Positions 1 to 64,000 of a stretch of 64,000 bases of DNA are shown here, in pieces. The notes under the pieces are model-generated. The model searched no databases and had not been told where the DNA came from. It saw only the letters and a program-made list of their open reading frames with translations. The position numbers and the translations under genes are program-made. Numbering within the stretch: position 1 is the first letter of the stretch; the number at the start of each line of letters is the position of its first letter. The DNA is from Blattabacterium cuenoti (GTDB lineage Bacteria; Bacteroidota; Bacteroidia; Flavobacteriales; Blattabacteriaceae): contig NZ_CP059203.1 in assembly GCF_014251955.1 (NCBI RefSeq), forward strand, positions 487,963 through 551,962, written 5' to 3'.

Positions 1-1020
1 TCCTATTATCAATGAAGGAATTAAAATGTGCATTACGTAATATAAAAATATTTTATAAATAACTTTGTTTTCAGATCCTATAATTTTTAAAATTCCTATA
101 GTTTTCGTTCTTTCTAAAATGAGAATTAAAAGAAATACGATCATATTAATAATAAGAGCTATCAAAACTACGAAAATAATAACAAGAATATTGACATTAA
201 AAATATGAATCCATTCTAAAATATTAGAATAAAATTTATCATAAATAGTTTGAACCAGAAAATTTCTGGTAATTTTTTTGGAAATTTTATTTTTAATAAA
301 TTCCGTTTTTTTATGATCAATAGAAGATAAAAAAAATTCAACTCCTTCTACAAAATTTTCATTCCAATTGTTTATATTCTGTATATGTTTCATATCTCCA
401 ATAATATAAACATCATCAAATTCTGGAATTCCCGTATCATATAATCCACACACATAAAATTTTTTAGAAATAAAAAAAGGGATTCCTTTTTTGAAAAAAA
501 GGAAATTGATTTGAATCAATGAACCAATGTTCAAGCCTAATGAAATGGAAACTTTTTGAGATAAAATAACTTCTTGACTAGAAAAAAGACTTTTTTTTAT
601 CCTTGAAAAAGATCCTTTAACTAAAAAATCTTGAAAAAAAACAGGATTATAATCTTTTTTAGATAATCCTTTGAATACAAATCTTTCTACATTTTTATTT
701 TTTGCAATAATCATTACATTTTTTTCAGAAAAAGTATGAATATGACGAATAGAATTTTTATGAATAAAAAATTCAACAGGAACTTCTTTTCTAGAAAATG
801 GAACCTCTTTTTTTGACGTGATAATAATTTGACCTTTAATATTCAATAACTTTTTTATTATAACTTCTTTAAATCCAAATCCTATAGAAAAAGTTAGAAT
901 AGTTATAATCACACTAATTACTATTGTAATTTGTGTGATTATAACTATTGTATAAAATATTTTACTTTGACTATAATTTTTCCAAATCGTTTTCTTTGAA
1001 AAAAACCATTCAAAATTCAA
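1..1020 (-). CDS. ABC transporter permease, FtsX/LolC-E-like (C-terminus beyond window)
   Basis: An open frame of 340 codons runs off the left edge. An N-terminal membrane segment (about residues 22-45, rich in I, V and T) is followed by a soluble, presumably periplasmic domain of roughly 220 residues. A second membrane segment rich in I, V and L precedes the motif LERTKTIGILKIIGS, which is typical of FtsX-family permeases (LolC/LolE, MacB type). These permeases act in the inner membrane with an ATPase partner, often releasing lipoproteins. The start is inferred to be TTG: a stop lies five codons upstream and no in-frame ATG occurs for about 100 codons. It follows dnaB by 15 bases on the same strand. 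The exact substrate cannot be told from this fragment. Confidence 0.75.
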   Translation of the reverse strand, partial: MNFEWFFSKKTIWKNYSQSKIFYTIVIITQITIVISVIITILTFSIGFGFKEVIIKKLLNIKGQIIITSKKEVPFSRKEVPVEFFIHKNSIRHIHTFSEKNVMIIAKNKNVERFVFKGLSKKDYNPVFFQDFLVKGSFSRIKKSLFSSQEVILSQKVSISLGLNIGSLIQINFLFFKKGIPFFISKKFYVCGLYDTGIPEFDDVYIIGDMKHIQNINNWNENFVEGVEFFLSSIDHKKTEFIKNKISKKITRNFLVQTIYDKFYSNILEWIHIFNVNILVIIFVVLIALIINMIVFLLILILERTKTIGILKIIGSENKVIYKIFLYYVMHILIPSLIIG

Positions 1021-1035
1021 AAGATATTTTTTTTC

Positions 1036-2613
1036 TTAAAAAGAAAAATTATTCTCATCTGTTGTTGTTATGAGAGGATCCTTAAAATCAATATCTTCGT
1101 ATGAAGATAGAGGAGAAGTAGGAGAAGAAGATTTTTTTTCTATAACATTTTTTTTGTAATCTTCTTCCCAATCTAAAGAAGATATTTTTTTTTCTTCAAA
1201 ATCCATAAATTTAGATTGATGACTTATAAATTTTAAACGAAATTTATCCAATACTCCATTTCTATGTTTCGCTATTATGATTTCTGCTTGACCAATACAA
1301 GAATCATTTTCATCAGTATCCCAAGTATTGAATCCATAATATTCAGGTCTATAAATAAATAAAACAATATCTGCATCCTGCTCTATAGCTCCAGATTCAC
1401 GTAAATCAGATAACAAAGGACGTTTACTCCCACCTCTTGTTTCTACTGCTCTAGATAATTGTGATAAAGCAATAATAGGAATATCCAGTTCCTTTGCTAT
1501 AGATTTTAAATTTCTAGAAATGATTGATATTTCTTGTTCCCTATTTATCAATCTACTAGAATAATAACCATGATTGTTACTAATTCCCATTAATTGCATA
1601 TAGTCTATCAAAATTAATTTGATTCCATGTTGAGAGATCAAACGACGACATTTTGCACGTAAACTAAATATAGATAAAGAGGGAGTATCATCTATAAAAA
1701 GAGGTGCTTCTTTTAATTTTTTAGTTTTAAAAAAAAGACATTTCCAATCTAAATCAGATAAATAAGATTTTTTCAGTTTTTCTGAAGAGATACCAGACTC
1801 CGATGAAATCAATCTTGTGATTAATTGAATAGATGACATTTCTAATGAAAAAATAACAACAGGAATATTTTGTTCTATTACAATATTTCTAACCATAGAC
1901 AACATAAAAGTTGTTTTTCCCATACCAGGTCTAGAAGCAAGTATAATTAAATCTGAATTCTGCCATCCAGAAGTAATTTGATCCATTTTATAAAAACCAG
2001 AAGAAATTCCACTTAATCCATTTTTATTTTTTCCTATTTTTTTTATTCTTTCAATAGCTTTCATGATGAGAGATTGTGTATTCTCATACTTTTTTGATCT
2101 TAAATATTTTTGATTAATTTCAAAAAGTTTAGATTCCGCTTTATCTAAAAGTTCAAAAACATCTGTCCTCTCATCATAACAGTTTTCTATAAGATCAGAA
2201 GATATGCTTATCAATTTTCTCATCATAAATTTTTGTTGGACTATACGACTATGATATTCTATATGTGCAGAAGAAATAACTTTCTGTGTTAATTCTATTA
2301 AATACAACTCTCCTCCTATAATATCTAGTTTTCCATCTTGACGTAATTGGTTGGAAACAGTATAAATATCTACAGGCTTAGAATTAAGATATAACTTTTG
2401 AATAGCACGAAATATATCTTGATGTTCCTTTTTATAAAAAACTTCAGGAAAAAGAATATCAATAATTTCATCTAATCCTTTTTTATCAATCAGAATAGCA
2501 CCTATTATCGCATATTCTAAATCCAATGCTTGAGGAGGTATTTTTCCATTTTTTATGAAATCAGAACAAAATTTTTTTTCTTCCTCTTGGATTAGATGAT
2601 TCATTTTTATCAT
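1036..2613 (-). CDS. dnaB: Replicative DNA helicase DnaB
   Basis: This is the hexameric helicase that unwinds DNA at the replication fork. The N-terminal DnaB domain starts near residue 27 (PPQALDLEYAIIGAILID). The RecA-like ATPase domain follows, with Walker A SRPGMGKT at 227-234, the Walker B region LILIDYMQLM, and the DnaB signature SQLSRAVETR with LRESGAIEQDAD. The 525-residue length is normal for Bacteroidetes. An alternative start is Met4. The gene lies downstream of accA after a 192-base leader with a small palindrome. Confidence 0.97.
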   Translation of the reverse strand: MIKMNHLIQEEEKKFCSDFIKNGKIPPQALDLEYAIIGAILIDKKGLDEIIDILFPEVFYKKEHQDIFRAIQKLYLNSKPVDIYTVSNQLRQDGKLDIIGGELYLIELTQKVISSAHIEYHSRIVQQKFMMRKLISISSDLIENCYDERTDVFELLDKAESKLFEINQKYLRSKKYENTQSLIMKAIERIKKIGKNKNGLSGISSGFYKMDQITSGWQNSDLIILASRPGMGKTTFMLSMVRNIVIEQNIPVVIFSLEMSSIQLITRLISSESGISSEKLKKSYLSDLDWKCLFFKTKKLKEAPLFIDDTPSLSIFSLRAKCRRLISQHGIKLILIDYMQLMGISNNHGYYSSRLINREQEISIISRNLKSIAKELDIPIIALSQLSRAVETRGGSKRPLLSDLRESGAIEQDADIVLFIYRPEYYGFNTWDTDENDSCIGQAEIIIAKHRNGVLDKFRLKFISHQSKFMDFEEKKISSLDWEEDYKKNVIEKKSSSPTSPLSSYEDIDFKDPLITTTDENNFSF

Positions 2614-2672
2614 GATAAAAAATATTACACAACTTTTTTTTACTACTATTCTGTATACGTCCGTGTTGTGTT

Positions 2673-2689
2673 AGTAATAACATATTACT
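2673..2689. repeat. Small perfect palindrome in dnaB leader
   Basis: AGTAATA and TATTACT form a 7-bp perfect inverted repeat around a 3-base loop, about 60 bases upstream of the dnaB start. It sits in a locally GC-richer patch of the leader. It could be a protein-binding site or an RNA hairpin, but the sequence alone does not show which. Confidence 0.4.
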
Positions 2690-2770
2690 CCCTACTCCAC
2701 TGCACGTTTTCCTTTATAAAACACAAAAAATTATAAATTATACAATAATAAACAAATTAAATTTTTTGAT

Positions 2771-2804
2771 AATGATTTTATATATTTCTTATATAAGAAT
2801 CATT
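2771..2804 (-). terminator. Hairpin directly after accA stop
   Basis: Two arms (AATGATTTTATATA at 2771 and TATATAAGAATCATT at 2790) pair almost perfectly with one bulge, immediately past the accA stop. On the minus strand the hairpin is followed by a weakly T-containing stretch. It could be an intrinsic terminator or a 3'-end stabiliser between accA and dnaB. The stem is A/T-rich, so its strength is doubtful. Confidence 0.4.
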
Positions 2805-2805
2805 T

Positions 2806-3762
2806 TTAATCATAAAAAAAACCTATAGAAATATACTTATTTTTCCTATTTCTGATTAAAACTTCTGTATCAAAAAATGATAATTGTTTATAATATTTCA
2901 TGATTTGTTTTTTAACGACTTTATATGCTAATTCAGGACGAAAATGAGCACCTCCTAAAGGTTCTTTAATAATATCATCTATAAGATTTAATTTATGCAT
3001 ATCTTCTGCCGTTAATTTTAATGTTTCTGCTGATTTTTCTTTTTTTTCCCAATTTCCCCAAAGTATTGCAGAACAACTTTCAGGAGAAATCACAGAATAC
3101 CAAGAATTTTCCATCATAGAAACCTTATCTCCTATTCCAATACCTAATGCCCCCCCACTTGCTCCTTCTCCTATAATTATAACAATTATAGGAACTTTCA
3201 AACACATCATTTCATAAATGTTTTTTCCAATAGCTTCTCCTTGACCTCTTTCTTCTGCTTCAATTCCAGGAAAAGCACCTGGCGTATCTATAAAGGTTAC
3301 AATCGGTTTACGAAATTTTTCCGCTAGTTTCATAAGACGTAATGCTTTTCTATATCCTTCTGGATTAGGCATTCCAAATCTTCTATATTGCCTATCCTTC
3401 GTGTTTTTCCCTTTTTGAGTTCCTACAAACATAAAAGTTTTCTCTTCTATTTTTCCAAAACCTCCGATCATCGCTTTATCATCTCCAATATAACGATCTC
3501 CATGTAATTCAATAAAAGAATCTTTCTTTGTAATAGAAATAATGTAATCTAAAGTATAAGGTCTATTTGGATGTCTAGATAATTGAACTCTTTGCCAAGG
3601 AGTTAATTGACTATGTAATTTTTTAATAGTTTGTTCCAATTTATCCTGTAATTGACTACAAACTTCTTTCATATTTACACCACTTTTCTTTTCTATAAGA
3701 ATGCAATTAATATATTGATCATAAATTTCTTTTATAGGTTTTTCAAAATCTAAATATTCCAT
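2806..3762 (-). CDS. accA: Acetyl-CoA carboxylase carboxyltransferase subunit alpha
   Basis: AccA pairs with AccD to move the carboxyl group from carboxybiotin to acetyl-CoA, making malonyl-CoA for fatty-acid synthesis. The 318 residues match the usual AccA length. The family blocks [37 protein letters not shown] and [15 protein letters not shown] are all present; the glycine pairs form the oxyanion holes. It is downstream of sdhB by 36 bases on the same strand, and accD is not in the window. Confidence 0.97.
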
Positions 3763-3798
3763 GATTATGAATATTAAAAAAAATATTTTTTATTTATT

Positions 3799-4560
3799 TT
3801 ATGTAAATGATAAAATATATTCTTTATTTAGAAAAGAAATGTATTCTGTAGAAATTCCTTTTGGACACTCAATTTCACAAGCTTGAGTATTGGTACAACT
3901 CCCAAATCCTTCCTCATCCATTTTTTTTACCATATTTAATACACGGTTTTTTCTTTCTATTTTTCCTTGTGGAAGAAAAGCAAACTGTGTTACTTTTGCT
4001 GAAACAAATAACATAGCGGACCTATTTTTACATGCAGCAACACACGCTCCACATCCAATACATGTAGCCGCATCGAAAGCTTTATCTGCATCTTCTTTGG
4101 GAATAGGAATCATGTTTCCATCTATTGTTTTTCCAAATGTATTCACAGAAATAAATCCTCCTGATATAATAATTCTATCTAAAGATGATCTATCGACAAT
4201 AAGATCTTTAATGATAGGAAAAGGCTTTGCTCTCCAAGGTTCAATATATATAGTTTCTCCATTATGAAAATGACGCATGTGTAATTGACAAGTTGTCACT
4301 AAATCATCTGGACCATGAGCTCTTCCATTTATGTATAAAGAACACATTCCACAGATTCCTTCACGACAATCGTGATCGAATGATATAGGAGATTCTTTTT
4401 TCTCATATAATATTTGATGATTTAAAAGATCTAACATCTCTAGAAAAGAACTATTAGGAGAAAGATTATAAATTTTATAAGTTTTAAACTTACCCTTTTC
4501 TTTATTATTTTTTTGCCTCCATATTTTTAATGTAAAATTGAGTAATCCTTTCTTCATCAT
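3799..4560 (-). CDS. sdhB: Succinate dehydrogenase iron-sulfur subunit
   Basis: SdhB passes electrons from the flavoprotein to the membrane quinone site. The N-terminal plant-type ferredoxin domain holds the [2Fe-2S] ligands Cys65, Cys70, Cys73 and Cys91. The C-terminal domain holds CIGCGACVAAC (167-177), CTNTQAC (222-228) and Cys232, which bind the [4Fe-4S] and [3Fe-4S] clusters. All expected cysteines are present. The gene follows sdhA by 20 bases and is the last of the sdhC-sdhA-sdhB set, so co-transcription is likely. Confidence 0.97.
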   Translation of the reverse strand: MMKKGLLNFTLKIWRQKNNKEKGKFKTYKIYNLSPNSSFLEMLDLLNHQILYEKKESPISFDHDCREGICGMCSLYINGRAHGPDDLVTTCQLHMRHFHNGETIYIEPWRAKPFPIIKDLIVDRSSLDRIIISGGFISVNTFGKTIDGNMIPIPKEDADKAFDAATCIGCGACVAACKNRSAMLFVSAKVTQFAFLPQGKIERKNRVLNMVKKMDEEGFGSCTNTQACEIECPKGISTEYISFLNKEYILSFT

Positions 4561-4580
4561 ATTATTTATTTATGTCTTCT

Positions 4581-6629
4581 TTATTTATAAGAACGAGATT
4601 GCAATTTTACAAAATTAAAAGATAAGTTTTCTTTATGCATAATTTCTTCACTAAGAAGTTTTTCTTTTTGATATTCCCATATAGAAACATATTTATAATG
4701 AATATCGTCTCGTAAAGCTTCCCCTTCTTTTGTTTGATATTCCTCTCTAAAATGACTTCCACAAGATTCTTTTCTATTTAAAGCATCCATTGCTACTAAC
4801 TCTCCTAATTCTAAAAAATCTGCAACCCGTCCAGCTTTTTCTAATTCTAAATTTAATCCATCATTTATATTTCCAGGAACAAAAATATTTTTCCAAAATT
4901 CCTCACGGAGTTCTTGTATTTTTTTTATGGATTTTAATAATCCCGTATGATTTCTACTCATTCCAACATATTTCCACATGATTTTTCCAAGTTCTTTATG
5001 AAAAAAATCAACAGAAAGATCTCCATTATTATGAAGTAATCGTTTTATTCTATCTTTTACATTTTTTTCTGATTTATCAAATTCCTTATGTTCTGTAGAT
5101 ATGTTTTTTGTGGTATTAGAATTAGAAACATGTATTATATGAGATAAATAATCAGCTATAGTATATGGCAAAATAAAATACCCATCTGCTAATCCTTGCA
5201 TTAATGCAGATGCTCCAAGACGATTAGCTCCATGATCTGAAAAATTTGCTTCTCCTATAATATAACATCCTGTTATAGAAGACATTAAATTATAATCTAC
5301 CCATATCCCCCCCATAGTATAATGAACAGCAGGATAAATTCTCATGGGATTTTTATAAGGGTTTTGATTTGTTATTTTTTCATACATATGAAATAAATTT
5401 CCATATTTAGATTCTAAAACACTTTCTCCTAACTTTTTAATCTCTATGGAAGATGGGGTTTTGATTCCAAGTTCATTTGCTTTTTCTATTCCATATTGTT
5501 CTATAGAATAAGAAAAATCTAAAAATACACCTTCTTTCGTTTCATTATTCTCTATTCCCAACCCTTTATCACAACGTTCTTTAGCAGCACGTGATGCAAC
5601 ATCTCTTGGAACAAGATTTCCAAATGATGGATAACGTCTCTCAAGATAATAATCTCTGTCTTCTTCAAGAATTTCTTCAGGAGATTTATTCCCATTTCTT
5701 ATAGAAATGGAATCTTCTACTTTTTTTGGAACCCATATACGGCCATCATTCCTCAATGATTCAGACATTAATGTTAATTTAGATTGATAATTTCCATGAA
5801 CTGGAATACAAGTTGGATGTATTTGAGTATAACAAGGATTTGCAAAAAATCCCCCTTTTTTATGAACTTTCCAGATAGCACTAGCATTAGCTCCCATCGC
5901 ATTAGTAGATAAAAAAAACACATTTCCATAACCTCCAGATGCAATAACAATAGCATGAGCTGCATGACGTTCAATTTCTCCAGAAATTAGATTTCTAGCA
6001 ATAATACCTCTAGCAACTCCTTCTATAACAACTAAATCAAGCATTTCATGACGATTATACATTTTTATTCTTCCTTTTCCAATTTGTCTAGACATAGCTG
6101 AATAACATCCCAATAAAAGTTGTTGTCCAGTTTGTCCTTTGGCATAAAAAGTTCTAGAAACTTTAGTCCCTCCAAAAGACCTATTTTCAAGATAACCAGC
6201 ATAATCACGAGCGAATGGAACTCCTTGAGCAACACATTGATCTATAATATTAGAAGATATTTCTGCCAAACGATAAACATTTGCTTCTCTAGATCTATAA
6301 TCTCCACCTTTAATAGTGTCATAAAAAAGTTGAAAAACAGAATCATTATCTCCTTTGTAATTTTTAGAAGCATTAATTCCTCCTTGAGCAGCAACAGAGT
6401 GAGCTCTTCTAGGAGAATCTTGATAACAAAAAACTTTAACTTTATATCCTAGTTCAGCTAAAGAAGAAGAAGCAGATCCACCGGAAAGTCCGGTTCCAAT
6501 CACTATAATCTCTATATTAGATCTATTCTTAGGAGAGACTAATTTTAAAGTAGATTTATGATTGGTCCATTTTTTAGTGAGTTCTCCACTCGGTATTTTT
6601 GAGTTTAATTTCAAATAGTTTTGAATCAA
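4581..6629 (-). CDS. sdhA: Succinate dehydrogenase/fumarate reductase flavoprotein subunit
   Basis: SdhA oxidises succinate to fumarate using covalently bound FAD. The dinucleotide fold [10 protein letters not shown] starts at residue 45, and [10 protein letters not shown] carries the His77 expected to hold FAD. The active-site region HPTCIPVHG and the conserved [11 protein letters not shown] block are visible. The 682-residue length and the presence of a single cytochrome b neighbour fit the Bacteroidetes type B enzyme. Spacing is 24 bases from sdhC and 20 bases to sdhB. Confidence 0.97.
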
Positions 6630-6653
6630 ATTAAAAAATATTATAAATAACGA

Positions 6654-7385
6654 CTACCATTGAATGAAAAAAAACCAAATAGCTATGATAGAGAATCCAG
6701 AACAAATGAGCCAAAAATAAAAACAACCTAATTTTTGTATCCAATACAATCTTTTCTTATTAGTAGATAAACCTAATGACTGAAAAGATGATTGAAATCC
6801 ATGACTCAAATGAATTCCTAAAATAAAAAACGAAAAAACATATACAAATGTATATATAGGGTTTTTAAATAATGTAACAACCACATTATAATCCGAATTA
6901 TGATTCGAATATTTCATAGGAATCATAAAATTCATCAAGTGTAAAACTAAAAAACATAAAATTAAAAATCCTGTATAAATCATAGTACGGCTACCAAATG
7001 AAGAAATAGATTTTTGTACAGCATAATCTTCTTCCCCTTTCAATTTTCTATTTTTGATATGTAATCTTATTCCAAAAAGAATATGAACAATGAATCCTAA
7101 TGCAAGAACATATTCTAATATTCTAATGATGGCATTTCTTCTCATAAAAGAAACGGCTTCATTGAAGGCTTCTTCTCCGTAAAAAAGAAAAAGATTCACA
7201 CTCAAATGTAACGATAAAAAAGACATAAGAAAGATTCCCGTAATAGCCATAATTACTTTTTTACCTACAGAAGATTGAATCAAATGATATTGATTCATTC
7301 TAGTAGAAGAAGAAATAGAATTTCTATCTTCGTAAAGATATTTAAAAAAATATTTTAATTTTAATAAAAAATTTCTTTGTATCAT
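6654..7385 (-). CDS. sdhC: Succinate dehydrogenase cytochrome b subunit (type B, fused)
   Basis: This is the membrane anchor that holds haem b and reduces menaquinone. About five hydrophobic helices are visible, with helix-borne histidines such as SLHLSVNLFLF, FIVHILFGIRLH, LVLHLMNF and GIHLSHGFQSSFQSLG. One polypeptide does the work of SdhC plus SdhD, as expected for type B enzymes. The start codon overlaps the upstream desulfurase stop by one base. A later start at MNQYHLIQ (about residue 28) is also possible. Confidence 0.93.
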   Translation of the reverse strand: MIQRNFLLKLKYFFKYLYEDRNSISSSTRMNQYHLIQSSVGKKVIMAITGIFLMSFLSLHLSVNLFLFYGEEAFNEAVSFMRRNAIIRILEYVLALGFIVHILFGIRLHIKNRKLKGEEDYAVQKSISSFGSRTMIYTGFLILCFLVLHLMNFMIPMKYSNHNSDYNVVVTLFKNPIYTFVYVFSFFILGIHLSHGFQSSFQSLGLSTNKKRLYWIQKLGCFYFWLICSGFSIIAIWFFFIQW

Positions 7386-8554
7386 TAACTTTCTATTTTC
7401 TTTTTTAAAGCTTTTATGAAAAAATCAATATCTTTTTTTTCATTGAAAATTCCAAAAGAAATTCTTACAGGCATCATTGTTTCTAACAAATGTTTATCCT
7501 TGGTGATTGATTGAATCACGTGAGATATTTTTTTTTCAAAATTATTTGATTTACATGAACTCCCATTAGAAATAGATACTCCCATTAAATCTAAATGAAA
7601 ATACAATAAATTATCCTTTTTTGGATAAAAAATATTTAATATAGTAGGAATACTCTTCTCAAGAGAATCTGATAACCCATTAAAAATAACATTTGGAATT
7701 ATTTTTTGTAATTCTGAAATACAATAAGATTTTAAATATTTCATTTTTTCTAAATGATTCGTTAGATTACAATAAGACAAATGCAATGCTTTTGATAATC
7801 CAACAATTCCATAAACATTTTCTGTTCCTGAACGTATTCCATATTCTTGATTTCCCCCTGTAATTAATGGTTTTATTCTTTTTATGATTTTTTCTCTAAT
7901 ATACACAAAACCGATTCCTTTTGGCCCATAAAATTTATGGGCACTTGCCGTTGCAAAATCAAAAGAAAACTGTTTCATATTAATTGAAATATTTCCTATG
8001 ATTTGAATAAGATCCGAATGAAAATAAGCATTATACTTTTTACAGAGAGAAACAACTTTATCTATTTCTAATAAATTTCCTATTTCGTTATTAGCATACA
8101 TTAAACTAACAAGCATTTTTTTAGATTTATAGGAATTTTTTTTTAATATTTTTTCTAAATGATTCAAATCAATCACTCCTTTATCTTGAATACGAACAAA
8201 TTCTACAAGTATTTGGTGATTCCAAGATAAATTCATAACTGTTTGTAATACAGAGTCGTGTTCCAATGGAGAGGTCAAAATAGATTTGACTTTTAAATCT
8301 ATTATAGAAGATCTCAAAACAAGGTTATTGGCTTCAGTTCCACCTGAAGTAAAAATGATTTCATGTGGTTCAGCATTAATTTCTTTTGCTATACGAATTC
8401 TAGATTCTTCTATGATTGATCGAGTTTTTCTTCCATAACTGTGTTGTGTCGAAGATGGATTTCCAAATGAATCTTTTAATGTTTTTAACATAACTTTTAT
8501 AACTTCACTTCTTACAGGAGTTGTAGCTGCATTATCTAAATATACTTTTTTCAT
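7385..8554 (-). CDS. iscS: Cysteine desulfurase, IscS/NifS type
   Basis: This PLP enzyme takes sulfur from cysteine for Fe-S clusters and thiolation. The start MKKVYLDNAATTPVR is typical. The PLP lysine lies in ASAHKFYGPKGIGF, and the sulfur-carrying cysteine is in SNGSSCKSNN, on a short loop. The 389 residues match class I (IscS/NifS) desulfurases rather than SufS. It starts the minus-strand run into sdhCAB, whose SdhB subunit needs three Fe-S clusters. The iscS/nifS naming is by family only. Confidence 0.9.
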   Translation of the reverse strand: MKKVYLDNAATTPVRSEVIKVMLKTLKDSFGNPSSTQHSYGRKTRSIIEESRIRIAKEINAEPHEIIFTSGGTEANNLVLRSSIIDLKVKSILTSPLEHDSVLQTVMNLSWNHQILVEFVRIQDKGVIDLNHLEKILKKNSYKSKKMLVSLMYANNEIGNLLEIDKVVSLCKKYNAYFHSDLIQIIGNISINMKQFSFDFATASAHKFYGPKGIGFVYIREKIIKRIKPLITGGNQEYGIRSGTENVYGIVGLSKALHLSYCNLTNHLEKMKYLKSYCISELQKIIPNVIFNGLSDSLEKSIPTILNIFYPKKDNLLYFHLDLMGVSISNGSSCKSNNFEKKISHVIQSITKDKHLLETMMPVRISFGIFNEKKDIDFFIKALKKKIES

Positions 8555-8597
8555 TAAAAAATTATTATAATTTATTCAAATTCTGATTATTAAAAAA

Positions 8598-8605
8598 CAA
8601 ATCTA
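8598..8605 (-). promoter_or_regulatory. Possible -7 element for the iscS-sdh cluster
   Basis: On the minus strand this reads TAGATTTG, a match to the Bacteroidetes -7 consensus TAnnTTTG, about 43 bases before the desulfurase start. No clear -33 TTTG is seen at the right distance. In such AT-rich DNA this match could be chance. Confidence 0.3.
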
Positions 8606-8621
8606 TAAAAGACCTCTTCGT

Positions 8622-8629
8622 TAATTTTG
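8622..8629 (+). promoter_or_regulatory. Possible -7 element for rny
   Basis: TAATTTTG matches the Bacteroidetes -7 consensus TAnnTTTG, inside the divergent iscS/rny intergenic region and about 135 bases upstream of rny. The -33 TTTG is not evident. Chance occurrence is quite possible. Confidence 0.3.
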
Positions 8630-8763
8630 TATATTTATCATTGTTATTTTTATGAATTCAATTCAAGTTTTTATTATAAATTTTTATAGTTTTTACTTAT
8701 TGTTTTTTTGTTTTAAAAATGTTATTAAAATGTCTATTTTATTTTTATTTAAATTGAGTAAAT

Positions 8764-10335
8764 ATGAAAATAAATGTTGGATTTTCGGTCCTAATGGGGT
8801 TTATGATTGGAATTATTACATGTTATTTTTTTGGAAAGAAAACTATATTGAAAAAATATATTCAATTATTAGAAAAAGCAAATATTCAAGCAAAAAAAAT
8901 GATGAAAAATGCTGAAAAAGAAGGAGAATCTATAAAGAAAAAGAAAATGCTTCAAGCAAAAGAAAAATTTATAGAACTTAAATCAAAACATGAAAAAGAT
9001 GTTCATTTTAGAGAAAAAAAAATAATTGATATAGAAAAAAAAACAAAAGAAAAAGAAAGTAGATTATCAAAAGAAATAGAAATTTTTTTTAAAAAAAATA
9101 ATCGTTTAGAAGCACAAATACATGATTATGAAAAAAAATTCAAAATTCTTAAAAAAAAACAAGAAGAGTTTAACGATATGCATATCAAACAAATAGAATT
9201 ACTTGAAAAAATATCCAATTATTCTTCTGAAGAAGCCAAAAATGATTTAATTGAAATTTTTAAAGAAGAAGCAAAAGGAAAAGCACAATCACATATACAA
9301 AATATTAGAGAAGAATCTCAATTAACTGCAAAAATGGAAGCAAGAAAAATTGTCATACAAGCTATTCAAAGAATAGGAACAGAACAAGCAGTTGAAAATG
9401 CAGTATCTGTTTTCAATATAGAATCAGATGATGTAAAAGGTCGTATAATTGGAAGAGAGGGAAGAAATATAAGAGCTTTAGAAAAAGCAACGGGAGTAGA
9501 AATCATTGTAGATGATACCCCGGAAGCAATTCTTTTATCTTGTTTTAATCCTATACGAAGAGAAGTTGCAAGATTATCTCTTCATAAATTAGTTATAGAT
9601 GGCCGTATACATCCGGCAAGGATTGAAGAAATTGTAGAAAAAACAGAAAAACAAATTGAAGAAGAAATAGTAGAAATAGGAAAAAAAAATATAATAGATT
9701 TAGAAATTCATGGAATTCATCCCGAATTAATTAAAATGATAGGAAGAATGAAATATCGTTCCTCTTATGGACAAAATCTTTTACAACATTCTCGTGAAGT
9801 AGCTCATTTATCAGGAATATTAGCTTCAGAACTTGGTTTAAATACTAAACTAGCTAAACGTGCAGGATTATTACATGATATTGGAAAAATTCCTGAAACA
9901 GAATCAGAGCTTCCACATGCTATTTTAGGAATGCAATGGGCAGAAAAATATGGAGAAAATATGGAAGTGTGTAACGCAATAGGAGCACATCATGATGAAA
10001 TAGAAATGAAAGTTTTAATTTCTCCTATTGTACAAGTATCAGATTCTATTAGCGGAGCACGTCCAGGAGTAAGAAGAAATTCTTTTGAATCTTATTCAAA
10101 AAGGTTAAAAAATTTAGAAGATATAGCTTTTAGTTTTGACGGAGTCAATAAAGCATTTGCTATACAAGCAGGAAGAGAACTACGTGTTTTAGTAGAAAGT
10201 AAAAAAATAGATGATAAAAAGGCTTTTCAATTATCTTGTGATATAACAGAAAAAATAAAAAACGAAATGACTTATCCTGGTCAAATCAAAGTAACAGTGA
10301 TCAGAGAAACTAGAGCTGTACAAATAGCCAGATAA
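8764..10335 (+). CDS. rny: Ribonuclease Y
   Basis: RNase Y is a membrane-anchored endoribonuclease that starts mRNA decay. An N-terminal membrane helix (about residues 5-23) is followed by a long Lys/Glu coiled coil to about residue 150. A KH domain follows ([17 protein letters not shown], about 224-240), then an HD domain with the metal-binding pair His371-Asp372 in LLHDIGK. The 523 residues equal the usual length. It is divergent from the desulfurase and followed 14 bases later by the deoxyhypusine-synthase-like gene. Confidence 0.96.
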
Positions 10336-10349
10336 TAATAATAAATTTT

Positions 10350-11327
10350 ATGAAAGATTCTACTCCTATTACTTCATTTATTGATAAATATTTTCTTCAT
10401 TTTAATGCTCTAACTTTATTAGAAGCAGCTAAAGAATACAAAAATCATATCAAAAACAATGGAAAAATGATGATTACTTTAGCTGGAGCTATGAGTACAG
10501 CAGAATTAGGGAAAATATTAGCGGAAATGATTCGAAAAAATCAAGTCCATATAATTTCTTGTACTGGAGCTAATTTAGAAGAAGATATAACAAATTTAAT
10601 AGCTCATTCCCATTATAAAAAAATTCCCAATTATAGAGACTTAACTCCTGATGAAGAAAAAAATTTTTTAAAAGAAGGATTCAACCGTGTGACAGATACA
10701 TGTATTCCGGAAGAACAAGCTTTTAAACTTTTACAAAAACATATTTTCCATGTATGGAAAAAAGCTCAAGAAAAATCTGAACGGTATTTTCCTCATGAGT
10801 ATATTTATCAATTATTATTAGAAAACATTTTAGAACCATATTACAATATATCTTCAAAAGATAGTTGGGTGTTAGCTGCAGCAAATAAAAATTTACCTAT
10901 GGTTGTTCCAGGTTGGGAAGATAGTACAATAGGAAATATTTTTGCTTCATGTTGTATGAAAAAATTCTTTCACCCATTTCTTGTTAAAAATGGCATTGAA
11001 TACATGATTTATTTGGCAAAATGGTATCAAAAAGAATCCACTCATAGAAAAATAGGATTTTTTCAGATAGGTGGAGGAATTTCAGGAGATTTTCCTATTT
11101 GTGTTGTTCCCATGCTTTCGCAAGATATAGGATTACATTCTACTCCTTTTTGGTCTTATTTTTGTCAAATTTCAGATTCTACTACGAGTTATGGATCTTA
11201 TTCAGGAGCTATTCCTAATGAAAAAATTACTTGGGGAAAATTAGAGAAAGATACTCCAAAATTTATTATAGAATCAGATGCTACAATTGTAGCTCCATTA
11301 ATTTTTGCATATGTATTAAATATGTAA
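10350..11327 (+). CDS. Deoxyhypusine synthase-like protein
   Basis: The 325-residue protein belongs to the deoxyhypusine synthase family. In eukaryotes and archaea that enzyme transfers an aminobutyl group from spermidine to eIF5A. Visible family features are GAMSTAELGKI, SCTGANLEEDI, the NAD-site region FQIGGGISGDFP, and TWGKL with Lys297 at the position of the catalytic lysine. Bacteria have no eIF5A. Some bacterial homologues are thought to act on free polyamines (homospermidine-type synthesis), so that is the best guess for its role. No polyamine gene is adjacent; rny precedes it and lpdA follows. Confidence 0.85.
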   Translation: MKDSTPITSFIDKYFLHFNALTLLEAAKEYKNHIKNNGKMMITLAGAMSTAELGKILAEMIRKNQVHIISCTGANLEEDITNLIAHSHYKKIPNYRDLTPDEEKNFLKEGFNRVTDTCIPEEQAFKLLQKHIFHVWKKAQEKSERYFPHEYIYQLLLENILEPYYNISSKDSWVLAAANKNLPMVVPGWEDSTIGNIFASCCMKKFFHPFLVKNGIEYMIYLAKWYQKESTHRKIGFFQIGGGISGDFPICVVPMLSQDIGLHSTPFWSYFCQISDSTTSYGSYSGAIPNEKITWGKLEKDTPKFIIESDATIVAPLIFAYVLNM

Positions 11328-11389
11328 TTTAATTATGTAGTAACTTTATTCTCTTTTTAACATTCAACAAAAAACAAAGAATCATTATA

Positions 11390-12817
11390 ATGATGCATAA
11401 TAATAATTTATATGATATTGTTGTTATAGGATCTGGACCTGGAGGTTATATATCTGCCATTCGCGCAAGCCAACTTGGATTTCACACTGCTATTATAGAA
11501 AAATACCAAGAATTAGGAGGGACATGTTTAAATGTAGGCTGCATTCCTTCTAAATCTCTTTTATATTCTTCTAAATATTATTTCTTAGCAAAGAAAAACT
11601 ATTATTATGAACATGGAATTTTTTTTCATAAACTTTCTTTAGATTTCCAAAAAATGATGAATAGAAAAAATGAAATAGTAAAAAAAACAAGTGATGGAAT
11701 AAAATATTTAATGAAAAAAAACAACATTGATTTATATCAAGGAACAGCTTCTTTTAAAAAGAATAATGTTATTTCTGTAGAAAATAAGAATAAAAAATCT
11801 TTCAAAAAAATACAATTTCAATATTGTATAATCGCTACAGGATCTAAACCTTTAAGTCTTCCTCTTCCATTTTCATTTAATAAAAGAATTATTTCTTCTA
11901 CAGAAGCTCTTCTTATAAATGAAATACCAAACCAATTAATAATAATTGGGGGAGGATTTATTGGATTGGAATTAGGATCTATTTACAGTAGATTAGGGAG
12001 TCATGTTACTATTATAGATTCTATGGACAGAATTATATCAAATATGGACCATTCCTTAAGTATGGAAATTGAAAAAATATTGGAAAAATCTTCGATTCAA
12101 ATAAAAACTTCTTCATTCATCACTAATATCGTTTCAAAAAACGATAAAGTATCAGTTTATGTTCAAGATAAAAATAATGGGAAAAATAGGACATATATAG
12201 GAGATTATTGTCTTATTGCCATTGGAAGAAATCCTTATACAAAAGGTCTAGAATTAGAAAATATAGGGATAAAAAAAGATAAAAATGGATTCATCATAGT
12301 TAATGATTCTTTACAAAGTTCTGTAAAAAATATTTATGCTATAGGGGATGTTATAGGGGGAAAAATGTTAGCACACAAAGCAGAAGAAGAGGGATTATAT
12401 GTAGTTGAACATATAGCAGGACAAAAACCTAATAAAATAAACTACAACCTCATCCCATCAGTAGTATATACTTATCCTGAAATTTCTAGTGTTGGAAATA
12501 CAGAAAATGAAATTCAAAAAAAAGGAATAGAATATAACACAGGTTATTTTCCTATGAAAATCTTAGGAATATCTCGTGCAAGTGGAAATACTGAAGGTTT
12601 TGTAAAAATTATTTCTCATAAAAAAACAGATGAAATTCTAGGAGTTCATATGATAGGAGATCATGTTTCTGATATGATTATGGAAGCGACTGTTGCAATG
12701 GAATTCCGAGCTTCTTCAGAAGATATATATAGAATTTGTCATCCACATCCTACTTTCAGTGAAGCTTTCAAAGAAGCTGCATTATTAAGTTTTGAAAATC
12801 ATTCTTTACATTTTTAA
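11390..12817 (+). CDS. lpdA: Dihydrolipoyl dehydrogenase
   Basis: This E3 subunit re-oxidises lipoyl groups of the pyruvate and 2-oxoglutarate dehydrogenase complexes, using FAD and NAD. The FAD-binding GSGPGG is near residue 14. The redox pair Cys46-Cys51 lies in GGTCLNVGCIPSK, and an NAD fold GGGFIGLELG follows near residue 187. The C-terminal HPHPTFSEA carries the catalytic histidine. The 475 residues are of normal length. The gene is convergent with the ung remnant. Confidence 0.95.
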   Translation: MMHNNNLYDIVVIGSGPGGYISAIRASQLGFHTAIIEKYQELGGTCLNVGCIPSKSLLYSSKYYFLAKKNYYYEHGIFFHKLSLDFQKMMNRKNEIVKKTSDGIKYLMKKNNIDLYQGTASFKKNNVISVENKNKKSFKKIQFQYCIIATGSKPLSLPLPFSFNKRIISSTEALLINEIPNQLIIIGGGFIGLELGSIYSRLGSHVTIIDSMDRIISNMDHSLSMEIEKILEKSSIQIKTSSFITNIVSKNDKVSVYVQDKNNGKNRTYIGDYCLIAIGRNPYTKGLELENIGIKKDKNGFIIVNDSLQSSVKNIYAIGDVIGGKMLAHKAEEEGLYVVEHIAGQKPNKINYNLIPSVVYTYPEISSVGNTENEIQKKGIEYNTGYFPMKILGISRASGNTEGFVKIISHKKTDEILGVHMIGDHVSDMIMEATVAMEFRASSEDIYRICHPHPTFSEAFKEAALLSFENHSLHF

Positions 12818-12843
12818 TCTTTTCTCTCTCTATGACTATGAGT

Positions 12844-13533
12844 TCACCAAAGAATAGTTTTTTTCCTATTTCATATAGAAATTGATTGGTTTTTAAAAAA
12901 TGTTTGGATCCAAAAAATCCAAGATTTGCAGAAAATGGAGATGGATGTGAAGTTTTTAAAATATAATGTTTGTTAAACGAATTAATGATAGATGCTTTTT
13001 TTTTAGCATATTTTCCCCATAATAGAAAAACAATCTTCTTTTTTTTATTAGAAATTGTTCGTACAATTTGATCCGTAAAAATCTCCCATCCCTTATTATT
13101 TATCTCTGTGATATCCAGGAAATCCTTCTCTGACTGTTAAAATAAAATTAAGTAGTAAAAACACCTTGTTTAGCCCAACCAATCAAAGATCCACTACTGT
13201 TATTTTTTGAAAATGACTTCTTTCTTTGTAAAGAATTATTTACTTCTATAAAAATATTTCTTAATGAAGGAGGAAAAGAAACTCCATTAGGAACAGAAAA
13301 GGAAAGTCCATCAGCTTGATTTTTTTTGTAATAAGGATCTTGTCCTAAAAGAACGACTTTTACTTTTTGAAAAGAACAATAATTTAAAGATAAAAAAATG
13401 TTGTGTTTTTTTCTGGAAAACAAATATATCTTTGATATTCTATATCAATAAAATCTTTCAATTTTTGAAAATAAGGTTTATTCCATTCATTTTTTTAATA
13501 AAAAATCCAATCAGAATTAATTTTTTTTATCAT
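12844..13533 (-). pseudogene. ung: Decayed uracil-DNA glycosylase (ung)
   Basis: UNG removes uracil from DNA after cytosine deamination. All the conserved blocks are present but spread over three frames: NEWNKPYFQKLKDF, then VVLLGQDPYY with LSFSVPNGVSFPPSLRNIF, then ILTVREGFPGYHRDK, then GWEIFTDQIV, WGKYAKKK and the catalytic-site HPSPFSANLGFFG. There is also an in-frame stop 13 codons from the start. The frame breaks are near an A7 run (about 13405), a T5 run (about 13155), an A-rich site (about 13110) and probably another A run near the 3' end. The longest surviving open frame is 13148-13423. The original ATG overlaps the desaturase stop by 17 bases. With this many lesions it cannot make normal UNG. 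Confidence 0.9.
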
Positions 13534-14617
13534 ATCTATTCTTATTTTTATCCCATTTTTTTTCATTTTCATTAAAACTTATCATCTTTTTATTCTCTTC
13601 GTCCCAAAGTTTATAACGAATACATTTCAAACTTCCTGAAAAATTCATTTTAGTCACATACTTATCAAAAATAGGATTTTGTCTATGACAATCTTGTAAA
13701 TAATAGAATGGAATATGGGGAGCTAAATGATGGATATGATGATAACCTATATTTCCTGTAAACCAATGAACTATTTTAGGCAATTTGTAAAAAGAACTTC
13801 CTTTAATAGCAGCTATACAATAATCCCAATTGACTTTCCATTCTTTATAATTAGGATTATGTTGATGTTGAACATAAAAAACCCATACGGCTACAATAGA
13901 AAAGAAAACAACAATTGGTAATTGTATAAATAATAATTTTAAAAATCCTATAAAAAATCCTATAAATGCATAAAAAAATAAAAGACAAAGATTGCTTATC
14001 CAAAGATCAAATTTTTCTTTTTCCCACCCTTTAATATGGATTAATGGCAATCTATTATGTATCAATATATAATAAATAGGACCTAAAAAAAACATGATAA
14101 CAAACGAACGATACATTCTATATTTGATTTTTTTCCAAAAACTTAGTTGATGATATTCACGAACCGTTAAAATTCTAATATCTCCTATATCTCTAAAATC
14201 CAATTGGGAATTATGTGCATGATGATAATTATGTGATTTTGCCCAATACTTAAATGGAATCAATGTAAAAAGACTACAAATAAAACCTAATACATTATTA
14301 AAAGACTTTGAAGTAGTAAAAGATTGATGTCCGCAATCGTGCTGAATAATAAATATTCTAATTAAAAAAAATGAATTGAATATAGATGATAAAATTGTTA
14401 AAGATTTTGAATAATTAAAAATGTAAAATTTTATTATAATCCAAATAATAAAAAATGGAATAAAAGTGTTCATTATTTGAATAAAAGCCTTATAATTATT
14501 TGGAGAATAATATTTTACTATTTTTTTCCAATTTTTAAAAGTTTGTTTTATTTCCAAATGTTGAGTCTTTATGGTCTTTTTATGATGATCATTTCCATAC
14601 ATAATTTTACTCACCAT
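13517..14617 (-). CDS. Membrane fatty acid desaturase
   Basis: This is a di-iron integral-membrane desaturase that puts double bonds into acyl chains. The three histidine boxes are HDCGH (93-97), HNYHHAHN (129-136) and HHIHH (293-297), with an extra HQHN at 251. Pairs of hydrophobic segments lie between them. The start overlaps the upstream ferredoxin gene by 11 bases and the end overlaps the dead ung, suggesting translational coupling. The ferredoxin may feed it electrons (inference). Regiospecificity cannot be read from the sequence. Confidence 0.9.
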   Translation of the reverse strand: MVSKIMYGNDHHKKTIKTQHLEIKQTFKNWKKIVKYYSPNNYKAFIQIMNTFIPFFIIWIIIKFYIFNYSKSLTILSSIFNSFFLIRIFIIQHDCGHQSFTTSKSFNNVLGFICSLFTLIPFKYWAKSHNYHHAHNSQLDFRDIGDIRILTVREYHQLSFWKKIKYRMYRSFVIMFFLGPIYYILIHNRLPLIHIKGWEKEKFDLWISNLCLLFFYAFIGFFIGFLKLLFIQLPIVVFFSIVAVWVFYVQHQHNPNYKEWKVNWDYCIAAIKGSSFYKLPKIVHWFTGNIGYHHIHHLAPHIPFYYLQDCHRQNPIFDKYVTKMNFSGSLKCIRYKLWDEENKKMISFNENEKKWDKNKNRYDKKN

Positions 14618-14948
14618 GCAAAAAATTTTTTTTTTTAAAAAGATCTTCTTTAGATTCCAAATGATTTTTATCTAATATGCAACAATTCACTGGACATATC
14701 ATTGCACATTGAGGTTCTTCATAAAAACCAACACATTCTGTACATTTCTCTGAAACTACAAAATAAATTTCCTGTTTTCTGGGATCCTTAGGAATAGTAG
14801 GATCTATTTTTAATTCTTCTTTTCTTTTTTTTAAAGAAGTTCCGTCTGACATACTCCACATTTTTCCCCCTTCATAAATAGCTTGATTAGGACATTCTGA
14901 TTCACATGCTCCACAATTAATACATTCTTCTGTGATTTTTATGGACAT
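14607..14948 (-). CDS. 2[4Fe-4S] ferredoxin
   Basis: This is a small electron carrier of 113 residues. Cluster one uses Cys9, Cys12, Cys15 and Cys19-Pro (CINCGACESECP). Cluster two uses Cys69, Cys72, Cys81 and Cys85-Pro, with the eight-residue insertion between the second and third cysteines that is typical of Allochromatium-type ferredoxins. It is divergent from the acyl-CoA reductase at 15016 and overlaps the desaturase by 11 bases. Its physiological partner is not proven. Confidence 0.93.
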   Translation of the reverse strand: MSIKITEECINCGACESECPNQAIYEGGKMWSMSDGTSLKKRKEELKIDPTIPKDPRKQEIYFVVSEKCTECVGFYEEPQCAMICPVNCCILDKNHLESKEDLFKKKNFLHGE

Positions 14949-15015
14949 TGAAAATAAATTAATTTAATATTGGTAATTTAAATAATATATAATTAATAAA
15001 AATAAATAATAAAAA

Positions 15016-16074
15016 ATGATGAAAAAAACCATGGTAGAAGTTTTTGATAAATTAGGTTGTTTTCTAAGAGAATTTAAAAAATTTTATGAAGAAAAAAAGG
15101 TCTATAGCTCTTTTGAAAAGTTTTTTTTTCCTTTTCAAAAGATTATTAGAAAAATTTCTATTTCTAACAGTTGGTTTAGAATAGAAGATTTATTAATTAC
15201 TATTAATCATTGGGGGGATATTCTTAGAAAAAAGAATATAGAATCTTGGATAAGCAAATACTCTTTTGAGTCTAATAAAAAAAAAATAGTTTTGGTTATA
15301 ATGCCAGGAAATATCCCTGGAGTAGGATTTCATGATTTTTTATGTGTCCTTTTATCAGGACACCGTATTCTAATAAAATTATCTTCGGAAGATAATTTAT
15401 TACTTCCTTTTTTATGTAAAATCATTACTGATATAAACCCTTTATTAAAAAAAAAAATAAAATTTACTAAAAATATTTTTAAAGAAAAATTTAATAATGT
15501 AATAGCTACTGGAAGTTCTAATACAGCTCGTTATTTTGAATACTATTTTAGAAAATATCCTATGATTCTTAGAAAAAGACGAACCTCCATAGCTGTAATA
15601 CAAGGAAATGAAAATGAAAATGATTTAATTTCTTTAAATAAAGACATATTAACTTATTCCGGAAGAGGATGCAGAAGTGTAGGAAAAATATTCATTCCTT
15701 ATAATTATGATCTTCGTTTAATTTTAGATAAATCTTTTCTATTTAAATATATCACAAAAAATAAAAAGTACATTGACAATTACAATTATTATTTTTCTAT
15801 TTATACCATGAATAAAATTCCTATTATAAGAAATAATTTTCTTCTTCTCAAAGAAGAGAAGAATTATCACAGTCCAATATCTGTAGTTTATTACGAATTT
15901 TACAAAAATTTAAATCATTTAAAAAATTCTATTCAAAAAAATAAAGAACATTTACAATGTATAGTTGCAAAAAATATTTTTTCAAAAAATGAAGTTCCTT
16001 TTGGAAAAGCGCAATTTCCTAAACTAGAAGATTATGCAGATAATATTGATACTTTTAGATTTTTAATTGGATAA
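15016..16074 (+). CDS. Acyl-CoA reductase, LuxC family
   Basis: The 352-residue protein resembles the NADPH-dependent acyl-CoA reductase family (LuxC-like, aldehyde dehydrogenase fold). The nucleotide-binding region VIMPGNIPGVGFHDF is at about 95-109, and IATGSSNTARYFE is at about 163. The presumed catalytic Cys219 sits in YSGRGCRSVGKIF. A pairing with a divergent ferredoxin gene is common in Bacteroidetes and suggests a lipid or redox link. It contains an in-frame A11 run at 15447. No luciferase or transferase partners are present. Confidence 0.82.
   Translation: MMKKTMVEVFDKLGCFLREFKKFYEEKKVYSSFEKFFFPFQKIIRKISISNSWFRIEDLLITINHWGDILRKKNIESWISKYSFESNKKKIVLVIMPGNIPGVGFHDFLCVLLSGHRILIKLSSEDNLLLPFLCKIITDINPLLKKKIKFTKNIFKEKFNNVIATGSSNTARYFEYYFRKYPMILRKRRTSIAVIQGNENENDLISLNKDILTYSGRGCRSVGKIFIPYNYDLRLILDKSFLFKYITKNKKYIDNYNYYFSIYTMNKIPIIRNNFLLLKEEKNYHSPISVVYYEFYKNLNHLKNSIQKNKEHLQCIVAKNIFSKNEVPFGKAQFPKLEDYADNIDTFRFLIG
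15447..15457. repeat. A11 homopolymer inside the acyl-CoA reductase gene
   Basis: Eleven consecutive A bases encode part of LLKKKIKF in frame. It is a potential slippage site like those that break menG and the folate cyclo-ligase. Confidence 0.95.
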
Positions 16075-16083
16075 AAAATCCAA

Positions 16084-17136
16084 TTAAAATGGAATTTTAA
16101 TAATCAATTGATCATGATCATCAATATCAACTTTTTTTAATATTTTTCCATATACTATCGGAGCATATAATCCTTTCTTTAAAAAAAAACGACAAAAAAA
16201 AATTCTAGATTCATCCCAAATATTTTCTTTTATGAAACTTTCTAAAGTCATTTTACCTCCTTCTACAATTAAGGATAAAATTTTTTTTTTATATAAATGA
16301 TTTAATATATTTTTTATAATTTTTTTCTCAAAAGAGATCTGAATAAATTCTATGTTTTTCTGATTTTCTTTTTTTTTTTCTGTAAATACAATTGTCTGTT
16401 GTTTTCCGTTCAAAACAAAATAAGAAGGAGATATATTCAAATTTCTATCAAGAATAATTCTAATAGGATTATTCCCAAACCATTTTCTAACATTTAATTT
16501 TGGATTATCATTTAACACAGTATTTTTTCCTACCAAAACACTATCTTCTTCTGATCTCCATTTATGACTCAATTGTCTGGAATAAATTCCACTAATCCAA
16601 AAACGTTTCTTTTTTTTTTTTTTTCCTTTTTTTTTCAAAAAATCCATGAATCCATTCTCACTTTGTGCCCATTTTAATATAACATAAGGTCTATTTTTTT
16701 CATAAAAAGTAAAAAAACGTTTATTCAAAAAACGACATTGATCTGTTAAAACATTTTCTATAACTTCTATTCCATGTTCTTTTAATTTTTGAATTCCCAA
16801 TCCTTTTACTTTATGACAAGGATCTTGTACTCCTATTACAACTCTAGGAATATTACTTTTAATAATTAAATCTACGCAAGGAGGAGTTTTTCCAAAATGA
16901 ACACATGGTTCTAATGTAACATAAAGAGTTGAATCAAAAAATAAAGAAACATTATTGACCATATTAATAGCATTTACTTCTGCATGAGATTTTCCTTTTT
17001 GATAATGCCATCCTTCCGAAAGGATCAAACTATTTCTTTCTATCACACATCCTACCATAGGATTAGGAGATGTAGATCCTAATCCATTTTTAGCTAATTG
17101 AATGGCTCTTTTCATAAAAATTTCTTCATATTTCAT
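16084..17136 (-). CDS. ribD: Bifunctional riboflavin deaminase/reductase RibD
   Basis: RibD performs the second and third steps of riboflavin synthesis. The N-terminal deaminase domain has HAEVNAI (His51, Glu53) and PCVHFGKTPPC (Cys78, Cys87) for zinc. The C-terminal reductase domain starts near residue 150 (RPYVILKWAQSENGF) and ends with LIVEGGKMTLESFI. The 350 residues are typical. A lysine-rich stretch near residues 170-180 (KKGKKKKKKRFW) is encoded by an A15 run and an A9 run, which are in frame here. Confidence 0.95.
   Translation of the reverse strand: MKYEEIFMKRAIQLAKNGLGSTSPNPMVGCVIERNSLILSEGWHYQKGKSHAEVNAINMVNNVSLFFDSTLYVTLEPCVHFGKTPPCVDLIIKSNIPRVVIGVQDPCHKVKGLGIQKLKEHGIEVIENVLTDQCRFLNKRFFTFYEKNRPYVILKWAQSENGFMDFLKKKGKKKKKKRFWISGIYSRQLSHKWRSEEDSVLVGKNTVLNDNPKLNVRKWFGNNPIRIILDRNLNISPSYFVLNGKQQTIVFTEKKKENQKNIEFIQISFEKKIIKNILNHLYKKKILSLIVEGGKMTLESFIKENIWDESRIFFCRFFLKKGLYAPIVYGKILKKVDIDDHDQLIIKIPF
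16610..16624. repeat. A15 homopolymer in ribD (T15 on + strand)
   Basis: Fifteen T bases in a row on the plus strand give A15 on the ribD coding strand, the longest homopolymer noticed. It is read in frame as a lysine run, with a further A9 only two bases beyond. Polymerase slippage here is expected to make a share of frameshifted mRNAs. Confidence 0.95.
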
Positions 17137-17189
17137 TTCATAATATTATAAAAAAAAAATAATCATAATAATAATTTTACTTCTACAAC

Positions 17190-17220
17190 AACACATTAAC
17201 ATAGAAATGTGTTTTTTTTT
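17190..17220 (+). terminator. Hairpin followed by T-run between ribD and aroE
   Basis: AACACATT and AATGTGTT form a perfect 8-bp stem with an 8-base loop, followed by a run of T to 17220. It has the form of an intrinsic terminator reading on the plus strand. Both neighbours are on the minus strand, so it may stop antisense transcription or act as a hairpin in the aroE-ribD transcript. Confidence 0.55.
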
Positions 17221-17284
17221 AGTAAGTATAAAAAGTATAAAAAAAATAGAGTAGTAGAAAGAAAAAAAAATTTTCTTAATTAAT

Positions 17285-18064
17285 TTAAGAATTCCATATT
17301 TTCCAAGATTCTTCTGCTTGAATCCGTAACATTTCTAATCCATTTCTAATCATAGCGCCATTTTCTTCTCCTTTTTTTAAAAATAAAGTTTTAGATGGAT
17401 TATAAACAACATCATAAAGATAGTGAGAAGAAGAAAGATATTGATAAGGTAAAGGGGGGCATGAATTTACCATTGGATAAGTTCCTAAAGGAGTGCAATT
17501 AATGATAATTTTATAATTTTTTATCAAATTTTTATTTAATTCTTCATATACAAAAAAATCTTTGTTTTTCTTTTTTCTAGAAACATATTTGTATGGTATT
17601 TTCAATTTTCTTAAAATGAATGAAATAGATTTAGAGACTCCTCCAGTTCCAAGAATCAAAGCCGCCATTGCATTATGACATGAAAATTTCTTCATATCCT
17701 TTTTAAAGGATAACTCAAACCCTAAAACATCCGTATTGGATCCAATTATCCTCCTACTATTATGTTGATCATGTATTATTTTAACTACATTCACGGAACC
17801 AATAGATTTTGCTTCTGGCATAATTTCCGTAAGAAAAGGAATAATACTTGTTTTATATGGAATCGTGACGTTACACCCTTTAAAATAAGGATTTTTAAAA
17901 ATCCATAAAATGTCCTCTATTTTTGGAATGTCAAATATTTCATAAGTTATATGACGAATAGATTCCTTTTTAAATTTTTCTATAAAAAACTTCTTTGAAA
18001 AAGAATAACTAATTTCCTTTCCAACCAATCCAAAAATAGATTTTTTAAATTTTTCTACTTTCAC
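17285..18064 (-). CDS. aroE: Shikimate dehydrogenase
   Basis: AroE reduces 3-dehydroshikimate to shikimate with NADPH in aromatic amino-acid synthesis. The substrate motif GCNVTIPYK holds the catalytic lysine, and SNTDVLGFE holds the conserved aspartate. The NADP fold is ILGTGGVSKSI, and the C-terminal NGLEMLRIQAEESWKIW is typical. The 259 residues are near the family norm. It lies 31 bases after rpsU on the same strand. Confidence 0.94.
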   Translation of the reverse strand: MKVEKFKKSIFGLVGKEISYSFSKKFFIEKFKKESIRHITYEIFDIPKIEDILWIFKNPYFKGCNVTIPYKTSIIPFLTEIMPEAKSIGSVNVVKIIHDQHNSRRIIGSNTDVLGFELSFKKDMKKFSCHNAMAALILGTGGVSKSISFILRKLKIPYKYVSRKKKNKDFFVYEELNKNLIKNYKIIINCTPLGTYPMVNSCPPLPYQYLSSSHYLYDVVYNPSKTLFLKKGEENGAMIRNGLEMLRIQAEESWKIWNS

Positions 18065-18095
18065 AAAAAATAAAAATAAGTAAGAAAAAAACTGT

Positions 18096-18296
18096 TTACT
18101 CCTCTTTTTTTAATCTCATGCGTTCTCGATATATAGCTTTCAAAATTTTATTCCTTCTTCCTTCAGAAGGTTTTATATATTGTTGTTTTTCTCTAAATTC
18201 CTTTAGAATACGCGTTTTATCGAATTTTTTTTTGCACTTTTTCAAAGCCTTTTCTATTGACTCACCTTCTCTTACTGTCGTAATTAATACCACCAT
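18096..18296 (-). CDS. rpsU: 30S ribosomal protein S21
   Basis: The 66-residue basic protein matches S21: VREGESIEKALKKCKKKFD, LKEFREKQQYIKPSEGRRNK, then a Lys/Arg-rich tail. S21 helps early mRNA binding to the small subunit. In Bacteroidetes it contributes to masking the anti-Shine-Dalgarno region of 16S rRNA, which fits the lack of clear ribosome-binding sites in this window. It lies between tRNA-Val and aroE on the same strand. Confidence 0.95.
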   Translation of the reverse strand: MVVLITTVREGESIEKALKKCKKKFDKTRILKEFREKQQYIKPSEGRRNKILKAIYRERMRLKKEE

Positions 18297-18366
18297 ATAA
18301 ACAAAAAAAATATAAAAATTAATTAATTAAATCATAAATCCATAAACTTATACACTTTCCCTTTCA

Positions 18367-18403
18367 TCACACTACTAAACTAAACGATAAATAAATAGTG
18401 TGA
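18367..18403. repeat. 8-bp inverted repeat downstream of tRNA-Val
   Basis: TCACACTA (18367) and TAGTGTGA (18396) are perfect inverted copies separated by 21 bases, starting four bases past the tRNA-Val 3' end. No T-run follows on the minus strand, so it looks more like a processing or stabilising hairpin between the tRNA and rpsU than a terminator. Confidence 0.45.
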
Positions 18404-18406
18404 GTG

Positions 18407-18481
18407 TGGACACTATCGGATTTGAACCGACGACCTCTACTCTGTCAAAGTAGCGCTCTAAACCATCTGAGCTAAATGTCC
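18407..18481 (-). tRNA. tRNA-Val (anticodon GAC)
   Basis: The minus strand folds as a 75-base cloverleaf. The acceptor GGACATT pairs with AGTGTCC (one G-U), with a D arm GCTC/GAGC, anticodon stem CTACT/AGTAG around loop TTGACAG, T arm with TTCAAAT, and discriminator A. The anticodon GAC reads valine codons GUC/GUU. CCA is not encoded (CAC follows). It resembles tRNA-Asp, but the anticodon is GAC, not GTC. Confidence 0.92.
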
Positions 18482-18571
18482 TTTTCTTAATTAACAAAAT
18501 TAAATATTTTTTATTTATACAAAAAAATCGCTATTAATTACTAAATAAATCTGAATTTTTCCAATAAAAAA

Positions 18572-20707
18572 ATGTCATACAATATTTTAGAAAAATCTAT
18601 CAAATATTTAAAAGGAGTAAATTTAAAAAAAGCACGTTTATTTAATATTGAATTGAATATTCATACATATGAAGATTTGCTTTTTTTTTATCCCAAAAAA
18701 TATATCAGTTGCTCCATATTGAATATATCTGAATTTAAATCAAATATTGAAAAAAATAATAACAATAAAATAATACAAATATTAGGTAAAATAACCAGTA
18801 TAGAAGAAAAAGAAGTTCACCTTAAAACTCCTAAAAAAGGAAAAATATTGACAGCACGTTTAGAAGATCATACAGGATTTATTGAATTAGTATGGTTTCA
18901 AAAAACCAATTTTTTTAAAAAAAATATTAAAAAAAACGTTCCAATAGTCGTATTAGTTTTTGGAAATGTTAATAATGTTAAGTGGTTTCAACAAAAAATT
19001 CAAATTATTCATCCAAATATTCAAAAATTTAGATTAGAAAATAATTTCTATCCTATTTATTCTATTTCTAAAAAATTCAAAGAAAATGGAATCAATAATT
19101 TATTTATGATAAATATATTACAAAACTTAATAGAAGAATCAAAAAATGATATAAAAGAAATTTTTTTTCAAGATATTATTTTTAAAAAAAAATTAATGAC
19201 AAGAAAAGAAGCGTTAATTCAAATTCATTTTCCTAAATCTTCAAAAGAACTATTTCAAGCACAATATCGTTTAAAATTTGAAGAATTATTTTTTTTAAAA
19301 TTATCTATTCTTCTATCAAAAAATAGAAATACAACATCATTTCACAGTTACCCTTTTTCTAAATTAGGAAGAAATTTTTATAAATTTTACAAATATTTCT
19401 TACCCTTTCCTTTAACAGAAGAACAAAAAAGAGTTTTCAAAGAAATACGTAATGATTTAAAAAAACCTATTCAAATGAATAGATTATTACAAGGGGATGT
19501 AGGATGTGGAAAAACTATAATAGCTATATTATCAATGCTCATTGCTTTAGATAATGGGTTTCAATCTTGTTTAATGGTTCCAACTGAAGTTTTAGCCATA
19601 CAACATTATTCTTCCATAAAAAAAATGTTTTCTGAAATTGGAATTCAAATAGCTTTATTAACAAGTTCTACTTCTAACAAAAGACGTGAATGTATATATC
19701 ATAATCTTTTCACAGGGAAAATTTCTATTTTGATAGGAACACATACTTTAATTCAAGATAGAGTTCTTTTCCAAAATCTTGGATTAGCAATAATAGATGA
19801 ACAACAACGTTTTGGAGTGGAACAAAGAGCAAAAATTTGGGGAAAAAATGAAAAACCTCCTCACATATTAATAATGACAGCAACACCTATTCCTAGAACT
19901 TTAGCCATGACTCTTTACAATGATTTAAAAATATCCATTATCAAAGAATTTCCTACAGGAAGAAAACCAATTAAAACGGTTCATTTTTTTAACAAAATGA
20001 GATATAAAGTATTTGAAATAATACAAAACCAAATTCTAAAAGGAAGACAAATATACATTGTTTACCCTACTATAGAAGAAAAATACAATAAAAATAAATA
20101 TCAAAATTTAATAAAAGGATATCATATTTTAAAAGAAAAATTCAAAAATTTGGAAGATAAAATTGGAATTCTCCATGGAAAAATGACATCTCAAGAAAAA
20201 AATATTCAAATGATTCGATTTTTACGTGGAGAAACTAAAATAATGGTATCTACTACTGTTATAGAAGTAGGAGTTGATGTTCCAAATGCTTCAGTTATTT
20301 TAATAGAAAATGCAGATTGTTTTGGTTTATCTCAATTACATCAATTAAGAGGGAGAGTTGGGAGAGGAATTCATCAAAGTTACTGTATTCTTATGACTAA
20401 TGATAAAATTAGTATTGAAGGACATTTCAGAATAAAAAAAATGTGTCAAACCAATAATGGATTAGAAATTGCGAAAGAAGATCTTAAATTGCGTGGTAGT
20501 GGGGATTTAACAGGAACGAAACAGAGCGGAAAAACTTACTATTTAAGAATTGCAAATTTGATAAAAGATTATCAACTCATGAAAGAAGTAATTCCTATAG
20601 CTAAAAATTTTTTTTATAAGAATCCTAATTTTTTGTTAACTCACGAAACTACTACAAAAAATCATTTTTATAAATACTATAGATCTTTTTGGTTAAGAAT
20701 CAGTTGA
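18572..20707 (+). CDS. recG: ATP-dependent DNA helicase RecG
   Basis: RecG remodels stalled replication forks and branched DNA. An OB-fold wedge domain comes first (ILGKITSIEEKEVH, then GFIELVWFQ, about residues 75-115). The helicase core has Walker A LLQGDVGCGKT (about 305-315), the DEx box IIDEQQRFGVEQRAK and motif III TATPIPRTLAM. The C-terminal half has LRGRVGRG. DEQQ replaces the more common DEQH. The 711 residues are normal. The ATP-binding and C-terminal TRG-like region (LRGSGDLTGTKQSG) are intact. Confidence 0.96.
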   Translation: MSYNILEKSIKYLKGVNLKKARLFNIELNIHTYEDLLFFYPKKYISCSILNISEFKSNIEKNNNNKIIQILGKITSIEEKEVHLKTPKKGKILTARLEDHTGFIELVWFQKTNFFKKNIKKNVPIVVLVFGNVNNVKWFQQKIQIIHPNIQKFRLENNFYPIYSISKKFKENGINNLFMINILQNLIEESKNDIKEIFFQDIIFKKKLMTRKEALIQIHFPKSSKELFQAQYRLKFEELFFLKLSILLSKNRNTTSFHSYPFSKLGRNFYKFYKYFLPFPLTEEQKRVFKEIRNDLKKPIQMNRLLQGDVGCGKTIIAILSMLIALDNGFQSCLMVPTEVLAIQHYSSIKKMFSEIGIQIALLTSSTSNKRRECIYHNLFTGKISILIGTHTLIQDRVLFQNLGLAIIDEQQRFGVEQRAKIWGKNEKPPHILIMTATPIPRTLAMTLYNDLKISIIKEFPTGRKPIKTVHFFNKMRYKVFEIIQNQILKGRQIYIVYPTIEEKYNKNKYQNLIKGYHILKEKFKNLEDKIGILHGKMTSQEKNIQMIRFLRGETKIMVSTTVIEVGVDVPNASVILIENADCFGLSQLHQLRGRVGRGIHQSYCILMTNDKISIEGHFRIKKMCQTNNGLEIAKEDLKLRGSGDLTGTKQSGKTYYLRIANLIKDYQLMKEVIPIAKNFFYKNPNFLLTHETTTKNHFYKYYRSFWLRIS

Positions 20708-20730
20708 TAAAAAAAAGTTATAATAGATCC

Positions 20731-22920
20731 ATGAGGAGTAGTAATGCGGATAATATATGGTCATCACTTAATAGTTCTCAACGTAAAGTGATCAAAACAA
20801 TTGATGGGCCAATCATTGTGATTGCAGGTGCAGGATCCGGAAAAACACGTGTTATCACACATAGAATAGTTCATATGATAAAAAATATAGGTATTGATCC
20901 ATCTAATATATTAGCTTTGACTTTCACTAATAAAGCGGCTAAAGAAATGAAAAATAGAATTTCAAATATGATAAAACAAACGGATTTGAGAAAAATATCC
21001 CTAGGAACTTTTCATTACATATTTTCAGGAATTTTACGAAAAGAATCCCATTGGCTCGGTTATAGTCCTAATTACACTATTTATGATCAAAAAGATTCAG
21101 AAAGTGTTATAAAAAAAATATTAAATGATCTCAATTTAAATACATCTTTTAGCCCTAAAAAAATCATAAGAAAAATTTCTGAATATAAAAATAATTTATT
21201 TACATATAAAAAATTGAGAAAATTCAATAAGGAAATATCAATAATTTATGAAAACTATGTAAAACGTTGTTTAAAAGCAGAAGCTTTAGATTTTGATGAC
21301 ATTCTATTTCATACTAACCATTTATTTTTTCATTTTCCAAATGTATTGAAAAAATATCAAGAAAAATTTAAATACATATTAATTGATGAATATCAAGATA
21401 CCAATAGATCTCAAAATACGATCATTAAAAATTTAGCTCATCAACATAGAAATATTTTTGTCGTAGGAGATGATGCTCAAAGCATTTATGCTTTTCGTGG
21501 AGCAAATATATCAAATATTTTAAACTTTCATATGGATTATAATGAAGCGAAAATTTTCCGTCTTGAACAAAACTATCGTTCTACCAATCATATTGTACAG
21601 GCTTCTAATAAGATTATTTCGTTCAACAAAAATCAACTTTTTAAAAAAGTTTGGACAAATAACGAAAAAGGAGAAGAAGTGAAAATATATTCTGCTTCTT
21701 CTGAAAGAAAAGAAGCAGAATATATTGCTTCTCATATTCTATATCTCAAAAAAAAAACAAAATTACAAAACAAAGATTTTGCTATTCTTTATAGAGCAAA
21801 TATACAATCTCATGTCATCGAACATACACTGAAAGAAAAAAAAATACCCTATAAAATATATGGATCTATATCATTTTATAAAAGAAAAGAAATTAGAGAT
21901 TTATTCGCTTATTTTAGAATTTTCACGAATTCTAATGACGAAGAATCACTATTGCATATAATAAAAAAAATCGTAAGTAAAAAAACTGTTGAATTAATAT
22001 TAACATTATCCAAAAATGAGGATAAAACTGTATATACCATTTTAAAAAAATGGAAAAATTATTATCCATTAATAAAAATAAACAAAAAAACAAAAAATAA
22101 ATTAGAAAACTTCATTTCTAAGATAGAAAATTTACGTTACAAATTAAACGATCAAAACGCATATATTATAGCCAAATCTATAGTGAATTTTTTGTTAAAA
22201 GAAAATAAATATTATTATAACGATAATGATTTTCAATATATATTAGATAATATATTTCGCTATGTTAAAGAACAAGAACCATTAAATAATGGGGACATTA
22301 GTTTATCTGGATTTTTGCGATCTTTTTTTTTATTCAAGGAAAAGGAAGAAGAAGTAATAATAAATGATGAAAACAATGAATACGATAAAGTTTCGTTAAT
22401 GACAATTCATTTATCCAAAGGATTAGAATTTTCTGTTGTTTTTATTGTAGGATTGGAAGAGAACTTATTTCCATCAAAATCTAGTTTAGATACTCCATTA
22501 AAACTTGAAGAAGAACGTAGATTATTTTATGTAGCTTTAACAAGAGCTCAAAAAAAAGCTATATTAACTTACACAAAATATCGTTTTTTATGGGGAAAAA
22601 AAATTCAAAATATTCCTAGTCGTTTTATTAATGAACTTCAGGAGAAAAAATTCGTTGATAGAGAAAATCAAAAATGTTTTTATTTATCTACTACTACTCA
22701 ATCTAGTATTAATAATAATAGTAGTAGTAGGATAAGAAGAGATACTCTATTTCATGAAAAAACATTCCCAAAAAAAGGAAGAAAAGTTTTTCATAAAAAC
22801 TTTGGAGAAGGAATCATATTAGATTTAGATAATAAAAATGAAATAGCCATAATTAAATTTCATAAATCAGGTAGAAAAAAAATTCTATTAAAATTAGCTA
22901 AACTTATTATTTATTCATAA
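20731..22920 (+). CDS. uvrD: UvrD/PcrA-type superfamily 1 DNA helicase
   Basis: This 3'-5' helicase of repair and replication has 729 residues from the ATG chosen here. The frame also opens at a TTG (20689) inside recG, but LNSSQRKVI, the usual Q-motif start, lies close to the ATG. Walker A is GAGSGKTRV (33-41), motif II ILIDEYQDTN, motif III GDDAQSIYAFRGA, motif IV EQNYRS and motif VI FYVALTRAQ. The C-terminal Tudor-like segment HKNFGEGIILDLD is typical of PcrA/UvrD. Which of uvrD, pcrA or rep it replaces cannot be settled by sequence alone. Confidence 0.93.
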   Translation: MRSSNADNIWSSLNSSQRKVIKTIDGPIIVIAGAGSGKTRVITHRIVHMIKNIGIDPSNILALTFTNKAAKEMKNRISNMIKQTDLRKISLGTFHYIFSGILRKESHWLGYSPNYTIYDQKDSESVIKKILNDLNLNTSFSPKKIIRKISEYKNNLFTYKKLRKFNKEISIIYENYVKRCLKAEALDFDDILFHTNHLFFHFPNVLKKYQEKFKYILIDEYQDTNRSQNTIIKNLAHQHRNIFVVGDDAQSIYAFRGANISNILNFHMDYNEAKIFRLEQNYRSTNHIVQASNKIISFNKNQLFKKVWTNNEKGEEVKIYSASSERKEAEYIASHILYLKKKTKLQNKDFAILYRANIQSHVIEHTLKEKKIPYKIYGSISFYKRKEIRDLFAYFRIFTNSNDEESLLHIIKKIVSKKTVELILTLSKNEDKTVYTILKKWKNYYPLIKINKKTKNKLENFISKIENLRYKLNDQNAYIIAKSIVNFLLKENKYYYNDNDFQYILDNIFRYVKEQEPLNNGDISLSGFLRSFFLFKEKEEEVIINDENNEYDKVSLMTIHLSKGLEFSVVFIVGLEENLFPSKSSLDTPLKLEEERRLFYVALTRAQKKAILTYTKYRFLWGKKIQNIPSRFINELQEKKFVDRENQKCFYLSTTTQSSINNNSSSRIRRDTLFHEKTFPKKGRKVFHKNFGEGIILDLDNKNEIAIIKFHKSGRKKILLKLAKLIIYS

Positions 22921-22926
22921 AACCAT

Positions 22927-23949
22927 ATGTATGTTATTATGGATGACAAAATCAAAATAAATTTTAGTCTACAAAAATTAATTTGTTTTGTATCAGTATT
23001 GTTATTTTTAACCAAGTTAATTACTTGGTATATAACTTCTTCACTTTCTGTATTCAGTGATGCTATGGAAAGTATAACAAATATATTTAGTGGTTTTATA
23101 GGATTATATAGCCTTTATATATCCTCTTTACCCAAAGATCATAATCATCCATATGGTCATGGAAAAATAGAATTTATCTCTACTGCAATAGAAGGTTTTT
23201 TGATTTTTATTGTAGGAATCGTCATTTTCATCAAGACTTTAATGCATATCAAGCATCATATAAACATGAACATAAATGAAAGTCTTTTATTAAGATTAGA
23301 TTATGGAATTTTTTTAATGTTATTCACTGCTATTATCAATTATTCCTTAGGTTTTTACGCTTGTAAAATAGGAAATAGAAATGGAGCTTTAACGTTAGTT
23401 GCTAGTGGAAAACATCTTCAAATAGATACTTATTCCACTTTTGGAATAATTATAGGATTAATATTATTAAACATAACTAAATGGATATGGATAGATCCTA
23501 TTATTTCTATTATTTTTTCATCTTTCATTTTATATACAGGATTCAAATTATTAAGAAATGCTACAGCTGGAATTATGGATGAGTCTGATAAAAAACTATT
23601 AAAAAAATTATCTTTTTATCTCAATGAAAAAAGAGATCTTTATTGGATAGATCTTCATCATTTAAAAATTATTAAATATGGAAGCGCGTTTCATGTTGAT
23701 TGCCATCTGACTGTTCCATGGTTTTTTAATGTCAAAGAAGCCAATCAAGAAGTCCAAAAATTAACAAAATTAACAAAAAAAAAATTTGGAAAAAAAGTAG
23801 AATTATCTGTACATGTAGATGCTTGTACAGACCATCATTGCATATTTTGTTTCAATAATTCATGTCAATTTAGAAAAAATTTTTTTCAAGAAAAAATTCT
23901 TTGGACATTAGATAAAACTTCATATTACAACAATAATAAATCTTCTTAA
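22927..23949 (+). CDS. Cation diffusion facilitator (CDF) transporter
   Basis: This is an inner-membrane divalent cation efflux protein, usually exporting Zn, Fe, Mn or Co in exchange for protons. About six hydrophobic segments occupy residues 10-210, with the conserved SVFSDAMESITN and HNHPYGHGKIEF blocks and SGKHLQIDTYST in a later helix. The cytosolic C-terminal domain has histidines (IDLHHLKI, HVDCHL) and a Cys-rich tail with HHCIFCFNNSC. A later start at Met5 (MDDKIKIN) is possible. The metal cannot be assigned. Confidence 0.87.
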   Translation: MYVIMDDKIKINFSLQKLICFVSVLLFLTKLITWYITSSLSVFSDAMESITNIFSGFIGLYSLYISSLPKDHNHPYGHGKIEFISTAIEGFLIFIVGIVIFIKTLMHIKHHINMNINESLLLRLDYGIFLMLFTAIINYSLGFYACKIGNRNGALTLVASGKHLQIDTYSTFGIIIGLILLNITKWIWIDPIISIIFSSFILYTGFKLLRNATAGIMDESDKKLLKKLSFYLNEKRDLYWIDLHHLKIIKYGSAFHVDCHLTVPWFFNVKEANQEVQKLTKLTKKKFGKKVELSVHVDACTDHHCIFCFNNSCQFRKNFFQEKILWTLDKTSYYNNNKSS

Positions 23950-23953
23950 AGAT

Positions 23954-23990
23954 TAAGATATTAGAAGAAAAGATCTTATTTTTATTTTTA
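23954..23990 (+). terminator. Weak hairpin and T-rich tract after the CDF gene
   Basis: TAAGAT (23954) and ATCTTA (23973) can pair around a 13-base loop and are followed by a T-rich stretch. The stem is short and A/T-rich, so this is only a possible terminator. Confidence 0.3.
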
Positions 23991-24017
23991 TTAAAAAAGG
24001 AAAAAATAAAAATCAAT

Positions 24018-24647
24018 ATGGAATATAATACTAATCGTTTCAAATTGGTTATTCCGGAATATGGAAGGAATATTCATAAGATGATCTACTATGCAATACA
24101 AATAAAAAACAGAAAAAAACGGAACAGATGTGCATGGAGTATCATCAAATTAATGACGTCTTCCAATCCAAGATTTAACAAAGAAATTCCATACTTTCAA
24201 CATAAATTATGGAATCAACTATTTATCATGTCCAAATATCAGTTAGATATTGATCCTCCTTTTCCAAAACCCAATCCAGAGAAAATGAAAGTGAACTGTA
24301 GTAGAAAAGTTGTATATCCAGAATACTTAACTAATTTTAGATATTATGGAAAAATAATAAGAAATATGATCCATGTAGCAATTCATTGTAAAAACAGACA
24401 AAAAAAAGAAGGATTATTCTATGCTATAGCAAATACAATGAAAAAAAATTATTTAAGATGGAATAAAAATATTGTAGAAGATGATGTCATCTTTAAAGAT
24501 TTGAAAGAACTTTCAAAAGGAAAAATATGTTTAATGAATAATTCTGATAATACATTGTTACAGAGTTCTCATATTTTATTAAATACAAAAAGAAAAAAAA
24601 ATTATTCTATGAATAGAAAAAAAAGTATGATGAATAATGAAAAATAA
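24018..24647 (+). CDS. DUF4290 family protein of unknown function
   Basis: The 209-residue start MEYNTNRFKLVIPEYGRNIHKM is characteristic of DUF4290, a family confined mainly to Bacteroidetes and found next to murA. The middle contains a second similar block (VYPEYLTNFRYYGKIIRNMIHVAI), so the protein looks like an internal duplication of a helical unit of about 100 residues. The C-terminus is a basic low-complexity tail. It ends two bases before murA, so translational coupling and a cell-envelope role are plausible, but no activity is known. Confidence 0.85.
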   Translation: MEYNTNRFKLVIPEYGRNIHKMIYYAIQIKNRKKRNRCAWSIIKLMTSSNPRFNKEIPYFQHKLWNQLFIMSKYQLDIDPPFPKPNPEKMKVNCSRKVVYPEYLTNFRYYGKIIRNMIHVAIHCKNRQKKEGLFYAIANTMKKNYLRWNKNIVEDDVIFKDLKELSKGKICLMNNSDNTLLQSSHILLNTKRKKNYSMNRKKSMMNNEK

Positions 24648-24649
24648 CA

Positions 24650-25969
24650 ATGGCTACTTTTAAGATAAAAGGGGGATTTTCTTTAAAAGGAGAAGTCAAA
24701 CCACAAGGTGCAAAAAATGAAGCTTTACAAGTATTGTGTGCGGCATTATTAACATCAGAAAAACTCAGAATAAAAAATATTCCAGAAATAGGAGATGTAA
24801 GATGTTTAATACAAATTCTTAAACATTTAGGAGTACGTATTAAGAAAAATGATATTGGAGATTACACTTTTCAAGCAAATGAGATTCAACTTGAATATTT
24901 AAGGACAAAAAAATTTCGTGAATATGGAAAGTCTATTAGAGGATCTATCATGATTTCTGGACCATTACTCGCCAGATTTGGAGAATCATGGATGCCTATT
25001 CCTGGAGGAGATAGAATCGGACGTAGACGTTTAGATGCTCATTTGAAAGGATTAAAATCTTTAGGATGTTCTATAAATTATTCTAAAGAAGATCAATTTT
25101 TTCATTTATGTTCCAAAAAATATTTAACTGGACAATACATTTTATTAGAAGAAGCATCTATCACTGGAACAGCAAATGTTATCATGGCCGCCTCTCTAGC
25201 TAAGGGAAAAACAACTATTTATAATGCTGCTTGTGAACCTTATATTCAACAATTATGTAAACTTTTAAATAAAATGGGAGCAAAAATCAAAGGAATTGCT
25301 TCTAATTTAATTCATATAACTGGAGTAAAAGAATTGGGAGGATGTACTACCCATACCCTTTTACCTGATATGGTGGAAATAGGAAGTTGGATAGGATTAT
25401 CGGCAATTACTCGTTCTGAAATTAGAATCAAAAATGTGAGTTGGGAAAATTTAGGAATAATTCCGAATACATTTCAGAAAATGGGAATAAAGTTAGAAAA
25501 AGAAGATGATGATATCTATATTCCATCACAAAAATCTTATAGAATAAAAAAGTTCTTAAATAATGCAATATTAACAATTTCTGACGCTCCATGGCCTGGA
25601 TTAACTCCAGATTTATTAAGTATTCTAACCGTAGTAGCGACTCAAGCTAAAGGAAGTGTTTTAATTCATCAAAAAATGTTTGAAAGCAGACTGTTTTTTG
25701 TAGATAAACTAATTGAAATGGGAGCACAAATTATATTATGTGATCCTCATAGAGCTACTGTTATTGGATTAAATCATCAATCTTATTTACGAGGTTCTCT
25801 ATTAAACTCTCCAGATATACGAGCAGGAATCTCACTTCTTATTGCTGCACTTTCTGCTAGAGGAACTAGTATTATAAAAAACATAGAACAAATAGATAGA
25901 GGGTATGAGAATCTTGATCAAAGATTACGTATTTTGGGAGCAAATATTTTACGAGTAGAAGAATCCTAA
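24650..25969 (+). CDS. murA: UDP-N-acetylglucosamine 1-carboxyvinyltransferase
   Basis: MurA makes the first committed peptidoglycan intermediate from UDP-GlcNAc and PEP. Lys22-Asn23 in GAKNEALQV, the loop IPGGDRIGRRRLDAH at 117-131 and the C-terminal SPDIRAGISLLIAAL are visible. The residue at the usual catalytic-loop cysteine is Asp121. The same replacement occurs in other groups and makes MurA insensitive to fosfomycin. The 439 residues are normal. It is the second gene after DUF4290. Confidence 0.96.
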   Translation: MATFKIKGGFSLKGEVKPQGAKNEALQVLCAALLTSEKLRIKNIPEIGDVRCLIQILKHLGVRIKKNDIGDYTFQANEIQLEYLRTKKFREYGKSIRGSIMISGPLLARFGESWMPIPGGDRIGRRRLDAHLKGLKSLGCSINYSKEDQFFHLCSKKYLTGQYILLEEASITGTANVIMAASLAKGKTTIYNAACEPYIQQLCKLLNKMGAKIKGIASNLIHITGVKELGGCTTHTLLPDMVEIGSWIGLSAITRSEIRIKNVSWENLGIIPNTFQKMGIKLEKEDDDIYIPSQKSYRIKKFLNNAILTISDAPWPGLTPDLLSILTVVATQAKGSVLIHQKMFESRLFFVDKLIEMGAQIILCDPHRATVIGLNHQSYLRGSLLNSPDIRAGISLLIAALSARGTSIIKNIEQIDRGYENLDQRLRILGANILRVEES

Positions 25970-26122
25970 TTTTTTTTTTTAGATATTGAAATTGAATTAA
26001 TATGATTGATTTTGAATGAAAATAGAAAACAAATAAATAATAATTATCATGTTATTTTGATTATCCACAAAATCAATTAACTTTATAAATGAAAAAAATA
26101 ATGTGAATATAATAAATAATCT

Positions 26123-26605
26123 ATGGAAAAATTCGAATATATAACTAAAGAAGGATTAAAAAAACTACAAAAAGAAATAGAAAGACTAGAAAACATAGAA
26201 CGTCCAAAAATATCAATGCAAATAGCAGAAGCAAGAGATAAAGGAGATCTTTCAGAAAATGCAGAATATGACGCAATAAAAGAAGCTCAAGGATTTTTAG
26301 AAATGAATATAGCTAAATTAAAAAAAAAATTATCTAACGCACGAGTTATAGATGGTTCACAAATAAACAAAAATAGAGTTTCTATTCTTTCTACAGTTAG
26401 AGTTAAAAATTTAACATATGGAGGGGAACAAATATATACTTTAGTTCCAGAAGGAGAAGCCGATTTAAAATCTGGAAAAATTTCCATAAATACTCCTATC
26501 TCTACAGGATTACTTGGAAAACAAGTGGGACAAATAGCTCATATCAAACTTCCCAATAAAATGATCCTAGATTACGAAATATTAGAAATCGCATTTAGTG
26601 AATAA
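26123..26605 (+). CDS. greA: Transcription elongation factor GreA
   Basis: GreA rescues backtracked RNA polymerase by stimulating transcript cleavage. The 160-residue protein has the N-terminal coiled coil with the acidic tip ARDKGDLSENAEYDAIKEAQ and the C-terminal FKBP-like domain (SILSTVRVKNLTYGGE to LPNKMILDYEILEI). Backtracking control may matter in a genome rich in homopolymers (inference). Its last codons overlap the HIT gene by 8 bases. Confidence 0.96.
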   Translation: MEKFEYITKEGLKKLQKEIERLENIERPKISMQIAEARDKGDLSENAEYDAIKEAQGFLEMNIAKLKKKLSNARVIDGSQINKNRVSILSTVRVKNLTYGGEQIYTLVPEGEADLKSGKISINTPISTGLLGKQVGQIAHIKLPNKMILDYEILEIAFSE

Positions 26606-27005
26606 AAAAAAGAATAACATTTTTGAAAAAATAATTCAGAACGAAATATTTTCTTATAAAGTAGCAGAAAATACTGAACATTTAGCTTTTCTCGATATTT
26701 CCCCAATAAAAACTGGACATACTTTAGTGATCCCAAAAAAAAATAATAAAGAAAAAATATTCTCTCTTACAGAAAAAGAATTTCTCAATCTTATGTCTTT
26801 TTCTAGAAAAGTTGCTATAGGAATTGAAAAAACAATTCCTTGTAATCGTGTCGGTTTATTCGTGCTTGGTTTTGAAATTCCTCATGTTCATATACACTTA
26901 ATTCCTATAGATAAAGAAAGTGATGTGGATTTTTCTAAAAAAAGAATGACTTTCCATGAAAAAAATTTTGAAATTTTATCAAAAAAAATAAAAAAAAATC
27001 TATAG
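26598..27005 (+). CDS. HIT family nucleotide hydrolase
   Basis: The 135-residue protein carries the histidine-triad motif PHVHIHLIP near residue 95. Its N-terminus resembles Hint-type proteins (NIFEKIIQNEIFSYKVAEN), which cleave nucleoside phosphoramidates. The chosen start is GTG within the end of greA, because no ATG exists before the conserved block. The overlap suggests coupling with greA. The substrate is unknown. Confidence 0.88.
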   Translation: MNKKKNNIFEKIIQNEIFSYKVAENTEHLAFLDISPIKTGHTLVIPKKNNKEKIFSLTEKEFLNLMSFSRKVAIGIEKTIPCNRVGLFVLGFEIPHVHIHLIPIDKESDVDFSKKRMTFHEKNFEILSKKIKKNL

Positions 27006-27024
27006 AAAAATATGAGATGAAAAA

Positions 27025-27810
27025 TCATTGATTCCAATGAAATAATATTTTTAACCCTTTTATTGTATGTAATTTATCTTTAAGATGAATTTTTTTAGTT
27101 AAAGGAGTGTATATATGAGAAAGTCCACCAGTTGCAATGACAAAACAATTTGTTTTCAATTCTTTATTAATACGGTTAATAAGACCTTCTACCATACTTA
27201 TATATCCATATATAATTCCGCTCTGTATACATGTTTCAGTATACTGTCCCAATATGCTAGAAGGTTTTTTCAATTCTATTTGTGATAGTTGAGCTGTATT
27301 CCCAATCAATGCTGTTAATGAACTATTAACTCCTGGAGCTATAATAACTCCTTGAAGTTTTCCATATTTATTATCTATACAGGTTAAACTTAATGCAGTT
27401 CCAAAATCTACGACTAAAGTTGTTTTTTTATGTTTATATAATGTATATGCAGCTATTGCATTAGCATATAAATCTGTCCCCAATTGATGAGAATAATGTT
27501 TAATTGGAGAATAGGAATATCTATCTACTATTATTGGTTTAATTTTATGAATTTCATATAAGGATTGTTCTACAATATTTGTAAGAGGTGGGACCACAGA
27601 TCCAATCACAATATTTTGTATTAATTTTGATAGAATTCCGTATTGTTGGTATATGTTTCTAAATAATAAAATATATTCATCTAATGATCTATGAGGATTA
27701 CTGTTAATAATCCATGAACAATTACATTTTAAATTATAATTATTATTAAATAATCCAAAACGTAAACTTGAATTTCCAATATTTATGGTTAACAGCATTA
27801 CTAACTTCAT
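27025..27810 (-). CDS. coaX: Type III pantothenate kinase
   Basis: CoaX phosphorylates pantothenate, the first step to coenzyme A. The family blocks are SVVPPLTNIVE, LGTDLYANAIAAY, VVDFGTALSLTCID, GVNSSLTALIGNTAQL and the C-terminal FVIATGGLSHIY. The phosphate-binding motif is INIGNSS, where the usual Asp of D-x-G-N-T/S is Asn10. The gene may begin at Met5 (MLLTINIG). It converges with the HIT gene. Confidence 0.88.
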   Translation of the reverse strand: MKLVMLLTINIGNSSLRFGLFNNNYNLKCNCSWIINSNPHRSLDEYILLFRNIYQQYGILSKLIQNIVIGSVVPPLTNIVEQSLYEIHKIKPIIVDRYSYSPIKHYSHQLGTDLYANAIAAYTLYKHKKTTLVVDFGTALSLTCIDNKYGKLQGVIIAPGVNSSLTALIGNTAQLSQIELKKPSSILGQYTETCIQSGIIYGYISMVEGLINRINKELKTNCFVIATGGLSHIYTPLTKKIHLKDKLHTIKGLKILFHWNQ

Positions 27811-27947
27811 TTTTTTTTAATGAATAAAAAATGGAATGAATTTTTTAATAACTATATTCTAATTTTTAGAAAAAATATGATAAAAATAAATCTATCTAAC
27901 CAATGCAATAATATGATTCATTGTCTATTCTATATTTTTTTTTATTT

Positions 27948-28748
27948 ATGTTAACATTATATAATAAAACAAATATTTACTATGAAATAAAAGGAAATAA
28001 AAATGAAATAACCATTATTTTTCTTCATGGATTTATGGAAAGCTTAGAAATTTTCAAAAAAATTTCCAATTTTCTTTCCGAAAAATATAAAGTCATCTTA
28101 ATGGATTTTCCTGGTCATGGAAAAAGTACTTTTTTAGAAAAAAAAATTTTTTCTATGGAAAAATCCGCTGAAATAGTCAAATATCTTTTAGAAAAAGAAA
28201 AAATAGAAAAAGCAGTTTTTGTAGGTCATTCTATGGGAGGATATGTTGCTTTAGCTCTTGCAGAAAAAAATCCAGAAGTATTTTTAGGATTATGTTTACT
28301 TCATTCTACAGCATCATCTGACACATTTGAAAGAAAAAAAAACCGTATTAGGTCTATACAACTTATAACAGAAAATTATCCTTTATTTGTTTCGACTAGT
28401 ATCAATAAATTATTGAATCCTAATAAATTTAATTTATTACAAAAAGAATTCAATTTTCTAAAAAAAATAGCAATCTCCACTTCCGTAGGGAGTGTACTTT
28501 CATTTTTAAGAGGAATGTTGATTCGTAAAGATCGAAGATTTTTATTAAAAAAAACTAAATTTCCTAAATTATATATAATAGGCATTTATGATTTAATTCT
28601 TGATGCAAAAAAAATTTGTGATGAATCAAAAAACGGATACAAAAGCAATTTCATAAATATACCAACAGGTCATATGGGACCACTAGAAAACCCCAATAAA
28701 ATAATAAAAATATTAGAAAATTTCATATTTTATTGCATTATGAAATGA
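27948..28748 (+). CDS. Alpha/beta hydrolase
   Basis: The 266-residue protein has the hydrolase fold. The oxyanion region is IIFLHGFMESLE, the nucleophile elbow is GHSMGGYVAL with Ser in G-x-S-x-G, and the catalytic His is in PTGHMGPLENP near the C-terminus. The open frame extends upstream to a TTG at 27921, but the ATG at 27948 precedes the conserved strand. The substrate is unknown. Confidence 0.85.
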   Translation: MLTLYNKTNIYYEIKGNKNEITIIFLHGFMESLEIFKKISNFLSEKYKVILMDFPGHGKSTFLEKKIFSMEKSAEIVKYLLEKEKIEKAVFVGHSMGGYVALALAEKNPEVFLGLCLLHSTASSDTFERKKNRIRSIQLITENYPLFVSTSINKLLNPNKFNLLQKEFNFLKKIAISTSVGSVLSFLRGMLIRKDRRFLLKKTKFPKLYIIGIYDLILDAKKICDESKNGYKSNFINIPTGHMGPLENPNKIIKILENFIFYCIMK

Positions 28749-28786
28749 TTGTATCCACTTTTTTTCATATTTTATGAAATAATTAA

Positions 28787-29375
28787 ATGAATAAAAAAAA
28801 ATTAAGAATCAAATATTTATTTGATAGAAAATCTCTTTCTAAAAAAGAAATTTTAAAAAAAAGTTATGACATTTTTTTTAAATTAAAAAAACTTTTTATA
28901 TGGAACAAAAAATATTATCATATTTTCTTACCTATACAGAAACATAACGAAATTAATACATTTATTATTATCAATTTTCTTTTAAAAAAAAAAATGTGTT
29001 ACCGTTCCTCATTCAAATTTTTATAAATTATCCATAGATAATTGTTTTTTTAATGAAAAAACTTTATTAATAGAAAATCAATATGGAATTCTAGAACCTA
29101 AAAAAAAACATATAATCCCTCCTCACCTTATTGAGGTAATATTTATTCCATTATTAATTTTTGATTTTAAAGGATATCGTATTGGTTATGGAAAAGGATT
29201 TTATGATAGATTTCTCATGTTATGTAAAAAAAATGTTATCAAAATAGGATTAAGTTTTTTTTCTCCTATAAAAAGAATTGAACCTATACATAAAAATGAT
29301 CTCATTCTAGATATAGGGATCACTGTCAATCAAGTTTTATTTTTTAATAAAAAATTCAAGAAAAAAACACTTTAA
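28787..29375 (+). pseudogene. 5-formyltetrahydrofolate cyclo-ligase, frameshifted in A11 tract
   Basis: The enzyme turns 5-formyl-THF back into 5,10-methenyl-THF. Frame one gives the N-terminus (MNKKKLRIKYLFDRKSLSKK) and stops at 29026. After the A11 run at 28984 the other frame continues with VPHSNFYKLSIDN, LLIENQYGILEP and the family signature RIGYGKGFYDRFL, ending at 29375. Removing one A restores a full-length protein of the usual size. It is a recent pseudogene, a sequencing error, or a gene rescued by slippage. Its 3' end overlaps convergent rseP by 20 bases. Confidence 0.88.
28984..28994. repeat. A11 homopolymer at the frame break of the folate cyclo-ligase
   Basis: Eleven A bases lie exactly where the two coding frames must join. 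Ten A bases would restore the frame. It is a candidate transcriptional slippage site. Confidence 0.95.
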
Positions 29376-30705
29376 AAATATCCCAAATAATAACCATCAT
29401 CATGATCAAACTAATCATTAAAAATCCAATGAAAGTACAACGTTCAAAAATGATTTCTTTAATCCTTTTTTTTGTGATCATTTCTATTAAAATAAAGAAG
29501 ATATACCCTCCATCTAATGAGGGAATAGGAAATAAATTTAGAAAAGCTAGCCAAATAGATAAAGTAGCTGTTAAAGACCAAAAAATATACCAGTTCCATT
29601 GGGTAGGAAATTCTTTTGCCATAGAAAAAAAACTACCTATTTGTTTATAAGCTTTAGTTTTTATATGAAAAACATTTTTCAAAAAAAAGATTTGATTTTT
29701 TAATACTTCCCAAGTTTTTTTCCCCCCATAAATCAAACTTTCAATTATAGAAAAATTCTTTTTTTCAAAAGAAAAAATTTGATTCAAATCCATAAAATTT
29801 TTTAAATAAATCCCTAAAAATCCTTTTTTATTTAAAAAAACTTTTTTTTGAATAAGGGAACCATTTCTATTAATAGAGAAGTCTACAGTTTTATTTTTGT
29901 ATTTTGATACAATATCTTTTAATTGATCGGAAAATAAAATAAATTCAGAATTAACTTCTATAATTTCATCATTTTTTTTTAGTCCTGATTTATCTGCTTC
30001 TGAGTTTTTAACTACATAATTTATAATAGGAGGAATACGGGGTTTAATAAAAGGTCTAAATTCTTTTCTATCAAAAAGAAATCTTTTTTTATCATCTGTC
30101 AATGATAAATTTAGAATTTTTCCCATTCTATCTACAGTAATTGAATTTCCTAAAAGAATAGCTTTAGGAAGATCATTAAAATACGAAATATATTTTCCAT
30201 TTATAAATAAAATGCGATCTCCATTTTCTAATCCAATTTTTTTTCCAAAAGAATCTACTTCAATTCCGAATCTTACATTTTTTGTAGGAAGATTTGTTTC
30301 TCCATATTTAAATAATAAAGAAGAAAAAATGATAATAGATAATAACACATTGAAAAAAATTCCTCCTGATAGAATTAATAATCGTTTTATTGCAGATTTT
30401 GAACGAAATTCCCAATATTTTTTTTTATTATTATTCTCTGAATCTGAATGAGAAGCAACATCTTCATTCATCATCATTCCAGATATTTTAACATAACCTC
30501 CTAAAGGAAGCCATCCTATTCCATAAATAGTTTGTCCTATTTTTCTTTTAATAATGGAGAACCAAGGATCAAAAAACAAAAAAAATCTATCAACACGTAC
30601 TTTAAATATTTTAGCAAATAAAAAATGACCTAATTCATGAATAACAATCAATATAGAAATACTAAGAAACAACTGTATAGATCTAATGAAAACAGATATC
30701 ATCAT
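29356..30705 (-). CDS. rseP: Site-2 zinc metalloprotease RseP
   Basis: RseP is an intramembrane protease that cleaves anti-sigma factors and signal-peptide remnants. The active-site HELGH (His23, Glu24, His27) lies in the first helix, a second metal-ligand region NLFPIPSLDGGYIFF in a later helix, and PDZ-like domains lie between (about residues 150-290, with SGLKKNDEIIEVN). The 449 residues are typical. Its 3' end overlaps the cyclo-ligase remnant. Confidence 0.94.
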   Translation of the reverse strand: MMISVFIRSIQLFLSISILIVIHELGHFLFAKIFKVRVDRFFLFFDPWFSIIKRKIGQTIYGIGWLPLGGYVKISGMMMNEDVASHSDSENNNKKKYWEFRSKSAIKRLLILSGGIFFNVLLSIIIFSSLLFKYGETNLPTKNVRFGIEVDSFGKKIGLENGDRILFINGKYISYFNDLPKAILLGNSITVDRMGKILNLSLTDDKKRFLFDRKEFRPFIKPRIPPIINYVVKNSEADKSGLKKNDEIIEVNSEFILFSDQLKDIVSKYKNKTVDFSINRNGSLIQKKVFLNKKGFLGIYLKNFMDLNQIFSFEKKNFSIIESLIYGGKKTWEVLKNQIFFLKNVFHIKTKAYKQIGSFFSMAKEFPTQWNWYIFWSLTATLSIWLAFLNLFPIPSLDGGYIFFILIEMITKKRIKEIIFERCTFIGFLMISLIMMMVIIWDIFKVFFS

Positions 30706-30906
30706 TTCTAATGATTATTTGTTAATTTATTTTGGTAAATTTAAAACTTTATTTCATTTTTTTTCATTACTACTATACTAATGAGTAATTTCATACTTTT
30801 TATAAAAATCAAGATTCTTATTCTCGTTTCATGATCTTATTCTTCTTATTAAAGAAAGAAAAGGATATTGATTTTTTTTATTGTTGAATTTTAAATACAT
30901 AATAGT

Positions 30907-31164
30907 TTGAATTTATCTAATCTTAAAAAAGGAGAAAAAGGAATTATTAAAGGATATAAAAATGAGGATTTTCCCATAAAATTATTAGAATTAGGAGTTT
31001 TACCTGGAGTGAAATTTGAAATACTTTTTGTCTCTATTTTTTATGATCCACTCTGTATTAGATATGAACAATCTTGTTTAGCTTTACGTAAAAAAGAAGC
31101 GGAAAATATTTTAATAGAACCTATTTTTATTTTTGATAATAATGCAGCAACAAAGAAGAATTAA
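30907..31164 (+). CDS. feoA: Ferrous iron transport protein FeoA
   Basis: The 85-residue SH3-like protein aids FeoB. Typical features are LKKGEKGIIKGYKNED, LLELGVLPGVKFEIL and CIRYEQSCLALRKKEAENI. The only plausible start is TTG at 30907. It overlaps feoB by 23 bases (coupled translation). The 200-base leader upstream is AT-rich without a clear operator. Confidence 0.9.
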   Translation: MNLSNLKKGEKGIIKGYKNEDFPIKLLELGVLPGVKFEILFVSIFYDPLCIRYEQSCLALRKKEAENILIEPIFIFDNNAATKKN

Positions 31165-33214
31165 ATTGGCACTTGTTGGAAATCCAAACGTTGGAAAAAC
31201 TTCTTTGTTCAATAAATTAACTGGACTTAATCAAAAAGTAGGAAATTACTTAGGAGTCACCGTTGATAAAAAAATAGGATATTTTTTTTATGAAAATATT
31301 TATTATCAGATAGTCGATCTTCCTGGAACTTATAGTCTATATCCTTCATCTGAAGATGAAGAAGTTGTTTGTCAATTATTATTAAATAATACAACAGAAA
31401 ATATTGATTATCCAGATAAAATTATTGTGGTAGCAGATTCTTCTAATATAAAAAAAAGTCTTCTATTGTTTAGACAAATACAAGACTTAGGATTTCCTGT
31501 ATTATTCATATTGAATATGTTTGATGAAGCAAAAAAAAAGGGAGTTGTTATTGATATCAATAAGCTTAAAAAATTTTTGATTACAGAAATCGTATTGATC
31601 AATGCAAGGAAAGGAATAGGAGTAGAAGAAGTTAAAAAAAAAATAAAAAATCTGGAAAAAAAAACCAAAAATGATTTTTTTTTCAATCCAGGATTTCGTT
31701 ATCATATTGCTATTCAAGATGTAAAAAATAGTTATTCAGTAACTACTTATAAAGCTTGGTACTACTTAGCCAATAACAATCAAAATTTTTTAAAAAAAAA
31801 TAATATCCTAAAAAAAATTAAAAAAAAACATAATATCATTTCCAGAAGATTACAAATTAAAGAAACATTAGATAGATATGAAGAAATAGGAAAAATTTTC
31901 TCTAAAACAGTTTCTGAAAAAAATTCAGAAAAAGAAAAATCACATTTAGAATTTTCCAAAAAAATAGATAATTTTCTGGTATTACATCCTTTATGGGGAT
32001 ATTTCATTTTTTTTCTTTTTCTATTTATTATTTTTCAAAGTGTTTTTTTTTGGTCGGAAAAACCTAAAAAAATTATAGAATTTTTTTTTTCTTTTATTCA
32101 AAAAAAACTAGAAAATGTTTATTCAGGACCCTTAAACAATTTTATTTTGAAAGGAGTTTTACCTGGAATTCGCTCCATAATCACTTTTATTCCACAAATT
32201 TCTATTTTATTATTTTTCCTTCTTCTTATGGAAGAAACCGGTTATATAAGTAGAGTCATATTTTTAATGGATAGAATCATGCGTCCATTTGGATTAAATG
32301 GGAAAAGTGTAGTCCCTCTTATTTCTAGTGTTGCTTGTGCTATCCCAGCAGTAATGTCTGCTAGACATATTGAAAATCCTAGAGATCGTTTAATTACTAT
32401 TCTAGCAACTCCTTTTATGACATGTTCTGCTAGATTACCTATCTATACATTAATTATCTCTCTAGTCATTCCGGATAAAAAATGGTTTTTTATTCAATTA
32501 AGAGGAATAGTTCTTATGGGAATGTATCTATTAGGAATTTTTTCCGCTTTGAGCATGTCTATGATTCTTCATAAACTTTTGAAAAAAAATTATCAAAGTC
32601 ATCTTATTATGGAAATCCCTACTTATAAGTGGCCCATGTTCAGAAATATATTCATGACTTTATGGATAAATTTAAAATCATTCATTTTTAATGCAGGAAA
32701 AATGATTTTGTTAGTTAGTGTATTAGTTTGGGTTTTAGGATCTTTTGGTCCTTCAGAATCTAAATCTAAAGGTTATATTGTTTTTGAAAATATGATTAAA
32801 AAAAAAGAATTACCTAATTCTTATTTAGGGTTATTAGGAAAAAAAATGGAACCTTTTATTAAACCATTAGGATATGATTGGAAAATAGGGATAGGATTAC
32901 TTTCTTCTTTTGTCGCAAGGGAAGTATTTGTTAGTACTATGTCATCTCTATATAGTATAGAAAAAAAAGAAAATTTTTTATTATTAAAGGAGAAAATGAA
33001 AAAAAAAGGATTTCAGGAAATTCCTGCATATAATAATAACATTGCTACAGGAATTTCTTTGCTATTTTTTTATGCTTTTTCTATGCAATGCATGAGTACA
33101 TTATCTATAATAAAAAAAGAAACAAAATCTTGGAAATGGCCTATTATACAATTTATTTTTATGACAATATTAGCTTATCTTTCTTCTTTTTTTGTATATC
33201 AAATATTAAAATAA
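31142..33214 (+). CDS. feoB: Ferrous iron transporter FeoB
   Basis: FeoB is a GTP-dependent Fe(II) importer of the inner membrane. The start is set at the ATG at 31142; the frame also opens three codons earlier at a TTG. The N-terminal G domain has G1 GNPNVGKTS, G3 DLPGTYS and G4 NMFDE. The membrane part has the two Gate regions (IPQISILLFFLLLMEETGYISR, and VAREVFVSTMSSLY). The length is about 690 residues, close to the family norm. Confidence 0.95.
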   Translation: MQQQRRIKLALVGNPNVGKTSLFNKLTGLNQKVGNYLGVTVDKKIGYFFYENIYYQIVDLPGTYSLYPSSEDEEVVCQLLLNNTTENIDYPDKIIVVADSSNIKKSLLLFRQIQDLGFPVLFILNMFDEAKKKGVVIDINKLKKFLITEIVLINARKGIGVEEVKKKIKNLEKKTKNDFFFNPGFRYHIAIQDVKNSYSVTTYKAWYYLANNNQNFLKKNNILKKIKKKHNIISRRLQIKETLDRYEEIGKIFSKTVSEKNSEKEKSHLEFSKKIDNFLVLHPLWGYFIFFLFLFIIFQSVFFWSEKPKKIIEFFFSFIQKKLENVYSGPLNNFILKGVLPGIRSIITFIPQISILLFFLLLMEETGYISRVIFLMDRIMRPFGLNGKSVVPLISSVACAIPAVMSARHIENPRDRLITILATPFMTCSARLPIYTLIISLVIPDKKWFFIQLRGIVLMGMYLLGIFSALSMSMILHKLLKKNYQSHLIMEIPTYKWPMFRNIFMTLWINLKSFIFNAGKMILLVSVLVWVLGSFGPSESKSKGYIVFENMIKKKELPNSYLGLLGKKMEPFIKPLGYDWKIGIGLLSSFVAREVFVSTMSSLYSIEKKENFLLLKEKMKKKGFQEIPAYNNNIATGISLLFFYAFSMQCMSTLSIIKKETKSWKWPIIQFIFMTILAYLSSFFVYQILK

Positions 33215-33223
33215 AATAAAAAT

Positions 33224-33346
33224 ATGTGGCAATACATTGTTATTGGAATATTTTTTTTGTATTCCATAATTTATTTGTTTAAAACTTTATTGAAATCTTT
33301 CTCGTTAAAAAAAAACTTTTGTAAAAAAAAATGCAATTGTAAATGA
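33224..33346 (+). CDS. FeoB-associated Cys-rich membrane protein (40 aa)
   Basis: This short gene starts 9 bases after feoB. It encodes one membrane helix (about residues 4-20, starting QYIVIGIFFLY) followed by a basic tail ending CKKKCNCK. That layout matches the FeoB-associated Cys-rich protein family seen after feoB in Bacteroidetes and Firmicutes. A role in iron handling with FeoB is inferred from position. Confidence 0.75.
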   Translation: MWQYIVIGIFFLYSIIYLFKTLLKSFSLKKNFCKKKCNCK

Positions 33347-33352
33347 TTTTTT

Positions 33353-34357
33353 TTATTTCTCTATTTTTTTCCATCCAATAGAAGAATAGATAACATTTTT
33401 AAAAAAATCAGACAAAGATATTCCTGCTATTTTTAATTGTTTTGGAAAAATACTTTCTTCAGAAAGACCAGGAACCGTATTGATTTCTAAAAAAAATGGA
33501 ACTCCGTTTACAAGAATATATTCCGATCTAGATATTCCTGATAAATTTAATATTTGATATATTTTTTTCGATAATATTTGAATTTCTTTTTCAACTTTTG
33601 GGAATAATCTAGCAGGGGTTATTTCTTGAGACTCTCCAGAATATTTTGATTCAAAATCAAAAAAATCATTTTTGCTAATTATTTCTGTAATTGGCAAAAC
33701 TTTAATTTTGTTATTAAAAGATATCACCCCTACGGAAATTTCTGTCCCTTTTAGGTAGGATTCTATAATGATCTCGTTATCTATTTTAAAAGCTTTCTCT
33801 ACTGCATAAAAAAATTTTTCTTTTTCATACACTTTAGATATTCCTAAACTAGATCCAGATCTATTAGGTTTTACAAAACATGGCAATCCTACTTTATTAA
33901 ATATTTTTTTTTCGCAAAAAGATTGATTTTTATTCAAAAAAAAGGATACAGCTGTATTGATTCCAAATTCTCTCAATAAAGAGAGACAATATTTTTTATT
34001 AAAAGTTATACTTGCATGATGAAAATGACATCCTGTATAAGGAATTTTTAATAAATGAAAATAAGCTTGTAGGATTCCATCTTCCCCTGGAGTTCCATGA
34101 ATAACATTAAAAACGCAATCAAATTTTAAAATTTGATTTTCTGAAAGACAAACTGTAAAATCATGTTTATTAACAAAATATTCATGATTGGTTTTATTAT
34201 CTATTAAAACCCATTTATCCCTAAAAATATGTATTTGATACGGATCAAACTCTTCTTTATTTAAATTATTATAAACTTCTTTTCCACTTTTGAGTGATAT
34301 GACAGACTCTTCTGTATCCCCGCCCATAATAATGGCTATTTTTTTCTTTTTTTTCAT
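33353..34357 (-). CDS. ddl: D-alanine--D-alanine ligase
   Basis: Ddl joins two D-alanines for the peptidoglycan stem peptide. ATP-grasp features include IAIIMGGDTEESVISLKSG at the start, HGTPGEDGILQAYFHLL, LPCFVKPNRSGSSLGISKV and FFLEINTVPGLSEESIFP, which holds the metal ligand Glu-x-Asn. The 334 residues are usual. It converges with the Feo cluster. Confidence 0.96.
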   Translation of the reverse strand: MKKKKKIAIIMGGDTEESVISLKSGKEVYNNLNKEEFDPYQIHIFRDKWVLIDNKTNHEYFVNKHDFTVCLSENQILKFDCVFNVIHGTPGEDGILQAYFHLLKIPYTGCHFHHASITFNKKYCLSLLREFGINTAVSFFLNKNQSFCEKKIFNKVGLPCFVKPNRSGSSLGISKVYEKEKFFYAVEKAFKIDNEIIIESYLKGTEISVGVISFNNKIKVLPITEIISKNDFFDFESKYSGESQEITPARLFPKVEKEIQILSKKIYQILNLSGISRSEYILVNGVPFFLEINTVPGLSEESIFPKQLKIAGISLSDFFKNVIYSSIGWKKIEK

Positions 34358-34574
34358 TTTTATTATTTCATATTATTTTTTATTATATACTACAACAAAC
34401 ATTATCCGGAATAAATAATTAATGTAAAATAATAGAATCTTCTCCTTTTCTTCTTATTTTTTTTATCCATTCTAAAAATTAAGAATAAGGAAAAAAGGAA
34501 TAATGAATTTCTTTTTTTTTATCTTTATTTTTTCCTTAAAAAGATATAATAAAATTTTTATATGTTTTTGTAAC

Positions 34575-35555
34575 ATGAATTATTCAAAATTCTGTTTAAT
34601 ATTCATAATTAATTTATTAATCGCTATATTAATTTTATATAAAATCACTGATTTTTCATTAAAATGGGTTGATTTTTACACAAAACACGGATCTTATGTT
34701 GTAGTTCCTAATCTTCGTGACTTAACTTTAGATCAATCTATAGATCTTTTAAAAAAATTAGGATTGAAGTACGATGTAGATACATCACGTTATGATCCTT
34801 ATTTTAAACCTTATCAAGTTATTTCCTTTTCTCCAGAAGCAGGAGATCATGTGAAAATAGGAAGACACATATATCTACAAGCTAATGCAAAAACATTCCA
34901 ATCTACTGCTACTGTGTTACCCAATATTATAAATAAAAATAAGCGTACAGCTATAAAATTGCTTCAATCTAATCATATTTTCGTTAAAAAAATAAAATAT
35001 ATTATGATTAATGATCCTTCTTCTAAAGATATTGTTTTGAAAGTTTTTTATCAAGGTAAATCGATTAAATCTGGACATATCTTACCAAATCAAGATTCAG
35101 TAACTTTACTGATTGGAAAGGGATACGAAAAAAATAATTTTGTTATCGTTCCAAATGTAATTGGAATGGATTTGCATACTGCTACTTCTATTTTGAAAGA
35201 AAAATCATTTAACATTATTAATTTTTATTACGATCATTCATCATCAGATACTTATGATAATAATAATCAGAGTAGTAGTATCAAAAATGAAGCAAAAGTA
35301 TATCGTCAAAACCCTTATCCTGGGAATAAAATACATCAAAATAAAAAATATATTGAGATTTGGATAACTTCTTCTTCTACGAAGAAAAAGAACAATTCTA
35401 AACCAAAAGAATTATTGGAAAATTTAATACAATCATCATATGAAATTCATAAAAATGAATATCATTCCGTTAAAAACAATTTAGAAGATAAAAATCATTT
35501 AACAAATAAAGAAAAAAAAACAAAAATTGAAATAAAAGAAAATGAAAGTAAATAA
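34575..35555 (+). CDS. PASTA-domain membrane protein
   Basis: An N-terminal membrane helix (about residues 6-25) is followed by three PASTA repeats (VVPNLRDLTLDQSIDLLKKL, VLPNIINKNKRTAIKLL and VVPNVIGMDLHTATSILKE) and a basic, low-complexity tail. PASTA domains bind peptidoglycan or muropeptides. There is no kinase or transpeptidase domain. The open frame begins at 34503, but the second ATG (34575) lies directly before the helix. It sits between ddl and rluD, which hints at wall sensing. Confidence 0.82.
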   Translation: MNYSKFCLIFIINLLIAILILYKITDFSLKWVDFYTKHGSYVVVPNLRDLTLDQSIDLLKKLGLKYDVDTSRYDPYFKPYQVISFSPEAGDHVKIGRHIYLQANAKTFQSTATVLPNIINKNKRTAIKLLQSNHIFVKKIKYIMINDPSSKDIVLKVFYQGKSIKSGHILPNQDSVTLLIGKGYEKNNFVIVPNVIGMDLHTATSILKEKSFNIINFYYDHSSSDTYDNNNQSSSIKNEAKVYRQNPYPGNKIHQNKKYIEIWITSSSTKKKNNSKPKELLENLIQSSYEIHKNEYHSVKNNLEDKNHLTNKEKKTKIEIKENESK

Positions 35556-35747
35556 AATAATAAGAAACAAAAGAAAGCATTTATTAATAATAATATAAAA
35601 AAATAGAATGAAAGATAGATTTTCCTCCCTATCTTCCTAACTTATTTATATTTATATATTTATTTATTATAAAAAAAAAAGAACTCCAACCACGTTCCAT
35701 TACTTACGTCCGTATAAGTTATAATAAAATAAAATACATTTGAAAGA

Positions 35748-36758
35748 ATGTCTCTATTTAAATTTATTGCAAATAAAGATCAGAAACCTATTAGAATTGA
35801 TAAATTTTTAATACAATCAATCCCAAATATTAGTAGAAATCAAATTCAAAAGTCGACTCATTCAGGAAAAATTTTAGTCAATCAACGTATTATCAAAAAA
35901 AATAATTATAAAATAAAACCTTTTGATATCGTGATAGCAGAAACAATTTCTACACCTGTTTTAGACTTAGAATACAGAAATATTATTGAAGAAAAAATCC
36001 CTATTAATATTCTTTATGAAGATGAAGATATTATAGTTATTAATAAACCTGCGGGAATGGTAGTACATCCAGGATTTGGTCATAAAAAAGGAACATTAAT
36101 TCATGGGATTAAATATCATTTAAAAAATTTTTCTCATCAAAAAAAATTTCCTCCTAGATTAGGGTTAATTCACAGAATTGATAAAGATACCTCAGGATTA
36201 CTTCTTATAGCAAAAAATGAATCTTCTCAAAAAGGGTTATTTCAACAATTTTTTTATAAAACTATTAAGAGAAAATATATCGCTTTAGTATGGGGGACTT
36301 TACAGAAAGAAAAAGGAAGTATAACTGGATTTATCGGAAGAGATCCTAAAAATAGAAAAAGGATGATTTTATTCCAAACCCCTTCTAAAGGAAAATATTC
36401 AATAACTCATTATAAAGTTTTGGAAAAATTTCAAAATATAACATATATTTCCTGTCATCTAGAAACAGGAAAAACACATCAAATAAGAGCTCACTTCAAA
36501 TATTTAGGGAATCCATTATTTAATGATTCTACTTATGGAGGAAATCAAATTTTGATGAAAAAAAAATTTTCAAAAAAAAATATTGAATTTTTCAATAAAT
36601 GTTTAAAAATTTTACAAAGACAAGCATTACATGCTATTTGTCTTTCTTTTATTCATCCAAATAATAAAAAAAAATATCATTTTACATGTCCAATTCCTGA
36701 AGATTTTCAAAATGTTTTACAACAATGTAAAAAACAACAACTTTTAGAAAAAAATTAA
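35748..36758 (+). CDS. rluD: 23S rRNA pseudouridine synthase RluD family
   Basis: This RluA-family synthase normally modifies 23S rRNA helix 69. The S4 domain is at about residues 17-80 (IRIDKFLIQSIPNISRNQIQ). The catalytic block HRIDKDTSGLLLIAKN holds the active aspartate, and LETGKTHQIRAHF and LHAICLSFIHP follow. The length is about 336 residues. RluD versus RluC assignment rests on length and synteny, not on proof. Confidence 0.9.
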   Translation: MSLFKFIANKDQKPIRIDKFLIQSIPNISRNQIQKSTHSGKILVNQRIIKKNNYKIKPFDIVIAETISTPVLDLEYRNIIEEKIPINILYEDEDIIVINKPAGMVVHPGFGHKKGTLIHGIKYHLKNFSHQKKFPPRLGLIHRIDKDTSGLLLIAKNESSQKGLFQQFFYKTIKRKYIALVWGTLQKEKGSITGFIGRDPKNRKRMILFQTPSKGKYSITHYKVLEKFQNITYISCHLETGKTHQIRAHFKYLGNPLFNDSTYGGNQILMKKKFSKKNIEFFNKCLKILQRQALHAICLSFIHPNNKKKYHFTCPIPEDFQNVLQQCKKQQLLEKN

Positions 36759-36760
36759 AT

Positions 36761-38119
36761 TCATAATAATGTTCCTTTAAGAATAAGAGAAGATATAGAA
36801 AAATATATAATCAATCCAACAACATCTACCAATGTTGCCACAAATGGAGTAGAAGAACTTGCCGGATCTCCCCTAAATTTTTTAATGATAAAAGGGAACA
36901 TGGATCCACTAAAGGTTCCCCATAAAACGACTCCGATCAAAGAAAAAAAAATAGTTAATCCAACCAAAATCCAATGAGGTCCATAATTATAAAAATTAAT
37001 ATTATGCCAAGTAATAATCCGTATGAATCCTGTTAATCCTAGAATACTTCCTAAAAAAAAACCACAGACTATTTCTCTTTGCATGACTCTCCACCAATCT
37101 TTTATTTTGACTTCTCCTAAAGCCATAGCTTGGATAACTAAACTGGCCGCTTGAGAGCCACTATTTCCACCACTTGAAACTACTAATGGAATGAATAAAG
37201 CTAAAACAATTGCTTTTTCTATTACACTTGAAAATTTCTGCATTACCGTCGTCGTAAACATTTCTCCTATAAATAACAAAGTCAACCATCCAGCTCTTTT
37301 CTTTATTAATCTAAATAAAGGAACATTCAGATAAGATTGATTCAATACTTCCATTCCTCCTATTTTTTGAATATCTTCTCTATAATTTTCATTCAATACC
37401 CATAAAATATCATCTATGGTAACTATTCCCAACAAAATTTTCTGATCATCTATCACTGGAAGTGAAACTCTATTATTCATAGAAAATATTTTAGTAGCTT
37501 CTTCTTCTGTATCCATTACACATAATGCAGTATATTGTCCATCCATTAAATCAGAGACTTTAGTTTTTGTATCTACTAATAAAAATTCTCGTATTTTGAT
37601 ATCGTCTACTAGTTTTCCTGATTTATCAACTATATATACAATTTCTATAACATCACTATTTTTACCTTCTTTTCGTATGTAATCTAATACTTCTTGAACA
37701 CTCCAAGTCTCTTGCACAGATAGGCAGTATGGAATCATTAAACGACCGACACTATTTTCAGGATATCCCAAAGAGACTAATGTTTTACGTTTTTCTTCCG
37801 GATTTAAATATTTAATTAAATCTTTTAAAGAATTCTTTGGAAGATTTTCCAAAAAGGAAACACGATCATCTACTGATAATTTATTCAAAAATTCCATCAT
37901 TTTAATTGATGGAAGACCTTCTATAATTTTTTTTTTTATAGGAAAATCTAAAACTTTAAAAACAGAAGTAGATTTACATAATTTTAATAAACCAAATATT
38001 GTTACAATTTTATTGGGATGATCCTGAATTAATTTTACTAAATCACTAATAGTTTGATCGTTCAAAAACTTTTCGTTTAAATTATTTTGAAAATAATTCT
38101 TATTATGGGAATTAAACAT
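36761..38119 (-). CDS. mgtE: Magnesium transporter MgtE
   Basis: MgtE is a Mg2+-gated channel. The cytosolic N domain (about residues 25-130) is followed by a CBS pair (about 135-255, with VSLPVIDDQKILLGIVTIDDILWV). A five-helix membrane domain then carries the signature SSGGNSGSQAASLVIQA, near residue 315. It contains an in-frame A11 run (37927). It converges with rluD with only two bases between stops. Confidence 0.95.
   Translation of the reverse strand: MFNSHNKNYFQNNLNEKFLNDQTISDLVKLIQDHPNKIVTIFGLLKLCKSTSVFKVLDFPIKKKIIEGLPSIKMMEFLNKLSVDDRVSFLENLPKNSLKDLIKYLNPEEKRKTLVSLGYPENSVGRLMIPYCLSVQETWSVQEVLDYIRKEGKNSDVIEIVYIVDKSGKLVDDIKIREFLLVDTKTKVSDLMDGQYTALCVMDTEEEATKIFSMNNRVSLPVIDDQKILLGIVTIDDILWVLNENYREDIQKIGGMEVLNQSYLNVPLFRLIKKRAGWLTLLFIGEMFTTTVMQKFSSVIEKAIVLALFIPLVVSSGGNSGSQAASLVIQAMALGEVKIKDWWRVMQREIVCGFFLGSILGLTGFIRIITWHNINFYNYGPHWILVGLTIFFSLIGVVLWGTFSGSMFPFIIKKFRGDPASSSTPFVATLVDVVGLIIYFSISSLILKGTLL
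37927..37937. repeat. A11 homopolymer inside mgtE (T11 on + strand)
   Basis: The run lies in frame within the codons for IKKKII. It is another potential slippage site. Confidence 0.9.
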
Positions 38120-38161
38120 TTCTTTTCTTTGTTTAGAAAAAAATTCATATTTATTTTATGC

Positions 38162-38169
38162 TAATTTTG
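38162..38169 (+). promoter_or_regulatory. Possible -7 element for leuS
   Basis: TAATTTTG matches TAnnTTTG about 75 bases before leuS. No matching -33 TTTG is at the expected distance, so support is weak. Confidence 0.25.
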
Positions 38170-38242
38170 AAATTAGTTTCAATATTGAATGTTGTTTGAT
38201 TTATCATTATCAAATCTAAAAAAAATATTAATATAAAAAAAT

Positions 38243-41092
38243 ATGGAATATAATTTTCGTAAAATTGAGAAACGTTGGCAAATATATTGGAGAAAACATC
38301 ATCTTTTTCATACAAAAGAAAACTATTCGTCATCTAAAAAAAAGAAATACTATATTTTAAATATGTTTCCTTATCCATCTGGAGAAGGACTTCATATTGG
38401 ACATTGTTTAGGATATATAGCTTCAGATATTTATGCACGATATCAAAGAGCAAAAGGATATAATGTTCTAAATCCTATAGGATTTGATTCTTTTGGACTT
38501 CCTGCAGAACAATATGCCATTCAAACGGGACAACATCCTTATGAAACTACTCGTAAAAATATTCAAAGATATCAAAACCAAATGAATAAAATAGGAATTT
38601 CTTTCGATTGGAGTCGTTCATTGTGTACAAGTGATCCTACTTATTATCGTTGGACTCAATGGATGTTTATTCAAATTTTTAATTCTTGGTATGATAAAAA
38701 AAGTGAACAAGCTAAATCTATAGATCTTTTGATTGAAAAATTTAATAAAAACGGAAATTTATCTGTTCATGCAAGCAGTTCATTCAACGATAAATTTGAT
38801 TCAAAAACATGGAAAAAATTAAATTCTTTTGAAAAAGAATCCATTCTTTTAGATTATCGTTTAGCTTTTTTATGCAAAAATACAGTTAATTGGTGTCCAG
38901 ATTTAGGAACTGTTCTAGCAAACGACGAAATAAAAAATGGAAAAAGTCAAAGAGGTGGATATCCTATTTACAAAAAAAAAATGTTACAATGGCATATAAG
39001 AATCAGTGCTTATATAGAAAGGCTTTTAAAGGGATTAAAATCAATTGATTGTTCTAAATCTTTTAAAAATTTACAACATAATTGGATAGGAAAAAACTTA
39101 GGAGCATCTATTTTATTAGAAATTTTTTTTTCAAAAGAAAATAGAAAAAAAATAGAATTATTTATTTCTCGTCCAGAAACTATATTTGGAATGACTTTCA
39201 TTATTTTATCTACAGATCATCCCCTTTTAGAAAAAATTACTCTTTCTTCTCATAAAAAAAATGTGATGAACTATAAAAAAAATAATACTAACACATTAGT
39301 AGAAGAAAAAACAACGATTTCTGGTGTTTTTACAGGAAACTATGTTTTTCATCCATTCATTAAAAATAAGAAAATTCCTATTTATATTAGTAATTCTTTT
39401 CCTGTAGATCAGAAAACAAAATCTATAATAGGAACACCGGGTCATGAAAAATATAGTTTCCAATTTGCGAAAAAATTTGGTTTAGAAATAGTATTCGTCC
39501 TTATTCCTGAAAAAGAAAAAATAGATCATTACAATAAGAATAAGAATCATGAACCTTATGAAGAGGAAAATGGAATATGCATAAATTCTGATTTTTTAAA
39601 TGGATTAAATACAAAAGAAGCAAAAGAGAAAATTATGCAAATACTAGAAAATAAAAGTATTGGAAAAAAAAGAAACACGTATAAATTACGTGATGCTGTT
39701 TTTTCTAGACAAAGGTATTGGGGAGAACCAATTCCTATTTTTTTTAAAAATAAAATTCCTAAAACTATTCCTATTGAAAAACTTCCTCTTATTCTACCAA
39801 AAATAGAAAATTATCATCCAAAAAATGGAAAATCTCCATTAGTTAGAGTGAATCTATGGGCTTGGGATGAAAAAAATATGAAAATAGTTTCAAAAGATCT
39901 GATAGATAATAAATATGTTTTTCCAATAGAAACAAGTACTATGCCGAGTTGGGCTGGATCAAGTTGGTATTTTCTTCGTTATATGGATGTTCATAACCAT
40001 AAGTTTTTTCTAGATAAAAAAAAAGAACATTATTGGAAAAATGTTGATTTATATATTGGAGGATCTGAACATACTACAGGTCATTTAATTTATGCAAGAT
40101 TTTGGCATAAATTTCTAAAAGATAGAGGGTGGATAAGTTCAGAAGAACCTTTTAATAAAATATTAAATCAAGGAATGATTCTTAGTTCTTCTGCTATTAT
40201 CTTAAAAACTATTGGAGATAATACATTTGTATCTTATGGATTAAAAAATAAGAATAATAATTTGTCATTTCAAGAAATTTATGTAGATATATCTCTAACA
40301 AATAATAATAAATTAAATATTAATCAATTTAAAAAATGGAGACCAGAATTTTCTAATGCTAAATTTTTTTTAGAAAAAGGAAATTTCTTTTGCAAAAGAA
40401 AATTAGAAAAAATGTCCAAGTCTAAACATAATGTCATTAATCCAGATCATATTTATGAAAAATATGGATCAGATGTATTTCGTCTTTATGAAATGTTTTT
40501 AGGCCCCATTACACAATCCAAATCTTGGAGTGATGAAAAAATTAATGGAATAAAAAATTTTTTGAATAAATTTTGGCGTTTATTCCATAAAAATGGACTT
40601 TTTCAAGTCAGTGAACTATCTCCAACTTTTGAAGAATTCAAAATATTACATAAAGCAATCAAGAAATTACAGGAAAAAATAAAATATTTTTCTTTTAATA
40701 CATCTATTAGTTTATTTATGATTGTTGTTAATCAATTAACTGTTATCAAATGTAATAAAAGAAAAATATTGGAACCATTAGTGAAATTAATGGCTCCATT
40801 TGTTCCTCACATAGCTGAAGAACTTTGGAAAAAACTAGGGTGGAAAAAATCTGTTATTTTTTCTTCTATTCCTATTTTGGATCCAAAATATCTTGTAGAA
40901 GAAAAAATAACATATCCGATCATGTTTAATGGTAAATTAAAATTTAAAGAAGAATTTAAATCAAATATTACAATAGAACAAATAAAAAATAAAATATTAA
41001 ATCATTATAAAACAAAGTTTTTTTTAAAAGAAAAAGGATTAAAAAAAATCATCATAATCCCAAAAAAAATAATAAATATTATATATAACTAA
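38243..41092 (+). CDS. leuS: Leucyl-tRNA synthetase
   Basis: LeuRS charges tRNA-Leu. The class I motif HIGH is at 51-54 in YPSGEGLHIGHCLGY and KMSKS is at about 723. The editing domain (ISRPETIFGMTF, PVDQKTKSIIGTPGHEK) is intact, and the anticodon-binding domain ends the protein. The 949 residues are slightly longer than E. coli LeuS. A hairpin plus T-run follows the stop. Confidence 0.97.
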   Translation: MEYNFRKIEKRWQIYWRKHHLFHTKENYSSSKKKKYYILNMFPYPSGEGLHIGHCLGYIASDIYARYQRAKGYNVLNPIGFDSFGLPAEQYAIQTGQHPYETTRKNIQRYQNQMNKIGISFDWSRSLCTSDPTYYRWTQWMFIQIFNSWYDKKSEQAKSIDLLIEKFNKNGNLSVHASSSFNDKFDSKTWKKLNSFEKESILLDYRLAFLCKNTVNWCPDLGTVLANDEIKNGKSQRGGYPIYKKKMLQWHIRISAYIERLLKGLKSIDCSKSFKNLQHNWIGKNLGASILLEIFFSKENRKKIELFISRPETIFGMTFIILSTDHPLLEKITLSSHKKNVMNYKKNNTNTLVEEKTTISGVFTGNYVFHPFIKNKKIPIYISNSFPVDQKTKSIIGTPGHEKYSFQFAKKFGLEIVFVLIPEKEKIDHYNKNKNHEPYEEENGICINSDFLNGLNTKEAKEKIMQILENKSIGKKRNTYKLRDAVFSRQRYWGEPIPIFFKNKIPKTIPIEKLPLILPKIENYHPKNGKSPLVRVNLWAWDEKNMKIVSKDLIDNKYVFPIETSTMPSWAGSSWYFLRYMDVHNHKFFLDKKKEHYWKNVDLYIGGSEHTTGHLIYARFWHKFLKDRGWISSEEPFNKILNQGMILSSSAIILKTIGDNTFVSYGLKNKNNNLSFQEIYVDISLTNNNKLNINQFKKWRPEFSNAKFFLEKGNFFCKRKLEKMSKSKHNVINPDHIYEKYGSDVFRLYEMFLGPITQSKSWSDEKINGIKNFLNKFWRLFHKNGLFQVSELSPTFEEFKILHKAIKKLQEKIKYFSFNTSISLFMIVVNQLTVIKCNKRKILEPLVKLMAPFVPHIAEELWKKLGWKKSVIFSSIPILDPKYLVEEKITYPIMFNGKLKFKEEFKSNITIEQIKNKILNHYKTKFFLKEKGLKKIIIIPKKIINIIYN

Positions 41093-41126
41093 ATAAATAT
41101 AAATACCAAATATATTATAATATATA

Positions 41127-41160
41127 ATGACATCATAAGATGTTGTAAATTTTATTTTTT
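41127..41160 (+). terminator. Intrinsic terminator after leuS
   Basis: ATGACATC and GATGTTGT form an 8-bp stem with two G-U pairs around loop ATAA, followed by an almost pure T stretch. It is a good intrinsic terminator for leuS, 35 bases past its stop. Confidence 0.55.
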
Positions 41161-41184
41161 CAAAAAAAATTTCTACATAAAACG

Positions 41185-41192
41185 TAAATTTG
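41185..41192 (+). promoter_or_regulatory. Possible -7 element for glutamate dehydrogenase
   Basis: TAAATTTG fits the TAnnTTTG consensus, between the leuS terminator and the next gene, 87 bases before its start. No -33 TTTG is apparent. A GATAA-type short tandem repeat lies just downstream. Confidence 0.35.
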
Positions 41193-41279
41193 TATTCTAT
41201 CTCTTAGATAAGATAAGATAGAGCATTCGTTTCATTTTAGATTAGAAAAGATAGAAAAGAAAAGTGTAAAAACTTTTTT

Positions 41280-42704
41280 ATGTCAAAAAAAAACCAAAAT
41301 AAAACGTATAGTTTTTTTAGTTGTATAGAAAAAAATTTTGATAAAGCAGCACGATTTCTTTCTATTGAAAAAGGTATTTTAGAACAGATTAAAGCTTGTA
41401 ATGCTGTATACCGTATGCATTTTCCTGTAAAAATAGGAAAAAAAATCAAAGTGATTGAAGCGTATAGAGTTCAACATTCTCATCATAAATTACCTTGTAA
41501 AGGAGGAATCAGATATAGTACAAAAGTCAACCAAGATGAAATCATGACTTTAGCTGCACTTATGACATATAAATGTGCTATAGTAGATGTTCCTTTTGGA
41601 GGAGCCAAAGGAGGAATTAAAATGGACCCACAAACTCTTTCTGTAGAGAATATAGAAAAAATAACTCGTCGTTACACTTCTGAATTAATTAAAAAAAATT
41701 TTATAGGACCAGGAATAGATGTTCCTGCTCCTGATTATGGAACTGGAGAAAGAGAAATGAGTTGGATTTTTGATACATTTTTATCTCTTAGACCTGTAGA
41801 AGTAGATGCTTTAGCTTGTGTTACAGGGAAACCTATCTCTCAAGGAGGAGTTAGAGGAAGAAAGGAAGCAACAGGATTAGGTGTTTTTTATGGAATTAGA
41901 GAATTGTGTCGTCTAAAAGAAGACATGTTCTCTGTAGGTCTTGATGTAGGGTTGGTAGGAAAAAGAGTGATAATACAAGGTCTAGGAAATGTAGGATATC
42001 ATGCAGCTACTTTTTTTCATGAAGCAGGAGCTATTATTATCGCATTAGCAGAAAGAGAAGGAGCTATTTATAATAAAAAAGGATTAAATGTATCCGATGT
42101 GATTTTCCATTTGAAAAATACCGGATCTATATTAAATTTTCCAGGAGCAAAGAATATTGACAATACAGAAAAAGCATTAGAATTAGAATGTGATATACTT
42201 ATACCAGCTGCATTAGAAAATGTTATACATAAAAATAATGCAAATTGTATTCAAGCAAAAATTATTGGAGAAGCAGCAAATGGACCTATTACTCCAGAAG
42301 CAGATGAAATATTAGAAAAAAGGGGAGTAATTGTAGTTCCAGATATTTATTTAAATGCTGGAGGGGTTACAGTATCTTACTTTGAATGGTTAAAAAATTT
42401 AAGTCATGTTCGATATGGACGCATGGAAAAACGTTTTAGTGAAAATATGAATGCCGAATTACTTCAGGTGATAGAAACTATTTGCAGAAAAAAAATTCTA
42501 AAAGAAGAAAAAAAAATGATTTTAAGAGGAGCAAGAGAAATAGACTTAGTCAGAAGTGGATTAGAAGATACAATGATTAGTGGGTTTCATAAAATTCGTG
42601 AATTAAAAAAATCAACAGGAATAAAAAACATGCGTACAGCTGCATTCGTTTTTGCTATCAAAAAAATTATAGATTCTTATGAAAAATTAGGTATTTTTCC
42701 ATAA
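41280..42704 (+). CDS. gdhA: Glutamate dehydrogenase
   Basis: The enzyme interconverts 2-oxoglutarate plus ammonia and glutamate. The substrate-site lysines are in CKGGIRYS (Lys74), MTYKCA (Lys98) and PFGGAKGGIKMDP (Lys110, the catalytic one). The Rossmann domain has VIIQGLGNVGYHAA. The 474 residues and the sequence style fit NAD-type Glu/Leu/Phe/Val dehydrogenases. In Blattabacterium this enzyme is considered the entry point for recycled ammonia. No urease genes lie in the window. Confidence 0.93.
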   Translation: MSKKNQNKTYSFFSCIEKNFDKAARFLSIEKGILEQIKACNAVYRMHFPVKIGKKIKVIEAYRVQHSHHKLPCKGGIRYSTKVNQDEIMTLAALMTYKCAIVDVPFGGAKGGIKMDPQTLSVENIEKITRRYTSELIKKNFIGPGIDVPAPDYGTGEREMSWIFDTFLSLRPVEVDALACVTGKPISQGGVRGRKEATGLGVFYGIRELCRLKEDMFSVGLDVGLVGKRVIIQGLGNVGYHAATFFHEAGAIIIALAEREGAIYNKKGLNVSDVIFHLKNTGSILNFPGAKNIDNTEKALELECDILIPAALENVIHKNNANCIQAKIIGEAANGPITPEADEILEKRGVIVVPDIYLNAGGVTVSYFEWLKNLSHVRYGRMEKRFSENMNAELLQVIETICRKKILKEEKKMILRGAREIDLVRSGLEDTMISGFHKIRELKKSTGIKNMRTAAFVFAIKKIIDSYEKLGIFP

Positions 42705-42746
42705 TCTCCTTTTGAAAAAACTGATAGATAAAAAAATATCTTTTCC

Positions 42747-43463
42747 ATGAAGTACAAAAGATCATTGTTGAAATTAAGCGGAGAAGCTCTTATGGGGAAT
42801 AACGAATTTGGACTTCATTCTACTCGTCTTCAACAATATGCTGAAGAAGTCAAAAAAGTAGTAGATATGGGAGCTCAAGTAGCTATAGTTATTGGAGGAG
42901 GAAATATATTTAGAGGATTTTCTAGAATCAAAGAAAATACGATAGATCGTATAGGAGGAGATTATATGGGAATGTTAGCTACCGTAATTAACGGTATAGC
43001 ATTTCAATCTTATTTAGAAAGTGTAGGAATATGTACCTACATACAAACTGCTATTAGAATGGATCAAATCGCAGAACCATTTGTAAAAGATAGAGCTATT
43101 CATCATCTTGAAAAAGGAAGAGTTGTTATATTTGTTGCAGGATTAGGAAATCCATATTTTACAACGGACACAGCAGCTGTATTACGTGCTATAGAAATAA
43201 AAGCAGACGTTTTACTGAAAGGAACTAGAGTAGATGGAATCTACACAACCGATCCAGAAAAAGATAAATATGCTAAAAAACTTAAAAAAATATCCTTTGA
43301 TATGGCGTATCAAATGGGAATAAAAGTCATGGATCAAACTGCATTCAGTTTAGGAAATGAAAATAATCTCCCCATTATTATTTTTGATATAAACAGAAAA
43401 GGAAATTTAAAAAAAGTAATTTCTGGAAAAGAAATAGGTACCCTTGTTTCTAAAAATAAATAA
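42747..43463 (+). CDS. pyrH: Uridylate kinase
   Basis: PyrH phosphorylates UMP to UDP. Features are RSLLKLSGEALMG at the start, VIGGGNIFRG, the UMP loop GNPYFTTDTAAVLRA and VDGIYTTDPEKD. The 238 residues are standard. It precedes frr, the usual pyrH-frr pairing. Confidence 0.96.
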   Translation: MKYKRSLLKLSGEALMGNNEFGLHSTRLQQYAEEVKKVVDMGAQVAIVIGGGNIFRGFSRIKENTIDRIGGDYMGMLATVINGIAFQSYLESVGICTYIQTAIRMDQIAEPFVKDRAIHHLEKGRVVIFVAGLGNPYFTTDTAAVLRAIEIKADVLLKGTRVDGIYTTDPEKDKYAKKLKKISFDMAYQMGIKVMDQTAFSLGNENNLPIIIFDINRKGNLKKVISGKEIGTLVSKNK

Positions 43464-43479
43464 AAAGAATTAAAGAATT

Positions 43480-44043
43480 ATGGATGAATTGAATAAAATT
43501 TTTATTTTCTGTAAAAAAGACATGGAAAAAATTTTGGAAAAATTCCAAAAAGAAATTCATCGTCTGAGATTAGGAAGCAAATCCATTATTTCCTTTCTAG
43601 AAGAAATAAAAATAAAGTGTTATGGAACTTTATTACCTTTGATTGAAGTGGCAAATATTAACATTATAGATAACATGAATCTTACTATTACCCCTTGGGA
43701 TCGTTCTATAATATCTAATATAGATAAAGCAATCATAGATTCTAATTTAGGGTTTATGCCCACTAATAAAGGAGAATATATTCATATCCATCTTCCTATG
43801 ATTACGGAAGAAGGAAGAAAAAATTTGATTCAAAAAATTAAATCGCAAACAGAACAAGCAAAAATATTTATAAGAAACATACGAAAAAAAAACAATCACA
43901 ATATAAAAAAATTGAAACTATCAGAAGATTTATATAAAAAAGGAGAAAATCGTATCCAAAAAATAACAAGCGAATATATTCAAAAAATTGATTATTTTTT
44001 TCTTTCTAAAGAAAAAGAAATACTTCATAATATAAATAAATAA
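43480..44043 (+). CDS. frr: Ribosome recycling factor
   Basis: RRF splits post-termination ribosomes with EF-G. The family blocks are FQKEIHRLRLGSKS at the start, LTITPWDRSIISNIDKAI, HIHLPMITEEGRKNLI and the C-terminal helix. It has 187 residues. asnS begins at the base after its stop, so coupling is likely. Confidence 0.95.
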   Translation: MDELNKIFIFCKKDMEKILEKFQKEIHRLRLGSKSIISFLEEIKIKCYGTLLPLIEVANINIIDNMNLTITPWDRSIISNIDKAIIDSNLGFMPTNKGEYIHIHLPMITEEGRKNLIQKIKSQTEQAKIFIRNIRKKNNHNIKKLKLSEDLYKKGENRIQKITSEYIQKIDYFFLSKEKEILHNINK

Positions 44044-45477
44044 ATGAATGATAGGATAGAAAAATATTCAATTAAAGAATTATTAGATAAAGAAAAAATT
44101 TTTTTAAATAAAACAGTTTTAGTTGAAGGTTGGATTCGTTCTTTTCGTAATTTTATTTTCATATCATTAAATGATGGATCTACAATTAAAAATCTTCAAA
44201 TTATTTTATCCAAAAATTTGAAAAAAAATTTTTTAAAAAAAATAACAATTGGAACTTCTATTCAAGTTATAGGGATCATAACACAAAGCATAGGAAAAAA
44301 ACAAAATATAGAATTGCAATCTATAAAGATCACTATCTATGGAGGAGTAGATTCTAAAAATTTTCAAAAATCTATTTTACAGCCAAAACAACATAGTTTG
44401 GAAACATTGCGTAAACAAGCACACTTACGTTTCCGGACAAGTATTTTTAGCAGTATTATGCGTATCCGTCATCATATAGCTTTTTTTATCCATAAGTATT
44501 TTCATGAACATGGTTTCTTTTATATAAATACTCCTATTATAACTACTTCAAATTCTGAAGGTTCTGGAGAAATGTTTCAAGTTACTACTATGGATTTAAA
44601 AAATATTCCCTATGATATAAAAGGGAATATTGATTATACAAAAGATTTTTTTAAATGCCAAACCTATCTTAGTGTATCTGGACAATTAGAAGCAGAAACA
44701 GCTTCTTTAGCATTAGGAAAAGTGTATACTTTTGGTCCTGCTTTTCGTGCAGAAAATTCTAACACTTCACGGCATTTGTCAGAATTTTGGATGATAGAAC
44801 CAGAAATGGCTTTTTATCATTTAGAAGAAAATATGAATTTAGCAGAGGATTTTTTAAAATCTATCATTCAATATATTATTGATTTTTGTATAGATGACCT
44901 ATCATTTTTAAATGAACACATCAAAAAATGGAATAATAATAGAAAAAAAGAATCTTCTCTTTTAGAAAAATTGAAATTTATATTCAAATATCCATTTAAA
45001 CGAATTAGTTATACTGAAGCAATAAACATTCTTCAAAAGGAAAAAAAAAAAAATTTTTTTTATCCAGTTCTTTGGGGAATTGATTTACAATCGGAACATG
45101 AACAATATCTCGTTAATGAATATTTTCAATCACCTGTAATTATATTTGATTATCCTTCTTGTATAAAAGCTTTTTATATGCGCATAAACGAGGATAAAAA
45201 AACAGTTAGAGCTATGGATATTTTGTTTCCAGAAATAGGAGAAATTATAGGAGGATCTCAAAGGGAAGAACGTTATGATATGTTATTAAATCGTATAAAA
45301 GATACGAAAATAGATGAGAGTAAACTTTGGTGGTATTTAGATACACGTCGTTTTGGTTCTGTTCCTCATAGTGGATTCGGATTAGGATTTGATCGTTTAG
45401 TTCAATTCATTACAGGAATGAAAAATATTCGTGATGTGATTCCTTTTCCAAGGACACCTAATAATGCAGAATTTTAA
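44044..45477 (+). CDS. asnS: Asparaginyl-tRNA synthetase
   Basis: AsnRS charges tRNA-Asn. The OB-fold anticodon domain (about residues 22-110) precedes class II motif 2 (FRAENSNTSRHLSEFWMIEPEMAF) and motif 3 (GFGLGFDRLVQFITG). It has 477 residues and starts directly after frr. The coding strand carries an in-frame A13 run at 45041. Confidence 0.96.
   Translation: MNDRIEKYSIKELLDKEKIFLNKTVLVEGWIRSFRNFIFISLNDGSTIKNLQIILSKNLKKNFLKKITIGTSIQVIGIITQSIGKKQNIELQSIKITIYGGVDSKNFQKSILQPKQHSLETLRKQAHLRFRTSIFSSIMRIRHHIAFFIHKYFHEHGFFYINTPIITTSNSEGSGEMFQVTTMDLKNIPYDIKGNIDYTKDFFKCQTYLSVSGQLEAETASLALGKVYTFGPAFRAENSNTSRHLSEFWMIEPEMAFYHLEENMNLAEDFLKSIIQYIIDFCIDDLSFLNEHIKKWNNNRKKESSLLEKLKFIFKYPFKRISYTEAINILQKEKKKNFFYPVLWGIDLQSEHEQYLVNEYFQSPVIIFDYPSCIKAFYMRINEDKKTVRAMDILFPEIGEIIGGSQREERYDMLLNRIKDTKIDESKLWWYLDTRRFGSVPHSGFGLGFDRLVQFITGMKNIRDVIPFPRTPNNAEF
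45041..45053. repeat. A13 homopolymer inside asnS
   Basis: Thirteen A bases, followed at once by eight T bases, encode the lysine-rich KEKKKNFFYP in frame. The tract is as long as the one that breaks menG. Confidence 0.95.
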
Positions 45478-45485
45478 AACAAAAC

Positions 45486-47030
45486 ATGTTAAAACAGAGA
45501 TTATTACAAAAAACACAACAGAAACTTTCTCCACAACAAATTAAACTAATGAAATTAGTACAATTATCTACTTTGGATTTTGAACAAAGAGTAAAACAAG
45601 AATTAGAAGAAAATACAGCGTTAGAAGAAGATTGTTCTAATTCTTCTTCTCCTAATAGCAGCAGTAACAACGATGATTTTTTTTCAGAAAATTGCGAAAT
45701 AGAAGAAGAATATCCTTCTGATACTGCTGATACATTTGATATTTCAGATAATTCTTCTAATAATCATAAAATAGATGAAATCAATATTGAAGAATATTTA
45801 AACGATGATGAAATTATAGATAACAAAAATCATAATATCACAAATCAAAATAATAATAATCCTATTATTGAAAAATATATTTCCATAGTTTCTGGAGTCT
45901 CTTTTCAAGAGTATTTAAAAAGTCAATTACATACTTTTCGTTTTTTAAATCAAGAAGATTTATTGATAGCAGATTTTCTACTAGGTAATCTTGACGAAGA
46001 TGGTTATATAAGAAGAGAAATCTCTTCTATAGCGGATGATATCTTTTTGATACTTGGAATATCCGTTTCTGTAGATAAAATTGAAAAATTACTTTTGAAT
46101 TATATACAAAAATTAGATCCTATAGGAGTAGGATCTAGAAATTTACAAGAATGTCTTCTTTTACAATTAAAAAACAAAAAAAAATCATTAGAAGTCAATT
46201 TGGCAAAAAAAATCATAAAAAATTATTTCCAATTTTTTACAAAAAAACATTATCAAAAATTACAAAATAAATTAGGAACAACAAGAAAAAATTTACGAAA
46301 AGCTATCTATCAAATAGAAAAATTAAATCCAAAACCAGGAAAAATTTATTCTGGAAACACTAGAAATTTAGATGATATTATTATTCCAGATTTTACTATT
46401 CGTATTTTGGATGGAGAATTAGAACTTTCTTTAAATCATAGAAATACTCCAGAATTAAAAATTTCGTCTTTATATTTAGATATGTTAAAATCTTATAGAT
46501 GTTCAAAAAAAAAACGGAACATGAAAAGTGATGAAAACACTATTATATTTATAAAACAAAAAATAGATTCAGCAAAATGGTTTGTTGATGCTATCAAACA
46601 AAGAAAAAATACATTAATGTTAACAATGAATGCTATTATGGATTATCAAAGAGAATATTTTTTAACTGGAGATCCATATAAAATAAAACCTATGATTTTA
46701 AAAAATATTTCACAAAAAATTGGAGTAGGAATATCAACGGTATCTCGTGTTGCTAGCAGCAAATATGTAAATACACCATATGGGACTTTTTTAATAAAAA
46801 GTTTTTTTTCCGAAAAAATGATAAACGGAGAAGGAGAAGAAATATCTTCAATTGAAATAAAAAAACTATTAGGAGAATCTATTGCGAAAGAAAATAAAAA
46901 AAAACCTTTAACTGACGATAAATTATCAAAAGTACTTCAAAAAAAAGGCTATTTAATAGCTAGACGTACTGTAGCAAAATACAGAGATCAAATGCAGATA
47001 CCTGTTGCAAGAATGCGAAGAATTTTATGA
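45486..47030 (+). CDS. rpoN: RNA polymerase sigma-54 factor
   Basis: Sigma-54 directs activator-dependent transcription from -24/-12 promoters. Region I is Q-rich (LSPQQIKLMKLVQL), and a Ser/Asp/Glu-rich region II (about residues 50-120) follows. The core-binding domain then leads to the C-terminal RpoN box ARRTVAKYR at 492-500. The 514 residues are full length. It starts 8 bases after asnS. No AAA+ activator is in the window. Confidence 0.94.
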   Translation: MLKQRLLQKTQQKLSPQQIKLMKLVQLSTLDFEQRVKQELEENTALEEDCSNSSSPNSSSNNDDFFSENCEIEEEYPSDTADTFDISDNSSNNHKIDEINIEEYLNDDEIIDNKNHNITNQNNNNPIIEKYISIVSGVSFQEYLKSQLHTFRFLNQEDLLIADFLLGNLDEDGYIRREISSIADDIFLILGISVSVDKIEKLLLNYIQKLDPIGVGSRNLQECLLLQLKNKKKSLEVNLAKKIIKNYFQFFTKKHYQKLQNKLGTTRKNLRKAIYQIEKLNPKPGKIYSGNTRNLDDIIIPDFTIRILDGELELSLNHRNTPELKISSLYLDMLKSYRCSKKKRNMKSDENTIIFIKQKIDSAKWFVDAIKQRKNTLMLTMNAIMDYQREYFLTGDPYKIKPMILKNISQKIGVGISTVSRVASSKYVNTPYGTFLIKSFFSEKMINGEGEEISSIEIKKLLGESIAKENKKKPLTDDKLSKVLQKKGYLIARRTVAKYRDQMQIPVARMRRIL

Positions 47031-48389
47031 TTGTTTTTTAATAATAATGGTTTTCCAATTAGAAAATTCTTTTATAGATAGAATAGAAAGTTCTCTTCCA
47101 TATCCAGATTTTTTTATTCCTCCAAAAGGAAAACGAGGATCTGATTTAACTATTTCATTGATAAATACCATACCCGTATTAATTTTTTTGGATAATATTT
47201 CCGCTTTTTCTAAATTATCTGTCCAAATGGAAGCCCCTAATCCATAACACGTAGCATTAACAATAGAAGGAATTTCTTTTTCATCAGAATAAGTATAAAC
47301 TAATCCTATTGGCCCAAATATTTCTTCTTTAGGTAGATTCTTATTTTCTATCTTCAATAAAGATGGAGAAAAAAAATTTCTATCTTTTATAGATTTTAAA
47401 TATATTTTTCCTCCATTTGAAATGATGTTTTTGTATTGTTGATATAATTTTTCAGATAAATCAGTACGAGAAATATAACCTATTTTAGTAGATTCATCGT
47501 ATAAATCTCCTCTTTGATATTTTTTCATTTCCTGTATTACAATATCTATAAAATCATCTACAAGAGAATTATCCACAATAAATCTTTTAGCAGAAATACA
47601 TGTTTGTCCTGTATTATTGAGTCTAGATTTTGTAGCTAATTTTCCAATTTTTTCTATATTTTTAACATCTTTCATAACTACAAAAGCATCATTTCCTCCT
47701 AATTCTAAAACAGACTTTTTAATATATTTTCCGGATAAATATCCGATATGACTTCCAGCAAAATGACTTCCTGTAAAAGTCACTCCTTGTATAGTTGAAT
47801 TAGATATTACTGATTCTATTTTAGGAATATCTATTAAAATAACTTGAAAAACTCCTTTTGGAAATCCAGAATCAATAAATATTTTTTCTAAAAGAATAGA
47901 ACAACCTGCAGTATTAAGAGCAGGTTTCAAAAAAATTACATTTCCTAATAGCAAATTAGGAATAGAATATCTTATGGTTTGCCAAATTGGATAATTCCAA
48001 GGCATAATACCCAATATCGCCCCTATAGATTCAAATCTAACATAAGATTTTTCATATTCAGGAGTTATTGTCTCTTGAAAAAAAAGAGATTCTTTTAAAT
48101 TGGAATAATATTTACATAAATTTATACTTTTATTCACTTCTGCTATAGATTGAGTTATGGGTTTTCCCATTTCCTGAGTAATTAAATACGATATAATATC
48201 TATAGTTTTTTGCATGAAAAAAGACAGTTGAGTGATCTGTTTTATTCTATAAGAAAAAGAAGAATTTTTCCATTCCTTATATGCTTTATTAGCTATAGAT
48301 AATTTATCAATAATATCTTTTTCGGATAAAAAAGAATAAGTATTTAATATATGATTATCAATAGGATCAATGGTTTGAAATTTATTCAT
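47025..48389 (-). CDS. NAD(P)-dependent succinate-semialdehyde-type dehydrogenase
   Basis: This aldehyde dehydrogenase has 454 residues. The cofactor region is GIMPWNYPIWQ, the general base is Glu229 in VLELGGND and the nucleophile is Cys264 in NNTGQTCISAKRF. Similarity in length and motifs to the YneI/Sad-GabD group suggests succinate semialdehyde oxidation to succinate. Other aldehydes are possible. Its 3' end overlaps rpoN by 6 bases (convergent). Confidence 0.82.
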   Translation of the reverse strand: MNKFQTIDPIDNHILNTYSFLSEKDIIDKLSIANKAYKEWKNSSFSYRIKQITQLSFFMQKTIDIISYLITQEMGKPITQSIAEVNKSINLCKYYSNLKESLFFQETITPEYEKSYVRFESIGAILGIMPWNYPIWQTIRYSIPNLLLGNVIFLKPALNTAGCSILLEKIFIDSGFPKGVFQVILIDIPKIESVISNSTIQGVTFTGSHFAGSHIGYLSGKYIKKSVLELGGNDAFVVMKDVKNIEKIGKLATKSRLNNTGQTCISAKRFIVDNSLVDDFIDIVIQEMKKYQRGDLYDESTKIGYISRTDLSEKLYQQYKNIISNGGKIYLKSIKDRNFFSPSLLKIENKNLPKEEIFGPIGLVYTYSDEKEIPSIVNATCYGLGASIWTDNLEKAEILSKKINTGMVFINEIVKSDPRFPFGGIKKSGYGRELSILSIKEFSNWKTIIIKKQS

Positions 48390-48448
48390 AGTTATTAAAT
48401 ATATTTCCTCATTTTTTATAATAGAATTATGAATGAAGGATAGTCAGT

Positions 48449-48901
48449 CTATTTTATTATTTTTCCATTTAAACTAACAGAAATTTTTGCATAAAAATCT
48501 ATTGCATAGAACTTAATTTTTTTTAAAAATAAAAGTAGACCATTAGATCTAATTGGAGATAAAAATGTTTTCAACCCTATTTCGGAAATAAAATTTGCAT
48601 TCGATGAAATGATTTCCAAAGGAGGATGTCCTGAATATAGACGAATCATAAGAGCAGCCATCCCTCTAGGTAATAAAGCGTCACTATCTGCATCAAAAAA
48701 AACACGTCCTCCTTTTTTTAATTTAGCTTCCAACCAAACTTGAGATTGACAACCATGAATTAATTTATCTTCTGATCTAAATTCAGAAGATTTTTTTGGT
48801 AAATTTATTCCTAAATCTATAAGATATTCATATCTTTCTTCCCAATTTTTTAGAATTGAAAATTCTTTTTTGATGCTTTCTTCTTTATCCTGTAACGTCA
48901 T
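48449..48901 (-). CDS. sufE: Sulfur acceptor protein SufE
   Basis: SufE takes persulfide sulfur from SufS for Fe-S cluster assembly. The acceptor Cys51 sits in LIHGCQSQVWL, and the other fold blocks (DSDALLPRGMAALMIRLYSG) are present. It has 150 residues. It is apart from any suf operon seen here, and the IscS-type desulfurase in this window is far away. Confidence 0.93.
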   Translation of the reverse strand: MTLQDKEESIKKEFSILKNWEERYEYLIDLGINLPKKSSEFRSEDKLIHGCQSQVWLEAKLKKGGRVFFDADSDALLPRGMAALMIRLYSGHPPLEIISSNANFISEIGLKTFLSPIRSNGLLLFLKKIKFYAIDFYAKISVSLNGKIIK

Positions 48902-49065
48902 TTCATTTCAAAAGTTTGAGACAATCTATATAAATATAGAAGAAATATCCTTATTGATAATTTTTTGTATCAGTTTTTTTTTATTTATTATTATATATTT
49001 TAAAAAAAAAATAACTGCTAATCCATATAATAATATATATATATAGTCGTTAAGTTATTAAAATA

Positions 49066-49079
49066 AGGGAGATATCCCT
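49066..49079 (-). terminator. Short hairpin after metE
   Basis: AGGGA and TCCCT pair around a 4-base loop, shortly past the metE stop on the minus strand. A T-rich stretch follows on that strand (TATTTT). It is the only GC-containing stem nearby; a terminator is plausible but weak. A T7 run also follows on the plus strand. Confidence 0.4.
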
Positions 49080-49100
49080 AAGTTTTTTTCTATACTATTC

Positions 49101-51443
49101 TTAAGAAGAATTAGTAGAAGGAGTAGGATTATTATTTAATAATTTTTCTCTAGCCATTTTTGCTGCTCTTGTCATATTTTTAAGTGATTTCATTACTTCA
49201 TCCCATTTTCTAGTTTTTAATCCACAATCTGGATTGATCCAAATATTCCTAATTGGGAATCTATTAGAAGCTTTTTGAATTAAATCAAATATTTCCTTTA
49301 CAGTAGGAATTCTTGGAGAATGAATATCATATACTCCTGGACCAATTTCATTAGGATAAGAAAATTCTGAAAAAGCCTTTAATAATTCCATTTTAGATCT
49401 TGATGTTTCTATTGTTAGAACATCTGCATCTAAATCAGCTATATGAGATAATATGTCATTAAATTCACTATAACACATATGTGTATGAATTTGAGTTTCA
49501 TCTTTTACTACACTGGAAGAAATACGAAAAGCTTTAATTGCCCAATCAAAATAAAATTTCCAATTTTTCTTTTTCAAAGGTAATCCTTCTCTAATTGCTG
49601 GTTCATCAATTTGAATTATTTGAATCCCAGAATTTTCTAAAGATTTTACTTCGTCTCTAATTGCCAAAGCAATCTGATAAGCCGTAGTAGAAATCGGTTG
49701 ATCATCTCTTACAAAAGACCATTGTAAAATAGTTACAGGTCCAGTTAACATTCCCTTCATTAATTTAGGAGTCTTAGACTGAGCAAAACAAATGGATTTG
49801 GTAGTCATATCTTTATAACGGAGAACATCTCCATAAATAACAGGAGGTTTCACACAACGACTTCCATAACTTTGAACCCATCCATTATCAGTAGAAAGAA
49901 ATCCTTTTAATTTTTCTGAAAAAAATTCTACCATATCATTTCTTTCAAATTCTCCATGTACTAAAACATCTAAATTGATTTCTTCTTGTTTTCTAATAAC
50001 ATCTACAATAAATTTCTCAATTTTTTTTTCATATTCTTCTTTTCTTAATTCTTTTTTTTTAAATTTATTTCGTAAAGACCTGATTTCCTTTGTCTGTGGA
50101 AAAGATCCAATAGTTGTAGTGGGAAATATAGGTAGATGAAATTTTTTTTGTTGTTTTTTTTGTCTAATCTTAAAAGAACTTTTCCTTTGAAAATCTTTAT
50201 TTTTTATTTGTGTTACTCTTTCTTTCACTTTTTGATTATAAAAAAGAAAAGAATTCTTTGTTTTTTCCAATGAATTCAAATTTTTGGATAACAAATTTTT
50301 ATTCCCTTTGATAACATCTTCTAAATCTTTTAATTCATAGATTTTTTGTTTTGCAAAAGACATTCTTTTTTTTACATCTGAATGAATAGAATGTTCATAT
50401 TCTATATCTATAGGGACATGTATCAGAGAACAACTTGGCGCAATCATAACACGTTTTTCTCCTAATACTTTCATTGCTATTTCTATTTTCTTAATAGAAT
50501 TAACATAATTATTTTTCCAAATATTTCTTCCATCTATTATTCCTAAAGATAAAATCATTTTTTTTGTATTATTATCCAAAAAATTTAGAATACTTTCTAA
50601 TTGCTCTGGATCTTCTACTAAATCAATATGCAAAGCTTTTATAGGTAAATTTCTAAAAAGAGAAATATTTTCTGAAATTCCATCAAAATAAGATGTTAAT
50701 AAAATATTCATTTCAGAACAACATTTAGATATTTCTTGATAGGCATATTGAAAAGACTCTATTTCTTTTCTAGACAAATCAAAAACTAAAATAGGCTCAT
50801 CTAGTTGAATCCAATTGGCTCCTTGATCCTTTAAGAGATTAATAATTTGTATATAAATCGGAACAATATTTTCAATTAAATCCATTTTTTGAAACGAATT
50901 TTCCTTTTCTTTTCCTAAAAAAAGATAAGAAACAGGACCTATCAAAACAGGTTTTGGAATTGACTTTAATACTATTTTTGCTTCTTCAAATTCATCAAAT
51001 ATTTTTTTTGAAAAAATACCAAATTTTTGGTTTTTATCAAATTCTGGAACTATGTAATGATAATTAGTATTAAACCACTTAGTCATCTCCATAGCTTTTA
51101 TATCCCATCCTCTTTTTTGAAACCCTCTAGCCATTGCAAAATAAATATCAATATTATGATCATCTATCATCATAGTAGTAGATGAGACTGCTGAATGGTA
51201 AGATTTAGGGATCACACCTAATAATAAAGACATATCTAATACATGATCATAGAAACTAAAATCATTGCATGGAATTAAATCTAAACCGGATTTTTCTTGT
51301 ATTTTCCAATTTTCTTTTCGTATTTGTTTCCCAACATCAAATAATTGATTTGAATCTATTTTATTTGACCAATAAGATTCGCAAGCTTTTTTTAACTCTC
51401 TTCGTACTCCTATACGAGGATAACCTAAATTATGTTTCAGCAT
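49101..51443 (-). CDS. metE: Cobalamin-independent methionine synthase
   Basis: MetE transfers methyl from methyl-tetrahydrofolate polyglutamate to homocysteine. The N-terminal half starts LGYPRIGVRRELKKA. The catalytic half starts FPTTTIGSFPQTKEIR and holds the zinc ligands in IHTHMCYSEF, with a second cysteine in NPDCGLKTR. The 780 residues are normal. No B12 route is seen. A lysine-rich linker lies near residues 410-430. No SAM or other riboswitch is recognisable in its 91-base leader. Confidence 0.96.
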   Translation of the reverse strand: MLKHNLGYPRIGVRRELKKACESYWSNKIDSNQLFDVGKQIRKENWKIQEKSGLDLIPCNDFSFYDHVLDMSLLLGVIPKSYHSAVSSTTMMIDDHNIDIYFAMARGFQKRGWDIKAMEMTKWFNTNYHYIVPEFDKNQKFGIFSKKIFDEFEEAKIVLKSIPKPVLIGPVSYLFLGKEKENSFQKMDLIENIVPIYIQIINLLKDQGANWIQLDEPILVFDLSRKEIESFQYAYQEISKCCSEMNILLTSYFDGISENISLFRNLPIKALHIDLVEDPEQLESILNFLDNNTKKMILSLGIIDGRNIWKNNYVNSIKKIEIAMKVLGEKRVMIAPSCSLIHVPIDIEYEHSIHSDVKKRMSFAKQKIYELKDLEDVIKGNKNLLSKNLNSLEKTKNSFLFYNQKVKERVTQIKNKDFQRKSSFKIRQKKQQKKFHLPIFPTTTIGSFPQTKEIRSLRNKFKKKELRKEEYEKKIEKFIVDVIRKQEEINLDVLVHGEFERNDMVEFFSEKLKGFLSTDNGWVQSYGSRCVKPPVIYGDVLRYKDMTTKSICFAQSKTPKLMKGMLTGPVTILQWSFVRDDQPISTTAYQIALAIRDEVKSLENSGIQIIQIDEPAIREGLPLKKKNWKFYFDWAIKAFRISSSVVKDETQIHTHMCYSEFNDILSHIADLDADVLTIETSRSKMELLKAFSEFSYPNEIGPGVYDIHSPRIPTVKEIFDLIQKASNRFPIRNIWINPDCGLKTRKWDEVMKSLKNMTRAAKMAREKLLNNNPTPSTNSS

Positions 51444-51534
51444 AAAATAATTTTTAGATAATAAATCTAAACTAAAAAACGGACTTATATAAATACTTTT
51501 ACTTTTATTTATATTTTTACTACTACGACTCTAT

Positions 51535-52737
51535 TTATTTCATGGAGGGATGATGATATAAATATTCTAAAATTTCTTTATCCAAAAAAGAAAAATGGAC
51601 GTTTCTTCTTTTCATCATAATTTCAGCAGTTTCACAAACTTTTTTAAAAGGAATCACTTTTTTATCTTGTATTCCTCCCAAAGAAAAAGAAGGAATATAT
51701 CTAGGAGGGAACCCATATCCAAAAACATTTGCATTCACCCCAACCATTGTCGCTGTGTTAAATTGAGTATTAATAGCAGATTTAGAGTGATCTCCCATAA
51801 TCATTCCAAAAAATTGGACCTCAATAGGATAAAAATTATTTTTTTTATAATTCCAAACTGTTACTTTAGAATAATCATTTCTTAAATTAGAAATATTTGT
51901 TCCAGCCCCTAAATTACACCATTCTCCTAAAATAGTGTTTCCTAAGAAACCATCATGAGCTTTATTCGAATAAGAAAATATAACAGAATTTTTTATTTCC
52001 CCACCTATTTTACAAAAAGGACCAATGGTAGTCGCCCCATATACTTTAGTTCCCATGTTTAATGTTGCTTTTTTACAAATAGCGACTGGCCCTCTAATCA
52101 TCGATCCTTCCATGATTTGAACCCCTTTCTCAAGATATATTGGACCCAATTTTGCATTTAGTACAATATTATCTGCAACAATCTTCTCTTCTAAAAATAT
52201 TCTTTTTTTTAAAAGAATATGATTTTTTCCTAAAAGGGGAAAAGAATCTTTTCCTTTTGTTAAAAAAGAAAAATCTTGTTTTAATACAATTTCGTTATTG
52301 ATAAAAATATCCCATGGATATTGAATATAAACAATTTGGTTTTGTTTTAATTGATAAATTTTTTTGTATTTTTTTTCATTTTTTAAACAAAATGGATCAG
52401 AAAAAGAAAAATAAGATTTTCGAACAGCTACGATTTTTTTGTTAAAAACAATAACTTCATTTTCTTTTAATTTCAAAAGAATTTGAATCAATTCTTCATT
52501 TGGAAGAAATGAAGAATTGATCAATAAAATATCCTTAAATACATTTTTTTTTTCAATTTCAAAAGAATATTTCTTTGAAAGATATGGCTGTGTAAGAACA
52601 ACAGCTTTCCCTCCCATATATTTTTCCCATCTTTCTCTTATAGTTAAGATACCCAAACGAATTTCGGATACTGGTCTGGTAAATGTAATGGGAAACAAAT
52701 TTTTCCACTCTATTCCATCATATAATATAAAATCCAT
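51535..52737 (-). CDS. GlmU-like sugar nucleotidyltransferase/acetyltransferase
   Basis: This 400-residue protein resembles the alternative GlmU family of Bacteroidetes. The N-terminal part (FPITFTRPVSEIRLGILTIRERW) replaces the usual nucleotidyltransferase start. The C-terminal half (about residues 195-400) is a left-handed beta-helix with hexapeptide repeats (GPIYLEKGVQIMEGSMIRGP, GATTIGPFCKIGGEIKNSV). UDP-GlcNAc supply for peptidoglycan and lipid A is the likely role; activity is inferred. Confidence 0.83.
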   Translation of the reverse strand: MDFILYDGIEWKNLFPITFTRPVSEIRLGILTIRERWEKYMGGKAVVLTQPYLSKKYSFEIEKKNVFKDILLINSSFLPNEELIQILLKLKENEVIVFNKKIVAVRKSYFSFSDPFCLKNEKKYKKIYQLKQNQIVYIQYPWDIFINNEIVLKQDFSFLTKGKDSFPLLGKNHILLKKRIFLEEKIVADNIVLNAKLGPIYLEKGVQIMEGSMIRGPVAICKKATLNMGTKVYGATTIGPFCKIGGEIKNSVIFSYSNKAHDGFLGNTILGEWCNLGAGTNISNLRNDYSKVTVWNYKKNNFYPIEVQFFGMIMGDHSKSAINTQFNTATMVGVNANVFGYGFPPRYIPSFSLGGIQDKKVIPFKKVCETAEIMMKRRNVHFSFLDKEILEYLYHHPSMK

Positions 52738-52766
52738 AATAACACAAAATAGTTTATTTTTTTATT

Positions 52767-53021
52767 TCAAAATTTTTTATATTTTTCATACTTTTTCTTA
52801 AATTTTTCTGCTGGACCTGTTTTTCCTAAAAATCTCTTTTCTCCAGTAAAAAAAGGATGTGAGAAGCTGGATATTTCCATTTTATATAAAGGATAATCTA
52901 ATCCATTTATTTGAATAGAATCTTTTGTTTCCACCGTAGATTTACATATTAATATTTTTTCGTTATTAATATCTTTAAAAACAACAGGTCTATAATTTTC
53001 TGGATGTATTTTCTTTTTCAT
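52767..53021 (-). CDS. rpmE2: 50S ribosomal protein L31 type B
   Basis: The 84-residue protein begins MKKKIHPENYRPVVFKD and has SSFSHPFFTGEKRFL. It lacks the Cys pairs of zinc-binding L31, marking it as the zinc-free type B. It lies 29 bases before the GlmU-like gene on the same strand. Confidence 0.95.
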   Translation of the reverse strand: MKKKIHPENYRPVVFKDINNEKILICKSTVETKDSIQINGLDYPLYKMEISSFSHPFFTGEKRFLGKTGPAEKFKKKYEKYKKF

Positions 53022-53128
53022 AATTTAATTTTTTTTATATTATATCAAAAAAATTGATTTATTTGATTCATTTTCAACATAATTATTATCTATCATTCGT
53101 GTTGTTGCAAAATAATAATAGATAATAA

Positions 53129-54229
53129 TTATTTAGGAAAACGATAAATCATTCCATTAATATTCATACCAGCTCCTAATGATGCCATTAATATGGTATC
53201 TCCAGGATTAATTTTATGAGGAGGCATTTTCCCTTGAAGAATTAAATCTAACAAAGTAGGAACAGTCGCTACAGAAGAATTTCCAAGCTTTTGGATACTC
53301 ATAGGCATTAAATTTTTGTAAAAATCTTTGTCTTTAAAAAAAGAAGATGAATAATTATACAATTTCAACAATCGACTCAAAATAGCATAATCCATTTTAG
53401 CATTTGCTTGATGAATAAGAATTTTATTAATATCCTTAAGATGTAAATCTGCATGATCCAATATGCTTTTTATCATATTAGGAACTTCTGTTAATGCATA
53501 TTCATAAATACGTCTTCCATTCATTTTAATATTCACTAGAGATTTTTTATAACTAGGATTTAAAGAAGGACCATTCGATAAATAATGTAATTCTTCATTA
53601 TTATTACATTGAGAATCATAATAAATAATTCCGTGATTCTCATTTTCTATTTCAATTGCAGATAAAACGGCAGCTCCTGCTCCATCCGAAAAAATCATTG
53701 CATTTCTATCATGTGGATCTATTACTTTAGATAAAGTTTCAGAACTTGTTATCAAAATATTCTTAGCATATTTAGATCGTAAAAGTTGATCAGCTAAAAT
53801 CATTCCTTCTATCCATCCTGGACATCCAAAAATCATATCATATGGACGACATTTTCTATTTCTGATTTGAAGTTTATTTTTAACTCTAGCTGCTAAAGAT
53901 GGCATCAAATCAGATTGAAAAGAAATAGGATTGATATCTCCATAATTGTGAGCAGATATAATATAATCTATTTTTTCTTTATAAATTTTAGAATTAATTA
54001 AAGCTCTTTTTGCCGCAATAGTAGCAATATCAGAATTCAATAAAGTATTATTGATATATCTTCTTTCTTCTATTTCTGTTATTTTTTGGAATTTATTAAT
54101 AATTTCTTTGTTAGACTTATTAATCTTTAATCCTTTCTTGTCGTAAAATGTATATTTAAAAAAATGATTACTTTTTATAATCTTTTTTGGTAAATAATGC
54201 CCAGTTCCTGTAATGATTGATCGAATCAT
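53129..54229 (-). CDS. 3-oxoacyl-ACP synthase III (FabH-like)
   Basis: This ketoacyl synthase III starts fatty-acid chains from acyl-CoA and malonyl-ACP. The triad is Cys136 (MIFGCPGWIEGM), His273 (LIHQANAKMD) and Asn317 (LGNSSVAT). The 366 residues are longer than E. coli FabH, with an insertion near 205-230. The 'GW' after the cysteine suggests a variant subfamily found in Bacteroidetes, so another acyl-group role is possible. Confidence 0.86.
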   Translation of the reverse strand: MIRSIITGTGHYLPKKIIKSNHFFKYTFYDKKGLKINKSNKEIINKFQKITEIEERRYINNTLLNSDIATIAAKRALINSKIYKEKIDYIISAHNYGDINPISFQSDLMPSLAARVKNKLQIRNRKCRPYDMIFGCPGWIEGMILADQLLRSKYAKNILITSSETLSKVIDPHDRNAMIFSDGAGAAVLSAIEIENENHGIIYYDSQCNNNEELHYLSNGPSLNPSYKKSLVNIKMNGRRIYEYALTEVPNMIKSILDHADLHLKDINKILIHQANAKMDYAILSRLLKLYNYSSSFFKDKDFYKNLMPMSIQKLGNSSVATVPTLLDLILQGKMPPHKINPGDTILMASLGAGMNINGMIYRFPK

Positions 54230-54327
54230 TTTTAATACTTTGAAAATAATAACTAAAAAAATCCTTGTAAGAAAATCGTTTTTTTATTAATTTCTTACAT
54301 AAAAAATTATGTAATATAAATAATCTT

Positions 54328-55061
54328 ATGAACAAAGATCCTATTTTTTCAAAGGAAAAAGAATTAACGAAAATGTTTGACGCTATTTCCTATAAATATG
54401 ATTTGATTAATCATATTTTGTCTTTTGGAATAGATTTTTTATGGAGAAGAAAAGCTGTACATCTACTTAGTCAGATGACTGTAAAAAAAAAAAAATATTA
54501 GATATAGCTACTGGAACTGGAGACTTGGCGATCCTACTTGCTAAAAAATTTTACGATACCAATGTTATTGGATTGGATCCATCTGATAAAATGCTCAAAA
54601 TAGCTAAAGAAAAAATAAAAAATAATTTTCTGGAAAAAAAAGTTAAAGTTATTCAAGGATATTCACAAAAAATTCCATTTGAAAATAATACTTTTGACGT
54701 AGTGACTATTGCATTTGGATTAAGAAATTTTCAGTCTTTTCATCTTTCTTTTAAAGAAATATATAGAATTCTTAACCCTTTAGGAATTTTAGAAATTATG
54801 GAATTTTCCAATCCTTCAAATATTTACGTAAAAGAATTTTACCATTTTTATTCTCATTTTATTTTGCCTAAAATAGGAAATTTTTTATCTAAAAATCATT
54901 TTGCCTATAACTATTTAGAAAAATCTATTAAATCTTTTTCTTATTCCTATTACGGAAAAAAAATGAAAAAATTCTTAAAATATCACAGATTTAAAACTAT
55001 TTATACAAAAGAATTAACATGTGGAATTGTATCTATTTATTTATCAAAAAAAATAGTTTAA
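54328..55061 (+). pseudogene. ubiE: Demethylmenaquinone methyltransferase (menG/ubiE), frameshifted in A13 tract
   Basis: This SAM enzyme performs the last step of menaquinone synthesis. Frame one gives MNKDPIFSKEKELTKMFDAI, NHILSFGIDFLWR and then reaches the A13 run at 54483 and a stop. The other frame continues with LDIATGTGDLAILL (SAM motif I), FDVVTIAFGLRNF and LEIMEFSNPS to the end at 55061. Adding one A restores a full-length, normal-size enzyme. The rest of the gene is undamaged. Since SDH here needs menaquinone, loss would be costly; slippage rescue or a sequencing error are real alternatives. Confidence 0.9.
54483..54495. repeat. A13 homopolymer at the menG frame break
   Basis: Thirteen A bases lie exactly where the two menG frames must join. 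Fourteen A bases would put the SAM-motif frame in phase with the start codon. Confidence 0.95.
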
Positions 55062-55113
55062 TTTTTTTAAAAAAAATAACTGATTTTTAATCAATTAAAA
55101 TTTAAAATTACTT

Positions 55114-56622
55114 ATGAAGTATTTATCTGGATATTTAACATCTGCTTTTATCAAAAAAAGAATTAGAAATATAGAATCTATTATCCGTAATCCAATAGAA
55201 ATACAACATAAATTATTAATTCATCAATTGATTTTATATGCAAAAAACACTGAATTTGGAAAAAAGTATGGATTTTGTGATATCAAAAAATATCAACAAT
55301 TCTCTGAAAGAATTCCCCTATGCAAATATAGGGATTTGCATTTTATCATTGATAGAATTCGTAAAGGAGAAAAAAATATATTATGGCCAGGTCAAGTTAA
55401 ATGGTTTGCTAAATCATCTGGAACAACAAATACAAAAAGTAAATATATTCCTGTCACAAAACATTCTATGAATGAATGTCATTATAAAGCAGGAAAAGAT
55501 ATGTTATCTATATACATTCATAATCATCCAAAAACAAAATTTTTTTTCGGAAAAGCTCTTCGTTTAGGAGGAAGTTTTGAATTATACAAAAATTATAACA
55601 CTTTTTATGGGGATTTATCTTCTATTTTGATAAAAAATCTTCCATTTTGGGCAGAATATATTAGTATTCCTAAGAAAAAAATTGCTTTAATAAGTGAATG
55701 GGAAAAAAAATTAAAAACTCTTATCAAAGAAACGGCATATAAAGATGTGCGGATTCTTTTAGGAGTTTGTTCTTGGCTATTGATTTTTTTAAATCAATTG
55801 TTAAAAACATTTAAAAAAAATAAAGTTAATGAAATATGGACTCACATAGAAGTGATCTTCCATGGAGGTGTAAGTTTGAAACCATATCTTACTCAATTTA
55901 AGAATTTATTTTCTAAACCTATTAATTATTATGAAATATACAGTGCCTCAGAAGGTTTTTTTGCTGTACAAGATAGAAAAAATAAAGAAGATCTTTTACT
56001 TTTGTTGGATCATGGAATTTTTTATGAATTTATCCCTATGGAAGAATTTGACAATCCCTACCCAAAAATTATTCCTATTGAAAAAGTAGAATTAAACCAA
56101 AATTATGCCCTTGTCGTTTCTACAAATGCTGGATTATGGAGATATGTGGTTGGAGATACAATAAAATTCACTAGCTTATCTCCATATAGAATATCTGTTT
56201 CTGGAAGAACGACCCATTATATTAATTCTTTTGGAGAAGAATTAATCATTGAAAATGCTGAAAAAGCATTATACATAGCTTGTATAAAAACGGATTCTAT
56301 CATTCATGAATATACAGCGGGTCCTATTTATATGAATCAAAAAAATTCTGGAGCTCATGAATGGATTATAGAATTTAAAAAATATCCAAAAAATTTGAAC
56401 GATTTTAGAGATATTTTAGATAATGAATTAAAATCATTGAATTCTGATTATGAAACAAAACGATACAAAAATATGATCTTACGTCCTCCTGTTATATACG
56501 TTGCCAGAAATGGATTATTTTACGACTGGTTAAAAAAACAGAAAAAGTTAGGAGGACAAAATAAAATTCCACGTTTATCTAATGACAGAAAATATATAGA
56601 TTCTCTACTTAAAATAAAGTAA
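55114..56622 (+). CDS. GH3-family acyl-adenylating protein
   Basis: The 502-residue protein belongs to the GH3 family named for plant auxin-amino acid conjugating enzymes. The ATP/AMP motif SSGTTNTKSKYIP starts at residue 101. YSASEGFFAVQD (about 275) and LWRYVVGDTIKF are the further motifs. In plants these enzymes adenylate carboxylic acids and link amino acids. Bacteroidetes members have no established role. The start MKYLSGYLTSAFIKKRIRNIE matches family style. It is well conserved in length. Confidence 0.85.
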   Translation: MKYLSGYLTSAFIKKRIRNIESIIRNPIEIQHKLLIHQLILYAKNTEFGKKYGFCDIKKYQQFSERIPLCKYRDLHFIIDRIRKGEKNILWPGQVKWFAKSSGTTNTKSKYIPVTKHSMNECHYKAGKDMLSIYIHNHPKTKFFFGKALRLGGSFELYKNYNTFYGDLSSILIKNLPFWAEYISIPKKKIALISEWEKKLKTLIKETAYKDVRILLGVCSWLLIFLNQLLKTFKKNKVNEIWTHIEVIFHGGVSLKPYLTQFKNLFSKPINYYEIYSASEGFFAVQDRKNKEDLLLLLDHGIFYEFIPMEEFDNPYPKIIPIEKVELNQNYALVVSTNAGLWRYVVGDTIKFTSLSPYRISVSGRTTHYINSFGEELIIENAEKALYIACIKTDSIIHEYTAGPIYMNQKNSGAHEWIIEFKKYPKNLNDFRDILDNELKSLNSDYETKRYKNMILRPPVIYVARNGLFYDWLKKQKKLGGQNKIPRLSNDRKYIDSLLKIK

Positions 56623-56687
56623 ATAGAATGAAAAATATTTTTAACTTTATCACCAAAAAGACAAAAAAAACTACTAAATAACTATAT

Positions 56688-56957
56688 ATGTATTTGACAT
56701 CAGATAAGAAAAAAGAAATATTTAAAACTTATGGGACATCTATTTTAGATACAGGTTCATCCAAAACACAAGTTGCTTTATTTACTTATAGAATTAACCA
56801 TTTAAGTAAACATCTAGAAAAGAACAAAAAAGATTTCAATACAGAAAGAGCCCTGGTAAAATTAGTAGGGAAAAGAAAAAAATTCCTGAAATATATAGAA
56901 AAATATGATATAAATACTTATAAAGAACTCATAAAACTCTTAGGTTTAAGAAAATGA
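56688..56957 (+). CDS. rpsO: 30S ribosomal protein S15
   Basis: The 89-residue protein has the S15 signature (IFKTYGTSILDTGSSKTQVALFT region, INHLSKHLEKNKKDFNTERALVKLVGKRKKFLKY). It binds 16S rRNA early in assembly. The rpsO-pnp order is the usual one; the 282-base gap to pnp is AT-rich, with no recognisable RNA. Confidence 0.95.
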   Translation: MYLTSDKKKEIFKTYGTSILDTGSSKTQVALFTYRINHLSKHLEKNKKDFNTERALVKLVGKRKKFLKYIEKYDINTYKELIKLLGLRK

Positions 56958-57239
56958 ATGAATGCCCACTCCTTATTTATTATTATTGCATTTTATTCTA
57001 AAATATTAGTAGTTAGTATAGTAGTAGATTTTTTATCTAGGTTAGGAGATAGAAAAAAAATAATACTCTAATTAATCTATGTTTAGAATACTAGGTTAGT
57101 TAAGTTAGTTATTAAGAATAAAAATAGATAACGCTGCTGCTATACAATAAATACATATCATGATTATGTGATTTCTTTTCAAATCAAAAAGAATAGAAAC
57201 ACAATCTTTTTGTTTTTTATAAAAGAAAAAAAATTCAAT

Positions 57240-59381
57240 ATGTCAGATACAATAAAAGAAATCATTTCTCTAGAAAATGATCGTACTATTGTTCTAGAAA
57301 CAGGACAATTAGCTAGACAAGCAGATGGGGCCGCTATTGTACGTGTAAAAAATACAATGCTGTTAGCGACTGTCGTTGTTTCTAAGGAAATTAATAAAAA
57401 AAATGAAATAAATTTTTTACCATTAACAGTAGATTATAGGGAAAAATATTCTGCTGGTGGAAAAATTCCTGGTGGATTTATAAAAAGAGAAGGAAGGCCT
57501 TCTGATGAAGAGATTTTAACAATGAGATTAGTAGATCGTGTTTTGAGACCTACTTTTTCCGAATCTTTTCGAAGAGAAATACAGATTATGATATCTTTGT
57601 TATCATATGATAAAACTGTATTACCAGATGGATTAGCTGGATTAGCAGCATCTACGGCTTTATCTGTGGCAGGAATTCCATTTGACGGTCCTATATCAGA
57701 AATACGTATTATCCGTGTCAATGAAAAATTTATTCTAAATCCTAGTTTAGATCAATTGGAAAAAGCAGATATAGATTTAATAGTCGGAGCTTCTATCAAT
57801 TCCATTATCATGATAGAAGGAGAAATGAAAGAGATTCCAGAAAAAGAATTTTTAAACGCTATTACTATAGCTCATCAAGCTATAAAAACTCAAATAAAAG
57901 CACAAATTCAACTTGTGGAAAAATTACCAAAAAATCGTTTTTTTTTCTTTGACTATGATTCTGATATGGAAGACTCTTTGTTAGAAAATGAAAATTTTAA
58001 AAAAAAACTATTTTCCTTCTCCTACAAAAAAGTTGAAAGAATTTATAAAAATTTTTTGAATAAAAAAACGAGATCTATTCAGGAAAAAAAAATATTAAAT
58101 AAATTCAAAAAAAATTTGTCTTTAGATGAAAGGGAAAAAAATGAAATTTTTATTCATCAATGTTATGAAGAAATTAAAAAAAAAATAATTAGACATATGA
58201 TTTTGGAAGAAGGAATTAGACTGGATGGAAGAACGAATCAACAAATTCGACCAATATGGAGTATTGTTGATTATCTTCCTGGAGTTCATGGATCTGCATT
58301 ATTTTCAAGAGGAGATACTCAATCTTTAACTACAGTCACATTAGGATCTTCTTTAGATGCTAATAGAATAGATAATGTTATCATGGAAAATCAAGAAAAA
58401 TTTTATCTTCATTATAATTTTCCTCCCTTTTCCACTGGAGAAATTCGTCCTATTAGAGGAGTTACTAGACGTGAAGTCGGTCATGGAAATTTAGCACAAA
58501 GAGCATTAAAAAATATTATTCCTAATAATCCATACACAATTCGTGTGGTTTCCGATATATTAGAATCTAATGGATCTTCTTCTATGGCGACAGTTTGCGC
58601 AGCAAGTTTAGCATTAATGGATGCAGGTATTCCTATTGAAAATCCTGTTTCTGGGATTTCTATGGGGTTGTTTACAGATAAAGAAAAAACAGTTATTATT
58701 TCTGATATTATGGGAGATGAAGATGGTTTTGGAGAACTTGATTTTAAAATCACAGGAACAAAAAATGGAATTACAGCATGTCAAATGGATGTTAAAAAAA
58801 CACAAGGATTGACATATAATCTTTTAAATAAAATTTTAATGCAAGCTTTAAAAGGTCGGATATTCATACTTAAAAAAATGCTAGAAAGTTTACCAAGTTA
58901 TAGAAAAAAATTGAAACCTAATGCTCCAAAAATATATACTTTAAATATTCCAAAAGATTTTATAGGGGCAGTCATAGGCCCAGGAGGAAAAGTCATTCAA
59001 GAAATACAATCTGATACAGATACAAGTATCTTAATTGAAGAAAAAGGAGGAATAGGATATATTGAAATTATAGGAAAGAATTATAATAAAATGGAAAAAG
59101 CTGTTAATAGAATCAAAGAAATTACTTTTGTTCCTGAAATAGGAAAGGTTTATAAAGCAAAAGTAAAATCTATAAAAGATTTTGGAGCTTTTGTTGAAAT
59201 ATCTAAAGGAATAGAAGGATTATTGCACATTTCTGAAATAGGATGGAAGAGGTTAAGTAATATAGAAGAGGAATTGCACGTAGGAGATCTTATTGATGTC
59301 AAATTTATGGGTATTGATGATAAAAACAAAAAAATGAAACTATCTAGAAAAGTACTTTTACCTCGTCCTACAAAAAAATAA
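57240..59381 (+). CDS. pnp: Polyribonucleotide nucleotidyltransferase
   Basis: PNPase degrades RNA 3'-5' phosphorolytically. The start is set at the ATG at 57240 (MSDTIKEIISLENDRTIVLE); the frame opens earlier at 57168 but the extra residues are not family-like. Two RNase PH domains are separated by a helical region (about 215-310). KH (GAVIGPGGKVIQEIQ) and S1 (KVKSIKDFGAFVEI) domains follow at the C-terminus. It has 713 residues and is followed by rpoD after 27 bases. Confidence 0.96.
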   Translation: MSDTIKEIISLENDRTIVLETGQLARQADGAAIVRVKNTMLLATVVVSKEINKKNEINFLPLTVDYREKYSAGGKIPGGFIKREGRPSDEEILTMRLVDRVLRPTFSESFRREIQIMISLLSYDKTVLPDGLAGLAASTALSVAGIPFDGPISEIRIIRVNEKFILNPSLDQLEKADIDLIVGASINSIIMIEGEMKEIPEKEFLNAITIAHQAIKTQIKAQIQLVEKLPKNRFFFFDYDSDMEDSLLENENFKKKLFSFSYKKVERIYKNFLNKKTRSIQEKKILNKFKKNLSLDEREKNEIFIHQCYEEIKKKIIRHMILEEGIRLDGRTNQQIRPIWSIVDYLPGVHGSALFSRGDTQSLTTVTLGSSLDANRIDNVIMENQEKFYLHYNFPPFSTGEIRPIRGVTRREVGHGNLAQRALKNIIPNNPYTIRVVSDILESNGSSSMATVCAASLALMDAGIPIENPVSGISMGLFTDKEKTVIISDIMGDEDGFGELDFKITGTKNGITACQMDVKKTQGLTYNLLNKILMQALKGRIFILKKMLESLPSYRKKLKPNAPKIYTLNIPKDFIGAVIGPGGKVIQEIQSDTDTSILIEEKGGIGYIEIIGKNYNKMEKAVNRIKEITFVPEIGKVYKAKVKSIKDFGAFVEISKGIEGLLHISEIGWKRLSNIEEELHVGDLIDVKFMGIDDKNKKMKLSRKVLLPRPTKK

Positions 59382-59408
59382 TTCTATTACAAAAAATGAA
59401 AAAAAAAC

Positions 59409-60272
59409 ATGAGACAACTCAAAATTACTAAACAAGTAACAAATCGTGAATCTGAATCGTTAGATAAATATCTTCATGAAATAGGAAAGATTCCATTATT
59501 AACCCCAGAAGAAGAAGTAGAATACGCTCGTAGAGCAAGAGAAGGGGATGCATCTGCTATAAATAAGCTTGTTAATGCAAATTTACGGTTTGTTGTTTCT
59601 GTTGCAAAACAATATCAAAACCAAGGATTAAGTTTATGTGACTTAATCAATGAAGGAAATTTAGGGTTGATCAAAGGGATATTACGTTTTGATGAAACAA
59701 GAGGATTTAAATGTATTTCTTATGTTGTTTGGTGGATCAGACAAGCTATTTTACAAGCAATAGCAGAACAATCACGATCTATTCGTCAACCTACCAACAA
59801 ATTAGCTTTATTAAATAAGATACTTAAAACTCTTTCTCAATTAGAACAAGAATTACAAAGAACTCCTTCTGTAAGAGAAATAGCAGAACATTTAAATATG
59901 AATGAAAAAGATGTGGAAGAATCCATAAAAAATTCAGGAAGACATGTTTCTATGGATGCCCCTTTAGTAGAAGGAGAAGATTCTAACTTATATGATTTAG
60001 TTAGATCTGATGAATCCCCTCGTCCAGATGAACATTTAGAAAAAGAATCTCTTAGAAAAGATATAAAAAGAATTTTAGAAACTTTGAGTGAAAGAGAACG
60101 TCGTGTCATCATTTTGCATTTTGGTTTAAATGGATCTCCACCAATGACATTGGAAGAAGTAGGACAATCTTGTGATTTAACAAGAGAAAGAGTGAGACAA
60201 ATTGAAAGCATTGCTCTAAAAAGATTAAAACATTCTTCTAGAAGTAAAATACTTAAACCTTATCTAGGATAA
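59409..60272 (+). CDS. rpoD: Primary RNA polymerase sigma factor (RpoD/SigA type)
   Basis: The 287-residue factor has the short form found in Bacteroidetes, without region 1.1. Region 1.2 starts LDKYLHEIGKIPLLTPEEEVE. Region 2 has ANLRFVVSVAKQYQNQGLSL and GFKCISYVVWWIRQAI, and region 3 has GRHVSMDAPLVEGEDS. Region 4 has TLEEVGQSCDLTRERVRQIE. Such factors recognise -7 TAnnTTTG and -33 TTTG, the basis for the promoter guesses here. The stop is 4 bases before the tRNA-Arg 3' end. Confidence 0.95.
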   Translation: MRQLKITKQVTNRESESLDKYLHEIGKIPLLTPEEEVEYARRAREGDASAINKLVNANLRFVVSVAKQYQNQGLSLCDLINEGNLGLIKGILRFDETRGFKCISYVVWWIRQAILQAIAEQSRSIRQPTNKLALLNKILKTLSQLEQELQRTPSVREIAEHLNMNEKDVEESIKNSGRHVSMDAPLVEGEDSNLYDLVRSDESPRPDEHLEKESLRKDIKRILETLSERERRVIILHFGLNGSPPMTLEEVGQSCDLTRERVRQIESIALKRLKHSSRSKILKPYLG

Positions 60273-60276
60273 AAAA

Positions 60277-60350
60277 AGACCTCGAAGGGATTCGAACCCA
60301 TAATCTTCTGATCCGTAGTCAGATGCTCTATCCAATTAAGCTACGAGGTC
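60277..60350 (-). tRNA. tRNA-Arg (anticodon ACG)
   Basis: The minus strand folds with acceptor GACCTCG/CGAGGTC, D arm GCTT/GAGC, anticodon stem TCTGA/TCAGA with loop CTACGGA (ACG, expected to be deaminated to ICG) and T loop TTCGAAT. Odd points: a U-U mismatch in the T stem, and a U as the apparent discriminator base, because a T7 run follows the acceptor directly. CCA is not encoded. The T-run may double as terminator. Confidence 0.88.
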
Positions 60351-60398
60351 GTTGTTTCTATGTAAAGAAAAAATAAAAAACAAAGATAAAAAAAATAT

Positions 60399-61157
60399 TT
60401 AGGATGAAAGTATTTTTAAGAATTTTTCTATTTGAAGTGAAGAATTTCCAACAAGACCTCCATCTATATCTTCTTTAGAAAAAAAATTTTTTGCATTAAT
60501 CTCGTTGAGACTTCCTCCATACAAAATAGAAATTTTTTTGGATATTTTTTCTCCATATTTATCTATAAACAAAGTACGAATATATTTATGCATTTTCTGA
60601 GCTTGTTCAGGAGTAGCTGTTTTTCCTGTTCCAATAGCCCATATAGGTTCATATGCGATAATAAAATCGATCATTTTTTCTGAAGAACATTGAAAAACAG
60701 TTTCTTCTAACTGGTTTTTTACGACAGTAAATTGTTCTTTTCTTTCTCTTTCAAAAAATGTTTCTCCAACACAAAAAATAATGTTTAATCTATATTTAAA
60801 TGAAATATGAATTTTTTTTAGTAAAATATCATTTGTTTCATAACAATACTTTTTACGTTCACTATGTCCTAATATTACCTTTTGAATTCCTATAGACTTT
60901 AGCATGGAAGCAGACACTTCTCCCGTATAAGATCCATTTTCCATTTGATGAACATTTTGAGCCGCAATGCTGAAAGCAGTTCCCTGTAAAATTTGATTTG
61001 AAATTTGTAAAAAAGGAAAAGATGGGGCTATAATTACTTTTTTTTTGTGATTTATTTTTTTATCAAGAAGAATTTTTAATAAATTTCTAAGAAACGAAGT
61101 AGTTTCATAGAAATCATGATTCATCTTCCAATTTGCAATTACAATTTTTTTTTTCAT
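60399..61157 (-). CDS. tpiA: Triosephosphate isomerase
   Basis: TpiA interconverts glyceraldehyde-3-P and dihydroxyacetone-P. Lys11 (ANWKMNHD), His98 (LGHSERKKY) and Glu170 (AYEPIWAIGTG) form the active site; the phosphate loop YGGSLNEIN and final EDIDGGLVGNSSL are intact. It has 252 residues. It is downstream of the DUF1599 gene on the same strand. Confidence 0.97.
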   Translation of the reverse strand: MKKKIVIANWKMNHDFYETTSFLRNLLKILLDKKINHKKKVIIAPSFPFLQISNQILQGTAFSIAAQNVHQMENGSYTGEVSASMLKSIGIQKVILGHSERKKYCYETNDILLKKIHISFKYRLNIIFCVGETFFERERKEQFTVVKNQLEETVFQCSSEKMIDFIIAYEPIWAIGTGKTATPEQAQKMHKYIRTLFIDKYGEKISKKISILYGGSLNEINAKNFFSKEDIDGGLVGNSSLQIEKFLKILSS

Positions 61158-61186
61158 TTTTATTCTATTCTTTCTTGAGAAAAATT

Positions 61187-61693
61187 CTAATTTATTTTAT
61201 CTATCTTTTTAACTAATAAAAATGTTATCATTTTTAACATTTTTAAATAAAATTTTTCCAAATTTTGGGAAAAAAAATTTTTTTTCTTTTTACAAGATAA
61301 AATATTTTCTATTATTGTATCTATTGAAACCTCATCATTATCATTTACTTCTTTTTCGTTAAAATTTTTAATTTTATTTAATTCTTTAGTATAAATATTA
61401 AAAATTTCATAATGTGAAATGTTTCTTTTTTCTAAAAAAGAAGTAAAATTTAATTTTATTAATGTTATTATAATATAATTAATAACATCTAGATATGTAT
61501 CTACAATGTTTTCTTCTTTTACTTTTTGATTCCCTTTTTTTTGAAGATTTTGTATACGTACGATTTTTATAAAAATTTGATCTATCATAGAAGAAATTTT
61601 TATAATTTTCCATGACAAATCATAATCTTTTAATTTTTCTTGAAATAATTTTTTACATTTTTTAATGATAAAACCAACGACAATATGATTCAT
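61187..61693 (-). CDS. DUF1599 family protein
   Basis: The 168-residue protein fits DUF1599, also described as a nucleotide-modification-associated domain. Features are KDYDLSWKIIKISSMIDQIFIKIVRIQNL and an early-middle EENIVDTYLDVINYIIITLIKL helix. The middle part is Lys/Glu-rich and AT-driven. Location between tpiA and divergent folP is the usual Bacteroidetes neighbourhood. No catalytic role is established. Confidence 0.78.
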   Translation of the reverse strand: MNHIVVGFIIKKCKKLFQEKLKDYDLSWKIIKISSMIDQIFIKIVRIQNLQKKGNQKVKEENIVDTYLDVINYIIITLIKLNFTSFLEKRNISHYEIFNIYTKELNKIKNFNEKEVNDNDEVSIDTIIENILSCKKKKNFFSQNLEKFYLKMLKMITFLLVKKIDKIN

Positions 61694-61738
61694 ATCATTT
61701 AATTTTATTATTCAATAAATTACAAAAATAGTTTTTGA

Positions 61739-62560
61739 ATGACAATTAATTTTGCAGGATCTTTATTACGGTTCAAGGAACCAAAAATTATGGGAATAGT
61801 AAATGTAACTCCTGATTCTTTTTATGATGGAGGAAAATTGAGTTCGGAATACAAAATATTACAACATGTAGAATCTCTATTAAATGAAGGATGTGATTTT
61901 ATAGATATTGGAGGTTGTTCTACTCGTCCAGGAGCTAAATTCCCAACAGAAAAAGAAGAACTCAAACGAGTAATCAGTCCCATTCGTTCTATATTAAAAA
62001 CATTTCCAAAAACTAGAATCTCTATAGATACTTTTCGTAGCAAAGTAGCAGAAATATCTGTAAAAGAAGGAGTTGTAATGATAAATGACATATCTGGAGG
62101 AATGCTGGATAAAAAAATGTTTCTCTTATTGTCTAAAATGAAGATTCCATATATATTAAATCATATGAATATCAAAAAAAAAATTGATGAAAAAAATATC
62201 AATACAATTATTATAGAAATCAATAATTTTTTTTCTACAAAAATTTACTATTTGAAACAATATGGGGTCAATGATATCATTTTAGATCCTGGATTTGGTT
62301 TTGGAAAAACATTGAAACAAAATTTTAAATTATTGAAACATTTATCTCTGATAGGTTTTGAAGATCATTTAATTATAATCGGTATTTCTAGAAAATCTAT
62401 GATTCAAAACTTTCTAAATATTTCTTCTGAAGAATCATTAAATGCTACTTCTATCATTCATACTTTATCTCTATTACAAGGAGTCAAATTGTTACGTGTA
62501 CATGATGTGAAAGAAGCTATAGAATGTATAAAATTAGTACAATATTATAGAAAAATATAA
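61739..62560 (+). CDS. folP: Dihydropteroate synthase
   Basis: FolP joins pABA to the pterin in folate synthesis and is the sulfonamide target. Motifs: IMGIVNVTPDSFYDGG, FIDIGGCSTRPGA, RISIDTFRS, ILDPGFGFGKT and GISRKSMIQ. It has 273 residues. It is divergent from DUF1599 with 45 bases between starts, and cdaA follows within 22 bases. Confidence 0.95.
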   Translation: MTINFAGSLLRFKEPKIMGIVNVTPDSFYDGGKLSSEYKILQHVESLLNEGCDFIDIGGCSTRPGAKFPTEKEELKRVISPIRSILKTFPKTRISIDTFRSKVAEISVKEGVVMINDISGGMLDKKMFLLLSKMKIPYILNHMNIKKKIDEKNINTIIIEINNFFSTKIYYLKQYGVNDIILDPGFGFGKTLKQNFKLLKHLSLIGFEDHLIIIGISRKSMIQNFLNISSEESLNATSIIHTLSLLQGVKLLRVHDVKEAIECIKLVQYYRKI

Positions 62561-62582
62561 TAGAAAAAAACTTATATTATTT

Positions 62583-63380
62583 TTGTGTAATCCCGTTTTT
62601 TTATTATTATTTTTTTTGAAAATTTCCTTCATAGATATTTTAGATATTTTTCTAGTAGCTATTATTTTATTACAAGTCTATAGACTTGTTTATAACACAG
62701 CGGCTTTAAATATTTTTTATGGAATTATTGCTACTTTCATTTTTTGGAAAATAGTAGAAATGTACGAAATGAAACTCCTTAGCATAGTTATAAGTGCTTT
62801 TTTCAAAGGGGGTTTCTTAGCTTTAATTATCCTATTTCAACCAGAAATAAGAAAATTTCTTCTTATAGTTGGTAGCAGAATTTTTTTGAAAAAATTTGTT
62901 CTTTCTCTATTTGGAAAATCAGGAATTACTTCTTCAATAAAAACTGAAACTATAGATAGTATTGTCAAAGCTTGTGCTATTTTATCAGGAGATAAAACAG
63001 GAGTATTGATAGTGATTCAATTACATCAAGATCTAAAAGAATTTATCCAAAATGGAGATGAAATGGATGCTAAAGTTAATATTCCTATTTTAGAAAGTAT
63101 TTTTTATAAAAATAGTCCATTACATGATGGAGCTGTTGTTGTGATAGGAAATAAAATCGTGAGAACAAGAGCCATTCTTCCAGTTTCTTATAACAAAGAA
63201 ATTCCATCTCGTTTAGGTCTTCGTCATAGAGCTGCTATTGGATTATCTGAAAAAACAGACGCAATCTGTCTCGTTATTTCTGAAGAAACTGGTTATATAT
63301 CTTATATAAAAGATCAAAATAGAATAGTCATTACTAATATTAATAATCTAAAAATGAAACTTGAAGAAGATTTGCTTTAA
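62583..63380 (+). CDS. cdaA: Diadenylate cyclase CdaA
   Basis: CdaA makes the second messenger c-di-AMP from two ATP. Three N-terminal membrane helices (about residues 15-85) precede the DAC domain, with the key motifs SPLHDGAVVV (D-G-A) and LGLRHRAAIG (R-H-R). The start is uncertain: the frame opens at TTG (62583), and another TTG at 62619 (KISFIDILD) is closer to the family N-terminus. It follows folP, as is common in Bacteroidetes. Confidence 0.9.
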   Translation: MCNPVFLLLFFLKISFIDILDIFLVAIILLQVYRLVYNTAALNIFYGIIATFIFWKIVEMYEMKLLSIVISAFFKGGFLALIILFQPEIRKFLLIVGSRIFLKKFVLSLFGKSGITSSIKTETIDSIVKACAILSGDKTGVLIVIQLHQDLKEFIQNGDEMDAKVNIPILESIFYKNSPLHDGAVVVIGNKIVRTRAILPVSYNKEIPSRLGLRHRAAIGLSEKTDAICLVISEETGYISYIKDQNRIVITNINNLKMKLEEDLL

Positions 63381-63420
63381 TTTTATTTATTCAAAATAGT
63401 TTTAATCACGTATGTATTTT

Positions 63421-64000
63421 ATGAACATCATTAATTTATATAGATTATATACTATTTCTTCTGGGATAGGAATAAATAGTAAAAAAGTAAAAAAAGGTTC
63501 TATTTTTTTTGCTTTAAAAGGAAAAAATTTTGATGGAAATCAATTTGCTAATGAAGCCATTTCAAATGGAGCAATGATGGCAATAGTAGATAATCCAAAA
63601 TATTCTTTTCCTTTTAGGAATATTTTTTTTGTAAAAAATACTTTGTTTTTTTTACAAAGACTAGCAATCTATCATAGATTACAACTTAAGAACATTCCGA
63701 TTATTGCCATTACTGGAAGTAATGGAAAAACAACAACTAAAGAATTAACAACAGCTATTTTAACTGAAAAATATAATTTTGTTCATTCTACTAAAAATAA
63801 TTTCAATAATCATATAGGTATTCCATTAACTATCCTATCTATGTCTAAAAAAACACAAATTTCTGTGATAGAAATAGGAGCAAATCATGAAAAAGAAATA
63901 CAAAAAATGTGTTCCATAATTAATCCAGATTATGGATATATAACTAATTTTGGAAAAGCTCATTTAGAAGGATTTAAAAATATAAAAGGAGTGATTCGTG
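63421..64000 (+). CDS. murF: UDP-MurNAc-tripeptide--D-Ala-D-Ala ligase (cut by window edge)
   Basis: MurF adds the D-Ala-D-Ala made by Ddl to the peptidoglycan precursor. The first 193 codons are present. KKVKKGSIFFALKGKNFDGNQF is the N-terminal UDP-binding region, and ITGSNGKTTTKELT is the ATP P-loop near residue 95. FNNHIGIPLTIL and VIEIGANHEKEI are the metal and carbamyl-lysine region blocks. It begins 40 bases after cdaA. The C-terminus lies outside the window. Confidence 0.94.
   Translation, partial: MNIINLYRLYTISSGIGINSKKVKKGSIFFALKGKNFDGNQFANEAISNGAMMAIVDNPKYSFPFRNIFFVKNTLFFLQRLAIYHRLQLKNIPIIAITGSNGKTTTKELTTAILTEKYNFVHSTKNNFNNHIGIPLTILSMSKKTQISVIEIGANHEKEIQKMCSIINPDYGYITNFGKAHLEGFKNIKGVIR

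What the first reader, a model, noticed from the sequence alone, without database searches (positions are those of the whole stretch)
54328..55061. menG/ubiE is split at an A13 tract and may depend on polymerase slippage
The N-terminal and SAM-binding halves sit in different frames and join exactly at A13 (54483-54495). One added A restores a full-length enzyme, and no other damage is visible. Poly(A) slippage rescue has been reported in Buchnera and Blochmannia. The respiratory chain here (SDH) would need menaquinone, so a truly dead gene would be surprising.
Basis: partly seen in the sequence, partly recalled or inferred. Interest (0 to 1): 0.75.

Follow-up and report, generated by a model that had tools for sequence, protein, structure and literature searches.

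The report
Frame-broken menG at a poly-A tract
In a cockroach symbiont, a vitamin-K (menaquinone) gene is cut in two by a run of 13 adenines that is one letter short; the same spot is broken in seven of 49 related species while the rest of the gene stays healthy, so the cell probably repairs the message by slippage on the run, as already known for some genes of aphid and ant symbionts.

Summary
Confirmed. The window lies in a 639-kb Blattabacterium genome. menG/ubiE (54328-55061) is split exactly at A13 (54483-54495), one nucleotide short of frame, with no other lesion and no second menG; menA, menB and menD are intact. Comparison with 48 congeners turns the oddity into a pattern. menG is broken at this same loop in 7 of 49 species (at least 6 changes on the tree), including the sister G037, with no other damage. 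A second gene in this window, 5-formyl-THF cyclo-ligase (fau, A11), is broken at one site in 9/49, including all of a four-species clade; murF in 4/49. Coding A-runs of 10 or more are broken in 27/584 cases versus 3/5047 for A7-9, and far more often in menG and fau than in other genes with equally long runs (6/507), which argues against assembly error. dN/dS downstream of the break stays low (menG 0.35, fau 0.08), and no start codon permits separate translation of the C half. Slippage rescue, chiefly by RNA polymerase, is the best explanation; no transcript was seen. The kind is known from Buchnera and Blochmannia; its recurrence in Blattabacterium is not reported in the papers I could read.

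The parts
54328..54501 (+). menG N-terminal part, 57 aa, ends at TAG just after the A run
   Evidence: PF01209 30.6 bits, TIGR01934 40 bits
54483..54495 (+). A13 tract, the frame junction; codes a lysine-rich loop just before SAM motif I; one nucleotide short of frame
   Evidence: homologous loop carries a 3-residue insert in yeast Coq5 4obw
54501..54524 (+). SAM-binding motif I (DIATGTGD), the first conserved element of the C part
54471..55061 (+). menG C-terminal part in the other frame; open from 54471; no ATG/GTG/TTG before motif I (first is TTG 54525)
   Evidence: PF01209 123.8 bits, TIGR01934 159.2 bits over cut-off 158.35
28787..29026 (+). fau (5-formyltetrahydrofolate cyclo-ligase) N part, second frame-broken gene of the window
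   Evidence: (TIGR02727 23 bits)
28984..28994 (+). A11 tract at the fau frame junction (here one nucleotide long, or two short)
28986..29375 (+). fau C part in the other frame
   Evidence: TIGR02727 79.1 bits; PF01812 59.7 bits
16610..16624 (-). control: T15 (A15 on the coding strand) inside a ribD-like deaminase/reductase gene, in frame
45041..45053 (+). control: A13 inside asnS, in frame

Best explanation
menG is a working gene whose DNA is one nucleotide out of frame at a poly-A tract. Shown: the tract codes a loop of variable length before SAM motif I; the break is the only lesion; the same loop breaks repeatedly in the genus; both parts remain under purifying selection. Inferred: RNA polymerase slips on the tract and makes a mixed mRNA pool, a fraction of which carries one more A and is translated into full-length MenG; that reduced amount suffices for menaquinone synthesis. 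Long A runs arise by AT-biased mutation in loops that tolerate lysine, gain and lose As by replication slippage, and once they reach about 10 As a frame break in a gene of low demand costs little, because slippage makes up for it. Likelier type of break: one nucleotide short, matching polymerase that mostly adds bases at A/T runs.
For: Single lesion in each of 7 menG, 9 fau and 4 murF broken copies, whereas decayed copies in the same genomes carry 4 to 23 lesions, e.g. metE in G041 with 7 frameshifts and 16 stops while its sister G001 is intact. dN/dS downstream of the break: menG G000-G037 0.35 (95% 0.20-0.66); fau 0.08 (0-0.24) for G001-G041, both broken, inside the range of intact copies and neighbouring genes. 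fau is broken in all of the clade G043,(G047,(G041,G001)), so the state outlived speciations. Break rate jumps at A10 or longer: 27/584 versus 3/5047. Clean breaks are 22 short to 6 long, decayed copies 6 to 9, p=0.019; in Buchnera transcripts 151 of 157 insertions but only 16 of 57 deletions were in homopolymers (PMC5574713). menA, menB, menD intact. No start codon before motif I in the C frame in any of 7. Precedent: 12-50% corrected transcripts in aphid and ant symbionts (PMC5009743).
Against: No transcript or peptide was seen. [quoted passage not shown] The fau copies of G000, G027 and G047 and menG of G047 are of the other type, which insertion slippage mends only by adding two. Pairwise dN/dS of menG includes time before the break; only the fau clade and the G000-G037 pair speak for time after it. 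Ribosomal slippage fits the one-short breaks equally well.
Confidence: 0.7

Rival explanations
1. Ribosomal rescue: the ribosome slips -1 on the A run (A AAA AAA) and reads into the C frame; the mRNA stays out of frame.
For: Most clean breaks are one nucleotide short, 22 of 28, which a -1 slip mends; the run holds slippery heptamers and the zero-frame stop lies 3 nt behind it.
Against: No convincing downstream structure: z -1.42, 17 of 200 shuffles fold as well. Breaks of the opposite type also persist (fau in G000, G027, G047). Not conserved as a programmed site: 42 of 49 species are in frame.
Confidence: 0.13
2. Assembly or sequencing error in a long homopolymer; the real gene is in frame.
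For: A13 is a hard tract; the read type behind these assemblies is unknown to me.
Against: Errors should follow run length, not gene: runs of 10 or more are broken in menG 7/26 and fau 9/20 but 6/507 in other genes (p 4e-7 and 9e-11), and 0/21 in other genes at A13-A15. A13 in asnS and a 15-run in ribD of this genome are in frame. The sister G037 is broken too, at a different A11 linker; several breaks lie at A9-A10.
Confidence: 0.08
3. Recent loss: menG is dead in this lineage and decay has not begun to show.
For: At least 6 changes on the tree could be 6 recent deaths; other men genes of some strains are reported missing (menE step, PMC9603385).
Against: Sister pair G000/G037 both broken with dS 0.26 and no further lesion in about 240 codons each, while a dead metE collected 23 interior lesions in 762 codons along one branch of a pair with dS about 0.15. 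menA, menB, menD and SDH intact. fau shows that the state can last through a clade.
Confidence: 0.06
4. DNA-level switching: cells in the host differ in tract length, and the assembly shows the commonest, out-of-frame length; function comes from in-frame cells.
For: Run length varies greatly among species at this site.
Against: Obligate clonal symbiont; four related species are all out of frame in fau, with 10 to 12 As.
Confidence: 0.03

Closest known systems
Poly(A)-tract frameshifted genes of Buchnera and Blochmannia rescued by transcriptional slippage (Tamas et al. 2008, not held; summarised in PMC5009743 and PMC3017870)
   Same: Obligate AT-rich insect symbiont; single indel in a long A run; gene otherwise intact; proposed mixed mRNA pool
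   Different: Different phylum (Bacteroidota); rescue not measured here; the same loop breaks in 7 of 49 species, and three genes act as hot spots
Ancient frameshifts maintained by selection in Blochmannia homopolymers (Wernegreen et al. 2010, known to me by title from the reference list of PMC4389277; not read)
   Same: Out-of-frame state kept through speciations under purifying selection, as in the fau clade here
   Different: Here shown for fau in a four-species clade; for menG only a sister pair
dnaX-type -1 ribosomal frameshifting on A AAA AAG
   Same: Slippery A run, -1 shift would join the frames
   Different: No clear stimulator, not conserved, zero-frame product is a 57-aa fragment with no evident use

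Membership tests
MenG/UbiE methyltransferase (TIGR01934, PF01209) | Score over the curated cut-off | tested here: met
   C part alone 159.2 bits over 158.35 in TIGR01934; both parts over 20.1 in PF01209
MenG/UbiE methyltransferase (TIGR01934, PF01209) | SAM motif I and N-terminal region in order | tested here: met
   they lie in two frames
MenG/UbiE methyltransferase (TIGR01934, PF01209) | Methylates demethylmenaquinone | not testable with these tools
   context only: menA, menB, menD intact
Slippage-rescued frameshifted symbiont gene | Single frame-breaking indel in a long A or T run | tested here: met
   A13, one short
Slippage-rescued frameshifted symbiont gene | No other decay | tested here: met
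   all 7 menG copies (two 'stop' events lie upstream of the true start)
Slippage-rescued frameshifted symbiont gene | Purifying selection while broken | tested here: met
   G000-G037 C part dN/dS 0.35 (0.20-0.66); fau clade 0.08-0.31; assumes that the break predates the split
Slippage-rescued frameshifted symbiont gene | Mixed mRNA pool with in-frame molecules | not testable with these tools
   no RNA data
Slippage-rescued frameshifted symbiont gene | Full-length protein | not testable with these tools
   no protein data
Programmed -1 ribosomal frameshifting | Slippery heptamer at the junction | tested here: met
   A13 contains A AAA AAA
Programmed -1 ribosomal frameshifting | Downstream stimulatory structure | tested here: inconclusive
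   z -1.42
Programmed -1 ribosomal frameshifting | Frame arrangement conserved among relatives | tested here: not met
   42 of 49 in frame

The most novel reading that the evidence does not exclude
In Blattabacterium, expression-level slippage has made the DNA reading frame of certain loop-coding A runs nearly neutral: above about 10 As the frame of fau drifts (9 of 20 runs of that length out of frame, against two thirds expected with no selection on frame), and menG and murF follow, so that genes pass in and out of frame through speciations while the proteins stay under selection.
Probability: 0.4. Interest if true: 0.7.

Novelty: new member of a known kind. Interest (0 to 1): 0.5.

Why it matters
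Annotation pipelines call such genes dead and metabolic models then lose a step (here the last of menaquinone synthesis). The 49 genomes give a natural experiment: the same loop in and out of frame many times, which allows tests of what decides tolerance (run length, type of break, gene dosage) that single cases in Buchnera and Blochmannia could not give.

Tried and rejected
A second menG elsewhere: rejected, only a PrmC-like hit. Two separately translated halves: rejected for all 7 copies, no start codon before motif I. Loss of mismatch repair through MutS as the cause of tract instability: an 884-aa frame with a MutS_V match is intact (mutL not tested). My first ORF-only census mixed in antisense ORFs and start extensions; replaced by a frameshift-aware alignment. 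tblastn joins misread the frame of fau in G027, G037 and G047, corrected by the same alignment. The scan of named genomes gave only four named Blattabacterium loci. Tamas 2008, Patino-Navarrete 2013 and Kinjo 2018 are not in the library, so a report on Blattabacterium in them cannot be excluded. The first attempt to submit lacked fields.

Full report
What is there. The window is G000:C1:487963-551962 of a one-contig genome of 639,415 bases. It belongs to the genus Blattabacterium: contigs of congeners have the same lengths as named B. cuenoti chromosomes (NZ_CP059207 621,526 = G040; NZ_CP059205 628,453 = G007; NZ_CP059204 511,065 = G015; NZ_CP059221 570,862 = G010). menG/ubiE runs from ATG 54328; its N frame ends at TAG 54499-54501; the C frame carries SAM motif I at 54501 and runs to 55061. 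The junction is A13, 54483-54495. Both parts hit the same families. There is no other lesion.

Is it needed? menA, menB and menD are present as full-length matches without stops; SDH-like genes lie at 3799-7385 of the window (named from the translations). Blattabacterium is described as using menaquinone (PMC2768785), and the menaquinone pathway as depending on the symbiont (PMC9603385). No second menG exists in the assembly.

The same loop breaks again and again. In 49 congeners, including this one, menG is present in all and split in 7: G000, G005, G031, G032, G037, G043 (one nucleotide short) and G047 (two short, in two neighbouring runs). On a seven-gene tree the minimum is 6 changes; G000 and G037 are sisters. 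The loop precedes SAM motif I, is rich in lysine and varies in length; yeast Coq5 (4obw) has three extra residues there. So the tract sits where length hardly matters.

Not only menG. In two syntenic 20-kb stretches of every genome I aligned about 32 real genes with a frameshift-aware program. fau (5-formyl-THF cyclo-ligase) is broken at one loop in 9 of 49, murF in 4 of 49 at two loops, all other genes in 0 to 2 by a single tract break. G000 itself has both menG and fau broken, so the window holds two cases. All four members of the clade G043,(G047,(G041,G001)) have fau out of frame, by parsimony one old break with a later change in G047.

Dependence on run length and gene. Leaving out decayed copies, A-runs of 10 or more in coding sequence are broken in 27 of 584 cases and A7-9 in 3 of 5047 (p about 5e-24). 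One of the 27, menG in G046, is a compensated pair of shifts rather than a break. At runs of 10 or more, menG is broken in 7/26 (that case left out), fau in 9/20, murF in 4/30, other genes in 6/507. Equal run length with a very different outcome argues against sequencing error and for gene-specific tolerance. These counts are not phylogenetically independent.

Selection. Downstream of the break dN/dS (NG86, codon bootstrap) is 0.35 (0.20-0.66) for menG G000-G037, 0.08 (0-0.24), 0.23 and 0.31 for fau pairs within the broken clade, the same range as intact pairs and neighbouring genes. Truly decayed copies look different: 4 to 23 interior lesions, for example metE in G041, whose sister G001 has an intact copy. 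By that yardstick the broken menG and fau copies should have decayed visibly if they were dead.

Mechanism. The C part cannot be translated on its own: in all 7 menG copies the C frame has no ATG, GTG or TTG between its upstream stop and motif I. Frames must therefore be joined by slippage on the run, in RNA polymerase or in the ribosome. Clean breaks are mostly one nucleotide short (22 of 28), in decayed copies 6 of 15 (p=0.019; small numbers). Buchnera RNA polymerase mostly adds bases in A/T runs (PMC5574713), which would mend just this type, though the same study saw no restored frame. A -1 ribosomal slip would mend it as well; there is no strong downstream structure, and breaks of the other type persist in fau. 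I put transcriptional slippage at 0.70 and ribosomal slippage at 0.13.

Known or new. Frameshifted genes in homopolymers, counted as intact because of slippage, are standard in Blochmannia (4 to 8 per genome, PMC4389277, PMC3017870), with 12-50% corrected transcripts measured in aphid and ant symbionts (PMC5009743). Full-text searches for Blattabacterium with slippage or frameshift found only papers that mention it in passing, but key Blattabacterium papers are not held. PMC6039017 lists essential-looking genes such as dnaN, gltX, atpG and metG as pseudogenes in two strains; these may be of the same kind (inference, not checked). So this is a new member of a known kind, with an unusually rich comparative record.

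Noticed in passing
window 28787-29375: Second frame-broken gene, 5-formyltetrahydrofolate cyclo-ligase, at A11 28984-28994; 9 of 49 congeners are broken at the same loop.
   Followed up: yes
L083, L057, L066, L069 (murF region): murF, an essential cell-wall gene, is out of frame at A16, A11, A13 and A11 in G003, G026, G035 and G038 with no other lesion.
   Followed up: partly
L077 (menG of G046): menG of G046 seems to carry two compensating frameshifts about 29 residues apart (residues 104 and 133), giving a stretch read in another frame.
   Followed up: no
L072 (metE of G041): metE is heavily decayed in G041 (7 frameshifts, 16 stops) although intact in its sister G001; a useful yardstick for the pace of decay.
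   Followed up: partly
L062, L212 (G031); L063, L213 (G032): G031 has single-tract breaks in a UvrD-like helicase (A11), a MenH-like hydrolase (A12) and menG; G032 in folP (A11), an MgtE-like gene (A10) and menG. Breaks may cluster in certain genomes.
   Followed up: no
window 16610-16624 and 45041-45053: Runs of 15 and 13 in ribD-like and asnS genes are in frame, so long runs alone do not break a gene.
   Followed up: partly
L052 (G021), region of tpiA: A stretch next to tpiA reads N in the held sequence, so tpiA could not be scored there.
   Followed up: no
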